Positions 1-60,304 of a stretch of 60,304 bases of DNA are shown here, one piece after another. Within the stretch, counting starts at the first letter, position 1, and every line of letters begins with the position of its first letter. Made by a program: the position numbers and the translations under genes. The DNA is from Glaciecola sp. (lineage in GTDB: Bacteria > Pseudomonadota > Gammaproteobacteria > Enterobacterales > Alteromonadaceae). Below the pieces are notes generated by a model, which searched no databases, was not told where the DNA came from, and saw only the letters and a program-made list of their open reading frames with translations. The stretch spans positions 1 through 60,304 of the forward strand of contig JAQWNF010000032.1 of NCBI GenBank assembly GCA_029246415.1, read 5' to 3'.

Positions 1-24
1 TACTGATTCTATCAACTCAAGCAT
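1..24 (-). CDS. 5' end of a gene following cheW, cut by the window edge
   Basis: An ATG at 24-22 overlaps the cheW stop codon (TAATG) and opens a frame reading MLELIESV to the edge of the window. In polar flagellar clusters of this group cheW is often followed by a DUF2802 membrane-anchored protein, so that is a possible identity by position only. Eight codons cannot identify a family. What supports the call is the translational-coupling overlap, and it could be chance. Confidence 0.3.
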
Positions 25-515
25 TAGATCCCGCCTAATTCATCCCACTCATCGTCATTGAGCATTCTATTTAAGTCGACTAATATTAGCAGCTCATCGT
101 CTCGATTAGAAACACCTTGGATAAATTTAGTACTTTCTTCAGTTCCTACATTCGGTGCCGAATCAATTTCTGATGATTTTAGGTAGACTACTTCGGCAAC
201 ACTATCCACCATAATTCCGACGACATGCTCATCGGCTTCGATGATGACAATCCGTGTATTATCGGTGATATCACCTTCCGGCAGACCAAATCTAGCGCGA
301 GTATCAATCACCGTCACCACGTTTCCACGTAGATTGATAATCCCTATTACGTATTCAGGTGCGCCCGGCACCGGAGCGATTTCAGTATAACGCAGTACTT
401 CTTGTACCTGCATGACATTGATACCATAAGTTTCATCGCCTAAACGATACGTTACCCACTGTAACACTTCATCGTCACCGCCGACGGTACTATCAATTTT
501 GCGTTCTTCTTTCAT
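24..515 (-). CDS. cheW: Chemotaxis coupling protein CheW
   Basis: The 163-residue product has a CheW SH3-like fold over residues about 16-150, with the typical stretches VTYRLGDETYGINV, VQEVLR, PGAPEYVIGIINLRGNVV and VIDTRARFGLP. CheW links methyl-accepting receptors to the kinase CheA at the cell pole. A strong ribosome site (AGGAG) lies just before the ATG. It appears intact and full length. Its neighbours are unusual: upstream is only a broken cheY, and cheA, cheB and cheZ, which normally stand between cheY and cheW, are missing. Whether this protein still has a CheA partner cannot be told from the window. Confidence 0.93.
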   Translation of the reverse strand: MKEERKIDSTVGGDDEVLQWVTYRLGDETYGINVMQVQEVLRYTEIAPVPGAPEYVIGIINLRGNVVTVIDTRARFGLPEGDITDNTRIVIIEADEHVVGIMVDSVAEVVYLKSSEIDSAPNVGTEESTKFIQGVSNRDDELLILVDLNRMLNDDEWDELGGI

Positions 516-525
516 TTTTTATCTC

Positions 526-739
526 CTAAAATCGGCCTGATTCTGTACAGTTTGAGTACTTTGGTAATTTTGCCATATTCCGGTATCTGACCGTAAAGTC
601 AAAACTACCTTGTTGCAGCATTGGCAGTACAATATTACCATCGTCAACTTCTTGAATATTAGAAAAACCTAAGTATTTTAATAATACGACGCATGGTAGA
701 AAAATCGTCTACTACTAAAATTTTTATGTCTGTGTCCAT
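526..739 (-). pseudogene. cheY: Decayed and truncated cheY
   Basis: Read from ATG 739 the minus strand gives MDTDIKILVVDDFSTMRRII, the CheY N-terminus with the acidic pair Asp-Asp and the FSTMRRII helix, then a stop at 661-659. In another frame, from 672, it continues as LGFSNIQEVDDGNIVLPMLQ and then QQGSFDF, which is CheY sequence. So a few codons are lost and the frame is shifted near 672. After that the match fades: the stretch holding the phosphoacceptor Asp (TDWNMPG) is replaced by VRYRNMA, and the reading stops at 528-526, just before cheW. The second half of cheY is absent. This lies where cheY sits in the ancestral order, directly after fliA. Confidence 0.88.
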
Positions 740-767
740 TGAATAACCTTTTTATTACATTGGATGT

Positions 768-1499
768 TTACGCTTCTTCGGCATGCCAAGAGCGTAATTT
801 TGATTTTAATTTTAACATGGCTTGACTGTGGATTTGACTCACACGAGACTCGCTTACGCTAAGCACTTCACCAATTTCTCGTAAATTAAGATCTTCATCA
901 TAATATAACGATAACACTATCGCTTCACGTTGAGGCAAAGTCGTAATCGCTTTGGCTAACGCTTTTTGAAACGAACCTTGGACAAGCTCATCATAGGGCG
1001 TATCGGCAGATTTGTTTTTATCTGTTGTAATAACATCTTCAGCGACACCCAAATCTTCAATACCAACTAATTTCCCAGCATTAACCTCATTTATCATTTG
1101 ATGATATTGTTTGATATCTACCCCTAACTGTTCCGCCACATCAGTATCATGAGCATCTGCGCCGGTTTCTTTTTCCACTATCGAAATGGCTTCAGTGATT
1201 GCTCTTGAGTTTTTGTGTACTGAACGCGGAGTCCAATCCCCTTTGCGGATATCATCAAGCATGGAACCGCGTATACGGATCCCTGCAAAGGTTTCAAAAC
1301 TCGCACCTTTACTACCGTCAAAATTTTTGGCTGCCTCTAAAAGCCCGATCATTCCGGCTTGAATCAAATCATCGACTAAGACACTTACCGGTAACCTCAC
1401 CATCAAGTGATGTGCTATACGCTTAACTAATGAAGCATGCTTTTCTACTAATGCGGTGATATCTAACTGTTGACTATATGCTTTTGCTTTTGTGTTCAC
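768..1499 (-). CDS. fliA: Flagellar sigma factor FliA (sigma-28)
   Basis: The 243-residue product is a full-length FliA. Region 2 includes HHLMVRLPVSVLVDDLIQAG and FETFAGIRIRGSMLDDIR, followed by DWTPRSVHK. Region 4 carries the helix-turn-helix LREIGEVLSVSESRVSQIHS near residues 205-228. It directs RNA polymerase to late flagellar, chemotaxis and motor promoters and is held inactive by FlgM. The start is GTG at 1499-1497, overlapping the end of the flhG-derived frame upstream, as in intact clusters. The gene shows no frameshift although both neighbours are broken. A plausible target promoter remains in front of flgM at 2816-2842. Confidence 0.95.
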   Translation of the reverse strand: MNTKAKAYSQQLDITALVEKHASLVKRIAHHLMVRLPVSVLVDDLIQAGMIGLLEAAKNFDGSKGASFETFAGIRIRGSMLDDIRKGDWTPRSVHKNSRAITEAISIVEKETGADAHDTDVAEQLGVDIKQYHQMINEVNAGKLVGIEDLGVAEDVITTDKNKSADTPYDELVQGSFQKALAKAITTLPQREAIVLSLYYDEDLNLREIGEVLSVSESRVSQIHSQAMLKLKSKLRSWHAEEA

Positions 1500-2173
1500 A
1501 GTACATCTCCTACTGCTTTTTTGGCTACTAACTGCTCAATGAAAAATTCTAGATGACCACCAGGTTGCATGAGAATAGGCCAATCCATCTCTTGTTGCGC
1601 AATATTATTTACAGCTGTTGAAGCTGGATATGCATCCCTTAGGGATGTAGGTTCATCACAAACTTCGCTTTCAAGTCGTTCTTCAGGAATTGCACCACAA
1701 TTAACCGGAATAAAAGACTCCTCTTTACGTAGCAACATATATTGAATATTACGTGCAATGATTTCATTTCCTGTTCCGGACTCGCTTAATATAAATATGT
1801 TAGCCTCTTTGAGAGAAACTTGTTCAATGAGCTTACATACATGAGGAATTTGCTGACTTTCGCACAATAGCCAACGAAATAAGATTGGTTTATTGGATTT
1901 TTTAAGCTTTTTGGAGTTGTTAATTAAAAAGCTGCGACACTTTTCAATACTGGCGGTCAATGCAGAATAAGTAAAGAACCCATCAATCTCAGCACCGATT
2001 TTCAGTAACTCAATGGCTTTTGAAGATTCCACTAAGTGACAGTTTTCACCGAGAAAATTAACAATAGTTGACAAGTTTTGGCGACGACTGATGTCATCAC
2101 TAATTAATAATGAATTTCTCATAGCTTCCATGCTTTTAGTTTGATCCGAAGATCCTTTATAATCGCTACCCAA
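1496..2173 (-). pseudogene. flrA'-'flhG fusion: N-terminus of flagellar master regulator joined to C-terminus of FlhG
   Basis: The 225-codon frame is a chimera. Residues about 18-171 match FlrA/FleQ: a degenerate receiver domain (LLISDDISRRQNLSTIVNF) and the start of the sigma-54 AAA+ domain (LIEQVSLKEANIFIL, ARNIQY, FIPVNCGAIP, LESE). The Walker A motif reads SESGTGNE instead of GESGTGKE, so the nucleotide-binding Lys is gone. After LESEV (around 1660) the sequence switches to the C-terminal tail of the MinD-like ATPase FlhG (AYPASTAVNN, then DWPILMQPGGHLEFFIEQLV). The 3' end overlaps fliA exactly as flhG does. One deletion joining the two genes explains this and removes everything normally between them. 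The product cannot be a working activator or ATPase. Confidence 0.85.
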
Positions 2174-2370
2174 TTACATAAAACAGCTGTTGATATTAAA
2201 GGCTCTGATTTAACAGCAAGACAATCCTATATCTTAGTAAAAGAGCAACACTTGTTTGCCAACTATAACAATATTTTGACGTTTGTCATCATTTTGGCGC
2301 TAAGACAAATGCGACAATTCGTGTAGGAGATGTACCATTAAATACGCAAAGCATTGATTTTAAATGATTA
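2141..2370 (+). other. Decayed coding scrap of unknown origin
   Basis: The plus strand reads VDIKGSDLTARQSYILVKEQ and on to YNNIL, then loses frame. A second frame continues DVCHHFGAKTNATIRVGDVP and ends LNTQSIDFK before a stop near 2366. Together they look like the C-terminus of a former protein with a frameshift around 2275. I could not assign the family. flgA normally precedes flgM on this strand, but the residues do not resemble the FlgA C-terminus that I know. Treat it as a relic. Confidence 0.35.
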
Positions 2371-2402
2371 ATTATTTTATTATTTTATTATTTTATTATT
2401 TA
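2371..2402. repeat. Short tandem repeat, unit ATTATTTT, about four copies
   Basis: Three exact copies of the 8-bp unit at 2371-2394 are followed by a fourth with one change (ATTATTTA, 2395-2402). It lies directly after the coding scrap, in very AT-rich sequence. No gene reads through it. Confidence 0.85.
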
Positions 2403-2815
2403 TGTAATCTTTTTCTTATTTTAGCGTAAAAAAGAAATACTAGTTATACACAGGCTAAGGTTTCAATAGTTCTAACATCCTGATATTTACAACCTTAAGG
2501 GGCGTTCATCTCGCGACCATAATGCATGAAATTAAGCCTATATGCTGTTAGTACCAGCGTCAAACGACAACAATTTTTGCTACACGAGCCTCAATATTTA
2601 GTGATTGCCGTAATGCAAGTTCGTCTATTGAAGTTTATATGTGTTAGGTTATGTGTATCAATCAGGAAAATTTGTCGCTAATGTCTGCCTATTTTGCTGA
2701 AATAGTGCCAAGTCAGTCGTTGATACGACCATCGTTAAAAATAGTCGTTCTAAAAAGAAATTACATCTAAAATAATAAACATACTACAATTCACTGTGGT
2801 TACTTAATAATCTCT
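2403..2815. other. Gene-free AT-rich stretch before flgM
   Basis: No open frame with a ribosome site, no recognisable domain, no RNA gene and no terminator were seen. It lies where flgA and further flagellar genes would be expected, and looks like eroded sequence. Confidence 0.5.
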
Positions 2816-2842
2816 TAAAGTAATTGGCAAGATGACCGATTA
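2816..2842 (+). promoter_or_regulatory. Sigma-28 (FliA) promoter of flgM
   Basis: TAAAGTAA at 2816-2823, an 11-bp spacer, then ACCGATTA at 2835-2842. The FliA consensus is TAAAGTTT-N11-GCCGATAA, so each half matches six of eight positions with the exact spacing. It ends 33 bp before the flgM start. A sigma-28 promoter in front of flgM is the known arrangement in polar flagellates, where FliA drives its own anti-sigma factor. Confidence 0.75.
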
Positions 2843-2875
2843 GAATCGTTAAGAAAAAAGGGTAGATTAGATATT

Positions 2876-3184
2876 ATGTCAATTAACAATATTAATAATG
2901 GATTAGCTAACAACGCTAAGTTAGATAATCAACGCCCAGCTCAACAACATGTGGCTCCAACAGCAAGTAAAACCACATCCAAAGCAGTTGCTCAAAACTC
3001 AGTATCGTTGACACCATATGTACAAAATTCGCACAAATTACAAAATAAAGTACTCGAAGCGCCAGTGAATAAAGCTAAAGTTGATCAATTACGTACTTCT
3101 ATTTCAAATGGTGAATACCATGTTGATCCAGAATACTTAGCGTCAAAAATTGCTAAAATAAAAACCCAAATATTTGGTTTTTAA
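2876..3184 (+). CDS. flgM: Anti-sigma-28 factor FlgM
   Basis: The 102-residue product has the FlgM layout: a disordered, polar N-terminus beginning MSINNINNGLANN and a C-terminal sigma-binding part with AKVDQLRTSISNGEYHVDPE and YLASKI. FlgM binds and inhibits FliA until it is exported through the completed hook-basal body. The start codon follows a sigma-28 promoter. The usual partners flgA (before) and flgN (after) are absent, with only scraps left. With no export apparatus nearby, this FlgM would keep FliA shut off unless a flagellar export system is encoded elsewhere in the genome. Confidence 0.88.
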   Translation: MSINNINNGLANNAKLDNQRPAQQHVAPTASKTTSKAVAQNSVSLTPYVQNSHKLQNKVLEAPVNKAKVDQLRTSISNGEYHVDPEYLASKIAKIKTQIFGF

Positions 3185-3233
3185 TGACATATAAATAATC
3201 AAATAGACTATCTATATGCATTGCTTGGATTAA

Positions 3234-3413
3234 CAATTGGTGCAGCAAAAACAACACCTCAGAGGTGCAGGTAACAATATTGTATTAAGCCAACCAACTG
3301 AGACCTATTTTAATATTGTGTATATCCAACCCGATGTCAGTGTTATTCAAACTGAAGATACATTTTTATCTCACAATATTCAAACCAATGATTGGGTCAT
3401 TGTAGTCGAATAA
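3234..3413 (+). other. Decayed coding scrap after flgM, possibly the end of a flagellar gene
   Basis: An open frame without a start codon reads about 59 residues, including NNIVLSQPTETYFNIVYIQP and ending NIQTNDWVIVVE before a stop at 3411-3413. The ending resembles the beta-rich C-terminal domain of flagellar T-ring proteins such as FlgT, which lie beyond flgM in related clusters. This is only a guess from residue pattern and position. No ribosome site or start is present, so it is a relic. Confidence 0.3.
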
Positions 3414-3442
3414 AGTTAACAATTATCGTGATCCAAATAATC

Positions 3443-3471
3443 ATTGAGTAGTATAATTATTGAATAGTATA
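3443..3471. repeat. Direct repeat upstream of smrA
   Basis: ATTGAGTAGTATA at 3443-3455 is repeated with one change as ATTGAATAGTATA at 3459-3471, a 16-bp period. It lies 33 bp before the smrA start and may overlap its promoter. Confidence 0.5.
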
Positions 3472-3503
3472 GTAGTAATTAAACTGTAAAAAGTGGGCTT
3501 AAA

Positions 3504-4136
3504 ATGGAACACAACAGTCAATATATTTCACCAATCAAACAGTCTAAGTATGCTGATGACACTGATGACGTTACTGCATTTATGCAAGAAATGTCTGATG
3601 TTGTCCCCATCCAACATGATGACAAAGTGGCAATCAAATATAGTGATCCGCTAGATTTAGCTAAAAAACTCAAACGTGAAGCGGTTGAAAGAGAAGAGTA
3701 TTACAATAAATATGGATTATCGCTGACACTCGATCGCCCACTTCACCCGTATGATAGGATTAGCTATAAGCAAGATGGGATACAATCTGGTGTATTTAAG
3801 AACTTGCGTTTAGGTAAATATCCAATAGAAAGTCGAGTCAATTTAACGCAAATGACGCTAGAAGAGGCAAAGAATACACTTGCTGAAGCTATTGAATTGA
3901 ATTTTAAGCGGGGTATTAGAGTGATGCTAGTCCAGCATGGACTAGGCCTTAACAGCCAACCAATACCTAGTAAGCTTAAAAGTTATGTCAATATGTGGCT
4001 ACCTACAATACCGCATGTTATCGCTTGCCATTCAGCACACCAAGCGCATGGAGGATTATCAGCCACCTATGTATTGATGAAGAAAAACCCTCATCAGAAA
4101 ATGATTAATCGTGAAAAACACGCAAAACGGGCTTAG
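3504..4136 (+). CDS. smrA: Smr-domain endonuclease SmrA
   Basis: The 210-residue product matches the stand-alone SmrA family. Residues about 77-110 hold the family lead-in (DRPLHPYDRISYKQDG, VFKNLRLGKYP). The Smr domain covers about 112-195 with VMLVQHGLG and LKSYVNMWLPTIP. Smr domains nick or cleave nucleic acids and are linked to repair, recombination or ribosome rescue. The HGxG motif is present as HGLG, while the LDLH-like position reads VNLT, so one classical motif is weak. The gene stands alone between the flagellar relic and the purL group and is not flagellar. Confidence 0.85.
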   Translation: MEHNSQYISPIKQSKYADDTDDVTAFMQEMSDVVPIQHDDKVAIKYSDPLDLAKKLKREAVEREEYYNKYGLSLTLDRPLHPYDRISYKQDGIQSGVFKNLRLGKYPIESRVNLTQMTLEEAKNTLAEAIELNFKRGIRVMLVQHGLGLNSQPIPSKLKSYVNMWLPTIPHVIACHSAHQAHGGLSATYVLMKKNPHQKMINREKHAKRA

Positions 4137-4243
4137 AAAAACACCGCGGCGTTGGCACTTGCGTTGATTGCCGCTGTCACTGTCATAATAATGACAGCCA
4201 AAAAGACACTCGTGAATCCAATTTTTTTATTACGTTTTAACAT
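4133..4243 (-). CDS. Candidate 36-residue single-span membrane peptide
   Basis: An ATG at 4243-4241 opens a 36-codon frame (MLKRNKKIGFTSVFLAVIIM, then TVTAAINASANAAVFF). A good ribosome site, AGGTGA, lies about 10 nt upstream. The product has a basic start followed by one hydrophobic segment, so an inner-membrane peptide with the N-terminus in the cytoplasm is likely. Its stop codon overlaps the 3' end of convergent smrA. I do not recognise the family. It could be a chance frame, but the ribosome site, charge pattern and hydrophobic segment favour a real gene. Confidence 0.5.
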   Translation of the reverse strand: MLKRNKKIGFTSVFLAVIIMTVTAAINASANAAVFF

Positions 4244-4350
4244 TTAACATACTCACCTGAACTTTTATTGTTATTTTTTTTCAGTAAAACTACGGAATAT
4301 TCTTAATTTATAAACAAAAGTCGTAATAAACCCGACTAAATTATATAAAA

Positions 4351-4380
4351 AGAAGGTTAGCAACAACTAACCTTCTTTTA
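4351..4380. terminator. Bidirectional terminator between purL and the small ORF
   Basis: AGAAGGTTAG (4351-4360) and CTAACCTTCT (4367-4376) form a perfect 10-bp stem with a six-base loop, flanked by A and T runs on both sides. It sits 32 bp beyond the purL stop and terminates purL on the minus strand. Confidence 0.85.
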
Positions 4381-4411
4381 TATTAAAACATAAATGAATA
4401 TTTACAAGTGA

Positions 4412-7400
4412 TTAATTAACATACTTACGTGCATTTCTAAATAACCTCATCCACGGACTATCTTCTTGCCACTGAGCAGGATGCCAAGAGTTAGCAACCG
4501 TTCTAAAGACGCGTTCAGGATGAGGCATCATTATAGTCACGCGGCCGTCGCTAGAAGTAAGACCCGTAATACCGTTTATCGAGCCATTAGGGTTAGCTGG
4601 ATACTGTTCAGTCACTTTACCGTTGTTATCTACGTAACGCAGACTGACTTGTTGCTGTTGCTCAATATGTGTCAATGCTTGAGTTGTTGCAAACTCTGCA
4701 TGCCCTTCCCCATGCGATACCGCGATTGGCATTCTAGAACCAGCCATACCTGCAAATAATACCGAAGGAGACTCTTGTACTTCAACCATAGCTACACGCG
4801 CTTCAAAGCGTGCCGATTGGTTTTGCACAAAATGCGGCCAGTTTTCAGTACCAGGAATAATGCTATGTAAGTTAGAAAGCATTTGGCAACCATTACATAC
4901 ACCTAATGCAAATGTACTATTGCGAGCAAAGAAAGCAGCAAACTCAGCTTTTGCTTGTTCGTTATATAAAATCGATTTAGCCCAACCCTCGCCCGCTCCT
5001 AATACATCACCGTATGAGAAACCGCCACAGGCTGCTAATCCTTCAAACTGATCTAGCGTCACATTACCAGATAAGATATCTGACATGTGTACATCGATGG
5101 CACTAAACCCTGCGCGATCAAACGCGGCTGCCATCTCATAATGAGAGTTAACACCTTGCTCGCGTAAAATTGCGATTTTAGGAAGTACCCCTTTTGCAAT
5201 GTAAGGCGCGCTGATATCTTCATTTAAATCAAAGCTTAATTCTGCGTGTAAACCGGGATCAGCTTGCTCTTGTTTAGCAGCATGTTCTTGTTTAGCTGTT
5301 GCAGGGTTATCACGCATTGCTTGCATGTTATATGTAGTTTCAGCCCACATTGTGCGTAATTCAATACGCGACGCAGACACAATCGTTTCACCAGCAAGCG
5401 TCATAGTGATCGCATCGCCAACAATTGGGTTACCAATAATATGTGAACAATCCGCTAGTCCATGCTCAGCAAGGACAGTTTGAACTTGCTCCAGTTGCGC
5501 AGCGGAAACTTGAATGACACCGCCAAGTTCTTCATTAAACAAGATCGGTAGTGCCTGCTCACTAGTGCCCAATGCTGATAAATCGATTTGTAGACCACAA
5601 TGACCGGCAAAGGCCATCTCAGTTAATGTTGTAAAAACACCACCATCAGAAACGTCATGATAAGCTAAACACTGTTGTTGGCTGACTAGCGTTTGTAGTG
5701 CATTAAAATAGCCTTTTAGTAATTCTGGCTCATCGACATCAGGCACGGTATCACCTAACTGGCCATAAACTTGCGCTAAACATGATCCGCCTAAACGCTG
5801 CTTACCTTGACCTAAATCGATGTAGATCAAGTGTGAATCACCTTGGTCAAGGTGTAATTGTGGTGTCAGTGTTTTACGAATATCTTGAACTGCACCAAAT
5901 GCAGTAATCACTAAAGATAACGGTGATGTGACCGTTTTGGTCTCGCCATTTTCTTCCCACTGGGTTTTCATTGACATAGAGTCTTTGCCCACAGGGATAG
6001 CTAAATCTAGCGCCGGACATAACTCTTCACCAATCGCTTTAACGGCTTCATATAAACCCGCGTCTTCACCAGGGTGACCCGCTGGAGACATCCAGTTAGC
6101 TGATAATTTAATACGTTTTAACGAGCCAATATCTGCAGCTGCTATATTAGTTAACGCTTCGGCTACAGCTAACCGTGCTGACGCAGCATGATTAATCAGT
6201 GCAACCGGTGTGCGCTCGCCTAGTGCCATCGCTTCACCATGATAGGTATCAAATGAAGCAGCGGTAACGGCCACATCTGCGACTGGAATTTGCCACGGAC
6301 CGACCATTTGATCACGCGCCACTAGACCGGTAACCGAACGGTCACCAATCGTAATTAAGAATGTTTTTTCGGCTACCGTTGGTAAGCGTAAGATTCGGCT
6401 GATTGCATCGGTAACAGTCACTCCATCTAACACGACAGGTGAACCAGTAAAGCTCGCACTTTCTACATCGCGATGCATTTTAGGTGGTTTACCCAACAAC
6501 ACATCCAAAGGCATGTCGATTGGATTGTTGTTATGGACTTTATCCGTTAATAACAAATGCGGAGCTTGTGTTGCTTCACCTACTACGGCAAATGGCGCGC
6601 GTTCACGTTCACATAAAGCAGTAAAAGTAGCTAAGTTTTCAGGTGCAACTGATAATACATAACGCTCTTGAGATTCATTACACCAGATTTCATGTGGTGA
6701 CATTCCAGGCTCATCATTCGGCACATTGCGCAATTCAAAATTACCACCACGTCCAGCATCATTAACCAGCTCAGGGAAAGCGTTAGAAATACCACCAGCA
6801 CCCACATCATGAATAAACTGAATTGGGTTGTCATCGCCCATCTGCCAGCAACGGTCAATCACTTCTTGGCAACGACGTTCCATTTCTGGGTTGTCACGCT
6901 GTACCGAGGCAAAATCCAGGTCTTCATTCGATTGCCCTGATGCCATTGATGAGGCAGCACCGCCACCAAGGCCAATGTTCATCGCCGGTCCACCTAATAC
7001 AATCAGTTTCGCACCGACTGTAATGTCACCTTTAAGAGTATGAGATTTACGGATATTTCCTAGGCCACCAGCCAACATAATAGGCTTGTGATAGCCACGT
7101 ACTTCTTGGCCATTAAAACTAGTGACTGACTGTTCATAAGTACGGAAATACCCAAGTAAGTTTGGACGACCAAATTCATTGTTAAATGCAGCGCCTCCTA
7201 ATGGTCCTTCAAGCATAATATCTAATGCAGATACAATACGTGAAGGCTTGCCATAGGCAACTTCCCAAGGTTGACTCAAACCAGGAATATGTAAATTAGA
7301 TACGCTGAAACCGACTAAGCCTGCTTTTGGTTTAGAGCCTCGACCCGTCGCGCCTTCATCGCGGATTTCACCACCTGAACCCGTCGCAGCACCAGCAAAA

Positions 7401-8311
7401 GGAGCTATCGCTGTAGGGTGATTATGCGTTTCAACTTTCATCAAAATATCGATGGCTTCTGCGTGATATTCATATTGATGACTAGTCGGTGAAGGGAAAA
7501 AACGTCCAGCCGTGTTGCCTTCCATTACAGCTGCATTATCTGAATAAGCAGAATGTACAAATTCAGGCGTATGCGCGAAGGTATTCTTGATCATTTTAAA
7601 TAATGATTTAGGCTGCACTTCACCGTCTATAGTCCAATCCGCATTAAATATTTTGTGACGGCAATGTTCTGAGTTGGCTTGTGCAAACATATATAATTCG
7701 ATGTCATTCGGATTACGCTTAAGTCGCGTAAAACTGGTAAATAAATAATCCACTTCATCATCAGCTAATGCTAGACCGTAGCTGATATTCGCATCCACTA
7801 ATGCTTGTTTACCTTGACCTAAAATATCGACAGACGCAAAATGCCCCGGCGCTTCGGTAATAAATAGATTTTGTGCATCATCCATATCGTCCAAGACAAC
7901 TTGTGTCATTCGGTCGTGAATCAATGCCTTGACTTGCTGGCGTTGTTCATCAGTTAAATAAGCACTCGTCGTCAAATAATACGCCTCACCACGTTCGACC
8001 TTGCTGACGTTGGTTAATCCACAATTGTGGGCAATATCTGTCGCTTTGGATGACCACGGAGAAATCGTACCGAATCGAGGGGTCACTAAAAATAACTCAC
8101 CAGCATGATCAAAATCATTACGCTTTGGGCCATAGGTTAATAGCTTTTCTAAGACCGCATGCTGCGCATCAGTTAACTCAGTAGTCGCCGCAACAAAGTG
8201 CATATACTGGGCGTTTATCGCTGTAACAGGGAGTTCTTGAGATTGACAAGCGTCGAGTAACTTTTTGTTGGCAAATTCAGATAACGAGGTGCTGCCGGGT
8301 AGGATTAACAT
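4412..8311 (-). CDS. purL: Phosphoribosylformylglycinamidine synthase PurL
   Basis: This is the large single-chain FGAM synthase of gammaproteobacteria, which makes FGAM from FGAR, ATP and glutamine in purine synthesis. I start it at ATG 8311, giving 1299 residues. The frame extends 26 codons further, but that extra part is unlike the family, while [19 protein letters not shown] matches the usual PurL N-terminus. Visible landmarks include [20 protein letters not shown], the [15 protein letters not shown] stretch and the C-terminal class I glutaminase with GVCNGCQML and MPHPER. It is divergent from mltF, a conserved arrangement, and ends at a strong terminator. Confidence 0.97.
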
Positions 8312-8353
8312 AACGTGGATTCCAGACTGATGAAGGACAAATTTCAATGAGTA

Positions 8354-8382
8354 ATTATAGAATAAATAAGACAATTTGATAA
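8354..8382 (-). promoter_or_regulatory. Probable sigma-70 promoter of purL
   Basis: On the minus strand TTATCA (8382-8377) and a perfect TATAAT (8359-8354) are separated by 17 bp, about 43 bp before the chosen purL start. No PurR-type palindrome was seen. Confidence 0.55.
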
Positions 8383-8415
8383 GAAACATTTACCATAGCC
8401 AGCATATCGGTTAAC

Positions 8416-8440
8416 TTTTAACCTAAGTGTTAGGTTAAAA
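8416..8440. promoter_or_regulatory. Perfect 11-bp inverted repeat upstream of mltF
   Basis: TTTTAACCTAA (8416-8426), three bases, then TTAGGTTAAAA (8430-8440), a perfect palindrome in the purL-mltF divergent region, 20 bp before the mltF start. No T-run follows, so it looks more like an operator or a 5' leader hairpin than a terminator. Confidence 0.5.
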
Positions 8441-8460
8441 TATTTTGAGAAGGCAAAGTC

Positions 8461-9900
8461 ATGAATTATTCTTGGAGTGTGACGCCACAAATCCCACATT
8501 GGGCGAAACTTCGTTTTGCTTTAGTAATGCTATTGCTAGGAGTATTTTCCGGCTGTTATGACTTTGCCAAACCGAGTAATGAACTCAAACGTATTCTGGT
8601 GGAAAATAAAATAGTGATCGCCACCGAATATGGTGCTAATTCTTATTATTTACAAAATGATCAACCTAGTGGGTTTGAATATGAATTAGCCCAAGGCTTT
8701 GCCGATTTTATCGGTGTGACTTTAGAAATAAAGCCCTATTATTCCGATGCGAATATGCTCAAAGACTTACACAACCAACGTGTTGATGTTATTGCATCCC
8801 AATTTGCTTTTTCTGCAGAAACACTGAACCAATTTAAACTCGGTCCCGCTTATCAATATTACACCCATCAAGTTGTCGTCCATCGAAATGCTCGGTCCTT
8901 ATCGTCATTAGACCAACTCAACGGCAAGGTATATGTGCAGCGAAACAGTCAACAAGCAGCGTTCTTACAAGCACAGTTACCGCAAACAGATAATGATGCA
9001 CTTAACTGGCAGCAAGTTGATCAATATGATGATGAAGAACTATTATTGATGGTCGCTGAGCAAAAAATTGACGCCACTATTGCTAATTCAGCCTTAGTTA
9101 ATGTGATGCGTCGACGTTATCCAACCATTAAAATGGGACTCGATTTAGATGTCACTGCCGCACAGCAATGGCTGCTTCACCCTCATCAAGATGATTCCTT
9201 ATTAGGCGCGTTATTAGAGTATTTTGGACAACTGCAACAAAGCGGTGAATTTAGTCGCTTGATAGACAAATATTTCGGCCACATTCGCGAATTTGATTAT
9301 GTCGATACACGAGCATTTTTAGCAGCAGTAAAATCCGACTTACCGACTTATCAACCTTGGTTTGAACAATATTCAGGTGACTTTACCTGGCAATTATTAG
9401 CGGCAACCAGTTACCAAGAGAGCCATTGGCAGAAAAATGCTCGTTCACCCACCGGCGTTAGAGGGTTGATGATGTTGACTTTACCCACAGCCAAAGAAGT
9501 CGGTATCAAGTCTCGACTTGATCCAGAACAGAGTATTCGTGGCGGTGCAATTTATTTGCGTAGTTTATATAACCGCATCCCTGCTCGTATTAGTGATCCC
9601 GATAAATTGTATTTTGCATTAGCTGCGTATAATCTTGGTTTAGGGCATGTCGAAGATGCACGAATACTGACGCAACGAAAAGGATTTGATCCAGATTTGT
9701 GGGTTGACGTAAAACAACACTTACCATTACTTAGACAAAAACAACACTATCAAAAAACCAAATATGGATTTGCACGAGGGGATGTAGCGGTAAAGTATGT
9801 TGAAAATATCCGCAGATACCATGATAGTTTAATGTATATTAGTCAACAAGATAGCACTGAAAATCAGTTAGAAGAGGAAGATATTGATGAGAAAGAATAA
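8461..9900 (+). CDS. mltF: Membrane-bound lytic murein transglycosylase F (MltF)
   Basis: The 479-residue product cleaves peptidoglycan glycan strands to 1,6-anhydro ends at the outer membrane. The N-terminus has a hydrophobic segment (FALVMLLLGVF) and a Cys in FSGC that could be a lipidation site, though the lipobox is imperfect. Residues about 43-270 form a solute-binding-protein-like domain (IVIATEYGANSYYLQ, GFEYELAQGFADF). Residues about 290-450 form the SLT catalytic domain with SYQESHW, the catalytic Glu being about residue 320, and GVRGLMMLT. A ribosome site (GAGAAGG) precedes the ATG. The adjacent purL and tadA are the expected neighbours. Confidence 0.94.
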   Translation: MNYSWSVTPQIPHWAKLRFALVMLLLGVFSGCYDFAKPSNELKRILVENKIVIATEYGANSYYLQNDQPSGFEYELAQGFADFIGVTLEIKPYYSDANMLKDLHNQRVDVIASQFAFSAETLNQFKLGPAYQYYTHQVVVHRNARSLSSLDQLNGKVYVQRNSQQAAFLQAQLPQTDNDALNWQQVDQYDDEELLLMVAEQKIDATIANSALVNVMRRRYPTIKMGLDLDVTAAQQWLLHPHQDDSLLGALLEYFGQLQQSGEFSRLIDKYFGHIREFDYVDTRAFLAAVKSDLPTYQPWFEQYSGDFTWQLLAATSYQESHWQKNARSPTGVRGLMMLTLPTAKEVGIKSRLDPEQSIRGGAIYLRSLYNRIPARISDPDKLYFALAAYNLGLGHVEDARILTQRKGFDPDLWVDVKQHLPLLRQKQHYQKTKYGFARGDVAVKYVENIRRYHDSLMYISQQDSTENQLEEEDIDEKE

Positions 9901-10039
9901 ATTTTACCGCTCTAATAGAGCACTTGCACCAAGCACATCGCGTCGTCGCTTAATGCTCAAACGCACCCATCAAAAAATGCTACAACGTCGTAAATTGTTC
10001 AATTTATTTAATTTTGACGCAGAAACTTCAGAAGCCTAA
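9887..10039 (+). CDS. Candidate 50-residue very basic small protein
   Basis: ATG 9887 lies inside the end of mltF, in another frame, and opens a 50-codon frame ending at 10039. A ribosome site (AGAGGAAG) sits about 8 nt upstream. The product is very rich in Arg and Lys (MRKNKFYRSNRALAPSTSRR, LMLKRTHQKMLQRRKLFNLF) with a short acidic tail. The overlap with mltF suggests translational coupling. I do not recognise the family. A nucleic-acid-binding or ribosome-associated role would be a guess from charge only. Confidence 0.5.
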   Translation: MRKNKFYRSNRALAPSTSRRRLMLKRTHQKMLQRRKLFNLFNFDAETSEA

Positions 10040-10079
10040 CACTGTATCCTCTACAACTGACAATTCCTAACTCGCTTTA

Positions 10080-10586
10080 TTACTCGTGTTTGGTGGTTTG
10101 TCTTAGCGCTTTAATTTGCGCGCGACGTCCCTTAAAAAACGCAGAAATTTTACCCGAGCACTCTGCTGACAAGACCCCACTCTGCACTTCGACTTGATGA
10201 TTCAATTTATCGTGCTGCAGTAGATTTAAAATACTTCCAGCGCAGCCTGTTTTATAGTCTGATGCGCCAAACACAGCACGCTTGATCCGCGCATGCACAA
10301 TTGCACCAGCACACATCGAACACGGCTCCAAAGTCACATAAACAGTCGCATTTAATACTCGATAATTGTCGATATACTTAGCCGCAGCTTGAATCGCCAT
10401 AATTTCAGCATGACCACAGGGATCGTTATCAATGATTGATCGATTATAGCCTTCGCCAATAATTTTATTATCAAGTACTACCACAGCTCCGACTGGCACT
10501 TCCCCCATACTTTCAGCTTTATCCGCTAGAGTAAGTGCATGTGTCATCCATAATTCATCTTGCGCTATTTGGCTTAGGTCTGACAT
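10080..10586 (-). CDS. tadA: tRNA-specific adenosine deaminase TadA
   Basis: The 168-residue product deaminates A34 of tRNA-Arg to inosine. The zinc and catalytic motifs of the cytidine/deoxycytidylate deaminase fold are complete: HAE at residues 59-61 and PCSMC at 88-92. The stretches MGEVPVGAVVV and FGASDYKTGCAGS are also typical of TadA. It is convergent with mltF and the small basic ORF, the neighbourhood seen in many gammaproteobacteria. Confidence 0.96.
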   Translation of the reverse strand: MSDLSQIAQDELWMTHALTLADKAESMGEVPVGAVVVLDNKIIGEGYNRSIIDNDPCGHAEIMAIQAAAKYIDNYRVLNATVYVTLEPCSMCAGAIVHARIKRAVFGASDYKTGCAGSILNLLQHDKLNHQVEVQSGVLSAECSGKISAFFKGRRAQIKALRQTTKHE

Positions 10587-10735
10587 TGGTGATTTTACTC
10601 AATTATTAGTAATTTTGACAAAATCTAGTGTAGCACAAATAGTGTCAATAAAATTAAGCAGTTGAAAAGGTTAAGTTTTATATTTGGCACAGAACTTGTT
10701 ACCTTGTCTATACTAATTAAAAAAAAGGAACCATT

Positions 10736-10954
10736 ATGAATATGACTGCCATCGCTATTGTCGCGATTTGTTGCTGGGCATTAGTCGCGATTGTTGAAGC
10801 TGCTAAATCTAACAAAAAGCACAAAGTCTCGCAAATTGAGCGAGAAGAAATCGAAAAGGAATTACATAGTTTGAAGTCTCGTGTTGAGACGCTAGAGCGA
10901 ATTGTGACTGATGAAAGTTACACGCTCAAAAAGGAATTTGATAATCTCAAATAA
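10736..10954 (+). CDS. PspB-like small membrane protein
   Basis: The 72-residue product has one N-terminal membrane segment (TAIAIVAICCWALVAIV), a basic linker and a coiled-coil C-terminus with SLKSRVETLERIVTDE and KKEFDNL. This layout and the LERIVTD stretch resemble phage-shock protein B, the small PspA/PspF-pathway membrane partner. No pspA, pspC or pspF lies nearby, so a Psp role is not shown. An AAAAAAAGGA ribosome site precedes the ATG. The next gene is convergent. Confidence 0.65.
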   Translation: MNMTAIAIVAICCWALVAIVEAAKSNKKHKVSQIEREEIEKELHSLKSRVETLERIVTDESYTLKKEFDNLK

Positions 10955-10966
10955 ACATATGACACA

Positions 10967-12934
10967 TTAATGGCCATCGAGAATATGCCGTTCAGCTCGC
11001 TCGACTCGCCGAGGTTTACCACTGATAACTAGGATATCGTTATCATGTAACACCTCGGTTAATGTTGGATTTTGGATTACGTCGTTACCTCGTTTTATTT
11101 TGCGCACATGGATCCCATATTTAACTAAATTACACGCTGCTATGGTGCGTCCAACAGCCCATGCAGAACGGTTAAGGTTAATCGCATGCATAAATTGTAA
11201 TTTATCTGCACTTTCATAATTCAGCTCAGTCGTTTCACCCGGATAAAAACCATGAAGGTGATCGTATTTGCCTTTACGTTCATTGCGAATACGTTTTAAT
11301 ATTCGTGCCATAGGCACGCCACTATAGTGATAAACCTGTGACACCAACATCAACACTCCTTCTTGTAACTCAGGAACAACTTGTGTTGCGCCACTGTTAT
11401 ACAGCGCCTCTAATGCATAATCTTTGCGTGTGCGGACAATGATTGGAATATTAGGATTAAAGCTCCGTATACATTGAATACATTGGGTTACTTTTGGAAT
11501 ATGGTCAAAGGTAATGATCACCGACACTGCCGAATCAATATTAACGCTTTGCAAAATCGCTTTGTCAGAAACATCACCATAAATAACGGGTTCATTCGCC
11601 ATTTGTGATTCTTGCACACGGATAGGATCAATATCTATCGCCACATAACTGATCTTTTCCATATCTAACATTCTTGCCGTTGACTGGCCTACTCGAGCAA
11701 AGCCCAAAATAACGACATGGCCTGAACGTTCGACTTCTAACACTTGGGCATTATTAATAATATTGGCGGTATCATCAGGTGCAAAATAATTGGCAAAACG
11801 CACACTATTTGCAACCAAATACGGCGTTATGGTCATACTAAGGATCCCAATACTGACCAAAATCGAAGCCGTTGTGGGATCTAAAATCGTGTGGGTGACT
11901 GCTAACGAAGCAAGAATAAAGCTAAACTCGCCCATTTGACAGACCTTAAACGCGGCTGCCCACGCATCATTCGCATCGGTTTTCACGACCATCGCAGAAA
12001 CACGCACAATCAAGATTTTTAACACTAACATCGCGAGTAACCCGCACACAATAATCCCAGCGTATTCAGCAACCACTGATAGCTCCAAGCGCATGCCGAC
12101 TGTCACAAAAAATAAGCCCATCAAAATATCTTGAAAGGGACGAATATCCGACTCTAATTGGTATTTATACTGACTTTCACCTAGCATCATGCCTGCGATA
12201 AATGCCCCTAATGCAAGAGATAACCCCATCGCATAAGTAAAGCCAGCAGCTATCAATACCACGGTTAAAGTCGTCAATACGAATAGTTCATCGGTACGCG
12301 TATTAGCAATCTCTCTAAATAACTTAGGTAATACCCACTTGCCAATTAGCATTAACGAAGTAATAACGACAACCCCTTTGATACACGCAATAGCAACTAG
12401 CACCGCAAAGGACGTGTCAGAAGGGCTATTAACCAACGGGATTAAAATAAGAAAAGGCACTACAGCGAGATCTTGAAACAACAAGATGGATACCGCAAGT
12501 TGCGAGCGCGGCGTATTGAGCGTGCCCATTTCGGTGGTTTGTTTAATCACGATTGCAGTCGAAGATAGACCGATAATGCCACCAATAACCAAAGCAGCAG
12601 AGATGGAAAAACCTAATAAATAAGCAATGCTCGCCGCCACTAATGTGGTCAGTAACATCTGCCCTAGACCAAGCCCAAATACCAAATGGCGCATCGCTTT
12701 AAGCTTGGGTAAAGAAAACTCTAGACCGAGGGTAAATAATAAAAATACAATGCCTATATCCGCTAAGACATGCATTTCTTCAATATGATCAAATAAATTA
12801 AAGACACTCGGTCCAACAACAATGCCCGCAAACAAGTACGCTAATATAGGAGGTAAATTGATCCGCTTAAAACACCATGTTGAAATCACAGCAACAACCA
12901 GTAAGCTCAGAACTGAAATAAATTCGGTTGGCAT
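10967..12934 (-). CDS. KefB/YbaL-type cation:proton antiporter with RCK domains
   Basis: The 655-residue product is a CPA2-family monovalent cation:proton antiporter of the inner membrane. Residues about 1-385 form a dozen or so membrane segments, with GIVFLLFTLGLEFSLPKL, SSTAIVIKQTTEMG, LFQDLAVVPFL and ALGAFIAGMMLGES, the pattern of Kef and YbaL proteins. Residues about 400-520 are a TrkA-N Rossmann domain (HVVILGFARVGQSTARML), and the last 80 or so a TrkA-C domain. Such proteins export K+ or Na+ for protons under NAD(H) or ligand control. The substrate cannot be told from the sequence. It starts three bases downstream of the tilS stop and may be co-transcribed. Confidence 0.88.
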   Translation of the reverse strand: MPTEFISVLSLLVVAVISTWCFKRINLPPILAYLFAGIVVGPSVFNLFDHIEEMHVLADIGIVFLLFTLGLEFSLPKLKAMRHLVFGLGLGQMLLTTLVAASIAYLLGFSISAALVIGGIIGLSSTAIVIKQTTEMGTLNTPRSQLAVSILLFQDLAVVPFLILIPLVNSPSDTSFAVLVAIACIKGVVVITSLMLIGKWVLPKLFREIANTRTDELFVLTTLTVVLIAAGFTYAMGLSLALGAFIAGMMLGESQYKYQLESDIRPFQDILMGLFFVTVGMRLELSVVAEYAGIIVCGLLAMLVLKILIVRVSAMVVKTDANDAWAAAFKVCQMGEFSFILASLAVTHTILDPTTASILVSIGILSMTITPYLVANSVRFANYFAPDDTANIINNAQVLEVERSGHVVILGFARVGQSTARMLDMEKISYVAIDIDPIRVQESQMANEPVIYGDVSDKAILQSVNIDSAVSVIITFDHIPKVTQCIQCIRSFNPNIPIIVRTRKDYALEALYNSGATQVVPELQEGVLMLVSQVYHYSGVPMARILKRIRNERKGKYDHLHGFYPGETTELNYESADKLQFMHAINLNRSAWAVGRTIAACNLVKYGIHVRKIKRGNDVIQNPTLTEVLHDNDILVISGKPRRVERAERHILDGH

Positions 12935-12937
12935 GTG

Positions 12938-14233
12938 TTAGTCCTTGCTCAGGTTATATTCGACACCATTACACCATAACAGTTCATCATGACTATTGTG
13001 TTGCAGTATTAATGTGAATGGGCGCCACCATGGCGGGATTGACCAAGCCTGATACCATTGCTTAATAGGTTTATGTTGTCCGGCATCATTCGGCTTAATT
13101 TTATAACTCAATGGCACAGCCTGATATGACATATTTTCACCCTGTGCAAATTGACGACTGGCTTGCTGGTTGAACCTTACTTGAGCGTCATCTAAAGTGG
13201 TTTGAAATACGCAATAAAGATGCGCTTGGTAACGGAAAAAATGTACCATTTGCCCAAGTTGATTAACCACGGTCAGCTGACCTTTGGCGTCTGACTTAGC
13301 ATCAATTACTTGTTCCAAACTAACGAGTTGCGCTTGGGTGAGTAACGCTTGTGCATGACGCTGAGCGAATAAACGCAGTATTTGGGTTTGCCATGGCTGC
13401 GAAAAATGCACTAATTCATTTAATGATAGTTCATCCCCCCGCAAACAAGAGGTTAATTTTTCGTTAGTCGCATCAAGTAATAAGGCTTGTTCTTGCGATA
13501 ACACTTGCATACTTTGCGCGACTTTATTGATCCATTGTGGCCAACGTTGACTTAATATCGGAAGGACTTCATGACGCAAAAAATTACGATCATAGTGGGT
13601 GTCTTGATTACTTGGATCTTCAACCCAATCACTTACTTTTAGCGTCTCTTGCGCGTAGCTATCAATTTGAGCTTGAGTGATCTCTAAAAGTGGACGGGAT
13701 ATCGTCATACTTGGCTGGGCACCAAAGCGACTAATCTGGGTTTGCCATGCAGGCATCCCTGTTAACCCTTGGCTACCCGCTCCACGTTTAAGGTTTAAGA
13801 ACAAGGTTTCAACTTGATCATTGGCATGCTGCCCAAGGAGTAAAACGCCGTTGTCTGCCATGGCGGAAAATAACGCTCGATATCGGGCTTCACGTGCATT
13901 GGCTTCGATGTTACCTGTTGCTGCAACTGAGACGTCCAAAACAGAACAAGGTAAGCCATAGCGTGTAGCTAAAGCAACACAATGCTCTGCCCATGATGAT
14001 GATAATGCCTGAAGATGATGATTGACGTGTAATAGTGTCAAAGGATAAGCTGCATTTGACGGCCATTGCTGCATTAAAACATCGAGTAACACAACGGAGT
14101 CTTTACCGCCACTCAACGCTAAATAAACTGGACGCTCAGCAATAAACGTCCAGTTAGGAGAGGTTAAATCAAGTAGCTGTTTAACAGTAGCCAAACGACA
14201 TAAGTCTTTCGTAACGTTGGGCCTTAAGCTCAT
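12938..14233 (-). CDS. tilS: tRNA(Ile)-lysidine synthase TilS
   Basis: TilS attaches lysine to C34 of the tRNA-Ile that reads AUA, giving lysidine. The PP-loop ATPase motif is SGGKDS at residues 41-46, followed by [27 protein letters not shown] and the N-type ATPase core. The C-terminal domain ends with [12 protein letters not shown]. The product is 431 residues, of normal length. The ATG at 14233 overlaps the accA end by 53 nt; a TTG inside the overlap (about 14194) is an alternative start. The accA-tilS order is conserved in this class. Confidence 0.94.
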
Positions 14234-15137
14234 CTAGACTCAGAGATTTTAACTGTGCTAATTGCTGTTTAATCGTAGCTTTGTAATTTGCAGCCATTGC
14301 TTGATGATTGCGATGTGCACCACCTAATGGCTCTGCAATAATATCGTTAATCAAGCCAAGAGATTTAATTTGTTCAGCGCCAACGCCCATTGCTTCAGCG
14401 GCAAGTGGTGCTTTTTCAGCACTCTTCCACAAAATAGAAGCACAACCTTCCGGAGAGATTACGGAGTAAGTTGAGTATTGCAACATATTAACGCGATCGC
14501 CCACACCGATAGCTAAGGCTCCACCTGAGCCACCTTCACCAATCACGGTACAAATAACAGGCACATTCAGCTCAGCCATTTCTTTAAGGTTACGCGCAAT
14601 CGCTTCAGATTGTCCACGCTCTTCTGCACCGACTCCAGGGTACGCTCCAGGAGTGTCAATAAGAGTAATGATAGGCAGATTAAAACGTTCCGCTAATTTC
14701 ATTAAGCGCAAAGCTTTACGATAACCTTCGGGCTTTGGCATACCGAAGTTACGCTTGATTTTTTCATGCGTGTCACGGCCCTTTTGATGACCAATAATCA
14801 TTACAGGCTCATTATCTAACATCGCTAGGCCACCAACGATGGCTTTGTCATCAGCATAAGCGCGGTCTCCCGCCAGCTCATTAAATTCACTAAACGCATG
14901 CGTAATATAATCTTGGGTGTATGGACGTAAAGGATGACGAGCTAACTGAGATACTTGCCACGCACCGAGATCTTTAAAAATCTTTTTGGTTAGATCCTCG
15001 CTCTTCTCTTGTAGACGATTAATTTCATCTTCAAGACCCACGTCAAGTTTACCTGTTTGATTAACTAATCGAAGTTCTTCTATTTTGGCTTCTAATTCAG
15101 CAACCGGTCGCTCAAAATCCAAAAAATGTACGCTCAT
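14181..15137 (-). CDS. accA: Acetyl-CoA carboxylase carboxyltransferase subunit alpha
   Basis: The 318-residue AccA pairs with AccD to transfer the carboxyl group from biotin to acetyl-CoA, the first step of fatty-acid synthesis. Diagnostic stretches include [69 protein letters not shown] and [15 protein letters not shown]. The length and both ends match the family. It lies 30 bp downstream of dnaE and overlaps tilS, the usual order. Confidence 0.97.
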
Positions 15138-15167
15138 GTACTATCCTAATAAAATGTGCTGTATCGG

Positions 15168-18100
15168 TTAAGAAAACATCAATTTGACGTTTTGCTCACC
15201 CATACATTGTCTTAATTCATGTAATAGTTGATCACTCGGAGTCACGTACCACTCGGCATTTGACGTAAGTGCAACTTCTAAATCTTCATGTTGAACATTA
15301 AACTCCAACGGGCATGTACCGCCGCGATAATGTTCTAAAATACGGGATGCCTCATCAATTGTACGATTTAATTGTTGGTTATATTCTATCGTAACTGATA
15401 ACGCACGAACAAATTGTTCGCGTGCATCGGTAATATCTAACAATGATCTTACCGTCATTGTATTGCCACCAGAGAATTCATCAAAGCTGACCTCTCCTTT
15501 TACGTACAATATTTTATCTGATTGTAGCAGTGGTTCATAGGTATCATATAAATCTGGGAACAATCTAACATCAACCCGTCCGGATTTGTCGTCTAGTGTA
15601 ACAATGCCCCAACGACGACCTTTTTTGTTGGTCATTACCCTCACAGCCAAGACTAACCCAGCCAGTGAGACTTGGTTTCCTTTTGCCGTAGGCTTGATAT
15701 CTTTAATACGGCAATCCGTGTAATGTGTTAACTCACTAAGATATTGGTTAATCGGGTGACCGGTTAAATATAATCCCAAGGTTTCTTTTTCACCGTCAAG
15801 CCAGACTTTTTCTGACCATTTAGGAACATTGGCAAACGCCTGATGGGCATCTTCCGCTTCAGTCAACAAACCGAACATGTCACCTTGACCAAAGCTTTCT
15901 GCGCGCGCATGTTGTGTCGCGGCATCCAAGGCATCTTGTAATGTCGCCATTATCGCAGCACGATGCGGGCCTAAATTATCCATCGCACCAGCAAGCACTA
16001 GCTTTTCTAGGACGCGCTTATTGACTTTTTTAATGTCAATTTTGGCACAAAAATCAAATAAATCAGAATATGCACCTTGTTCATTGCGCGCTTGAATAAT
16101 AGCTTCAATGGGACCTTCACCGACACCTTTAATGGCGCCGATACCATAGACAATTTCTTGTTGCTCATTCACCGTAAATTTATATTTACCGCTATTGAGG
16201 TCCGGTGGACAAATCGTAATTCCCATGCGTTGACATTCGTCGGCTAAGGTAACGATTTTATCAGTATTATCCATATCCGCAGACATTACTGCCGCCATGA
16301 AGTACGCGGGATAATGCGTCTTCAACCACAACGTCTGATACGATACGAGAGCATAAGCAGCTGAGTGCGATTTGTTAAACCCGTACCCGGCAAATTTCTC
16401 TACCAAGTCAAAGATCTTCATCGCTAAGTCAGGATCGATGTTGTTGTTTTTAGACCCTTCAGCAAACACCGAGCGTTGCTTTTGCATCTCTTCGGGTTTT
16501 TTCTTACCCATCGCACGACGTAATAAATCAGCGCCACCGAGTGAATATCCAGCCATTTCTTGAGCAATCTGCATGACTTGCTCTTGGTACAAGATAATCC
16601 CATACGTCGGCTCTAGAATGACTTGTAAACATTCATGTTGATAACTTGCGTCGGGATACGAAATCGCTTCACGGCCGTGTTTACGGTCGATAAAATTGTC
16701 TACCATGCCCGATTGCAGTGGCCCAGGTCTAAACAGTGCAACCAGTGCGATAATATCTTCAAAGCAATCTGGACGCAGACGCTTAATGAGATCTTTCATG
16801 CCACGGGATTCTAATTGGAATACCGCGGTTGACTCGGCGCGTTGTAGTAATTTAAAGCTATCGGGATCTTCTAATGGAATTTGGGTGATATCAACTTCTT
16901 CGCCCGTCATCTCTTTGATCATATCAATCGCCCATTGAATGATCGTCAACGTTCGCAGACCGAGGAAATCGAATTTAACTAAACCGGCGGTTTCTACGTC
17001 ATTTTTATCAAACTGCGTAACCGGGTTGTTACCAGCATCATCACAATACAAAGGAGAAAAATCAGTGATCTGAGTCGGCGCGATAACTACTCCACCTGCG
17101 TGTTTACCCGCATTTCGAGTGACGCCTTCTAAGATACGCGCCATGGTTAACAGATCTTTGACATCGTCATCCATCGCTTCTAACTCACCAAGACGAGGTT
17201 CAACATCAAAAGCTTTAGCTAGCGTCATACCCGGATCGGACGGAATAAGCTTGCTAATCCGATCAACAAAACCATAAGGGTGGCCCAATACTCGGCCTAC
17301 ATCGCGTACTACGGCTTTTGCCGCCATCGTACCAAAAGTAATAATTTGTGATACCGCTTCACGACCGTACATCTGAGCGACGTGGTCGATTACTTCATCC
17401 CGTCTATCCATGCAAAAATCGATATCAAAATCGGGCATTGATACCCGTTCTGGATTCAAGAATCGCTCAAATAGCAAGTCAAACTCAAGTGGATCAAGGT
17501 CGGTAATATCTAGCGCATAAGCCACCAGTGAACCCGCACCTGAACCCCGGCCTGGACCAACAGGAATACCGTTATCTTTAGACCATTGAATGAACTCCAT
17601 CACGATCAAAAAGTACCCAGGAAAGCCCATTTGGTTGATCACAACCAATTCAATTTCTAAGCGTTCATCGTATTCTTTGCGTTTTTCTTTGCGATCGTTT
17701 TCATCTGGAAAAAGACTTAGCAGTCTGCGCTCAAGGCCCTCTTCCGATACCTTAACTAGGAAGTCTTCAGTCGATAATTCCCCTGTTGGAAAATTAGGTA
17801 AGAAATACGTCCCAAGCTGAACAGTGACATTACAACGCTTTGCTATCTCAACAGTATTACTAATAGCTTCAGGGATATCATCAAATAACTCAAGCATCTC
17901 AGCACTTGAACGCATATATTGCTGAGGTGAATAATGCTTAGGACGACGTGAGTCCTCGAGTGTATAACCGTCATGGATACTGACTCGTATTTCGTGGGCA
18001 GCAAAGTTATCTGGGCTGATAAAGCACACTTCATTAGTCGCTACTACGGGTAAATCTTGCTCTTCGGCGAAATTCACCGCAGCGTTAATATACGCATTTT

Positions 18101-18629
18101 CGTTACTACGCCCAGTTCGGATTAGCTCTAAGTAATAGCGATCAGGGAAGTGAGTTTGGTAAAACGCAGCCATTTGCTGCGCACCTTTCAGGTTATTTTT
18201 GATCAGTGCTTGACCGACATCGCCACGAGTCGCACCAGACAATATCAGTACACCGGCTTGATGTTCAATTAACCAATCTTTATCAATAACAGGTAGATGA
18301 CCAACATGTCCACGTTGATAGGCTTTAGAAATCAACACCGTGATGTTTTTGTAGCCGTCGTTGTTCATTGCCAATAAGGTAAGACGAAAAATCTCATCCG
18401 ATTGTGATAAGTCTTGAACCCAAAAATCAGTTCCAATAATAGGTTTAATACCGCGATTATGCGCCTCAGAATAAAACTTTACCAAGCCACACATATTCAT
18501 TTGATCGGTCAATGCCATCGCGGGCATCTCCTGCTTAACGCACTCGTCTAACAATGGTTTAACCTTGTTTAAGCCATCCATCATAGAGAAATCACTATGG
18601 ACACGTAAGTGGATAAATTCTGAAGACAT
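15168..18629 (-). CDS. dnaE: DNA polymerase III subunit alpha (DnaE)
   Basis: The 1153-residue replicative polymerase has an N-terminal PHP domain ([16 protein letters not shown]), the family C palm with the catalytic acidic motif [12 protein letters not shown] near residue 400, [16 protein letters not shown], and a finger region with [18 protein letters not shown]. An OB-fold domain follows ([37 protein letters not shown]), and the tail would bind the tau subunit and clamp. Length is normal for the class. It is placed between rnhB and accA as expected, with its own upstream gap of about 100 bp after rnhB. Confidence 0.97.
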
Positions 18630-18731
18630 TTAAGCGAGCATTCCTAATCTAAAATGAGTATCAATATCGAGTTAGTGTATCAAAAAATATGCCTAAACAA
18701 TGAGTTTATCAAACCCAAATGTCATTTATTT

Positions 18732-19298
18732 TTATTTTGCTTCGAGCAGCTTAGCAACAGGCTTAAATGAACGGCGGTAATGCGGCAATATCGGTAAGTT
18801 AACTAAGCATTCAAGGTGTGCTTTAGTTGGATAGCCTTTATGTTTCGCAAAGCCATATTCTGGGTATATTTTATCCAATTCGAACATTTCTCTATCACGC
18901 ACAACTTTGGCAATAATCGAAGCAGCACTAATACAAGCAACACTGCCATCACCTTTGACAATAGCTTCAGACGCATAAGACCAAGCTGGCAAGCGATTAC
19001 CATCGACTTGAACAAAATCAGGCACAATTGACAGTCCTTGCACCGCTCGGGTCATGGCAAGTAAGGTCGCTTGTAATATATTAATTTCGTCTATTTCTGC
19101 CGGTGTTGCTCGACCTACAGACCAAGCTAATGCACGCTCTTGAATGATAGGAAATAGTGCTTCACGTTTTATTTCTGTGAGTTTTTTAGAATCGTTTAGC
19201 TCCAAGATAGGCCGTGTAGGATCAAGAATAACCGCTGCAGTGACGACATCTCCCACTAAAGGACCGCGCCCTACTTCATCAACACCTGCAATAATCAT
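18732..19298 (-). CDS. rnhB: Ribonuclease HII
   Basis: The 188-residue RNase HII removes ribonucleotides from DNA and RNA from RNA:DNA hybrids. The signature [20 protein letters not shown] carries catalytic Asp7 and Glu8, and VQVDG holds a further acidic residue near 99. [13 protein letters not shown] and [12 protein letters not shown] are also typical. Its ATG overlaps the lpxB stop by 4 bp, so the two are translationally coupled. Confidence 0.96.
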
Positions 19299-20578
19299 TG
19301 GCGTAAATACCTAGTGACCACGTCGGCTGATTGCTCATCCGCGTTTTGTTGTAATGTCAGGTGTAACTGCGTAAAACGCAGCATGATGTACTCTAATCGC
19401 GCTTGATCAATCGCAAACAAACACGAGCCTTTACTGTGTACAGGCAAGCGTGTGATATTACTCTGTGTAACTAGCGGTGTAGAGCTCTCATCAGTCACGC
19501 GTTGTGTAGGTGTAAGATCCAATGCAAACAAATCATTTATGTACGCACTGATTGCTTCCGGTGTAACGTCATCTTGTAATAACTCAGGCACCAACGGTTC
19601 ATTTGCTAATATATTTGGTAGCGAAAAATAATCAGGTTTATACAAGTATTGCATCATCTTGTAGGTCAAACCTGACATCTTATATACGGATAACATCGGG
19701 CGTTTACATAACATCGCCTCGAGTGTAGCTGTACCAGAAGACAAGAGTACTGCATCACTGGCGATCATAACATCTCGAGCAGGTCGTCGTGTCACCATAA
19801 TTGCAGATTGCAATGCCGTGGGATAGGTCTCTAGTAACTGTTTGATTTGTTCTTCACGTGCAGCATTAACGGCAGGGACAACACCGACAAGATCGGGATG
19901 ACTAGCTTGTAACAAGGCAAAACTGTCTAAAAAAATCGGCAGTAAATGCATTACTTCACTGCTTCTCGAGCCCGGTAACAAGGCCAATACATTCGCTGAA
20001 GCGTTCAAGCACAGACTTGTTCGTGCAAGATGTTGATCAGGCTGCAGTGCAATAGCATCAGCCATAGGATGACCAACAAACTGATAAGGGACATCGTATT
20101 TAGCAAAAACAGGCGCTTCAAAAGGGAAAAGCCCCATGACGCAATCCACTGCTCGTTTAATTTTGTGTACCCGAGATTCGCGCCATGCCCAAATAGTTGG
20201 GCTGACATAATGTACAGTCTTGATCTTATGTTTTTTTAAAAAGGTTTCAATGGGTAGATTAAAATCAGGCGCATCGACCCCGATATAAATATCAGGTTGA
20301 AAGGCGAGTAATTTAGCTTTGAGCTGTTTGCGAATAGATAATAAACGCGGTAAATGCTTGAGCACCTCAACCAGTCCCATGACGGAAAGCTCATTCATAT
20401 CAAACCAAGATTCTAGCCCATTTGTTTGGGTTAAATCACCGCCGATACCTTTGATCTGTGCATTAGGAAAACGGGCTAAGAGGGTATGGACAAGTCCACT
20501 GGCCAACATGTCACCCGAAGGTTCAGCGCAGACCAGAGCTATCTTGTAAGGCAAATCAGACACCATGCTGGTGCTCAT
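19295..20578 (-). CDS. lpxB: Lipid-A-disaccharide synthase LpxB
   Basis: This 427-residue GT19 enzyme joins UDP-2,3-diacylglucosamine and lipid X to form the lipid A disaccharide at the inner membrane. Motifs seen include [56 protein letters not shown] and [10 protein letters not shown]. Translation from the ATG at 20578, one base after the lpxA stop, gives the family's N-terminus after about ten extra residues. It is about 40 residues longer than the commonest LpxB length, mainly near the C-terminus (insert around residues 350-380). Confidence 0.95.
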
Positions 20579-20579
20579 T

Positions 20580-21350
20580 TTAACGAATAATACCGCGGTT
20601 AGGCTGACTTAAAAAATCAACCATAATATCTAACTCAGGTGACTCTTGCGCTAAGGCTTTGATTGCCACTAAGGCTTCAGCTATTGTATTATTTTGACGA
20701 TATAGCGCTTTGTAGGCACGTTTGATATTCATGATTGAGTCGGCACTAAAACCGCGACGTTTAAGCCCTTCAGAATTAATCGTCTGTGGAATATGCTTAA
20801 GGCCATTAACCATCACAAACGGAGGAACATCACGCAAAATAACGGCGCCGCCACCCGTGAAGCTATGCGAGCCTAGATGACAGAATTGATGCACTGCTGT
20901 CATGCCGCCTAATATAACAAAATCACCAATATGCACATGTCCTGCGACTGTCGCATTATTAGCAAAGATATTGTTATCACCCACCATGCAATCATGAGCA
21001 AGATGCGTGTTAACCATTAATAAATTGTTTGAACCAATTTTAGTAATACATTGATCTTGAGTGGTACCACGATGGATTGAACAAGACTCACGAAACACAT
21101 TGTTATCACCAATGATCAGCGTAGTTTTTTCACCTGCATATTTCTTGTCTTGGCAATCTTCACCAATCGAACAAAACTGGTAAAAATGATTGCCTTTACC
21201 TATCGTGGTATCACGTTTAACTACAATATGTGATTCGAAAATACAGTCATCACCGATGACAACATTTTCACCAATATAACAAAATGGACCAATAGTAACG
21301 TTATTGCCAATGCTTGCACTGGCATCAATTATTGCAGTTGAATGGATCAA
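20580..21350 (-). CDS. lpxA: UDP-GlcNAc acyltransferase LpxA, TTG start
   Basis: LpxA adds 3-hydroxyacyl to UDP-GlcNAc, the first step of lipid A synthesis. The left-handed beta-helix hexapeptide repeats are clear (IGNNVTIGPFCYIGENVVIG, SHIVVKRDTTIGKGN), with the catalytic-His region NTHLAHDCMVGDNN. I choose TTG at 21350, read as MIHSTAIID, because the family starts there and it follows the fabZ stop by two bases. The ATG at 21374 would lie within fabZ and add eight unrelated residues. The product is then 256 residues. Confidence 0.92.
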   Translation of the reverse strand: MIHSTAIIDASASIGNNVTIGPFCYIGENVVIGDDCIFESHIVVKRDTTIGKGNHFYQFCSIGEDCQDKKYAGEKTTLIIGDNNVFRESCSIHRGTTQDQCITKIGSNNLLMVNTHLAHDCMVGDNNIFANNATVAGHVHIGDFVILGGMTAVHQFCHLGSHSFTGGGAVILRDVPPFVMVNGLKHIPQTINSEGLKRRGFSADSIMNIKRAYKALYRQNNTIAEALVAIKALAQESPELDIMVDFLSQPNRGIIR

Positions 21351-21352
21351 GG

Positions 21353-21814
21353 TTACATATCTCTCATCGCACACATGAAATCTGAGCTACATACTTCTAC
21401 GCCATCGACGCGTGCAACCCCTTTGAATTTCCATATACCACGGCGTTCCTTAACAATCTCGACTTCCATCTCTAGCTTATCACCAGGGACGACCGGTTGT
21501 TTAAAACGCGCGTTATCCACACCGGCAAACAAATATAACTTGTCGGTTTTTTCCATACTCTTAAATCCTAAGACACCAGCTACTTGAGCTAGGGCTTCAA
21601 GAATTAAGACACCAGGGAAAATTGGTTGCCCTGGAAAATGCCCCGTAAAACACGGTTCATTAAATGTAATATTTTTATAGGCACAAATTGATTGGCCGAG
21701 TTCATAACTCGTCACTCGGTCAACTAATAAAAAAGGGTAACGATGCGGAAGTAAATCCATAATTTCACGAATTTCTATCGTGTTCAATTCATTTGACAAG
21801 GTCAAAGACTCCAA
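21353..21814 (-). CDS. fabZ: 3-hydroxyacyl-ACP dehydratase FabZ
   Basis: The 153-residue hot-dog-fold enzyme dehydrates 3-hydroxyacyl-ACP in fatty-acid elongation. Landmarks are [34 protein letters not shown] with catalytic His59 and Glu73, and a C-terminal strand typical of the family. It is followed immediately by lpxA. Upstream, the 107 bp to skp contain no gene, whereas lpxD normally stands there. Confidence 0.96.
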
Positions 21815-21921
21815 TGGTTGATATTGCGCGCAACAATACCCGTAAATGCCTTAAAAACAAATCAGACCAACGTAATACTACAAAAGTATTTTGTCGGCCT
21901 GCATATATTGGTACTGATAAA

Positions 21922-22437
21922 TTAGTTAGACTGGCTAACTTTTGCTAATACTTTTTCAGAAATATCAAACTCAGGTTTAGCAAATGTTGCTGCACCTGCA
22001 TTCAATACTACATCGTAGTTTTCAGCTTTCGCTACTGCATCAATCGCTTGTTTAACTAAACCTAATAACTTGGTTTGTTCTTCGTTTTGGCGGCGTTGTA
22101 CTTCTTGTTGTAATGGTGTTGCTTTTTCTTGTAACTCAGCTCGGATTGCCATAATCTTTTCTTGTGATGCTTTCTTTTGTGCTTCAGACATAGTCGCACC
22201 ATCACGTTGAAGCTTCTCTACTTCGAACTCACCATCTTTTTGTAATTTTTGTACTTCAGCAAATTGCGCTTTAAACTCGTTATTAATACTCTGCACGATT
22301 TGCGCAGTTTGTGGTAATGCTTGAATCACACCTTGCACATCGATGATGGCAATTTTTTGTGCAGCCATTGCTGCTGTGCTCAATAACGTCGTTGCTAGTA
22401 ATACGGTCGTTGCAATTGTCTTAGTGAATGTTTTCAA
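21922..22437 (-). CDS. skp: Periplasmic chaperone Skp/OmpH
   Basis: The 171-residue product has a signal peptide ending near residue 25 (LSTAAMAA), then the Skp body: IAIIDVQGVIQALPQ, long charged coiled-coil arms, and the closing AIDAVAKAENYDVVLNAGA. Skp holds unfolded outer-membrane proteins in its trimeric cavity and delivers them to BamA, encoded just upstream in the same direction. Size and composition fit the family. Confidence 0.95.
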   Translation of the reverse strand: MKTFTKTIATTVLLATTLLSTAAMAAQKIAIIDVQGVIQALPQTAQIVQSINNEFKAQFAEVQKLQKDGEFEVEKLQRDGATMSEAQKKASQEKIMAIRAELQEKATPLQQEVQRRQNEEQTKLLGLVKQAIDAVAKAENYDVVLNAGAATFAKPEFDISEKVLAKVSQSN

Positions 22438-22479
22438 AGTTTACTCCTGAACATGTATCTTCTTGATACAAATTAATAA

Positions 22480-24945
22480 TTAAAATGTTTGGCCAATATT
22501 AAAGGTGAAGAATTTCGCATCATCACCAGGACGTTGTTTCAACGCCTTAGAAAAACTAAATACCATAGGACCCATTGGTGAAATCCATTGTACCGACAAA
22601 CCAGCTGAGCTTCTAAAGTTCTTCCAATCACCATAATCAAGCAATGGATCACTGCCAGCAGCCAATTGTAAGTCTTTATAGGCATCATAATCAAATTCTG
22701 TATCCCAGACATTACCCACATCAAAGAAAAGACTAGAACGGACTGATTTATCAAACTCAGTTTCAACAAACGGAGTCGGCACGATTAACTCTAATCCCGC
22801 TATAGCCATCGCGTTACCACCTAGACTACGCTGTGATGTAAATAAACTGTCGTTAGCAGGTAAACCTGGGTAAACAGTGCCATCAGGCGAAGTAATGGAG
22901 CCTTGTGAATAGCGTTGAATACCGCGAGGCCCGACGGTGTTGTTTTCAAACCCGCGTAAAGTATCAGAACCACCCGCAGTGAAGTTTTCAGTAAACGGTA
23001 AGATTTGCTCTACCCCATCAACATCGCCATAACCATTTCCGTAGCCTAAACGTGCTCGGGCTAATACCGTCCAGCGTTGATTACGTGACAATGGGAAATA
23101 AAACTTAGTATCAATGGTAGATTTGAAATACTGTACATCAGAATTAGGTGTGGTAATACTCACCGATGCACGTTGCGATGAACCCGCAGATGGGAACATA
23201 CCACGGTTCAATGTATTTCTATACCATCCAACAGATGCTTGTAAGCTGTCATACTTAACTGCGCCATCTGGGTTAGTTGCATCTAAAAACTGACTATAAA
23301 AACGGTCTGTTTGTTCGTAAGAAGAACGGTTATAAAGCTCAACATTGCTGTAAGTTAGACCAAAGTTAATCCGGTTAACTGCATTAATTGGGTAGCCTAA
23401 GTTAGCCCCTACCGCAAACTGCTTAGAGTTATAGCTGACAACGTTAAAGTCACTGCCGTCGAATTCACTATAGCTCATCGTGCCGCCTAAACTAATACCA
23501 TCGATGGTAAAGAATGGGTCAGTGTAACTGACTGAAATAGACTGCTGATAAGATACTGTGTTTAAACTTACACCAATACGTTTACCCGTGCCTAAGAAGT
23601 TATCCTGTTGGATACCCGCTTGCAGACTTAATTTGGTACGGTCACCGTAACCGATACCGGCATTAAATGAACCCGCTGGCTGCTCTTTGACTGAAAAATT
23701 TACATCTACTTGATCATCTTGACCAGGTAGGCGAATAGTATCAAACTCAACTTCTTCCATATAGGTAAGCCGTGATAACTGTATCTTAGACGTTTCCAGT
23801 GATTGATTAGATAACCATGCCCCTTCCATTTGCGTAACATTTTGACGCAAAACTTCATCAGCTGTCACATTGTTACCAGCAAAATTAATCCGACGTACAT
23901 AAATACGTTTGCCTGGATCGACGGACAAGGTTAATTTAACCGTGTTATCTTCGTCGTTAATCTCAGGGATGGTAGTGACATTTGGATAAGCATATCCAAA
24001 ACGCCCTAAATACTTACTAATAAACTCTTCGGCGTAAGTCACTTGAGCTTGGTTATATAACGTCTCCGCACGCAATGGTACCAATTGTTTAATTATCTCA
24101 TCTTGACCGATTAAATCACCCACTACTTCAATTTCAGATACGTTGTATTTTTCGCCTTCTGACACATTCATAGTGACATAGATAGCGTCTTTCTCAGGTG
24201 TCATTGATACCTGAGTAGAATCAATAGCAAAGCGTAAATAACCGCGATCCATATAATAACTACTTATCGTTTCCATATCGCCAGAAAGGGTTTGTTGCTG
24301 ATAGCGTGATTCAGACATGAAATCCCACCAAGGCTTATCAAACTTAAGCTCCATTTGCTCAAACAATTCTTGGTCAGAAAATAGTTCATTACCGACAATG
24401 TTAATTTGTTTAATTTCAGCAGCGTCGCCTTCTTCAAACAATACTTTTAGATCAACACGGTTACGAGGTAAAGGAGTAACAATAGCCGTTACATCTGCGG
24501 TGTATTTACCAATTGAGTAATAAAAATCTTTTAGTCCATTTTCGATTGAGTTGAGCACTGTTTTATCTAACGGTTCACCAACAATGATGTTGGAACCATT
24601 TAAACTATCTTGTAGCTGCTCATCTTTAATATCATCATTACCTTCAAAAATGATATTGGAAATGGTCGGACGTTCAGTCACATTGATCACCAAGGTATTG
24701 CCATCACGAGCAACACTGATACTTTCAAAGTGCGTAGAAGAATACAGTGAACGGATCACTTGTTTAACACGAAAATCGCTGAGCGAATCGCCAACTTGAA
24801 CGGGCACATAGGTTAATGCAGCACCGAGTGCAACACGTTGCAAACCTTGAATTCGAATATCTTCAATGACAAAGTCACTGTTTGCGTGTGATACAAAAGC
24901 ACATAACGTCAGTACGCTAGCGCAAAAAAACTGTCTTAACTTCAT
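22480..24945 (-). CDS. bamA: Outer membrane protein assembly factor BamA
   Basis: The 821-residue product inserts beta-barrel proteins into the outer membrane. It has a signal peptide (residues 1-21), five POTRA domains from about 24 to 423 (starting FVIEDIRIQGLQRVALGAAL), and a C-terminal barrel with GSFNAGIGYGDRTKLSLQAG, the FTAGGSDTLRGFENNTVGPR loop and a terminal Phe (FFTFNIGQTF), the signal for outer-membrane insertion. The rseP-bamA-skp order is conserved. Confidence 0.97.
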   Translation of the reverse strand: MKLRQFFCASVLTLCAFVSHANSDFVIEDIRIQGLQRVALGAALTYVPVQVGDSLSDFRVKQVIRSLYSSTHFESISVARDGNTLVINVTERPTISNIIFEGNDDIKDEQLQDSLNGSNIIVGEPLDKTVLNSIENGLKDFYYSIGKYTADVTAIVTPLPRNRVDLKVLFEEGDAAEIKQINIVGNELFSDQELFEQMELKFDKPWWDFMSESRYQQQTLSGDMETISSYYMDRGYLRFAIDSTQVSMTPEKDAIYVTMNVSEGEKYNVSEIEVVGDLIGQDEIIKQLVPLRAETLYNQAQVTYAEEFISKYLGRFGYAYPNVTTIPEINDEDNTVKLTLSVDPGKRIYVRRINFAGNNVTADEVLRQNVTQMEGAWLSNQSLETSKIQLSRLTYMEEVEFDTIRLPGQDDQVDVNFSVKEQPAGSFNAGIGYGDRTKLSLQAGIQQDNFLGTGKRIGVSLNTVSYQQSISVSYTDPFFTIDGISLGGTMSYSEFDGSDFNVVSYNSKQFAVGANLGYPINAVNRINFGLTYSNVELYNRSSYEQTDRFYSQFLDATNPDGAVKYDSLQASVGWYRNTLNRGMFPSAGSSQRASVSITTPNSDVQYFKSTIDTKFYFPLSRNQRWTVLARARLGYGNGYGDVDGVEQILPFTENFTAGGSDTLRGFENNTVGPRGIQRYSQGSITSPDGTVYPGLPANDSLFTSQRSLGGNAMAIAGLELIVPTPFVETEFDKSVRSSLFFDVGNVWDTEFDYDAYKDLQLAAGSDPLLDYGDWKNFRSSAGLSVQWISPMGPMVFSFSKALKQRPGDDAKFFTFNIGQTF

Positions 24946-25008
24946 TAACTGTTATTCTTCCTAGACTAATTATCATTATTGTAAGGAATTGCACGACATT
25001 GAGCAAAA

Positions 25009-26442
25009 TTAAGTGATGCGCATGATGTCATTAAAAATCGCAATGCTCATTAAACTAAACAAAATTACTGCTCCAATGCGAAAGCCAATTTCTTGTACCT
25101 CCTCTGAAACAGGCTTTCCAGTGACCCACTCGACCAAATAATACATTAAATGGCCGCCGTCGAGCATAGGTAATGGAAATAAATTAATAATCCCAAGGTT
25201 CACGCTGATCAAGTCTAAAAAGCTTAAAAAGTAAACAAGCCCAAAGCTTGCACTCATTCCGGCTCCCTGAGCGATTGATACAGGACCACTTAAACTTTTA
25301 ACTGAGACATCACCGGTAAAGAGCTTACCAATCATATCTACACTTAAGGTCATCAAACGCCAAGTTTTATCTATGCCAAGTGCCACTGCGGACAAAGGGT
25401 TGTGGCGTTGCTCATAAACCAAGCCTGTCGGCCATTGCTCAAAAGCAGGGCTTACACCTAACACACCCATTCGACCAGTATCTGACTCTTGCACACCTAA
25501 TGTAGCAAATAAGCGTTGTACTTGCCCGTCACGACCAATAGTAATTTCAATATCTTCACTGGGTCGTGCTTTTATATATGCAACTGTTTGTCCCCAATCA
25601 GGCAAAAGAGTTCCATCAATTTGTAAAATTTTATCGCCTTTGAGCAATCCAGCGTTAAAAGCTGCACTTTCTGGCGCGACATATGCAATGTCCATGGTCG
25701 GCTGTGGACGGTAAGTGGCAAACCCTAAACTGTCCATCGCACTTTGCGTATCTGGTGAAAATTCCCACTCATTCAACACAAGTGTAATTTTTTTAGGTGT
25801 GGCTGATAACTCTGGGGTCGCATGATCATAAAAGCGAACCACTGAGCTTGAACCAGAACCAGAGAAAGTCGGCGCCACTTGCAAGCCCGTATCAACGACT
25901 TGTAGTGTCACTTGTGCTTGACCTATAGCAGAAACTAACTCAAGGTTGACGGCCTCCCAGTCGCTCACTGAACGTTGGCCAACATGGGTTATTTGCATAC
26001 CGGAGCTAAGACCTGCTCGCTGTGCTATGGAATTTTCGACAACCTCTCCAATCACCGGCTTAACCGTCGTCACACCAATCATATACATAATGGCCAATAC
26101 GATAATCGCAAATAAAAAATTGACTATTGGGCCCGCAGCAACAATAGCGAAGCGTTGTTTGACGCTTTTTCGATTAAAACTTTGCTCTTGCAGTTCGCTA
26201 GGCACGTTTTCAACCCGCTCATCGAGCATCTTAACGTAACCACCTAATGGAATCGCTGCAATCGCAAACTCAGTGCCGTGCTTGTCCGTTCTACGCCATA
26301 ACACTTTGCCAAAGCCAATTGAAAAACGCAGTACTTTTACCCCGCAACGACGTGCAACATAAAAATGCCCCCATTCGTGCACCGCAACTAATATACCTAA
26401 TGCTACGATAAACGAGAATATATTCCATAGCACGGCTAACAT
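25009..26442 (-). CDS. rseP: Site-2 protease RseP
   Basis: This 477-residue inner-membrane zinc protease cuts the anti-sigma factor RseA in the sigma-E envelope stress response and clears signal peptides. HEWGH at residues 22-26 is the zinc site, and LPMLDGGHLMYYLVEW provides the third ligand region. Two PDZ domains lie between, with an insertion of about 25 residues in the first (around 178-215, GSGSSS), making it longer than the E. coli protein. The ATG overlaps the dxr stop by 7 bp. Confidence 0.96.
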   Translation of the reverse strand: MLAVLWNIFSFIVALGILVAVHEWGHFYVARRCGVKVLRFSIGFGKVLWRRTDKHGTEFAIAAIPLGGYVKMLDERVENVPSELQEQSFNRKSVKQRFAIVAAGPIVNFLFAIIVLAIMYMIGVTTVKPVIGEVVENSIAQRAGLSSGMQITHVGQRSVSDWEAVNLELVSAIGQAQVTLQVVDTGLQVAPTFSGSGSSSVVRFYDHATPELSATPKKITLVLNEWEFSPDTQSAMDSLGFATYRPQPTMDIAYVAPESAAFNAGLLKGDKILQIDGTLLPDWGQTVAYIKARPSEDIEITIGRDGQVQRLFATLGVQESDTGRMGVLGVSPAFEQWPTGLVYEQRHNPLSAVALGIDKTWRLMTLSVDMIGKLFTGDVSVKSLSGPVSIAQGAGMSASFGLVYFLSFLDLISVNLGIINLFPLPMLDGGHLMYYLVEWVTGKPVSEEVQEIGFRIGAVILFSLMSIAIFNDIMRIT

Positions 26443-27620
26443 AATGTGTCCTGTAAATACTGACGGGCTGCATCTCTGGCTTGTGCATCACATTCTAATA
26501 CTGCGGGAATGTTCGCTAATGCGACATCGATATGCTTGGCTAATAGATAGCGATTTAGCTCAGCGATTTGTGTAAAGCCTATTTTCCCTGCTAAAAACGC
26601 CGCCACTGCAATTTCATTTGCAGCATTAAGCACCGTACATGCAGATTGACCGCGTTTTGCCGCAGCAAGCGCGAGATATAAATTAGGAAAACGGTCTGGG
26701 CATGGCGTAGAAAAAGTAAAATCACGTAATTGACTAAAATCTAGCGGCGCCACTCCACTGCTAATTCGTTGTGGATAAGCTAATGCATGCGCTATTGGAG
26801 TGCGCATATCGGGTTCCCCCATTTGCGCAATCACCGAACCGTCGACATACTGGACCATTGAATGAATAGTGGATTGTGGATGTAACACAATATCAATATC
26901 ATCATTGTCCAAACCAAATAACCAACGCGCTTCAATAAATTCAAGCCCTTTGTTCATCATAGTCGCAGAGTCAACAGAGATTTTTTGCCCCATATCCCAA
27001 TTAGGATGGGCACAAGCTTGCGCTGGGGTGATATCGGCAAATGCATTGATATCATACGTTAAAAATGGTCCACCAGAACCGGTTAATAGGACTTTACTAA
27101 TCCCACTATCGGCCAACTTTCCATACGTAAAATTATGAGGTAAACACTGAAATATCGCATTGTGTTCACTATCAATAGGTAGGATGGTCGCCTTATTGCG
27201 ATTGGCACTTTCGATAAATAGCTGTCCAGACATAACTAGCGCTTCTTTATTCGCCAATAATACTCGTTTACCGGCCTCTACTGCCGCTAATGTCGGCAAT
27301 AAACCTGCAGCACCAACAATCGCAGCCATCACTGTCGTGACTGCCTCTGCTTGAGCAACTTGTTCAAGCGCCGCGGGGCCAAAATGCAGTTGCGCATTTA
27401 GTCCTAACGAGTGTGCATAGTCACTCGCTTCAATCCTCACAGAGTCATCACTTAAGACAGCGTGTGTAGCATTTACCGCTAGTGCTTGTTTAAATAATTT
27501 TTGATAATCGCGATGCGCAGTCAACGCATAGACTTGATACTGCTCAGGGTGACGTGCAATCACATCAATAGTGCTCGTTCCGATGGAGCCGGTTGAGCCT
27601 AATATGCTTAAGGTTTGCAT
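26436..27620 (-). CDS. dxr: 1-deoxy-D-xylulose-5-phosphate reductoisomerase
   Basis: Dxr makes MEP with NADPH, the first committed step of non-mevalonate isoprenoid synthesis. I start at ATG 27620, giving 394 residues with MQTLSILGSTGSIGTSTIDV, the family N-terminus; the frame runs eight codons further up into cdsA. Other landmarks are LANKEALVMSG, LPIDSEHNAIFQCL with metal ligands, and MGQKISVDSATMMNKGLEFI. The start overlaps the cdsA stop (TAATG), so the two are coupled. Confidence 0.95.
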   Translation of the reverse strand: MQTLSILGSTGSIGTSTIDVIARHPEQYQVYALTAHRDYQKLFKQALAVNATHAVLSDDSVRIEASDYAHSLGLNAQLHFGPAALEQVAQAEAVTTVMAAIVGAAGLLPTLAAVEAGKRVLLANKEALVMSGQLFIESANRNKATILPIDSEHNAIFQCLPHNFTYGKLADSGISKVLLTGSGGPFLTYDINAFADITPAQACAHPNWDMGQKISVDSATMMNKGLEFIEARWLFGLDNDDIDIVLHPQSTIHSMVQYVDGSVIAQMGEPDMRTPIAHALAYPQRISSGVAPLDFSQLRDFTFSTPCPDRFPNLYLALAAAKRGQSACTVLNAANEIAVAAFLAGKIGFTQIAELNRYLLAKHIDVALANIPAVLECDAQARDAARQYLQDTLC

Positions 27621-28483
27621 TACGCCATACAAACCACATAACAAAAGGTGAAGACAGGGAAGGCAGCAGTCAAACTGTCAATACGGTCGAGTATGCCGCC
27701 ATGACCAGGTAAGATACGGCCACTGTCTTTGATCCCGGCGCAACGTTTAAACATACTTTCGTTCAAATCACCCAGCGCAGAGACCGCTACAGTAACTACA
27801 CCAATAGCAATATGTAAACTGATAGCTTTAGCCTCAACTTGGTAGTGCAATGCCGCAAAAGCGATAATCGCCAGTGATGCTGCAACCCCACCAGCAAAGC
27901 CTTCATAGGTTTTGCCAGGAGAAACATTCGGTCTTAATTTAGTGCGACCAAATTTTACACCAACAAAAAACGCACCAACATCTGCAGCCCACACAATCCC
28001 CAACACGTAAAAGATTAACGATGCACCGTAAAAGGTATCCACATCGAATAAACTAGATCGTAACGTAACAATAGCGACATAAGTAGGTACTAAGGTGAAC
28101 ACGCCGAATAAGTTACGAATCAAATGAGATTGTTGCCAGAAGGCACTCGCTTTAGGGTAAATGATAACCATCATAAGAGAGTAAGCCCACCATACTGAAG
28201 CGGCCGCTAAGATCCAAAAAAACACATCGTGCAATTGACCCTGCAGCCAAATTTGACTAGCCGGTACCCATAAACTTAACCCAACACAGATAGCTGAGAT
28301 GATGATGGTAAACACTAATTTCATACGCCGCTGGATCAAACCAGACATGTTGCCCCATTCATAGGCACCAAGACCCATAACGACAGCAACGACTAGTTGA
28401 AACGCATCAACCGATAAGAATAAAATAGCTAGAATGGCAGCAGGTGCTAGGACCAGTGCCGTAATGATGCGTTGTTTTAACAT
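27620..28483 (-). CDS. cdsA: Phosphatidate cytidylyltransferase CdsA
   Basis: The 287-residue integral membrane enzyme makes CDP-diacylglycerol for phospholipid synthesis. The C-terminal signature is intact: SALGDLNESMFKRCAGIKDS followed by PGHGGILDRIDS. About eight hydrophobic segments are visible. It stands between uppS and dxr, as usual, with a TAATG overlap to dxr. Confidence 0.96.
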   Translation of the reverse strand: MLKQRIITALVLAPAAILAILFLSVDAFQLVVAVVMGLGAYEWGNMSGLIQRRMKLVFTIIISAICVGLSLWVPASQIWLQGQLHDVFFWILAAASVWWAYSLMMVIIYPKASAFWQQSHLIRNLFGVFTLVPTYVAIVTLRSSLFDVDTFYGASLIFYVLGIVWAADVGAFFVGVKFGRTKLRPNVSPGKTYEGFAGGVAASLAIIAFAALHYQVEAKAISLHIAIGVVTVAVSALGDLNESMFKRCAGIKDSGRILPGHGGILDRIDSLTAAFPVFTFCYVVCMA

Positions 28484-28489
28484 AGAAAG

Positions 28490-29245
28490 TTAACTAACCT
28501 GTTCTGAAATTTTACCAAAGCGACGTTGGCGTTCACTAAAGTCAACCACCGCTTCCATAAATTTGTCTTCATTAAAATCAGGCCATAAGGTATCGGTAAA
28601 ATAAAATTCAGAATACGCGCATTGCCATAATAAAAAGTTTGAGATGCGTTGCTCCCCGCCAGTGCGGATCATTAAATCAAGCGGTGGACAATCAGCATAT
28701 GCGGTATACCCATCAAACGATGCTTCATTAATCGCGTCAACGGCTAACGTTCCATCAGCGACTTGTTGTGCTAGCGCTTTGGCGGCAGTCACAATATCCC
28801 AACGCCCACCATAGTTAGCTGCAATGTTCAGATGTAACTCTGTATTGTGCTCAGTGAGTGCTTCTGCTGCTTTAATTTTTTTAACTAACTTATCATCAAA
28901 CGCGGATAAATCACCAATCACTCGTAAGCGTACGCCATTCTTATGGAGGCGTTTTACTTCGCTGGTTAATACCAACTTAAACAGTTCCATCAATACAGAG
29001 ACTTCATCTTGCGGTCGTTTCCAGTTTTCTGAACTAAACGCAAAAAGAGTCAATGCTGTGATCTTGTGTTTCCTAGCAAAACGGACTGAAGCTCTTACCG
29101 CTTCAACGCCCGCTTTATGACCAAAGGTTCGCAATTTTCCTTTTTGCTTTGCCCAACGACCATTGCCATCCATAATGATGGCAACATGTTCAGGCAATTT
29201 GAGCGTCGTAACCGACACACTGTCTTCCTTGCTTAGGGTTTCCAT
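28490..29245 (-). CDS. uppS: Undecaprenyl diphosphate synthase UppS
   Basis: The 251-residue cis-prenyltransferase builds the C55 carrier lipid for peptidoglycan and O-antigen. The substrate Asp is in [15 protein letters not shown] (Asp26), with [38 protein letters not shown] and [20 protein letters not shown] also matching. The spacing to frr and cdsA is only a few bases, so co-transcription is likely. Confidence 0.96.
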
Positions 29246-29251
29246 AATCCT

Positions 29252-29809
29252 TTAGATTTCCATTAACTCTTTTTCTTTAACACTGACCATTTCATCCACT
29301 TTTTTGATGAATTCATTAGTCGTAGATTGAATATTTTCTTCACCCGCGCGTGCTTGATCTTCAGAAATATCTTTGTCTTTTAATAACTCTTTAATATCTG
29401 AATTAGCATCACGACGAATATTACGGATCGCTACACGACCATTTTCAGCTTCACCACGTGCCACTTTAATTAAGTCTTTACGACGTTCTTCTGTCAGAGG
29501 AGGTAATGGAATACGAATCGCACCACCGGCACTCATCGGGTTTAAGCCAAGGTCAGAAGACATGATCGCTTTTTCGACGGCTTGGATCGCTGATTTATCA
29601 AAAACCGATAACGCTAAGGTACGGCTATCTTCAGCAATAATATTAGCGAGTTGCTTTAGCGGTGTATCAGCACCGTAATAAGACACAACAATACTATCTA
29701 ATAAGCTTGGGTGAGCACGACCAGTGCGGATTTTAGCTAGTTGTGATTTTAAGGCACCTAAGCTTTTTTCCATACGATCTTGTGCATCTAATTCAATTTC
29801 ATCAATCAT
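29252..29809 (-). CDS. frr: Ribosome recycling factor
   Basis: The 185-residue protein splits post-termination ribosomes with EF-G. The family features are present along the whole length: [49 protein letters not shown] and [10 protein letters not shown]. It lies 11 bp downstream of pyrH in the usual order. Confidence 0.97.
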
Positions 29810-29820
29810 GTGTGTATTTC

Positions 29821-30564
29821 CTAATCTTGTAATTTTTCAGCATGGGTAATGAGTGTACCTACATCATCACCTAATACTACTTGCTTTAACGTCCCTGGTG
29901 TATTCATATTAAATACACGAATGGGTAATGAATGGTCACGGGCTAAGGTAAATGCCGATAAATCCATGACCTTTAATTCTTTTTCTAGCACTTCTTGATA
30001 AGTAATCTTTTTGATTAACTGTGCATCTGGGTCTTTGGCTGGGTCAGAAGTAAAGACTCCATCGACCTTTGTTGCTTTTAATACTGCGTCGGCTTCAATT
30101 TCAATACCACGTAAACACGCAGCAGAATCAGTCGTAAAGAATGGGTTGCCTGTACCTGCGGCAAAAATCACTACACGGCCAGTTTTCAATGAACTGATTG
30201 CTTCAGCCCAATTATAAGCATCACACACACCGTTAAGTGGAATAGCTGACATTAAACGGGCATTCACAAACGCACGATGTAATGCATCACGCATCGCTAA
30301 ACCGTTCATTACCGTTGCTAACATACCCATGTGGTCGCCAACAACACGGTTCATTCCCGCATTAGCTAAACCTTCGCCACGAAATAAGTTGCCACCACCG
30401 ATAACCAGGCCAACTTCAACGCCCATTTCAACTAACTCTTTGATTTCTTGAGCCATACGCTCAAGTACTTTAGGATCAATACCAAACTCGCCATCACCCA
30501 TTAAGGCTTCTCCGCTGAGTTTAAGTAAAATACGACGATAAGCTGATTTAGGGGCGATACTCAT
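29821..30564 (-). CDS. pyrH: UMP kinase PyrH
   Basis: The 247-residue amino-acid-kinase-fold enzyme phosphorylates UMP. Landmarks are [56 protein letters not shown] and [17 protein letters not shown]. It is separated from tsf by a terminator and therefore probably has its own promoter, or is read by leak-through. Confidence 0.97.
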
Positions 30565-30631
30565 TGCTGTTTTCCTATATGACGAATTAGTTGTTTGTAA
30601 TAGTTGTTATGGTAAATCAAACAGATATAAA

Positions 30632-30656
30632 AAAGCACCTCCAGAGGAAGTGCTCT
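30632..30656 (-). terminator. Rho-independent terminator after tsf
   Basis: On the minus strand GCACTTCC and GGAGGTGC form an eight-pair stem with one wobble pair, followed by a run of seven T residues. It lies about 45 bp beyond the tsf stop and separates the rpsB-tsf unit from pyrH. Confidence 0.8.
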
Positions 30657-30699
30657 TAGTGTATCCGATGTTGCTCGGATGAAAAAGATGCAAGTGCAA

Positions 30700-31572
30700 T
30701 TATTTCTTTGCAGCTTCCAATTGTGCAGCAACTTCTGCAGCAAAATCTTCAGTCTTTTTCTCAATACCTTCACCCACTTCAAAGCGGATAAAGTTAACTA
30801 CATCAGCACCTTTACTTGCTAACAATTCACCAACAGTTTGACTTGGATCTTTGATGAAAGGTTGACCAGTTAAGCTGATTTCTCCAGTGAATTTCTTCAT
30901 GCGGCCAGAAACCATTTTTTCTGCGATGTCTGCAGGCTTACCAGATTGGATTGCGATGTCGATTTGAATTTCTTTTTCTTTCGCAACAACTTCAGCTGGT
31001 ACTTCTTCAGGCTTAACAAACTGTGGAGAAGCAGCTGCAACGTGCATAGCAACGTCTTTAGCAAGTTCTTCATCACCACCAGTAAGAATAGCAACAACAC
31101 CGATACGGCCACCGTGTACATATGCGCCAAGGTTTTCACCCGATACATTGATAACACGACGTGGAGAAATATTTTCACCAATTTTAGTGACTAAGTTATC
31201 ACGAACTGTTTGTACAGTTGAACCGTCTAGCTCAGCAGCGTTTAACGCGTCGATGTCATTGATTTGGCCAGCCGCAGCTACCGCAATCAATTTGTTACCG
31301 AACGCTAAGAAACCGTCATCACGTGCAACGAAATCAGTTTCACAGTTAACTTCCATCATTGTCGCTACACCAGCTTCAACGTGAGTTAAAATCACACCTT
31401 CAGCAGCGATACGACCGGCTTTTTTAGCGGCTTTCGCTTGGCCTGATTTACGCATATTTTCAATCGCTAGTTCGATGTCGCCATTGGCTTCAACTAACGC
31501 ATTTTTACAATCTAACATACCGGCGGCTGTGCGCTCGCGTAGTTCTTTAACCAGGGCTGCAGTTACTGCCAT
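30700..31572 (-). CDS. tsf: Elongation factor Ts
   Basis: The 290-residue EF-Ts exchanges GDP on EF-Tu. The N-terminal UBA-like domain carries [20 protein letters not shown], followed by [13 protein letters not shown], the [17 protein letters not shown] core and the C-terminal subdomain with [18 protein letters not shown]. It follows rpsB across a 70-bp gap holding a hairpin. Confidence 0.97.
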
Positions 31573-31607
31573 GATATTTTCCTCGAATAATTTAATCTAA
31601 AAAATAA

Positions 31608-31637
31608 TTGCGTTAGGCTGTTAACAACCTAACGCAA
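31608..31637 (-). terminator. Intercistronic hairpin between rpsB and tsf
   Basis: TTGCGTTAGG (31608-31617) and CCTAACGCAA (31628-31637) are a perfect 10-bp inverted repeat. On the minus strand it follows the rpsB stop by 5 bp and is itself followed by a T-rich tract (ATTATTTTTT). It would act as a partial terminator or processing site that sets tsf below rpsB; this is inferred from structure and from known rpsB-tsf operons. Confidence 0.7.
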
Positions 31638-31642
31638 GACAC

Positions 31643-32371
31643 TTATTCTGCCGCTTCAACAAACTCTTCTTCAGCTTGCGCTTCGATGTTTTGATTACGA
31701 CCAGAAATAACAGCATCAGCAGCTGCATTTAGGTATAACTGTACCGCACGAATTGCATCGTCGTTACCTGGGATGATGAAATCAACACCATCAGGGTTAG
31801 AGTTAGTATCAACTACACCCACAACTGGGATACCCAAGTTACGAGCTTCAGTGACTGCAATGTGCTCATGATCTGCATCGATAACAAAAATTACGTCCGG
31901 TAAACCGCCCATATCCTTGATACCACCTAAGCTAGATTCTAACTTAGTCATTTCACGTTGTAACATTAGTACTTCTTTTTTGGTAAGTTTATCAAACGTA
32001 CCATCTTGGCTTTGTTGTTCAAGGTCTTTAAGACGCTTGATTGATTGACGTACTGTTTTCCAGTTAGTCAACATACCACCTAACCAACGCTTGTTAACGT
32101 AGAACTGGTCACATTTGATTGCAGCATCTTTAACCGCGTCACTTGCAGCACGTTTAGTACCTACAAATAACACTTTTCCTTTTTTAGACGCAACGCCAGA
32201 AACGTAGTTTAACGCGTTGTTGAATAAAGGAACGGTTTTTTCAAGATTGATGATATGAACTTTGTTACGTGCACCGAAAATGAAAGGCTTCATTTTTGGG
32301 TTCCAGTAACGAGTTTGGTGACCGAAGTGTACGCCAGCTTGTAGCATGTCGCGCATAGAAACATTTGCCAT
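31643..32371 (-). CDS. rpsB: Ribosomal protein S2
   Basis: S2 is a 30S subunit protein. I start at ATG 32371, giving 242 residues beginning [20 protein letters not shown], which is the family N-terminus and follows a GAGGAAAA ribosome site. The frame extends 25 codons further into the leader with unrelated residues. Landmarks include [36 protein letters not shown] and [12 protein letters not shown]. Levels are probably autoregulated through the long leader. Confidence 0.97.
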
Positions 32372-32581
32372 GATATTTTTCCTCAAATTTGGGGTTAGGC
32401 CTCCATACATCCCTTCGCTCGATCCGCATAAACAGTGCCTTAGCATCTATTCAGTTGGACACCCCGAGGTCAGTGTCGATGTATGTGTGTTTTAATTAGA
32501 TTATGCATCTAACATTACTGCTGTGCATAACCGATGGTATTTGCAAAGAAAGAGAATCGTTACCGAACATCTCAAATTGCG
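32372..32581 (-). promoter_or_regulatory. rpsB mRNA leader, probable S2 autoregulatory element
   Basis: About 210 nt separate the predicted rpsB transcription start from its ATG, with no gene. The stretch has possible pairings between CCTCGGGGTGTCC (minus strand, about 32458-32470) and purine-rich segments near the ribosome site, including GGGATGTATGGAGG. Gammaproteobacterial rpsB leaders are known to bind S2 and repress translation; I infer the same here from length and position and have not folded it rigorously. Confidence 0.45.
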
Positions 32582-32587
32582 GCGCAT

Positions 32588-32616
32588 TTTATACCATTTA
32601 GCCCCCCTCAAATCAA
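32588..32616 (-). promoter_or_regulatory. Strong sigma-70 promoter of rpsB with GC-rich discriminator
   Basis: TTGATT (32616-32611), a 17-bp spacer, TATAAA (32593-32588), then ATGCGCCGC. The GC-rich discriminator after the -10 is the hallmark of promoters repressed by ppGpp and DksA, as expected for ribosomal genes. Confidence 0.8.
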
Positions 32617-32685
32617 GGAAAAACTGGTTATTGGCTGGTTTTTATGTAAAATAATGGAATTAACTTTTTATACCGAGGATGTGCA

Positions 32686-33480
32686 GTGGGCGCAATCATC
32701 AAAACACCTGATGAAATTCAAAAAATGCGTGTGGCTGGCAAACTTGCCGCACAAGTATTAGATATGATTGGCGAGCATGTTGTTAAAGGCGTCACAACTG
32801 ATGAGCTTAATACGATTTGCCATAATTACATAGTCGATGTGCAAGGCGGGATTCCTGCACCGCTAAACTATGGACACCCGCCATTTCCTAAATCAGTTTG
32901 TACTTCCGTCAATCATGTTATTTGTCATGGTATTCCTAGTGACAAAAAACTCAAAGATGGCGACAGTGTAAATATTGATGTAACCGTTATCAAAGATGGA
33001 TATCACGGTGATTCATCCAAGATGTTTGTAGTCGGTAAGCCTTCTATTTTGACTGAACGATTAATTAAAGTGACCCAAGAGTGTCTGTATAAAGCGATCG
33101 AAATTGTTAAGCCCGGCACAACCTTAGGGGATATTGGGCACATCATTCAACAGCATGCCGAGGCGCATAACTATTCTATTGTACGTGAATTTTGTGGTCA
33201 TGGCATTGGCGCTACTTTCCATGAAGAGCCGCAAGTTGTACATTATGGTCGCCCTGGTACAGGTGAAGTACTCGAAGCTGGTATGTGTTTTACTATTGAA
33301 CCTATGATCAATGCTGGTAAACGCAATAGCAAAATCCTCCCTGACCAATGGACGGTAGTGACCAAAGATCGCAGTTTGTCTGCACAGTGGGAACATACTT
33401 TATTGGTGACTGAAAACGGTGTAGAAATTTTAACGCATCGCGATGATGAAACTATTCCCAAAATTATTGAACACGCATAA
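32686..33480 (+). CDS. map: Methionine aminopeptidase, type I
   Basis: The 264-residue enzyme removes the initiator Met from nascent proteins. The start is GTG at 32686 after a GAGGAT ribosome site; the N-terminus IIKTPDEIQKMRVAGKLAAQ matches the family. Metal ligands lie in SVNIDVTVIKDGYHGDSSKM, HGIGATFHEEP, FTIEPMIN and WEHTLLV. It is divergent from rpsB, a conserved arrangement, and glnD follows about 100 bp later. Confidence 0.96.
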   Translation: MGAIIKTPDEIQKMRVAGKLAAQVLDMIGEHVVKGVTTDELNTICHNYIVDVQGGIPAPLNYGHPPFPKSVCTSVNHVICHGIPSDKKLKDGDSVNIDVTVIKDGYHGDSSKMFVVGKPSILTERLIKVTQECLYKAIEIVKPGTTLGDIGHIIQQHAEAHNYSIVREFCGHGIGATFHEEPQVVHYGRPGTGEVLEAGMCFTIEPMINAGKRNSKILPDQWTVVTKDRSLSAQWEHTLLVTENGVEILTHRDDETIPKIIEHA

Positions 33481-33494
33481 GTAATAACGATAAA

Positions 33495-33525
33495 GTGCAA
33501 TGTTATTACTAGTGTAGCATTGCAC
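33495..33525 (+). terminator. Hairpin after map, possible weak terminator
   Basis: GTGCAATG (33495-33502) and CATTGCAC (33518-33525) form a perfect eight-pair stem with a 15-base loop. No proper T-run follows (CCTTCTAT), so termination would be weak or Rho-assisted. Confidence 0.4.
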
Positions 33526-33582
33526 CCTTCTATATTTATGTTTACCCTAGCACCACGCTAAATTTTATTCAGAACGTCCCCT

Positions 33583-36213
33583 ATGACCTTTGCAGTTTTG
33601 ATTGATCAAGTCCGTACAATTAATTCACTTCAAGATGTCGCTGCCTTTAAAACAGCAGTTACCGATTGTTACGCTTACATGGAAGAGAGTTTTCCAACCG
33701 CCCTTGTCGATGATCTAGTTATCGGTCGTGCCAACTTTGTCGATGCATTAGTCAGTCATGCTTGGCAGCTGGCTGGTTTAAATGAATTCAAAAAACTTTC
33801 TCTTGTTGCCGTAGGTGGTTACGGGAGAGGTCAATTACAGCCTCATTCAGATGTTGATCTTTTAATTTTAAGCAGTCGCGGCTTACCGCGTGGTGCGGCA
33901 GATAAAATATCGGCATTTTTAACTTTATTATGGGATGCCAAACTCGATGTCGGCTCTGCAGTGCGCAGCATCAAAGAATGCATCGAACAAGCCAAAAATG
34001 ACATTACCATCGCAACCAACATTGTTGAAGCTCGCTGTCTAACAGGATGTAAAGCCACTTTTGATACAATGCTAACCAAGGTCAACCGCGATAAGACCTG
34101 GACCAGTAAAGCGTTTTTCATGGCTAAATATGAAGAACAGCAACAACGTCATAATAAATTTAATGGTACATCGTATAACCTAGAGCCAAATGTCAAAGAA
34201 AACCCAGGCTGTTTACGCGATATTCAGTCTATTGGCTGGGTGGCCAAGAAACACTTTCAAGAATTTGATGGCTATGAACTCGTTGGGCATGGTTATTTTA
34301 CTCAGACCGAACATCAAGAGCTCCTCGACTGTCGTCGCCAATTGTGGCGTATCCGTTTTGCTTTGCATTTAGTTGCTGGACGCAGTGAAAACCGATTACT
34401 GTTTGATTATCAAGCTGATGTAGCACATAAGCTCGGCTACAACGATGATGATAAAAAAGCCGTTGAGCGTATGATGAAGTCCTTTTTCCGTGTTGTTCGA
34501 CGAGTCACCGAACTCAACACTATGCTGCTACAACGCTTTAAGTTTGATATTTTACAACTCACTGTTGCTTCTGGTCGCATGTTAAATGACGATTTTTCAG
34601 TGAGTGATGGCAGCATATCCCCGCGCCATGATGGTGTATTTGCTAACCCGCTTGCCATCTTTGATTTTCTAACGTTATTAGCAGACAACCAAGATATTAA
34701 AGCGCTTGATTATGAATGCATCCGTCAAGTACGTAATGCTCGTCGTCAATTTTCGGATAAATATTGGGTCGAATTTCCAGAGTGTCGTAGTGCATTTATG
34801 CGTTTAATGCGTCGACCTGAGTTTTTTGATTTCGGCTGGAATGTGATGCATTTGCATGGGATCTTACAAGCGTATCTGCCGCAATGGGATAATATTGTAG
34901 GTATGATGCAGTTTGATTTATTTCACGCTTATACAGTCGATGAACACACCCATCGTTTAATCAAAAACCTACATGGCTATTTTAATAAAGAAAACAAAGC
35001 GTTTCCTCGCTGCAGTAATATAGTCCAAAATTTGGATAAGCCTGAATTAATATTTATCGCGGGCATCTTTCATGACATTGCCAAAGGACGCGGTGGTGAC
35101 CATTCTAAACTAGGTGCTGCAGATGTCTTTGCGTTTGGTGCAGCACATGGCTTATCGACTGATGATACCGCGGTAATTAGCTGGTTAGTTGAATCTCATT
35201 TATTGATGTCAGTCGTCGCTCAACGCCGAGATATTTATGATCCTGAAGTGATTGCTGATTTTGCAGGCGCAGTAAAAAGCCATAATCATTTAAACTTGTT
35301 ATACGCATTGACCCTTGCAGACATTCGCGCTACCAACGACAGTTTATGGAATGATTGGAAAGCCTCATTACTCAGAGAGTTGTATATTTTAACGCAAAAA
35401 GCCTTAGATAATGGCTTGCAATGCCAAGTTACATTTAACGAGCGCGCCGAACAACACAAAGCGGAAGCTAGAGAGAGCCTGTCTCCTCAATGGCAACCCA
35501 ATGAAATTGACAGTGTTTGGAACCGTCTAGAACAATCTTATTTCACTCGCTTTAAACCGGTGCAAATCGCTTGGCACACACAGCAAATTTTAATCCACGA
35601 ACCTTCAACAGAATGGCTGATTAAAATGGCAAATCACACCACTAAGGCAGGAACTGAGTTACTCGTCTACGGACTCGATAGGCCTGCAGTATTTGCTCAA
35701 ATCGCTTCAGTATTAGACAGTGCTAATTTATCTATATTAGACGCAAATATTGCCATTACACCAGATGGCTATGTGTTCGATAGTATTACTGTAGTAGATG
35801 AAGATAACGAAAAAATTGCATCAACTGACAGATGCTATAAAATAGAACAGGCGATATTAACGCAATTACATAAGTCTGAGCGTACGCACCTGAATTCACG
35901 TAAGCTTTCACGCCAATTAAAACAGCTCAATGTACCGACTAAAGTGCGGTTTTTCTCAGCGAGTGATGATGCGACCTTAATAGAACTTGAGGCACTTGAT
36001 ACGCCTGGATTACTTGCGACTATCGGTCATTTATTTGTCGATTTTAACTTAACATTGCGTTTAGCTAAAATATCGACTATCGGCGAACGTGCTGAGGATG
36101 TATTCATCGTAAGTGATGAACACAACCATGCGCTAAGCTCTGAATTACAACTTGCCCTAAAAAAGCAAATTTCTTTAACTCTCGATCAACTGGAAACTGA
36201 CACAGCATTATGA
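33583..36213 (+). CDS. glnD: Bifunctional uridylyltransferase/uridylyl-removing enzyme GlnD
   Basis: The 876-residue nitrogen sensor adds or removes UMP on PII proteins in response to glutamine. Domains in order: nucleotidyltransferase with [20 protein letters not shown] (residues about 78-98), a helical linker, an HD phosphohydrolase domain with [19 protein letters not shown] near 500, and two ACT domains at about 690-870 ([37 protein letters not shown]). It overlaps dapD by 4 bp (ATGA), so the two are coupled. Confidence 0.96.
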
Positions 36214-37034
36214 GTGATTTAAAAACCATTATTGAAAGTGCGTTTGACGCGCGCGACACCATTTCCCCAAGCACAGCATCTGCTGAAATTAAAGATGCGG
36301 TAAACCAAACAATTGATTTATTAAATAGCGGACAAGCAAGAGTCGCAGAAAAAATTGATGGTGAGTGGGTTGTACATCAGTGGCTCAAAAAAGCCGTGTT
36401 ATTATTTTTCCGTTGTTACAACAATGATGTTATCGAAGGTGCAGAAAGCAAATTCTATGACAAAGTCCCATTAAAATTTACCGATTATAGTGCTGAACGT
36501 TTTGCTAAAGAAGGCATGCGTGTTGTGCCACCTGCTGCAGTTCGCACGGGTACGTTTATCGGTAAAAATGTGGTCTTAATGCCATCATACGTAAACATCG
36601 GCGCATTTGTTGATGAAGGAACTATGGTTGACACATGGGCAACGGTTGGTTCTTGCGCACAAATTGGTAAGAACGTACACTTATCTGGTGGTGTTGGCAT
36701 CGGTGGCGTACTTGAGCCATTACAAGCTAACCCAACCATTATCGAAGATAACTGCTTTATCGGTGCTCGCTCTGAAATTGTTGAAGGCGTTGTAGTAGAA
36801 GAAGGCGCGGTTATCTCAATGGGTGTATATATTGGTCAAAGTACTCGTATCTATGATCGCGAAACAGGTGAAGTACATTACGGACGAGTTCCAGCCGGCT
36901 CAGTAGTCGTATCTGGTTCATTGCCAAGTAAGTGCGGAACATACAGCTTATATGCTGCGGTTATCGTTAAGAAAGTAGATGCAAAGACACGCGCAAAAGT
37001 CGGTATCAATGCCCTACTTCGTGAAGCTGAATAA
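36210..37034 (+). CDS. dapD: Tetrahydrodipicolinate N-succinyltransferase DapD
   Basis: The 274-residue enzyme succinylates tetrahydrodipicolinate for lysine and diaminopimelate synthesis. The N-terminal helices are followed by [20 protein letters not shown] and a left-handed beta-helix ([40 protein letters not shown]). The C-terminal [19 protein letters not shown] is also diagnostic. The map-glnD-dapD order is conserved in the class. Confidence 0.96.
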
Positions 37035-37048
37035 GAGTTACGGTTAAT

Positions 37049-37081
37049 ACATCATAGCCGCATTAAAAGCGGTTATGATGT
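37049..37081. terminator. Bidirectional terminator between dapD and the flavodoxin gene
   Basis: ACATCATAGCCGC (37049-37061) pairs with GCGGTTATGATGT (37069-37081), 13 pairs with one mismatch or wobble. It overlaps the last codons of the convergent flavodoxin gene. Confidence 0.65.
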
Positions 37082-37506
37082 TCTTCTAACCAAGTCAATA
37101 CATCCGCCTCTGGTTCGAATGTTTCCATTGCATCTATTTCAACTAAATCAGTAATCGCTGAGCCTTGTAATTCACTCATCAATTCAAACATTTGTTTCCC
37201 TGCGCCACAATATGACTCACCATATGAACTGTCTCCTAATGCGATAACGGCAAATTTCTTACCTGAAATTGATGGTAAGGTGTCCTTCGCATCAGCATAA
37301 AACAATTCTAAGTTTGGCGGTACATCGCCCACACCCGTTGTCGAAGTCACGACCAAAAAACCATCATGATCATTTAATAAACTAATATCAGGATCAACAT
37401 GCACTTCCACTTCATGGCCTTGATTGGCTAAAAATGTTTGGGCTTCTTCGGCTGCATTTTGTGCATTACCATAGACTGAACCGACAATAATTCCGATATT
37501 TGCCAT
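37063..37506 (-). CDS. yqcA: YqcA/MioC-type flavodoxin
   Basis: The 147-residue product is a short-chain flavodoxin that binds FMN and transfers single electrons. FMN contacts are seen in GIIVGSVYGNAQNAAEEA, TSTTGVGDVPPNL and ALGDSSYGESYCGAGK. It lies 8 bp downstream of truC, the arrangement of yqcA-truC in enteric bacteria, so I prefer YqcA to MioC; the sequence alone does not separate them. The electron partner is unknown. Confidence 0.8.
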   Translation of the reverse strand: MANIGIIVGSVYGNAQNAAEEAQTFLANQGHEVEVHVDPDISLLNDHDGFLVVTSTTGVGDVPPNLELFYADAKDTLPSISGKKFAVIALGDSSYGESYCGAGKQMFELMSELQGSAITDLVEIDAMETFEPEADVLTWLEEHHNRF

Positions 37507-37514
37507 ATTTTATT

Positions 37515-38252
37515 TTACTCGCATTGATAAGGTTTCAAGAGCGCTAACAACTGTGTTAAATCATCGGATAAGGGCGCTGATAATTCAAGCTGTTGCTGCG
37601 TGATAGGATGTTCAAAAATCATTTTACTATTAGTAAGGGCTAAATGATTATATTTAAAGGTCTGGCGCATGAATTTGTTTTGTTTGCCATCACCATGAGT
37701 CGTATCGCCCATGATCGGATGACGGATATGTGCCATGTGCCGACGTAGTTGATGTTTACGACCCGTAACAGGATTTAGTTCAACCCAAGATAATCTCGCT
37801 TGCGGATAACGCCCCACCGGCTCGGGATAAGTGTAGGTCTGCAACACTTTGATATCAGTTTGCGCCTCTTGCGCAGGCTTGTCTTGTTGCGCAAGTTTAT
37901 CTGCAATTTTATCGAGCTTTTCTTTTAACGGGTAATCGATATGTTGATCATGTGTCCAACCACGCACCAATGCATGATAGGTTTTTTTAATGGTTTTGGC
38001 ACTAAACTGTTCGTTTAATAAACGTGCAATTTCACTTGATAAAGCAAAGACGAGCACTCCACAAGTGGGTTTATCTAATCGATGTACGGTATACACATGT
38101 TGCCCAACCATATCGCGGACTATTTGCATTGCAAATTGGGTCTCATGACGGTCAATCATACTGCGGTGTACTAATAAACCACTGGGTTTGTTCACCGCTA
38201 TTAAATATTCATCTTGATAAATAATCGGTAAGTTTGGAGCTACTTCGGTCAT
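37515..38252 (-). CDS. truC: tRNA pseudouridine(65) synthase TruC
   Basis: The 245-residue RluA-family enzyme isomerises U65 of certain tRNAs. The catalytic motif is VHRLDKPTCGVLVFALS with the Asp at about residue 60, preceded by LIAVNKPSGLLVHRS. GRKHQLRRHMAHIRHPIMGD and the C-terminal FEHPITQQQLELSAPLSDD also fit. It is divergent from the DUF3549 gene. Location next to yqcA, csrB and syd supports TruC over other RluA paralogues. Confidence 0.9.
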   Translation of the reverse strand: MTEVAPNLPIIYQDEYLIAVNKPSGLLVHRSMIDRHETQFAMQIVRDMVGQHVYTVHRLDKPTCGVLVFALSSEIARLLNEQFSAKTIKKTYHALVRGWTHDQHIDYPLKEKLDKIADKLAQQDKPAQEAQTDIKVLQTYTYPEPVGRYPQARLSWVELNPVTGRKHQLRRHMAHIRHPIMGDTTHGDGKQNKFMRQTFKYNHLALTNSKMIFEHPITQQQLELSAPLSDDLTQLLALLKPYQCE

Positions 38253-38318
38253 ATCACACTAGGTCTTAAAATCGTCTTGCTGTATTATACGGACAAATTC
38301 GCCAGAGCTCAGGTTTTT

Positions 38319-39344
38319 ATGTCAGCAAATACTATCAATTCAATCCAAGAGTTTTTAGATGCCTCCCAATCGCAATATAAATTTATTGATATGGGGCGAG
38401 GTTTTCGCGAACTCACACCCGAGCATTTTGCTGATATTGAACACCAGCGCGCCCCTGCTCCATACCCACGCCAACAACATATGTGGTTAGGTTGTATTTT
38501 TTGGGCTGAACAACGCTCAGCTCAACATTATATTTGGTTTATTAAATTGCCACTTGATGAACGCGGTTTACTCAACCAAGCTGCACGAAATATGTTCTTA
38601 GAAAAAGTTGTTGAAGCCTTAGGTGCTCAACTGGAACATACTGAAAAACAACAAGGCCAATTAGGCGATAATCCTTTTACGTTTGTTCCAACCCAACAGC
38701 AACTTGCAGATTTTAATGCGAAGGCAAAAGCGTTAGTTAAAGCTAAACCTGGACAAGGTTTTCAAGCGGTAGGTGAATACATTCACGCTCCAACTAGACA
38801 TGATTGGCAGTTGTTATCAGTACAAGGTGTGGCGGATTATGTCGCGCGCTTATCAGATCCTATGCTGTTTGCCGCATTATCTAAGCAATGGCCTAATTTA
38901 GCCCCTTCATTCCAAGTAGCGGTATTAAACAGCCTGGAACATTATCCAATTAATAAACCGCTAGCAATGCTCGTCAAGCACCATTGTGAAGCTGCCATAG
39001 AACAAAACCACGATGCGCACCTCATTGCTTGCTTACGAGCACTAGCACAGGCACCAGAAGCAATAGTATTAAAAGTCCTTCAACCCATTTTACTGCGTGC
39101 TTATCTCAATGCAGACTTACTGATTCTAATTGCAGCTCGACACATGAACTTGTTTGCCGACATTGCTCGCGCTCAACTTTTCTTAGAACAATGTGCATTG
39201 CATGATGACGCCTTATTTCAAGGGCTGTTTGCCGATATGGTTCAAGTCCCTCTATGCCGTATTTACATTTTACAAGCCATACAGAGCGATACACTGTCAC
39301 AGTTATGTCAAACTAAAATCGCTTCGTTACACCAAGCTCGTTAA
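38319..39344 (+). CDS. DUF3549 family protein
   Basis: The 341-residue product is a conserved hypothetical of marine gammaproteobacteria. I start at ATG 38319 (MSANTINSIQEFLDASQSQY); the frame extends 14 codons up without family resemblance. It has FIDMGRGFRELTPEHFADIE and MWLGCIFWAEQ near the start. The second half is alpha-helical and Ala/Leu-rich, with HEAT-like repetition (LIACLRALAQAPEAIVLKVL). No catalytic motif, signal peptide or membrane segment is visible. Its function is unknown. DUF3301 follows by 11 bp and is likely co-transcribed. Confidence 0.8.
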   Translation: MSANTINSIQEFLDASQSQYKFIDMGRGFRELTPEHFADIEHQRAPAPYPRQQHMWLGCIFWAEQRSAQHYIWFIKLPLDERGLLNQAARNMFLEKVVEALGAQLEHTEKQQGQLGDNPFTFVPTQQQLADFNAKAKALVKAKPGQGFQAVGEYIHAPTRHDWQLLSVQGVADYVARLSDPMLFAALSKQWPNLAPSFQVAVLNSLEHYPINKPLAMLVKHHCEAAIEQNHDAHLIACLRALAQAPEAIVLKVLQPILLRAYLNADLLILIAARHMNLFADIARAQLFLEQCALHDDALFQGLFADMVQVPLCRIYILQAIQSDTLSQLCQTKIASLHQAR

Positions 39345-39355
39345 GAGGACTACTG

Positions 39356-39664
39356 ATGACATTATTCGATATTTTAACTACGGTTATAATTATTGCCGTA
39401 GCCGCTTCATTTTGGCGTGTCCGTGACTATGCTGAGCTTGCACGCAACAGTGCAGTACAATATTGCAACAAACACCAGTTAGTCTTTGTGAGTCTTGCTC
39501 GGCGCAAAATTCATTGGTCTGAAAGTCCACAACAACGGCGTTTTCAATTTGATTATACGATGGAATTTTCTACGGCAAATGATGTGTTGTATGAAGGTAT
39601 TATTAGTATATACAAAGGCAAGCTTCGAGGTATTGACTTGCCTGTGTATCGAGTACCAGACTAA
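39356..39664 (+). CDS. DUF3301 family small membrane-anchored protein
   Basis: The 102-residue product has one N-terminal membrane segment (ILTTVIIIAVAASFW), then RVRDYAELARNSAVQYCNKH and a cytoplasmic-type domain ending IYKGKLRGIDLPVYRVPD. These are features of DUF3301 proteins, which in related genomes sit next to the DUF3549 gene. No function is known. It converges on the csrB-type RNA gene. Confidence 0.82.
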   Translation: MTLFDILTTVIIIAVAASFWRVRDYAELARNSAVQYCNKHQLVFVSLARRKIHWSESPQQRRFQFDYTMEFSTANDVLYEGIISIYKGKLRGIDLPVYRVPD

Positions 39665-39693
39665 CTGAAATTATTTACAGTTGAAAATACAGT

Positions 39694-40060
39694 CGAAAAA
39701 AAAGGGTAGCGCATTTGCACTACCCTTTTCTGATTGTTTTGAGCTTCCTTCTCAGCGATCCATTGCTACTATAATCATCCCGATTAACATCCGTATACGC
39801 CCCTTTCCTTTTTATCCAACTCATCCTAAGCTGGCCGCGAAATACTTGCGCGGGTCCCTTTCCTTTATTACTCCAATCGAAGCCGTACATCCATACTACG
39901 ACCTACCTCCATCCTGGAGTTGTCCAATACCGAGCATCATGCTCGAAATCCTTATCCTTTCATCCTTTTTAAACTCACCATCCTTGCGCGAGCATTGGTC
40001 AAATGACCTTGTCCATTAAACCTTACTTATCATCCTGATATGTCGTGTTTCCCTGTGACG
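39694..40060 (-). ncRNA. csrB: CsrB-type regulatory RNA that sequesters CsrA
   Basis: On the minus strand this roughly 365-nt protein-free stretch contains 21 GGA trinucleotides (seen as TCC on the plus strand), five of them as AGGATG. Several lie in small hairpin loops, such as CTCCAGGATGGAG near 39906-39918 and TATCAGGATGATA near 40029-40041. The 5' part, CACAGGGAAACACGAC then ATCAGGATGAT, resembles the start of E. coli CsrB. It ends in a strong terminator at 39696-39729. E. coli csrB is also in the truC-syd-queF neighbourhood. CsrB binds many CsrA dimers and relieves repression of CsrA targets. The 5' end is estimated from the sequence. Confidence 0.85.
39696..39729 (-). terminator. Rho-independent terminator of csrB
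   Basis: AAAGGGTAG (39701-39709) pairs with CTACCCTTT (39720-39728), with an additional GC-ATTT-GC inner stem. On the minus strand a run of eight or more T residues follows. It may also stop the convergent DUF3301 transcript. Confidence 0.88.
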
Positions 40061-40226
40061 AGATAAATATTACTCTTTCTTCTGCTCCTTGCACCTATCA
40101 AAGTGAAAAAATTACATTTTAATTTCATGAAAACTAAAAGCTCTCTGAAAAAAACCTTTAAAAACAGATGCATGCATAAGCTGTGCGCAATCTGTGGATA
40201 AGTTATGTATAATTAACCTACGTCAA

Positions 40227-40244
40227 AGTAAGAGATCTCTTACA
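40227..40244 (-). promoter_or_regulatory. GacA/UvrY binding box upstream of csrB
   Basis: The minus strand reads TGTAAGAGATCTCTTACT. The published GacA/UvrY consensus is TGTAAG-N6-CTTACA, so all fixed positions match except the last. It lies about 170-185 bp upstream of the estimated csrB 5' end, the distance typical of the upstream activating site of csrB/rsmZ-type genes. It is also 22 bp beyond the stop of the acetyltransferase gene. Confidence 0.8.
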
Positions 40245-40265
40245 AGCCTTGTAGGTTATCAATTA

Positions 40266-40913
40266 CTAACCCTGCTTCTTTTTGTACAGTATTTGACCTT
40301 TGATATTCACCGTCTCTAACTTTTCAATTAACTCAAAGCTGCAATCATCAAAGAAAGGTAGACATTTATTTAAGGTGACAAAAATACCTACGCCCTGAGA
40401 ATCTTCAACCGCATCAACTAACTCATTAACTGCTGCAAGTAAAATATGACCGATCCCTTGATTTTGCATATTTGGCTGAACACCTATAAATGCGATCATA
40501 TGACACTTTTGCGCAGGTAGATGCTCTCTGACCATTTTTTCTTTTTCGAGAAATTGTTGTGTTCCTACAAACCCTGCCGTTAGCAACATTTTTAAGCGCC
40601 AATGCCAATAGCGGCTATCACCGAATTCAGGTTCAGGATTAATTAAACAAGTCGCGGCGACTAATGAGCCATCTTTATAAACGCCTAAGAGAGGTTGCTT
40701 TGCCTCCCAATAAGTATTTAACTCTTCTCGAATTGCCCCGCGCAGACGAACGTCATACCCTTCATCTTCCCGTTTGAATATATGACAAAACAAGGGATCA
40801 TCAAAGTAGGCGTTATATAAAATGGAAGCTGCAACCTTGAGATCAGATGCTGATAAGTATTTGACCTCAAAGTCGAGTTGTTCTTGCGTGTATTCTACGG
40901 TAGATTCTTGCAT
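40266..40913 (-). CDS. GNAT family N-acetyltransferase
   Basis: The 215-residue product, from ATG 40913 with an AAGGAC ribosome site, has an acetyl-CoA-binding GNAT core. It contains SDLKVAASILYNAYFDDPLF, YKDGSLVAATCLI, IAFIGVQPNMQNQGIGHILL as the pyrophosphate-binding motif, and GIFVTLNKCLPFFDDCSFEL. The frame allows eight more residues upstream, less likely. The layout resembles GNAT proteins that acetylate small molecules or antibiotics, but the substrate cannot be told. Its 3' end faces the csrB upstream region. Confidence 0.85.
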   Translation of the reverse strand: MQESTVEYTQEQLDFEVKYLSASDLKVAASILYNAYFDDPLFCHIFKREDEGYDVRLRGAIREELNTYWEAKQPLLGVYKDGSLVAATCLINPEPEFGDSRYWHWRLKMLLTAGFVGTQQFLEKEKMVREHLPAQKCHMIAFIGVQPNMQNQGIGHILLAAVNELVDAVEDSQGVGIFVTLNKCLPFFDDCSFELIEKLETVNIKGQILYKKKQG

Positions 40914-40941
40914 ACTTAGTCCTTTTACTATTAACAAACAA

Positions 40942-40960
40942 TTTACATATCAAGTGTAAA
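40942..40960. promoter_or_regulatory. Inverted repeat upstream of the acetyltransferase gene
   Basis: TTTACA (40942-40947), seven bases, TGTAAA (40955-40960), about 30 bp before the chosen start. It is operator-like for a dimeric repressor and lies where a promoter would be. The cognate regulator is unknown. Confidence 0.4.
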
Positions 40961-41031
40961 CTATATACAACGTTTAGTAAGTAAAAAGATCACGGTAAAT
41001 TTACGGTAAATTATCGAAAAAAAATAAATAG

Positions 41032-41415
41032 CTATAAACTTTGGACAAAACTCATGCCCCAGCCTATTAGTTCACCATTACTAAATACCAACGGCGTGCA
41101 TTCGTCTTTCGTAGTGACGCCATCACTGTCTTGACGTTGTGTGCGATAATATAAGACTTGGTAATTACTCGCATTACCACTAATCACTTCATTAAAATCA
41201 GCAATACCCATTTTATTTGTGATATCTAAATAACTCGTACCAATAACCATGTTTTGAATGTGTGCACGGTTATTTTTTTCACGTGACTCCCAATTACTAT
41301 GCTGGCCGTCATTATTATTATAGTCATCATCGCCAATCGCGATAACACAACCACTCAATGAGACCATTAATAAAGAAGCGAGTGAAATAACTTGAATTTT
41401 TTTTCTGAAAGGCAT
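41032..41415 (-). CDS. DUF3192 family lipoprotein
   Basis: The 127-residue product has a lipoprotein signal peptide with lipobox LSGC near residue 22, a hydrophilic Asn/Asp-rich linker and a small C-terminal domain. This contains IGTSYLDITNKMGIADFNEV, YQVLYYRTQRQDSDGVTTKD and LVFSNGELIGWG, the pattern of DUF3192 and, more loosely, of SmpA/BamE-like folds. It is probably anchored in the outer membrane facing the periplasm. Function is unknown. An AAGGAAA ribosome site precedes the ATG. Confidence 0.82.
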   Translation of the reverse strand: MPFRKKIQVISLASLLMVSLSGCVIAIGDDDYNNNDGQHSNWESREKNNRAHIQNMVIGTSYLDITNKMGIADFNEVISGNASNYQVLYYRTQRQDSDGVTTKDECTPLVFSNGELIGWGMSFVQSL

Positions 41416-41601
41416 GTTGGTTTCCTTGTATATGTAACTGTTATATTTTTTGTAATACGGTTATTATTGGTATAACAAGTGCCGTGCCAATTTAACATTT
41501 TGCATAACTAATTGATTTTATTAAATAAAAAAAATATACATTTAACATTGGCATAGTAAGAAAACTCTATTTTTAGTCAAATTAACCAAATAATAGGCAT
41601 T

Positions 41602-41943
41602 ATGAAACATTCAACTCATCAACATATTTTACAGATTTGTGCTCAACTTGAGGCTAGCGCATTGCCGATTTCAGTTGGTTTAGTGAAAGCAAAATCAACC
41701 TCGACGTTACCTTTACCTGCCATCATTAAAAGTATTAATGCTTATAAAGGAGGAGAGCGTGCATCTGAACCAGCTAAGCACACGCTCAAGGAGCAAAGGA
41801 GCGCAACTGAAATATCCACAGTACCGACTGACTTGGATAGTCTGGTAAAGATGGTACTACAGCAACAGGAGAACATTACAGAACTACAGGAGCAAGTCAT
41901 ACAATTACAGAAGGCGCTACAAAACGCCTCAAAAACTAACTAA
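41602..41943 (+). CDS. Small hypothetical protein with HTH-like N-terminus and coiled-coil tail
   Basis: The 113-residue product begins with a short helical domain (HILQICAQLEASALPISVGL, then VKAKSTSTLPLPAIIKSINA) resembling the N-terminal DNA-binding part of KfrA-like proteins. A polar linker follows, and the last 40 residues are a coiled coil (MVLQQQENITELQEQVIQLQ). A DNA-binding role is an inference from this layout only. It is convergent with syd, overlapping it by 8 bp. Confidence 0.65.
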   Translation: MKHSTHQHILQICAQLEASALPISVGLVKAKSTSTLPLPAIIKSINAYKGGERASEPAKHTLKEQRSATEISTVPTDLDSLVKMVLQQQENITELQEQVIQLQKALQNASKTN

Positions 41944-42478
41944 TACTCTCAAGGCATAAGGTGATGAACTGATCCATATCCGAGGCAATCACTTCTTGCG
42001 GAGGTTTACCAACAGGCTCTAATACCACTTCTCCAGTACTTAATAACACACTAATTAAATAGTCATCATTAGACGGTAATCCGATGAATAACGTATCAGC
42101 TTGTTTTAAACGACGCTTCATCAAAACATGAGCGATTAAATTTTCTTGCCATCGAGCAAAATCATCAGCATTCCAAGCTTGCAACAGCGAAATCTCCCCT
42201 TGAGGTAATGTAACCGTTAAATGATCAGCGTAAAAAGCAGTATAAAATTCGTTGAGTGACGTCCCAAGCTTAATACCTAAGGCATCGGTAAACTCAGTCA
42301 TCGTATTGAGTGGTCGCGCAACTGGATGCCATGCAGTGGTATCTCCATCATTCAAGACAGTGTCATCCTCGCAAAGACATGTTGAAGGCCAATCAGGATC
42401 GTACTGTGTGCTTAACTTGACAGATTGAGCATAGCGCTCTACAAATTTTTGCCAATGAGATTGCATATAGTTCAACAC
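41936..42478 (-). CDS. syd: SecY-interacting protein Syd
   Basis: The 180-residue cytosolic protein binds SecY and is thought to monitor assembly of the SecYEG translocon. Landmarks are WQKFVERYAQSVKLSTQYDP, WHPVARP, ALGIKLGTSLNEFYTAFYAD and the closing VLEPVGKPPQEVIASDMDQF. The neighbourhood truC-csrB-syd-queF is the same as in E. coli. It is divergent from queF with a 50-bp gap. Confidence 0.93.
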   Translation of the reverse strand: MLNYMQSHWQKFVERYAQSVKLSTQYDPDWPSTCLCEDDTVLNDGDTTAWHPVARPLNTMTEFTDALGIKLGTSLNEFYTAFYADHLTVTLPQGEISLLQAWNADDFARWQENLIAHVLMKRRLKQADTLFIGLPSNDDYLISVLLSTGEVVLEPVGKPPQEVIASDMDQFITLCLESIS

Positions 42479-42530
42479 CTTGTAGTTCTTTTGGGTAGAA
42501 TAAGCACATGTTTACTTATCCTGTTTATTC

Positions 42531-43373
42531 ATGAGCCAAGATTACCATAATAAAGTTGAATTAGCCGAATTAGCCTTAGGAAAAACTGTTACTTATTCAG
42601 ACCAGTATAACCCTAAACTACTCCAGCCAGTCCCACGAACTTTAAATCGAGATATGATCGGTTTAAGTGAAGTATTACCGTTTACGGGTAATGATATTTG
42701 GAACGGTTATGAATTATCCTGGCTAAACGCCAATGGTATGCCTCAAGTCGCTATTTTGCGCTGCTATGTGCCGTATGACTCCGTCAATATTGTCGAATCA
42801 AAATCATTTAAGCTGTATCTGAATAGTTTTAATAACACGCGGTTTGATTCACTGCAGGCGGTACAAAGTAGACTGTCACAAGATTTGAGTGAGTGTGCCC
42901 AAGGCACAGTGGATGTAGAAATTATTCCTCGGCAACAATTTGCGACTCAAACATTGCATGTATCCCAAGCGCAATCTCTAGATGAACAGGATTTAGTTTT
43001 TGCCGATTTTCAGGTAGATCCGACCATTTTAACGTCGGACCCAACTCAAACGACTAGTGAATTTATCTACTCAGATTTGCTCAAATCTAACTGTTTGATC
43101 ACTAACCAACCGGATTGGGCGAGTATTTATATTAAATACCAAGGCCCACAAATCGATCATGAAGCATTACTACGCTACATTATTTCCTTTCGTAATCATA
43201 ATGAATTTCATGAACAATGTGTCGAACGCATCTTTTGTGATTTATTAGCGCATTGCCAATGCGAAAAACTAACCGTACTGGCCCGCTATACTCGTAGAGG
43301 CGGTTTGGACATCAATCCATTTAGAAGTAATTTTGAAGCGCCTTATCCAGATTTACGCTTGATCCGCCAATAG
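42531..43373 (+). CDS. queF: 7-cyano-7-deazaguanine reductase QueF
   Basis: The 280-residue enzyme reduces preQ0 to preQ1 with NADPH in queuosine synthesis. This is the long, two-domain (YqcD-type) form: the N-terminal half has LQPVPRTLNR and ESKSFKLYLNSFNNTRF; the C-terminal half has the active-site Cys at about residue 188 in SNCLITNQPDWASIYIKY and FHEQCVERIFCDLL. GGLDINPFRSNF near the end is also typical. Confidence 0.96.
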   Translation: MSQDYHNKVELAELALGKTVTYSDQYNPKLLQPVPRTLNRDMIGLSEVLPFTGNDIWNGYELSWLNANGMPQVAILRCYVPYDSVNIVESKSFKLYLNSFNNTRFDSLQAVQSRLSQDLSECAQGTVDVEIIPRQQFATQTLHVSQAQSLDEQDLVFADFQVDPTILTSDPTQTTSEFIYSDLLKSNCLITNQPDWASIYIKYQGPQIDHEALLRYIISFRNHNEFHEQCVERIFCDLLAHCQCEKLTVLARYTRRGGLDINPFRSNFEAPYPDLRLIRQ

Positions 43374-43460
43374 CACGGAATACGCTTTTATCTGTGATTT
43401 AGGCTCAGTATTATCCTATCAGCGCCGATATAAACAAGACTATAGTTATGGATTGATATT

Positions 43461-44573
43461 ATGTCAGTTAGCAATGGAATTGCACCAACAGCAAAGACGA
43501 GTTCACAATCAACAGTGATAACCTCTGATGATTTTAATCATATTTTGATTGAAACGCTGATTCATGTATGTCAGTTATCGCAGTGCACATCGTCGATAGC
43601 CAATGATCTGTTTGCCCAAATCTTACAGCTTGGTTACGCAAATCCGAACCAAGTTATCTTCAAGTTAAAATTAAAAAAAATCTTAGCGCAGTTAAAAACC
43701 CAGTGCCGAACTAATCAGTTTGACGAACAAACCCAAGTGGAATACCTAGACTCAATGCATGGTCGTATTGCCGAATTTGAATCTGAGTTCACCTATGCCA
43801 ATGAACTAACCCAGCAAAGCTCCCAACATCGATCAGAGTTTTCACAACAATTATCCAGCTCTATTACCGAAATCAGCGACGATGTTGCAGAAGCTGAAAG
43901 CTTAGTTGATATCAAATCTCAAGTAAGTGCCTACCTAGAGCAAATCAAAGTAGATGTTAAAAATCAATCTGATAAAGAAGCCTTAGCTTCAAGTCAATTG
44001 GCTGGGCTATTAGCGACAATGCAGTCTCAACTCACAAATTTACAACAACAGACATTGGCGTATTCGGCTGCATTAAAACAAAAAGATAAATTAGCACAAA
44101 CTGATTCATTAACAGGCCTACCTAATCGTCAAGGTTGTGATTATGCGTTACGAAAAATCCAACAAACCCAGCCACAACCAGTTTGTATCGGCATTTTAGA
44201 CATAGATCATTTTAAGAAAATAAATGATAACTTTGGACATATCGCTGGAGATAAAGTATTGCAACTCGTTGCACGCTTTATCCAAAATAACATGGATGAT
44301 AATTTTTTCATTGGGCGATGGGGTGGAGAAGAGTTTTTATTAATCATTCAGCACCAAACGGTAGAGGTAGCCTACACAAATTTAGCTAAACTATTGGTGA
44401 AAATATCCAAATTACCCATTCAATATAAAGAACAAAATATTCCCCTCACCGCCTCAATAGGCGTCACTGAACTACCTCTTGATACAGATGTAACGGATGC
44501 ATTTGATAAAGCCGATGTCGCGTTATACTATGCTAAACAACACGGACGCAATCAAGTACAGATCGGTAAATAA
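43461..44573 (+). CDS. GGDEF-domain diguanylate cyclase
   Basis: The 370-residue cytoplasmic product has a helical N-terminus (about 25-100), a coiled coil (about 100-210) and a C-terminal GGDEF domain from about 212. This starts TDSLTGLPNRQG, continues with GILDIDHFKKINDNFGHIAG and has the active motif GRWGGEEFLLI. It should make cyclic di-GMP from GTP. The RxxD inhibitory site usually five residues before GGEEF is absent, so product inhibition through that site is unlikely. No membrane segment or known sensor domain is visible. ppnN follows by about 20 bp and may be co-transcribed. Confidence 0.9.
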   Translation: MSVSNGIAPTAKTSSQSTVITSDDFNHILIETLIHVCQLSQCTSSIANDLFAQILQLGYANPNQVIFKLKLKKILAQLKTQCRTNQFDEQTQVEYLDSMHGRIAEFESEFTYANELTQQSSQHRSEFSQQLSSSITEISDDVAEAESLVDIKSQVSAYLEQIKVDVKNQSDKEALASSQLAGLLATMQSQLTNLQQQTLAYSAALKQKDKLAQTDSLTGLPNRQGCDYALRKIQQTQPQPVCIGILDIDHFKKINDNFGHIAGDKVLQLVARFIQNNMDDNFFIGRWGGEEFLLIIQHQTVEVAYTNLAKLLVKISKLPIQYKEQNIPLTASIGVTELPLDTDVTDAFDKADVALYYAKQHGRNQVQIGK

Positions 44574-44595
44574 GTAAAAGGGAAATAGGCACACA

Positions 44596-45966
44596 ATGAC
44601 AAATACTCGCACCATTCAATTAAACCCAGTTGGCTGGATGAGCCAACTTTCTCAAGCTGAAATAGAATTACTCGCACAACATAATGAATCTGAACGTTAT
44701 CAATTATTTCGTGTTTGTTGTTTGGCAGTCCTTAATAGCGGTGTCGACCAAGATGATATGTATGCGTTATTAAATGCCAACAAAGAATTTGATGTACGTC
44801 TAATCAGACGTGAACGCGGTGTCAAAATTGAACTGATTAATCCACCGAGCCATGCATTTGTTGAAGGTAAATTAATCAAAGGTGTGCACGAGCATTTGTT
44901 CTCTGTTTTGCGTGATTTGTTATATATGGAAAACAAATATTTGTTGAGCTCCGAAGAATGCTTCGCCGAAGGTGGAGTATGCACAGATATGGTGTTCGAT
45001 ATGTTACGCCACGCCAATAGCTTAACCACTAATGAACAGCTCAATACCGTAGTGTGTTGGGGGGGACATTCGATACGTGAACACGAATATAAATACACTA
45101 AAGAAGTCGGTTACCAACTGGGTTTGCGCGAATTTAATATTTGTACAGGCTGTGGCCCTGGGGCGATGAAAGGCCCAATGAAAGGTGCTGCGATTGGGCA
45201 TGCAAAGCAAAGAGTTAAAACTGGGCGCTACATCGGAATTACCGAACCCAGTATTATTGCAGCTGAGCCACCTAATGCTATCGTGAACGAATTAATTATC
45301 ATGCCGGATATTGAAAAACGACTCGAAGCGTTTGTGCGTTTTGGTCATGCAATTGTTATTTTTCCTGGTGGTGTGGGTACAGCCGAAGAGCTCTTATATT
45401 TGCTTGGGATCATGTTACATGATAGCAACTTGCAGCAGCACATCCCTATCGTTTTAACAGGTCCGGCAGAAAGTGCTGAATACTTTAGCGTGATTGATGA
45501 TTTTATCGGTCAAACTCTAGGTGCCAAGGCCCAAGATTTATATACTATTATTGTGGATGATGCCCCCGCTGTGGGTAGCTACCTGTATCAGCAAAAAGCG
45601 AAAGTCGGTGCGTATCGCAAAGCAATTGGGGATTCTTATGGGTTTAATTGGGCATTAAAAATCGACTCTGAATTTCAACATCCGTTTGTACCCAATCATG
45701 CAACAATGTCCGAGCTTTCATTATCATTTGAGCAACCAGCACATCAACTAGCAGCTAACTTACGTCGTGCATTTTCAGGTATTGTTGCGGGGAACATCAA
45801 AGCGCAAAGTGTTGCTGATATTCAAGCAAAAGGTCCTTATATTTTACACGGAGATGAACGCTTAGCACCGCTTTTAGATACCTTACTCACGTCATTTGTT
45901 GAGCAAGGGAGAATGAAGCTTCCCGGATCTGTTTACACCCCCTGTTTTCAAGTCACTGCGACATAA
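44596..45966 (+). CDS. ppnN: Nucleotide 5'-monophosphate nucleosidase PpnN (YgdH)
   Basis: The 456-residue product hydrolyses purine and pyrimidine nucleoside monophosphates to base and ribose 5-phosphate, and in E. coli is activated by (p)ppGpp. The LOG-type core carries VCWGGHSIREHEY, TGCGPGAMKGPMKGAAIGHA and the phosphate-binding IFPGGVGTAEELLYLLGIML. The N-terminal domain (RTIQLNPVGWMSQLSQAEIE) and the C-terminal extension match YgdH. The gene is near queF and syd as in enteric bacteria. Confidence 0.93.
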   Translation: MTNTRTIQLNPVGWMSQLSQAEIELLAQHNESERYQLFRVCCLAVLNSGVDQDDMYALLNANKEFDVRLIRRERGVKIELINPPSHAFVEGKLIKGVHEHLFSVLRDLLYMENKYLLSSEECFAEGGVCTDMVFDMLRHANSLTTNEQLNTVVCWGGHSIREHEYKYTKEVGYQLGLREFNICTGCGPGAMKGPMKGAAIGHAKQRVKTGRYIGITEPSIIAAEPPNAIVNELIIMPDIEKRLEAFVRFGHAIVIFPGGVGTAEELLYLLGIMLHDSNLQQHIPIVLTGPAESAEYFSVIDDFIGQTLGAKAQDLYTIIVDDAPAVGSYLYQQKAKVGAYRKAIGDSYGFNWALKIDSEFQHPFVPNHATMSELSLSFEQPAHQLAANLRRAFSGIVAGNIKAQSVADIQAKGPYILHGDERLAPLLDTLLTSFVEQGRMKLPGSVYTPCFQVTAT

Positions 45967-46110
45967 TGAGTATATCCTAAGTGAATAGCCTATATGCTAT
46001 AAACCTCTAGAGAAACCCTAATAGATGCGTTACCATAACAATGTCTTAACATATATATAAGTATTGCCTCTGATGGCAGTACTTTCCTCTCCAATTTAAG
46101 GAATTTCTGC

Positions 46111-47118
46111 ATGACTCAACAACATATTACTGTTATTCGTGGTGATGGTATTGGTCCAGATATTATCGATTCAGCCATTCAAATTCTAGATAAAGTCGGC
46201 TGTAATTTCGCTTATGATTATGCCGATGCAGGCTTGATGGCATTAGAAAATCACGGTGAATTGTTACCTGAAGAAACGCTAGAATTAATCAAAAAAAATC
46301 GCGTAGCATTAAAAGGCCCATTGACGACTCCAGTAGGCGAAGGTTTCACATCAATCAATGTAAGCTTGCGTAAACAATTTAAATTGTATGCCAACGTCCG
46401 TCCGGTGTTGTCTTTTAAAGGCACTAAAGCACGCTACGAAGATATTGATATCATCACGGTACGTGAAAACACACAAGGTATGTACTCAGGCCTAGGACAA
46501 ATCGTTTCCGCTGATGGCGAAGAAGCTGAAGCAAAAAGTATGATCACACGTGAAGGCGCAGAAAAAATCGTAGTATTCGCGTATGAATTGGCTCGCCGTG
46601 AAGGTCGTAAAAAAGTGACTGCGGTGCATAAAGCAAATATATTAAAGTCTACATCAGGTCTGTTTTTGAAGGTTGCACGTGAAGTTGCGGAACGTTATCC
46701 TGATATCGAATCGACAGAGATGATTGTCGATAACGCGTGCATGCAATTAGTCATGAATCCGCATCAGTTTGATGTGATTGTCACCACGAACTTATTTGGT
46801 GATATTTTATCTGATTTATGTGCTGGTTTAGTCGGTGGTCTGGGAATGGCTCCGGGCGCTAACATTGGTGGTGATTGTGCTATTTTTGAAGCTGTTCATG
46901 GTTCAGCACCGGACATTGCCGGCATGAACTTGGCTAACCCAACGTCTGTTATTTTAGCTTCAATCCAAATGCTGGAATATTTAGAAATGGGGGATAAAGC
47001 AGAGCGAATTCGCGCAGCTCTTAAAGACGTAATTGAAACCGGTGATCGCACGACCAAAGATCTAGGTGGCACACACGGTACGACAGAGTTTACTCAAGCG
47101 GTACTTGAGCGTCTATAA
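46111..47118 (+). CDS. NAD-dependent isocitrate dehydrogenase
   Basis: The 335-residue product belongs to the isocitrate/isopropylmalate dehydrogenase family. Motifs are [19 protein letters not shown], the substrate loop [30 protein letters not shown], and [20 protein letters not shown] with metal-binding Asp residues. The short length and the SxNxxLR loop without a leuB-type context suggest the NAD-linked IDH found in marine gammaproteobacteria rather than LeuB or homoisocitrate dehydrogenase. No leu genes lie nearby. It is flanked by intergenic gaps and appears monocistronic. Confidence 0.85.
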
Positions 47119-47140
47119 CACTCACCGTCCATAAATCTCC

Positions 47141-47190
47141 AAACCAGTTTTTGAACAGTCACATGCAACTGCTTCATTAGCTGGTTTTTT
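47141..47190 (+). terminator. Possible terminator after isocitrate dehydrogenase
   Basis: AAACCAG (47141-47147) pairs with CTGGTTT (47181-47187), followed by more T residues. The loop is over 30 bases long, so the structure is less certain than the others. Confidence 0.4.
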
Positions 47191-47353
47191 TATGCCTGAC
47201 GCCCATCTATTTTGTCCATTAGCTTCTTATACCCCTGCACTATAGATCGTTTTTAGCAGATTTGAGTCAAACCTATACCACGCTATTTTTGTGTTTTTTT
47301 ATACTGTTAAGTGCATGGCAATATAGCCATCTAAATTTATAGGAGAACCATCA

Positions 47354-47746
47354 ATGCAACATTTTAATCATAAGATACAACTATTACTGTGTGGAATTAC
47401 GTTACTCATCGCATGCGCGGGATTTGCCCACGCTGATGAAACCATGACAAATGGCACAGTAACGACTCAACCTAGCAACTTACCAGAACAAACGACTGAC
47501 AACATACCGGTGTGGGATCTTAATACAGCCAATGCCTTAGAGCTGTCTTCAATCAAAGGAATTGGTTTTAAAAAAGCCCAAGCAATTGTGACTTACCGTG
47601 AAACTTATGGTGATTTTACCAATATTGAACAAATTACATTGGTAAAAGGCATCGGTAAAAAAATGCTCGCCCGCATGCAATCGAGTATTACTGTCAATAC
47701 CAAACCAGAGCGTAGCGAAAAATCATCGCTACAAGGGAAACCTTAA
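47354..47746 (+). CDS. ComEA-like helix-hairpin-helix DNA-binding protein
   Basis: The 130-residue product has a signal peptide (residues about 1-27, LLLCGITLLIACAGFAHA), a short linker and two helix-hairpin-helix units: DLNTANALELSSIKGIGFKK and FTNIEQITLVKGIGKKMLAR. Such exported proteins resemble ComEA, which binds incoming DNA in the periplasm during transformation. The link to competence here is by family only; no other com gene is present. Confidence 0.85.
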   Translation: MQHFNHKIQLLLCGITLLIACAGFAHADETMTNGTVTTQPSNLPEQTTDNIPVWDLNTANALELSSIKGIGFKKAQAIVTYRETYGDFTNIEQITLVKGIGKKMLARMQSSITVNTKPERSEKSSLQGKP

Positions 47747-47767
47747 ATCTGCACAATTCGGCACAAT

Positions 47768-47803
47768 AAAAAAGGCTTAGTTTTTTCTCAACTAAGCCTT
47801 TTG
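47768..47803. terminator. Bidirectional terminator between comEA-like gene and galU
   Basis: AAGGCTTAGT (47772-47781) and ACTAAGCCTT (47791-47800) form a perfect 10-pair stem flanked by A and T runs. It serves both converging genes. Confidence 0.88.
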
Positions 47804-47851
47804 TTATTATTCACATTCGGGCTCGCTCAAAGAGCGGGCAAAAATAGCAAC

Positions 47852-48745
47852 TTAGCCATTCATCGAAGCAAGAAACTCTTTAAATTCTTCACCTAACTCA
47901 GGATGACGTAAAGCAAACTCAACATTTGCTTTCATATATCCAAGTTTAGAGCCACAGTCATGGCTTTTACCTTTCATGTAGTAAGCATCAACTTGTTCAA
48001 TATTCATCAAGGATGAAATCGCATCCGTTAACTGAATTTCGCCACCTGCGCCTGGAGGAGTAAACTCTAGTAACTCCCAAATACGCTCTGATAAAACATA
48101 ACGACCAACCACTGCTAGGTTTGATGGTGCATCTTCTACGTCTGGTTTCTCAACCATCCCATGAATTTTGGCTGATTCACCTTGGTCGATTTTAACGCCA
48201 TCTAAATCCACCACACCAAATTTACTCACGTCTTCTTCTGGGACTTGTTCAACCAATACCTGTGATACACGAGAAGTATTAAATTTTGAGACCATCTCTG
48301 CTAAGTTGTCTTTTTTCAAGTTACTCGCAGCGTCATCCATAATGACATCCGGTAATACCACCGCAAATGGCGCATCACCGACAACAGGATGGGCACACAT
48401 AATTGCATGACCTAAGCCATTCGCCACGCCTTGGCGTACCTGCATAATCGTTACACCTTTAGGCACAATCGATTGGACTTCTTCGAGTAACTGACGCTTA
48501 ACTCGTTTTTCTAAGGTTGATTCTAATTCGTACGATGTATCAAAATGGTTTTCAATACTGTTTTTAGACGCATGCGTCACTAATACGATTTCTTTGATAC
48601 CTGCAGCAACACATTCGTTTACTACGTATTGAATGAGTGGCTTATCTACCACTGGTAACATCTCTTTAGGTATAGCTTTAGTTGCTGGCAACATTCTCGT
48701 GCCTAGACCCGCAACTGGGATCACTGCTTTTGTAACTTGGCTCAT
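47852..48745 (-). CDS. galU: UTP-glucose-1-phosphate uridylyltransferase GalU
   Basis: The 297-residue enzyme makes UDP-glucose. The nucleotide-binding start is [20 protein letters not shown], followed by [39 protein letters not shown] and [20 protein letters not shown]. It overlaps ugd by 4 bp, so UDP-glucose production and oxidation to UDP-glucuronate are encoded together. Confidence 0.96.
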
Positions 48746-50091
48746 TGGTGCTTACCCTTAATTGATAATCCACGACCTATACCGTAATACGCTAAGCCAT
48801 ACTCAGCGACTATGTTAGGTTCAAATAAGTTTCTTCCGTCAAATACTACTTTATCTTTTAAGATTGTTGCTAAAGCCGTAAAGTCTGGTGCTCTAAATGC
48901 TTGCCATTCTGTACAGATGGCTAACACGTCTGCGCCATTCAATGCTGCATCTTTCGTGCCCATTAGGCGTAAATCGTCTCGATGCCCATAAATACGCTGT
49001 GTTTCTTCCATCGCTTCGGGATCAAATGCTTGAACCGTTGCCCCTTGCTCCCATAATAATTCTAATAATACACGCGCAGAAGCTTCACGCATGTCATCAG
49101 TATTGGGCTTGAAAGACAAGCCCCATAATGCCACAACTTTACCCGATAAGTCACCGTTAAAATGGCGCATCATATAATCAAATAGTTTATGTTTTTGAGT
49201 ATTGTTGACCGCTTCAACTGCTTGCAATACTTTAGCGTCATAGCCAATATGAGTTGCACTACGAATAAGCGCTTGCACATCTTTGGGGAAACATGAGCCG
49301 CCATAGCCACAGCCAGGGTAAATGAATTGATAGCCAATGCGTGGATCAGAACCAATACCTTTACGTACGTTTTCAATATCCGCCCCAAACTCTTCGGCTA
49401 GATTAGCCATTTCGTTCATAAAGCTAATTTTAGTTGCTAGCATACAATTCGCTGCATATTTAGTCAGCTCCGCACTGCGTATGTCCATTTTGATGACACG
49501 GTCGTTGTTGCGGTTAAATGGGTAATACAGTTCACGTAAACGTTTTTCGGCAAATTCAGAGTCTGTACCTAAAATGATGCGGTCTGGACGCATACAATCA
49601 TGAACCGCTGCACCTTCTTTTAAAAATTCTGGATTAGAAACTACATCAAAGGCGACTTGCTTGTTGAGATCTCGCAAGCAAGTATTAACTTGTTCAATGA
49701 CTTTATCCGCAGTTCCGACAGGTACTGTTGATTTATTTACAATAATCGTGCGCGATTGCATATGTGTCGCAATTGTTTCGGCTACTTTTAATACATATTT
49801 TAGATCCGCCGAACCATCTTCATCTGGAGGGGTGCCGACCGCAATAAACACGACATCGGCATGCTCAACACCGGCATTGGCATCAGTGGTAAAGTGCAAA
49901 CGTTTGGCTTCATAATTAGCGGTTACTAATGGTGTTAAACCTGGTTCAAAAATTGGTATCTGTCCATTTTTTAGGTTTTCTACTTTTTGTTCATCGATAT
50001 CGATACACACAACATCATGGCCCACATCAGCTAAAACAGCAGCTTGAACTAAACCAACATAACCAATTCCAAATACAGTAACTTTCATCAA
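48742..50091 (-). CDS. ugd: UDP-glucose 6-dehydrogenase
   Basis: The 449-residue enzyme oxidises UDP-glucose to UDP-glucuronate with NAD+. The Rossmann start is [20 protein letters not shown], then [19 protein letters not shown], and the catalytic Cys lies in [18 protein letters not shown]. The C-terminal domain has [17 protein letters not shown]. The start could be ATG 50091 or the next Met codon. The pair galU-ugd feeds polysaccharide or LPS sugars. Confidence 0.95.
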
Positions 50092-50373
50092 ATATCCTTA
50101 TAATTCCGATTTAATTAAGTTATCGGCAAATTTATTCCTAATTAAATACTAGTAGCGAAATTGTTATTCGCCACATTTATTAGTAAATAATAGTCAAATT
50201 TATTACCCTGCCCTTGAAAGCCGCCATTTGTACTATGACATGGCTTAGGTTAAGATTACGCCCGTGCTAAAAACACTGTAAATTTAAATAATAATAACAT
50301 TTCATTTCATGACGTTACGCTTGGCCATTCGAGGCTGAGATATCCTTCGTCCATGATGTTTATAGGTATACTA

Positions 50374-50436
50374 ATGACAACAAATACTAACGATACTGGC
50401 TTTTTTGGCCATCCTCGCGGTTTATAAACACTCTTT
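50374..50436 (+). other. Detached 5' end of the POT transporter gene, with in-frame stop
   Basis: ATG 50374, with an AGG ribosome site upstream, reads MTTNTNDTGFFGHPRGL and then TAA at 50425-50427, followed in the same frame by TLFMTEMWERMSYYG. FFGHPRGL-x-TLF-TEMWER is the normal unbroken start of POT transporters, so a single codon change has put a stop at codon 18. The true start and its ribosome site are thus separated from the rest. Confidence 0.88.
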
Positions 50437-51888
50437 ATGACCGAGATGTGGGAACGCATGAGCTATTATGGGATGCGCGCATTATTAGTCTTATACATGA
50501 CGCTCTCACTACAAGAAGGTGGACTTGGCATAACTGTCGCTTCAGCGGGTGCAATTTACGGCCTTTATACAGGTGCGGTGTACTTTATGGGCTTGCCAGG
50601 TGGTTGGATGGCTGACCGGTTAATCGGCGGACAGAAAGCCGTTTATTATGGTGGTGTTATCATCATGATTGGTCACATCATTTTAGCGATCCCTGCTCAA
50701 TCAACTTTTTATATCGGTTTAATCTTTGTTGTCTTAGGCACAGGGCTATTAAAACCTAATATCGGTGCGATTGTTGGTCAATTATATGCACCAAGCGATC
50801 AACGCAGAGATAGTGGTTACACCTTATATTATATGGGGATTAACATCGGTGCAGTTATTGGTTACACCGTATGTGGTTATTTACAAGTCAACATGGGCTA
50901 CCACTGGGCATTTGGTGCCGCTGCGGTCGGCATGGCAATCGGTTTAGTCCAATATCGTATGACATTAAGTAATTTAGGTACGGTTGCGGCAACGCCTACT
51001 CAGCCTCTCAGCCCTACAGCACAAAAGCGCTCTTGGAACATTATCAGTGCCTTTTTAGTCGTCGTTGCTGGCATGACTTTCGCGATTTATAACGGGTATA
51101 TTACATTTGATCCTGTGCCAGTTGCTAAAGCAGTTGCGATTATCTTTTGCTTAATTTTTGTGGGTTATTTTGCGGCAATTTATTTCAAAGGTAATCTCAA
51201 TGCTAACGAGAAAAAAGGCATGTGGGCATTATTATTAATTTGTATTGCTTCTGCGTGTTTCTGGGCTGGCTTTGAACAAGCAGGTTCATCACTGAATCTA
51301 TTTGGTCGTGATTATACGGATCGTATGTTAGGTTCGTTTGAAATCCCAACTGCATGGTTCCAGTCAGCTAACTCATTCTTTATTGTGATCTTATCGCCGT
51401 TCTTTGCTGCATTGTGGATTAATTTAGCGAAGAAAATGATTACACCAAGCTACTCAGTAAAATGTGCATTTGGTTTAATTATCATGGCTACTGGCTTTAT
51501 TGTGATGTTCTTTGCTTCACAATATGCTGCAGCAGGACTCAAAGTTGCACCATATTGGTTAATCGCAACTTACTTCTTACACACAGTGGGTGAATTATGT
51601 TTAAGCCCTGTTGCATTAAGTGCTGTATCTAAACTGTCGCCAAAACGTTTTGCAGGTCAAATGATGGGTGTATTTGTACTGACTTACTCTATCGGTAATG
51701 TCATTGCAGGTCTGTTAGCGGGTAACTTTGACCCAGAAAACTTAGACCAAATGCCAAACTTGTATTTGCAAATTAGTTTATTCGGTATTTCAGTGGGTAT
51801 TATCCTTGTATTACTTAGCTTTAAAACTAAGTATTGGGAACAATCAGCTGAATCTGCTGCACATGAAGCAGAGCATAAGACTGCTTAA
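50437..51888 (+). CDS. POT family proton-coupled peptide transporter, N-terminus interrupted
   Basis: The 483-residue open part is a complete MFS-fold peptide permease apart from its first 21 codons. It keeps the proton-coupling motif EMWERMSYYG, GGWMADRLIGGQKAVYYGG, and GTGLLKPNIGAIVGQLY, plus about 14 membrane segments. It would import di- or tripeptides at the inner membrane. The upstream piece is split off by a stop codon. The ATG at 50437 could restart translation but has no ribosome site. The gene is therefore either a fresh pseudogene, a shortened functional gene or affected by a sequencing error. The rest shows no other damage. Confidence 0.85.
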   Translation: MTEMWERMSYYGMRALLVLYMTLSLQEGGLGITVASAGAIYGLYTGAVYFMGLPGGWMADRLIGGQKAVYYGGVIIMIGHIILAIPAQSTFYIGLIFVVLGTGLLKPNIGAIVGQLYAPSDQRRDSGYTLYYMGINIGAVIGYTVCGYLQVNMGYHWAFGAAAVGMAIGLVQYRMTLSNLGTVAATPTQPLSPTAQKRSWNIISAFLVVVAGMTFAIYNGYITFDPVPVAKAVAIIFCLIFVGYFAAIYFKGNLNANEKKGMWALLLICIASACFWAGFEQAGSSLNLFGRDYTDRMLGSFEIPTAWFQSANSFFIVILSPFFAALWINLAKKMITPSYSVKCAFGLIIMATGFIVMFFASQYAAAGLKVAPYWLIATYFLHTVGELCLSPVALSAVSKLSPKRFAGQMMGVFVLTYSIGNVIAGLLAGNFDPENLDQMPNLYLQISLFGISVGIILVLLSFKTKYWEQSAESAAHEAEHKTA

Positions 51889-51910
51889 ACAAGTTATTAC
51901 TTTAACAATT

Positions 51911-51957
51911 AAGGCTGGTTGGTCGCGTATGCTTTACGCCCTAACCGGCCTTTTTTA
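51911..51957 (+). terminator. Terminator after the POT transporter gene
   Basis: AAGGCTGGTTGG (51911-51922) pairs with CTAACCGGCCTT (51941-51952), allowing two G-T pairs, followed by six T residues. Confidence 0.8.
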
Positions 51958-52047
51958 TGTTTACAGGCATATCAACATTCCGAGAAGCTAGGCAATATCC
52001 GTGTTTTTAGTTATCATAGAAAAATATTAAATAGCACTTTGGCATCC

Positions 52048-52347
52048 ATGAAGCTTTATTTTTCAACCAAACAGATACCACAACTTCAATCTCTCTCGCT
52101 GACTCAGCGGATAAAATTGCTTGAAACAGCAACAACGCAACTCACCATCCCTGAAAAAACACTACTGAATGTGTTGAAGTTATGTGTTATTGCGCCGTTT
52201 TTTATCCTGCTATTACGTGTGGTAAACGATTGGACATCCCTATTATGGGCCTGTCTCATTTTATTACTTTATCCGTTGGTAGTAAGGCCGATACAATTTT
52301 CAATGAGTGCAAAATACTTACCTGAAGTGAAACAATCGCAAGATTAA
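52048..52347 (+). CDS. Small membrane protein, DUF6170-like
   Basis: I start at ATG 52048, giving 99 residues beginning MKLYFSTKQIPQLQSLSLTQ; the frame extends upstream without resemblance to anything. Two hydrophobic segments follow (VIAPFFILLLRVVNDW, LLWACLILLLYPLVVRPI). The layout, with a cytoplasmic helical start, a TIPEKTLLNVLKL stretch and a two-span membrane hairpin, matches small uncharacterised proteins of Alteromonadales grouped as DUF6170. Function is unknown. galE follows by 20 bp and may be in the same transcript. Confidence 0.65.
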   Translation: MKLYFSTKQIPQLQSLSLTQRIKLLETATTQLTIPEKTLLNVLKLCVIAPFFILLLRVVNDWTSLLWACLILLLYPLVVRPIQFSMSAKYLPEVKQSQD

Positions 52348-52367
52348 ATTAAGATTAAGGAAAATAA

Positions 52368-53387
52368 ATGTCCACTATTTTAGTCACTGGCGGAGCAGGC
52401 TATATTGGCTCCCACACTGTGTTACAGCTATTAGAGCAAGGTGATAACGTTATCGTCTTAGATAATTTTTGTAACTCCTCAGCTGAATCAATTAGCCGAG
52501 TACAACGACTGACTGACCGTCACGTTACCTTAGTACAAGGGGATATTCGCGATGCAAGTGCATTACGTGATGTATTCAGCCAATACCAGATCGACTCCGT
52601 CATTCATTTTGCTGGGCTAAAAGCAGTCGGTGAATCCGTTGCTTTACCTTTAAAGTATTATGAAAACAACGTATTTGGATCCGTACAACTTTGTAATGTG
52701 ATGAGTGATTTTGGGGTTAAGAACATTGTCTTTTCTTCTTCTGCTACAGTATACGGCGACCCAGTTACCCTTCCACTGCAAGAGTCAATGCCTACCGGCA
52801 CGCCGACGAACCCGTATGGCCAATCTAAATTAATGGTTGAACATGTGTTACGTGACTTATATGTATCCGACAATGAATGGAATATTGCGATATTACGTTA
52901 CTTTAATCCTGTAGGTGCGCATATCTCTGGTGAGATTGGAGAAGATCCCAATGGCATACCCAACAATCTCATGCCTTTTATCAGCCAAACCGCAACCGGC
53001 AAGCGCGACTGTTTAGCCGTCTTTGGCGATGATTATGATACTCATGATGGCACTGGCGTGCGAGACTATATTCATGTGATTGACTTAGCTGATGGGCACT
53101 TAAAAGCACTTAATGCACTGACCAAAAAACCTGGCGTTCTGACCGTTAATTTAGGTACAGGTATCGGTTACAGTGTACTTGACATGGTAAACGCGTTCGA
53201 AGCTGCAAGTGGAGCAAAAGTTCCGTATAATATTGTAGATCGACGTCCTGGTGATGTCGCGGCATGTTATGCTGATCCAAGTCATGCCAAAGCGGTATTG
53301 GGATGGGAAGCAAAGCTAGATTTACAAGCGATGTGCGATGATACCTGGCGCTGGCAATCTGCTAACCCCAATGGCTATAAAGGCTAA
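52368..53387 (+). CDS. galE: UDP-glucose 4-epimerase GalE
   Basis: The 339-residue SDR enzyme interconverts UDP-glucose and UDP-galactose with bound NAD+. The Rossmann motif is ILVTGGAGYIGSHTVLQLLE; the catalytic pair is in SSSATVYG and YGQSKLMVEHVL. NPVGAHISGEIGEDPNGIPN and GTGVRDYIHVIDLADGHLKA are GalE signatures. A TAAGGAAA ribosome site precedes it. Together with galU and ugd about 2-4 kb away it forms a sugar-nucleotide cluster. Confidence 0.96.
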   Translation: MSTILVTGGAGYIGSHTVLQLLEQGDNVIVLDNFCNSSAESISRVQRLTDRHVTLVQGDIRDASALRDVFSQYQIDSVIHFAGLKAVGESVALPLKYYENNVFGSVQLCNVMSDFGVKNIVFSSSATVYGDPVTLPLQESMPTGTPTNPYGQSKLMVEHVLRDLYVSDNEWNIAILRYFNPVGAHISGEIGEDPNGIPNNLMPFISQTATGKRDCLAVFGDDYDTHDGTGVRDYIHVIDLADGHLKALNALTKKPGVLTVNLGTGIGYSVLDMVNAFEAASGAKVPYNIVDRRPGDVAACYADPSHAKAVLGWEAKLDLQAMCDDTWRWQSANPNGYKG

Positions 53388-53407
53388 GCCTAGTAAATAA
53401 CACTTAT

Positions 53408-53461
53408 AAAAAAAGCCAGATTAGATCCTGCCATTGGCAAAAAATCTTTTCTGGCTTTTTT
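53408..53461. terminator. Bidirectional terminator between galE and mlaA
   Basis: AAAAAAGCCAGA (53408-53420 region) pairs perfectly with TCTGGCTTTTTT (53450-53461), with a loop of about 30 bases that may hold a smaller stem. Both converging genes end at it. Confidence 0.78.
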
Positions 53462-53477
53462 GTGTCTTAATAAACTT

Positions 53478-54287
53478 TTATAATTCGTCTAACAAACCTT
53501 CAAACTCTTCAAAATCTTCCATTTGTTCGGCTTGTTCTTCTGGCGACTTTTCGACATTACCGTTTTTCACTTTGAAATCTAATCGTTGAAAATAAGCTGT
53601 TTTAACAAATGCATAAGGATCGAGCGAACTGTTTAAAGTACTCTCTTGAGATAATAACATCGCACGCCCTTCTAACGCCCCTACCACAGCACTAAACAGA
53701 GTAAAGTTACTATTCAGTATGTTAAACGGAAACATCATATTATCTACCACATCTCCAGTTGTGGAGCGAATATCCGTAGGACCCCGAGCTGGTACCATTA
53801 AGTAAGGACCCGTTTCAAGGCCCCATACACCTAATACTTCACCAAAAGATTCTTCTTCTTTTTTTAGATCCATCGAACCTGCCACGTCAAATACACCTAC
53901 AACACCGACAGTTGTGTTTATCAAAAAACGGGCAAGACTCACCATAGAGCCATCGATTTCACCTTGTATAAGATTATTCAAGAAATTAGCTGGTTCAGAT
54001 AAGTTATTGGAAAAATTGACCAAACCTGTGCGCACCGGTTGTGGCATCACGGCAACATAACCTTGTGTCACCGGTTTAAGTAGGTATTTATCTAGAATAT
54101 CGTAGTTAAAGTCCCACATCGTGCGGTTAAAACCTTCCAAGGGGTCACGCGGATCGCTAGTACTTTCTGATTGGACTGCTGTTTGCGCTGGTGTTGAGGC
54201 TTGGGCATCGACTTGTTGTTGCGTTTTATTTGCCGCGCAACCGCTGGTTAATCCAACCAATAACACGACTACTAATAGGTGCTTCAC
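53478..54287 (-). CDS. mlaA: MlaA (VacJ) outer-membrane lipoprotein
   Basis: The 269-residue product removes misplaced phospholipids from the outer leaflet of the outer membrane and passes them to MlaC. It has a lipoprotein signal (LLVGLTSGC, Cys near 18), then DPLEGFNRTMWDFNYDILD and the core NFLNNLIQGEIDGSMVSLAR, FGEVLGVWGLETGPYLMVP and GPTDIRSTTGDVVDN. It carries an acidic C-terminal tail. It overlaps ccmI by 4 bp, so it is coupled to the ccm operon. None of the mla ABC transporter genes are nearby. Confidence 0.94.
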   Translation of the reverse strand: MKHLLVVVLLVGLTSGCAANKTQQQVDAQASTPAQTAVQSESTSDPRDPLEGFNRTMWDFNYDILDKYLLKPVTQGYVAVMPQPVRTGLVNFSNNLSEPANFLNNLIQGEIDGSMVSLARFLINTTVGVVGVFDVAGSMDLKKEEESFGEVLGVWGLETGPYLMVPARGPTDIRSTTGDVVDNMMFPFNILNSNFTLFSAVVGALEGRAMLLSQESTLNSSLDPYAFVKTAYFQRLDFKVKNGNVEKSPEEQAEQMEDFEEFEGLLDEL

Positions 54288-55555
54288 TGCTTTATTTCCT
54301 TGTTAATTGTGATGGATACAGGAATAACCGCGTCAGTAACTTTACTTAAGGTAACACTGCCTTCCAATTCTCCAACACTAGTTTGTACATTTTCATCGAA
54401 CGATAAACGCGCGGTTAATGTCACTTCGGTTAAATCTTTTAACGAATACGTCGCCATCATCGCATCGGCATGAGTTAATGTAACTGTGGTCGGTAATGCA
54501 CCTAAATTCAGTTTTTTAACCGCCGCAGGTAATGGGTTGTCACTTGCTCCATCTTTTGCAAATACAAACAGGAATGTCGGCTGCAACCGATTGGATTGTG
54601 CCAAGCGAGTACTGATTTCATTATCGGCACTAATCGTCACACTAAACCCGGTCATTGCTTGGGATTGACCTTTGAGCTCATCTATCCGCGCCTGAATTTG
54701 TACTATTGCAGGATTATTGGGTGGTAATAAGTCTTTTATCTGAGCAAAGTACTGTTCAGATGTCGCTAGGTCGCCTAATTGCCCTGCCGTCATACTCAAC
54801 ATTAATGCAGCTTGATTGTTCCCCGGCTCTAACGCCAACAAACGTCGCAACACCACGACTGCTTGTTTTAAGTATTCAACTTGATTAGGCATCATTAGCG
54901 CTTGGGCGTAACTGTTTAAGGTTTCTGCATTATTAGGGGCAATCGCTAGCGATTTATCAAATGCTTGATAAGCTTGTTCAAATTGATTTAAAGCACCGTA
55001 TAAACGCCCCAATAACATCCAACCCGTCGCATCTTCTTCATTATGTTCAATGCGAGAGCGAATAGCTAAGGTGAATGATTGCACGTCTTCCAATGTTACA
55101 TCTTGTGAAGGGTTAACAATGATTTTATCGGTTAAGCTTTGCATATCCGCTTGAGCTTGATACAAACCTGAGATCCCTGAAACCTGATTAACATACCAAT
55201 ACATCACACCAGTAGAAAGTAACAACACTATAAGCAAGCCGCTTGCGAGCATTCCTGTGTGACGTTTAGTATCAGCACCATTCACAGCATCTAGCGTAGC
55301 TCCGTCTGGTTCAGGAGTCGTTTCCTCAAGTAACGCGATTTTTAAATCTTTTTGTGCTTGAGTACGATGCTTATCAGAGATTATCCCTTGTGCGAATTCC
55401 TCATCCAGCTCGACTAAACGTTGTTTAATCAAGCGGGTATTTGATAGCGTAAATGCTTGTGTATGAGCGGCATAATTACGTTTAAATAAAGGATAAAAAA
55501 TAAAGCCAAGAGCTAAAATAATTAACCCAACAACGAGTACATAAAAGGTTATCAT
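54284..55555 (-). CDS. ccmI: Cytochrome c maturation protein CcmI
   Basis: The 423-residue product presents apocytochrome c to the heme ligation complex. It has an N-terminal membrane segment (VLVVGLIILALGFIFYP), an early helical part (RLIKQRLVELDEEFAQGIIS), a second membrane segment near residue 110, and TPR repeats from about 150 (ATGWMLLGRLYGALNQFEQA, FDKSLAIAPNNAETLNSYAQ). The C-terminal domain is a periplasmic beta domain. It overlaps ccmH by 4 bp. Confidence 0.93.
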   Translation of the reverse strand: MITFYVLVVGLIILALGFIFYPLFKRNYAAHTQAFTLSNTRLIKQRLVELDEEFAQGIISDKHRTQAQKDLKIALLEETTPEPDGATLDAVNGADTKRHTGMLASGLLIVLLLSTGVMYWYVNQVSGISGLYQAQADMQSLTDKIIVNPSQDVTLEDVQSFTLAIRSRIEHNEEDATGWMLLGRLYGALNQFEQAYQAFDKSLAIAPNNAETLNSYAQALMMPNQVEYLKQAVVVLRRLLALEPGNNQAALMLSMTAGQLGDLATSEQYFAQIKDLLPPNNPAIVQIQARIDELKGQSQAMTGFSVTISADNEISTRLAQSNRLQPTFLFVFAKDGASDNPLPAAVKKLNLGALPTTVTLTHADAMMATYSLKDLTEVTLTARLSFDENVQTSVGELEGSVTLSKVTDAVIPVSITINKEIKQ

Positions 55556-56040
55556 TTATCTTTCTCCAGCATTTCATCGGCTTTTGCCAGTAAGTCTGCC
55601 TCTGCTTGTGTATCGCTAGGCGTTATTTCAGGTCGACGTTTAAACAAGATCCAACCACCAATAAGCAGTACTGAAAACGGTAAAATCCATAACCAAATGG
55701 TCGAGTTGTTTACCGGAGGCTGATAATAAACAAAATCACCATAGCGCTGTTTCATAAAATCAATAACTTGATCATGGTCATTCCCTTCCGATACCAGCTG
55801 ATATACTTTACGACGCATATCATGAGCAATCATGGCATCTGAATCAGCAATGTTTTGATTTTGACACATAGGACAACGTAGTTCTTTAGTCAGACGTTTG
55901 AAATCTTTGCGCTGTTGTTCTGTAGTAAATTGATAGTTTTCTTGAGTTGCTTGAGCATCATGACTAAACATTAATCCTGACAACATGAGGACAGCCCAGA
56001 TACTTAATATAATGAATAATCGTTGTGTAAGGAGATTCAT
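55552..56040 (-). CDS. ccmH: Cytochrome c maturation protein CcmH
   Basis: The 162-residue thiol-disulfide protein keeps apocytochrome cysteines reduced for heme attachment. It has a signal segment, the redox motif LRCPMCQNQNIADSDA, then MIAHDMRRKVYQLVSEG and FMKQRYGDFVYYQPPVN, and one C-terminal membrane anchor. It is separated from ccmG by two bases and overlaps ccmI by 4 bp. Confidence 0.95.
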   Translation of the reverse strand: MNLLTQRLFIILSIWAVLMLSGLMFSHDAQATQENYQFTTEQQRKDFKRLTKELRCPMCQNQNIADSDAMIAHDMRRKVYQLVSEGNDHDQVIDFMKQRYGDFVYYQPPVNNSTIWLWILPFSVLLIGGWILFKRRPEITPSDTQAEADLLAKADEMLEKDK

Positions 56041-56042
56041 GG

Positions 56043-56636
56043 TTAATTCTCTGTTTGCTGCAATGATTGCTGTGCCATCAGTTCATTGTATATCGGCGCA
56101 AATTTACTGTCCCATACACGTGGATTGATATCACCAATATGGTGAACTCGAATAATGCCTTGTTGGTCAATCAACAACGTTTCTGGTGCACCTGTGACGC
56201 CCAAATCCAATGATGTATCACGGTAGACATCAAAAATATTAAACAAAAAAGGATTGCCGAGTTGGTTAGTAGTTTCAATGACTTCTTGTTGCACACGTGC
56301 CAATGTCTTAGTACCAAAATCAGGATCGAGATCTTGATCATAATACAAGCCAACAAACCTCACACCTTGCTCGCTGAGCTCAGTCAAATAAGGAAGTTCA
56401 ACGGCACAAGTCACACACCACACGCCCCAAATATTCAATAGCGTGACTTCATCAGTAAACACATCATTGGTATAAATGACACTCGGTTCCATCAAATCCG
56501 GCAAACTAAATGTTGGCATTGGCTTAGCTAACGCTTGTGAGTCGCGCTGACGTGGATCAGAAAAAAGCCCTTGATATAAGAAAAACACCAAAGCAGTAAA
56601 TGCAACTAACGGCACAACAAAACGGGTATTTATCAT
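56043..56636 (-). CDS. ccmG: Periplasmic thioredoxin CcmG/DsbE
   Basis: The 197-residue membrane-anchored thioredoxin-fold protein delivers electrons to CcmH and apocytochrome c. The active site is WCVTC within LLNIWGVWCVTCAVELPYL, and the cis-Pro region is LGVTGAPETLLIDQQGIIRV. The N-terminal anchor is VVPLVAFTALVFFLYQGLF. It overlaps the ccmF end by 4 bp. Confidence 0.95.
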   Translation of the reverse strand: MINTRFVVPLVAFTALVFFLYQGLFSDPRQRDSQALAKPMPTFSLPDLMEPSVIYTNDVFTDEVTLLNIWGVWCVTCAVELPYLTELSEQGVRFVGLYYDQDLDPDFGTKTLARVQQEVIETTNQLGNPFLFNIFDVYRDTSLDLGVTGAPETLLIDQQGIIRVHHIGDINPRVWDSKFAPIYNELMAQQSLQQTEN

Positions 56637-58603
56637 GCTGGTTGAATCCCTAATTTAGCGAGTTTTTTCATTCGGTAGCGCTTATCGAACATGGAGCAGA
56701 CACCACCTAGCGCCATTATCCCTGCACCTAACCAAATCCATATAACAAAGGGTTTGTAGTACACTCTGACTGCCCACGCGCCATTATCTAATGGTTCGCC
56801 CAAGGCGATAAACAAATCACGGATCAAGGTGGTATGAATACCTGCTTCCGTCATCGACATTCCTTTAACGGAATAAAAGCGTTTTTCAGGCTCTAGGTGT
56901 ACGACAAAATCGCCGTCTTTATAAACATCAAATATACCACGATCAGCACTGTAGTTAGGTCCTTGAATCGTTTTCACTTCTGAAAACTGGATGCTATAAC
57001 CTGCAATCGTTACTTCATCACCGAAGTTCATTCTCACATCACGCTCTAACTCAAAGTTACTGACTAAGGTAATCCCGATGAGCGATACAGCAAAACCAAC
57101 ATGCCCCAGAATCATGCCCCAGTGGCTTGGTTTGAGCTTGCGTATTTTGGTAGCCATTGCTAACTCACCTGGCATCGCTTCTACACGTTGTGCGACTTCT
57201 TGAATGGTTGAAACCAAAATCCAAACGGCACACACCATACCTAGCGTAGCGACATAGGTAGCTGTGGTACTAAAGCTATTGACAATTAATAAGGCCGCAC
57301 TGATACCAATACCTAATGCAATCAAGATTTGGTTGCTCAATGCACCCAGTGGTTGTTGTTTCCAGCGACTTAACGGTCCTATCGTCATAAATACAACGAA
57401 AGGCACGATTAACCACGTAAACATTTGATTAAAAAACGGGGCACCGATTGAAATACTACCTAAGCCTAGCTCTTTATGCACTAATGGAAATAAGGTGCCC
57501 AACAACACGACTACAGTAGCTGCGCACAATAATACATTATTGCCCATTAGCATGACTTCGCGAGAAGCTAGCGAATAATATGAACGGGTTTTTAACTGCG
57601 GCGCTCGGATGGCATATAACAATAATGAACCACCGATAACAATTACCAGTAAGCCTAAAATAAACAGTCCACGAGAAGGGTCAGAGGCAAATGAATGAAC
57701 TGACACTAATACACCAGAGCGTACCAAAAATGTTCCTAGTAAACTTAACGAAAAAGCGGCAATGGCCAACAACACAGTCCAGGATTTAAAGACTTTGCGC
57801 TTTTCGGTTACCGCTAAACTATGCATTAACGCCGTGCCAACTAGCCATGGCATAAAGGAGGCATTTTCTACCGGATCCCAGAACCACCAACCGCCCCAGC
57901 CAAGTTCATAATAAGCCCACCAACTGCCTAATGCGATGCCAACGGTTAAAAAAGCCCAAGCCGCGATTGTCCATGGACGCGACCAACGAGCCCAGGTTGA
58001 ATCAAGTTGCCCTGAGATCAGTGCAGCAATCGCAAACGCAAATGCAACAGCAAAACCAACATAGCCCATGTACAACATAGGAGGGTGAATAATCATGCCG
58101 AAATCTTGTAATAACGGGTTGAGATCGGCGCCATCGACGGGGTAAAACGGTAATAAACTATCAAATGGATTCGAGGTCAGTAACATAAACAAATAAAAGC
58201 CGATAGATACCATGCCCAGAACAGCAAGCACTCTTGCCACCATCACTTCAGGGATCCCTTTACTAAAAATAGCAACCGCGACTGTCCACACAGAAAAAAT
58301 TAAAACCCATAATAAGAATGAGCCTTCGTGGCCCCCCCACACGGCTGTTATTTTGTAGTACCAAGGCAATAAACTATTTGAATGATTCGCGACATACGAG
58401 ACTGAGAAATCATCTGCCAGAAAGCGATTAGTCAAACAAATATACGCAATTAAGGTAAACGTAAACAAGCCAATAGCCAATGGCTTGGCCGAGGAAATCA
58501 TCATTTTGTGATTGGTTTGTGCTCCCCACATTGGGTATATCGCTAACAACACCGATAGTAGTAGCGCAATGACAATAGAAAAGTTACCAATTTCAGCGAT
58601 CAT
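56633..58603 (-). CDS. ccmF: Heme lyase subunit CcmF
   Basis: The 656-residue multi-span protein ligates heme to apocytochrome c with CcmH and CcmI. The tryptophan-rich WWD domain is GWGGWWFWDPVENASFMPWL; GGHEGSFLLWVL and IIHPPMLYMGYVG carry heme-ligand His residues. About 14 membrane segments and a large periplasmic domain near residues 510-620 (RDVRMNFGDEVTIAGYSIQF) are visible. Length is typical. Confidence 0.96.
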   Translation of the reverse strand: MIAEIGNFSIVIALLLSVLLAIYPMWGAQTNHKMMISSAKPLAIGLFTFTLIAYICLTNRFLADDFSVSYVANHSNSLLPWYYKITAVWGGHEGSFLLWVLIFSVWTVAVAIFSKGIPEVMVARVLAVLGMVSIGFYLFMLLTSNPFDSLLPFYPVDGADLNPLLQDFGMIIHPPMLYMGYVGFAVAFAFAIAALISGQLDSTWARWSRPWTIAAWAFLTVGIALGSWWAYYELGWGGWWFWDPVENASFMPWLVGTALMHSLAVTEKRKVFKSWTVLLAIAAFSLSLLGTFLVRSGVLVSVHSFASDPSRGLFILGLLVIVIGGSLLLYAIRAPQLKTRSYYSLASREVMLMGNNVLLCAATVVVLLGTLFPLVHKELGLGSISIGAPFFNQMFTWLIVPFVVFMTIGPLSRWKQQPLGALSNQILIALGIGISAALLIVNSFSTTATYVATLGMVCAVWILVSTIQEVAQRVEAMPGELAMATKIRKLKPSHWGMILGHVGFAVSLIGITLVSNFELERDVRMNFGDEVTIAGYSIQFSEVKTIQGPNYSADRGIFDVYKDGDFVVHLEPEKRFYSVKGMSMTEAGIHTTLIRDLFIALGEPLDNGAWAVRVYYKPFVIWIWLGAGIMALGGVCSMFDKRYRMKKLAKLGIQPA

Positions 58604-58633
58604 GTTAATAAGGTCTCAATAAAATATATATGA

Positions 58634-59125
58634 TTAATAGCTAGGTGTGGTTTTCGTCATTGCCGCATCTGCGGGTTTGACATGCTTAATGCCCTTTAAT
58701 TTTTCAGCCAATTCAGGCGGCATATATTCTTCGTCATGTTTAGCCAATACTTCTTCCGCCATAATGAGATTGCCATCTTGCAATACGCCTGTAGCGACAA
58801 TCCCCTGACCTTCGCGAAACAAGTCAGGCAAAATGCCTGTGTAAGATACTGTCACAATGGGACCGGTATCCACTAAATCAAATTCGACAGCTAGGGTATC
58901 TTGGTTCCGTTGAACCGAGCCTTCGACAACCATTCCACCAATTCGTAGGCGTTGGCCGACCTGAGGTTTGACAGCCGCTTTGCCTTTACCCTCGATAATT
59001 TCGCTTGGGGTATAAAACAAATCAATATTGTCATTCAGGGCAAACAACATCAAAGAAAGTGCGCCAGCTACCATACCGCCAATCACCCCAACGGTGATTA
59101 AACGCTGTTTACGTCTAGGATTCAT
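58634..59125 (-). CDS. ccmE: Heme chaperone CcmE
   Basis: The 163-residue periplasmic chaperone binds heme covalently and hands it to CcmF. It has a basic start and one membrane segment ([17 protein letters not shown]), an OB-fold with [12 protein letters not shown] and [19 protein letters not shown], and the heme-binding His in [12 protein letters not shown] followed by the Tyr-containing tail. Confidence 0.96.
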
Positions 59126-59127
59126 GC

Positions 59128-59325
59128 TTATGATTGCTCCTTAGCTTGTTTTATCCGAGCTTTACGCGCTGCTTCGGCACGTACTTCGGCAATTAATTTA
59201 CGCTTGTCGAGTTTGACATAGATAATAAATGCAACGACAACTAACAGCGATACGCCATAAGATAACCAGACAAAAAAGCCATAGCCACCCATCTCTAAAA
59301 ATGCTGCAAACGAATCAAAATGCAT
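59128..59325 (-). CDS. ccmD: Heme exporter protein CcmD
   Basis: From ATG 59325 the product is 65 residues, [20 protein letters not shown] then one membrane span and a basic tail, the normal CcmD form. A longer frame exists upstream but lies within ccmC. The start overlaps the ccmC stop (TAATG). CcmD stabilises CcmC and helps release holo-CcmE. Confidence 0.9.
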
Positions 59326-60071
59326 TAGCGTTGCTCCGTTTTTTGTAACAGTGCAATTACCCAAGGACGATGTAACTCACGGCGTAAAATCTGATTTTTC
59401 AAATTCATCATAACCAAAGTCCCTATCAATCCCACCGTTCCGACTATTGAAATTAACAAAGGCCATAACATTGAAAGGGCAATCGAAGGTTTACCAAATT
59501 TAGTAATTGTCGCGCCTTGATGCAAAGTATTCCACCACTCAACTGAATAATGAATGATTGGAATATTAATAACACCGACTAAGGCCATAATAGCTGCTGA
59601 TTTACCGGCTTGGGTTTTGTCGCTAAACGCGCCATACAAAGCCATAACACCCAAGTATAAGAAAAATAGAATGAGTTGAGCCGTTAAGCGTGCATCCCAA
59701 ATCCACCACGTTCCCCACATTGGTTTACCCCATGCAGCGCCCGTAAATAACGAAATAAAGGTTAGCACTGCCCCCACTGGCGCAATTGCGATCATGCTCA
59801 TGTAGGCGGTTTTCCATTGCCATACTAGCCCGACAAAACCAGCAATAGCCATTGCGACATACGTGCTCATGGACAAAATAGCGGAAGGCACATGAATATA
59901 AATAATACGAAATGAATCACCTTGTTGATAATCAGTTGGAGCAAATGCTAAGCCCCAAATAAATCCAACGAGTAAGCCCACCACTGCAGTGACGAAAAAA
60001 TAAGGTAATAACGTGTTGCAAAGCGCATAAGCACGTTCAGTTTTAGCGTAAGGATGTAACCACTTCCACAT
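59325..60071 (-). CDS. ccmC: Heme exporter protein CcmC
   Basis: The 248-residue, six-span protein loads heme onto CcmE. The WWD motif is MWGTWWIWDARLTAQLILFF. IIYIHVPSAILSM and IIHYSVEWWNTLHQ carry the two heme-ligating His residues. Its start overlaps the end of ccmB by one base. Confidence 0.96.
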   Translation of the reverse strand: MWKWLHPYAKTERAYALCNTLLPYFFVTAVVGLLVGFIWGLAFAPTDYQQGDSFRIIYIHVPSAILSMSTYVAMAIAGFVGLVWQWKTAYMSMIAIAPVGAVLTFISLFTGAAWGKPMWGTWWIWDARLTAQLILFFLYLGVMALYGAFSDKTQAGKSAAIMALVGVINIPIIHYSVEWWNTLHQGATITKFGKPSIALSMLWPLLISIVGTVGLIGTLVMMNLKNQILRRELHRPWVIALLQKTEQR

Positions 60072-60304
60072 CAGGTTTGACTCACTCTAAGTGCATAAGC
60101 AATGGCAAACGGAGCCAAAGCTAAAGAGAAAAGGAACATAGCGCCAATAATCGCCAGTTGTGCAGTGTATTGTAATTGCATTGAGGCAGATTCCACCGCT
60201 GAAGTAGCAAAAATTAACAATGGGATAAACACAGGCAACAGCAATAAAGCCAGCAGCACACCACCACGATTTAACCCAACAGTTAAGCCTACGGCAATCG
60301 CACC
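60071..60304 (-). CDS. ccmB: Heme exporter protein CcmB, C-terminal part (cut by window edge)
   Basis: The open frame runs from the window edge, reading GAIAVGLTVGLNRGGVLLAL and then LLLPVFIPLLIFATSAVESA, to the stop at 60071. It ends in IIGAMFLFSLALAPFAIAYA and RVSQT. This is the C-terminal 77 residues of CcmB, the membrane part of the CcmAB ABC complex. The apparent Met start inside the window is not the true start. ccmA is expected further out. Confidence 0.92.
   Translation of the reverse strand, partial: GAIAVGLTVGLNRGGVLLALLLLPVFIPLLIFATSAVESASMQLQYTAQLAIIGAMFLFSLALAPFAIAYALRVSQT

Follow-up and report, generated by a model that had tools for sequence, protein, structure and literature searches.

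The locus described here raises the question of why a reading frame in which the head of flrA runs into the tail of flhG stays open directly in front of an intact fliA, in a cold-water Glaciecola without flhA and with little left of its flagellar cluster. Its interest lies in what the deletions spared. The window, i.e., the whole stretch of 60,304 nt that was analysed, belongs to genome G000 of a genus sample of ten Glaciecola genomes (G000-G009).

A deletion scar in front of an intact fliA

An earlier note had described an open frame of 225 codons that switches near 1660 from FlrA to FlhG. We found this frame on the minus strand and dissected it against FlrA (481 aa) and FlhG (288 aa) of the flagellated relative G004, both checked by Pfam. 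Residues 15-65 correspond to FlrA 1-51 (38/51 identical), residues 68-171 to FlrA 99-202 (70/104), residues 171-182 to FlhG 158-169 (11/12) and residues 177-225 to FlhG 237-288 (39/49); tblastn against G004 gave the same mosaic. The alignment thus bears out the switch near 1660. Within the frame itself, Pfam detected FleQ (E 2.6e-8, residues 22-54) and Sigma54_activat (E 5.2e-13, residues 104-171). As judged from the alignment, the fused frame is a deletion scar left by at least three in-frame deletions: 45 codons are missing inside FlrA at about 1974, FlrA is fused to FlhG at about 1662, and about 71 codons are missing inside FlhG at about 1630. The earlier reading as the scar of a large flagellar-cluster deletion holds in this respect, but not with a single junction. 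The gap of over 20 kb that it gave for the intact genes amounts in G001 to 19.8 kb between flrA and flhG, or 22.1 kb from the start of flrA to the end of flhG.

The fused product lacks 45 receiver-like codons, most of the AAA+ domain and the HTH of the FlrA (FleQ) family, and its Walker A lysine is changed to asparagine (GTGNE vs GTGKE in G004 FlrA), as had been noticed before. FlhG 158-169 and about 241-288 are all that remains of the MinD-type ATPase domain of FlhG. Judged by its predicted sequence, the product can be neither FlrA nor FlhG. A start at TTG 2173 appears doubtful, because the ATG further upstream, which serves as the start in G001, G002 and G005, meets a TAA at once in the window; ATG 2131 is the likelier start, since it matches the FlrA start of G004.

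Table 1 Features of the fliA locus in the window and the basis of their assignment.
Feature	Position	Strand	Basis or remark
cheW, intact; sole CheW-domain protein found in the genome	24..515	-	Pfam and genome search
cheY relic, frameshifted	574..739	-	Comparison with relatives
fliA, sigma-28, intact, 243 aa	768..1499	-	NF005413, 311.7 bits (cut-off 201)
Fused relic frame flrA'-'flhG	1496..2173	-	225 codons counted from TTG 2173; ATG 2131 the likelier start
FlhG about 241-288 block	1496..1627	-	Last codons hold the fliA ribosome-binding site and the GTGA overlap
FlhG 158-169 block	1628..1663	-	11/12 identical to G004 FlhG
FlrA 99-202 block, changed Walker A (GTGNE) at about 1777	1661..1972	-	Alignment to G004 FlrA
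FlrA 1-53 block (G004 numbering)	1973..2131	-	Alignment to G004 FlrA
Sigma-70-like promoter of flrA, ATGACA-16-TATAGT	2262..2289	-	Region alike in G002 and G005; before flrA in G004
Sigma-28-like site, 33 nt before flgM	2816..2842	+	Shuffling and matrix scoring
flgM, anti-sigma-28, intact, 102 aa	2876..3184	+	TIGR03824, 61.9 bits (cut-off 40.75)
flgT C-terminus relic	3237..3407	+	tblastn E 1.4e-8 to the G004 gene (FlgT by Pfam)

Apart from the fusion, the window retains the flgT relic, flgM, fliA, the frameshifted cheY relic and cheW, and flagellin, hook and motor genes are missing from its flagellar locus. The intact fliA directly behind the scar and the intact flgM had been given no weight in the earlier note. 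FliA matches Sigma70_r2 and Sigma70_r4 above their cut-offs, with r3 just under its own (22.4 vs 25.3). A genome-wide search for FlhA, which that note had proposed as a check, found none in G000. CheA was likewise not found in the genome, since its single CheW-domain protein is CheW itself. Eight chemoreceptor matches (on C25, C6, C38, C29 and C31) are left in G000 without a CheA-type protein, one of them carrying a stop.

The flagellar supercluster collapsed to different degrees across Glaciecola

In the flagellated G001 and G004, a single flagellar and chemotaxis supercluster lies between purL and metA. Its order is smrA, flgT, flgP-like, flgN, flgM, flgA, cheV, cheR, flgB onwards, flagellins, fliD, flrABC, fliE to flhG, fliA, cheY to cheW, DUF2802 and metA. 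Pfam checks cover the names FlrA, FlgT, FlgA, FlgN, one flagellin and DUF2802, and FlhG only as a MinD/ParA-type ATPase; most other genes are what we take them to be from sequence and gene order. The stretch from purL to metA spans 59.0 kb in the flagellated G001 vs 4.5 kb in the sister G005.

A scan of genome contigs for the fused protein kept 80 loci, of which 78 were remoter sigma-54-activator genes and were not used. The other two, the contigs that share the arrangement of the window, are Glaciecola MAGs, which places the window in this genus. Open fused frames of 277 codons in G002 (FlrA 1-52, FlrA 99-150, FlhG 147-288) and 248 codons in G005 (FlrA 1-83, FlrA 350-436, FlhG 218-288) have junctions that differ from those of the window; the 45-codon deletion inside FlrA is common to G000 and G002. 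In G006 and G008, smrA, fliA, cheW and metA follow one another, and in G003, G007 and G009 fliA lies between rplS and metA; the fused frame is absent from both arrangements. The fliA of the latter three species stands directly behind rplS with a gap of about 370 nt (L052 9553-11070, L054, L056), and is possibly read from the ribosomal-protein operon. G003 and G009 also keep a full-length FlrA (472 and 479 aa) beside smrA, away from fliA (L053 8870-10288, L055 8762-10201), and in G003 its domains are complete. The flgM gene is lost in G002. In G005 (L046 3329-3646), its normal C-terminal end is gone and it runs into sequence like the flgT end.

A tree of rpoD and a transporter gene groups G003, G007 and G009 with the flagellated G001, and places G000, G002, G005, G006 and G008 together (support 0.76), apart from the flagellated G004. 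If flagella were only ever lost, this topology implies at least two losses. The locus thus shows a flagellar regulon in the middle of its dismantling, with sister species at different stages.

FliA is kept without a flagellum

FliA scored above its cut-off in all ten Glaciecola genomes and FlhA in two (G001 and G004). In the eight genomes without FlhA, fliA is intact throughout, on at least two lineages of the tree; the completeness of three of these eight is below 90% (G006 82, G007 89, G008 83). FlgM is present in two of the eight. We then considered a family sample of 196 genomes with a completeness of at least 90%, using a FliA match threshold of E 1e-50. FlhA was present in 180 of them, all of which reached this FliA threshold. 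Among the 16 FlhA-less genomes, FliA was found in 5/5 Glaciecola, and at this threshold none of the 11 genomes outside Glaciecola had a match (Fisher p 2.3e-4, unadjusted and with 7 of the 11 from one genus, hence not independent).

Glaciecola is a free-living marine genus, in contrast to Legionella oakridgensis. With FlhA absent and FliA present, G000 fits the flagella-less, FliA-keeping type of the latter, for which an excerpt of PMC5655016 describes a missing flagellar regulon with homologues of FliA and FlgM left. Thus, both are flagella-less bacteria that keep FliA, and the species of the window also keeps FlgM. Unlike in L. oakridgensis, the collapse can be followed through several Glaciecola species that have reached different points of it; the deletion leader, the promoter region and the candidate targets can be seen, and FlgM is lost in most FlhA-less species. 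FliA kept without flagella is therefore already known, and Glaciecola adds a history that is better preserved and targets that can be tested. Elsewhere, FliA may often be kept in one form or another, as FliA hits in 41% of the non-motile genomes of a published survey suggest (PMC12199754). Among the literature matches listed, we found nothing on this retention in Glaciecola.

Chlamydia trachomatis also has no flagella. It is, unlike Glaciecola, an obligate intracellular pathogen, and its sigma-28, named in a passage of PMC10597470, resembles the role proposed below in serving other genes without flagella.

A proposed role of the scar as a leader that brings fliA under the flrA promoter

Where the cluster is intact, transcription of fliA starts from later promoters that depend on FlrA. 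The deletion puts fliA of the window about 0.76 kb behind the sigma-70-like promoter of flrA, although a scan for such promoters performed overall at chance (17 found vs 16.0 expected). Because the region of the flrA promoter has survived, it probably drives fliA. The stop of the fused frame and the start of fliA overlap by four bases, GTGA, in G000, G002 and G005 as well as in G001 and G004, and the fliA ribosome-binding site lies inside the last codons of the frame, as in the two flagellated species. By this overlap, the frame is a leader of the translationally coupled type, with fliA having a ribosome-binding site of its own too.

We propose that serial deletions would have left the two ends of the stretch from flrA to flhG in place, on one side the promoter and head of flrA and on the other the flhG tail with the ribosome-binding site and the overlapping fliA start. 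What would remain for the dead fused protein is a role as transcribed and translated leader into fliA from the flrA promoter; by deletion, fliA would have captured that promoter. FliA would have been kept as in this genus it would also serve genes outside the flagellum, here the chemoreceptors, flgM and a small operon, and in five sister species a syp-like polysaccharide operon. With somewhat better than even confidence, we favour this reading of a frame that is dead as a protein and kept as a leader of fliA, whose product serves non-flagellar genes. On this view, fliA survived probably because it now serves other genes. The locus would then be a natural case of a dead gene whose frame may stay open for no other purpose than to lead ribosomes and transcription on into the gene behind it. 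It also suggests that non-motility genes can be reason enough to retain a late-class flagellar sigma factor after the flagellar checkpoint is gone.

Open frames, unconstrained content and the competing explanations

The strongest competitor takes the fusion, fliA and flgM alike for remnants of a loss too recent for their frames to have closed; we consider it a serious explanation but a rather unlikely one. The leader content agrees with it. Over the shared leader codons, G000 and G002 differ by 9.5 synonymous and 25.5 non-synonymous changes (dN/dS 0.71, p 0.22 vs 1), and the part of the earlier claim that the protein content is near neutral stands. Pooled values against G005 are 0.27-0.29, which includes the time of functional FlrA. 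Relatives with such a fused gene, which that note had considered, exist in G002 and G005 with other junctions, and by the G000-G002 ratio their content looks unconstrained. For fliA, the same pair shows 20 synonymous and 22 non-synonymous changes (dN/dS 0.30, below 1 with p 1.9e-4); the difference in this proportion between leader and fliA is not significant (p 0.10) and counts against a leader kept for fliA. So do the fliA ratios of 0.30-0.40 among G000, G002 and G005: metA, metH, hisG, rpoD and the transporter gene reach about 0-0.06 between G002 and G005, and by this comparison fliA is under relaxed constraint vs housekeeping genes of similar age, as expected of leftovers. Chemoreceptors without CheA, and the loss (G002) or alteration (G005) of flgM, weigh on the same side. 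Furthermore, the leader is missing from G003, G006, G007, G008 and G009 and is thus dispensable.

Against mere leftovers stand the intact fliA in all eight FlhA-less Glaciecola on at least two lineages, with no FliA match at E 1e-50 in the 11 other FlhA-less family genomes, the promoter-like sites that are kept (see below), and the state of the neighbours: frameshifts or stops have already broken the relics of cheY (G000 and G002) and flgA (G005). In three species, the leaders contain six distinct junctions, and all six are in frame. Taken as independent, the odds are 1 in 729 for all six and 1 in 27 for the three outside the original finding, the latter not being overwhelming. In simulations, each leader had a 17-25% chance of staying stop-free at 0.05 changes per site, falling to 4-7% at 0.10; open leaders under neutrality at low divergence are thus not rare, and both results count against the leader reading. 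Taken together, the frame evidence favours selection for an open path into fliA without proving it. A relic without selection, as first described, is accordingly an incomplete picture of a frame that is open in three species over six different junctions while neighbouring relics are broken.

Two further points concern the history of fliA. Its relaxed constraint comes mainly from 13 replaced sites on the branch of G002 and 11 on that of G005; the branch of G000 has only two, which, like the ratio below 1 between G000 and G002, counts for the leader reading. For hisG, dS is 0.61-0.66 between G000 and the other two and 0.055 between G002 and G005, whereas in fliA and most of cheW G000 is about as close to G002 and G005 as those two are to each other. 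This likeness despite the distant hisG of G000 points to apparent recombination of the fliA-cheW block between species, which counts against that reading. Over positions 1-1500 of the window compared with L045 and L046, fliA and cheW are far more alike among the three genomes than hisG or rpoD.

It is very improbable that the fused protein is itself functional, e.g., as a small regulator made of an FlrA head and an FlhG tail. The functions of FlhG and FlrA are connected in polar flagellates, and the open frames of 225, 277 and 248 codons keep the same two ends; however, their middles are wholly different between species, the dN/dS of 0.71 and the lost catalytic motif speak against a working protein, and the frame is absent from five other flagella-less species. 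An assembly artefact joining two distant places is hardly credible even though the contig begins inside this locus, because two other Glaciecola assemblies have the same order with the flrA head joined in frame to the flhG tail before fliA, identity between G000 and G002 is 92-97% over a stretch that begins upstream of the leader and takes in most of the shared FlrA part, and the genome has no FlhA.

Candidate sigma-28 targets in the window's species

Sigma-28 promoters are of the TAAA-N15-NCCGATA type, and the sites of this type reported here are promoter-like candidates that FliA may recognise. A fixed pattern, TAAA-N15-GCCGATA, had 66 matches in the ten Glaciecola genomes vs 16 for the reversed control (8 vs 2 in G000), but missed the flagellar clusters of G001 and G004 altogether. 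We dropped it as evidence, as in 8 of 15 opened stretches the match lies inside a reading frame (in L204 for the longest reading only), and it served only as a lead to the two operons described below. In G000, G002 and G005 (L191, L204, L205), a non-coding match precedes the gene of a Sel1-repeat protein by 23-44 nt, and another lies between two genes in G003 (L198), in sequence common to G007 and G009.

A later matrix was built from six hand-picked sites upstream of flagellin, flgM and cheR-like genes (five from G001, one from G004); its rates are optimistic owing to this hand-picking, and the background of 755,766 positions includes several true sites. As controls, purL, smrA, fliA of G003, G006 and G008, the leader, and cheW of G006 and G008 were without a site (expected number at least 0.32 per 150 bp), while cheW of G000 had a weak one (0.034) just 13 nt before its start. 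The sigma-28-like site of flgM is present in G000, G004 and G005.

Six of the eight chemoreceptor genes of G000 were scored, leaving aside C31 (which has the stop) and C25:101120. By shuffling, four had a site at p 0.015 or less (L194 0.40, L207 0.84), and by the matrix five had an expected number of 0.052 or less (L207 0.67). Thus, the two tests agree on a site for four genes, the matrix alone gives one for a fifth, and the sixth has none. To our knowledge, chemoreceptors without CheA have no known output, which counts against FliA being kept on their behalf.

The first operon, a small one beside hisG, encodes an 83-aa, a 75-aa and a membrane protein (L217 748-1749, G000:C29; L218, L219, L220, L221). 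Pfam has no family for the two short proteins, and the third is PgaD-like below cut-off. Its sigma-28-like site has a rate of 6.6e-6 in G000, G002, G004 and G005 and is weaker in G001 (6.9e-5); the matrix found none in G009, and in G003 the first gene is broken. This promoter-like site is therefore common to flagellated and flagella-less species. Such named promoters and operons allow us to ask what sigma-28 does with nothing left to assemble.

A syp-like polysaccharide operon in sister species

The second operon is not in the window's species. In G003, G006, G007, G008 and G009, i.e., all flagella-less species that have this STAS gene, a sigma-28-like site lies exactly 29 nt before the STAS start (5/5; rates 5.3e-6 to 2.8e-4), with surrounding sequence that differs between the two species groups. 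The STAS protein had no match in G000, G002, G004 and G005, and a weak one only in G001 (21% identity). In G003, G006 and G008, the STAS gene is followed in turn by OmpA, SLBB/Poly_export, AAA tyrosine-kinase-like and HATPase_c_2-receiver-SpoIIE genes (L239 6278-11796, L240 4985-10568, L241 5108-10687); gene order was seen in these three and domains were tested in G003 and G006. These three sister species thus have the order of a syp-type locus, i.e., STAS, OmpA, export, tyrosine-kinase-like and kinase-receiver-phosphatase.

The syp genes of Vibrio follow the order sypA-E. Like the syp locus of Vibrio fischeri, the Glaciecola operons encode a STAS protein, and their HATPase-receiver-SpoIIE protein has the architecture reported for V. 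fischeri SypE, with an N-terminal serine kinase, a receiver and a C-terminal PP2C domain (PMC3610818). Transcription of V. fischeri syp is ascribed to the sigma-54-dependent SypG in an excerpt of PMC4517449; the Glaciecola operons, by contrast, are preceded by a sigma-28-like site, and the 300 nt upstream contain no GG-N10-GC in any of the five species. We tentatively suggest, as a possibility short of an even chance, that the sigma factor outlived the flagellum at least twice through a surface or biofilm role, that FliA would read the syp-type operon in two groups, and that each lineage re-sited fliA, behind the flrA promoter with an in-frame leader, behind rplS or beside smrA. A link between FliA and polysaccharide is not claimed here as being without precedent, as a paper on an E. 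coli exopolysaccharide synthase contains the term FliA-dependent once (PMC8669469). The AAA_31 match of the tyrosine-kinase-like protein is below its cut-off in G003 and just above it in G006. A GG-N10-GC occurs 366 nt upstream, inside the preceding gene, in G003 and G007.
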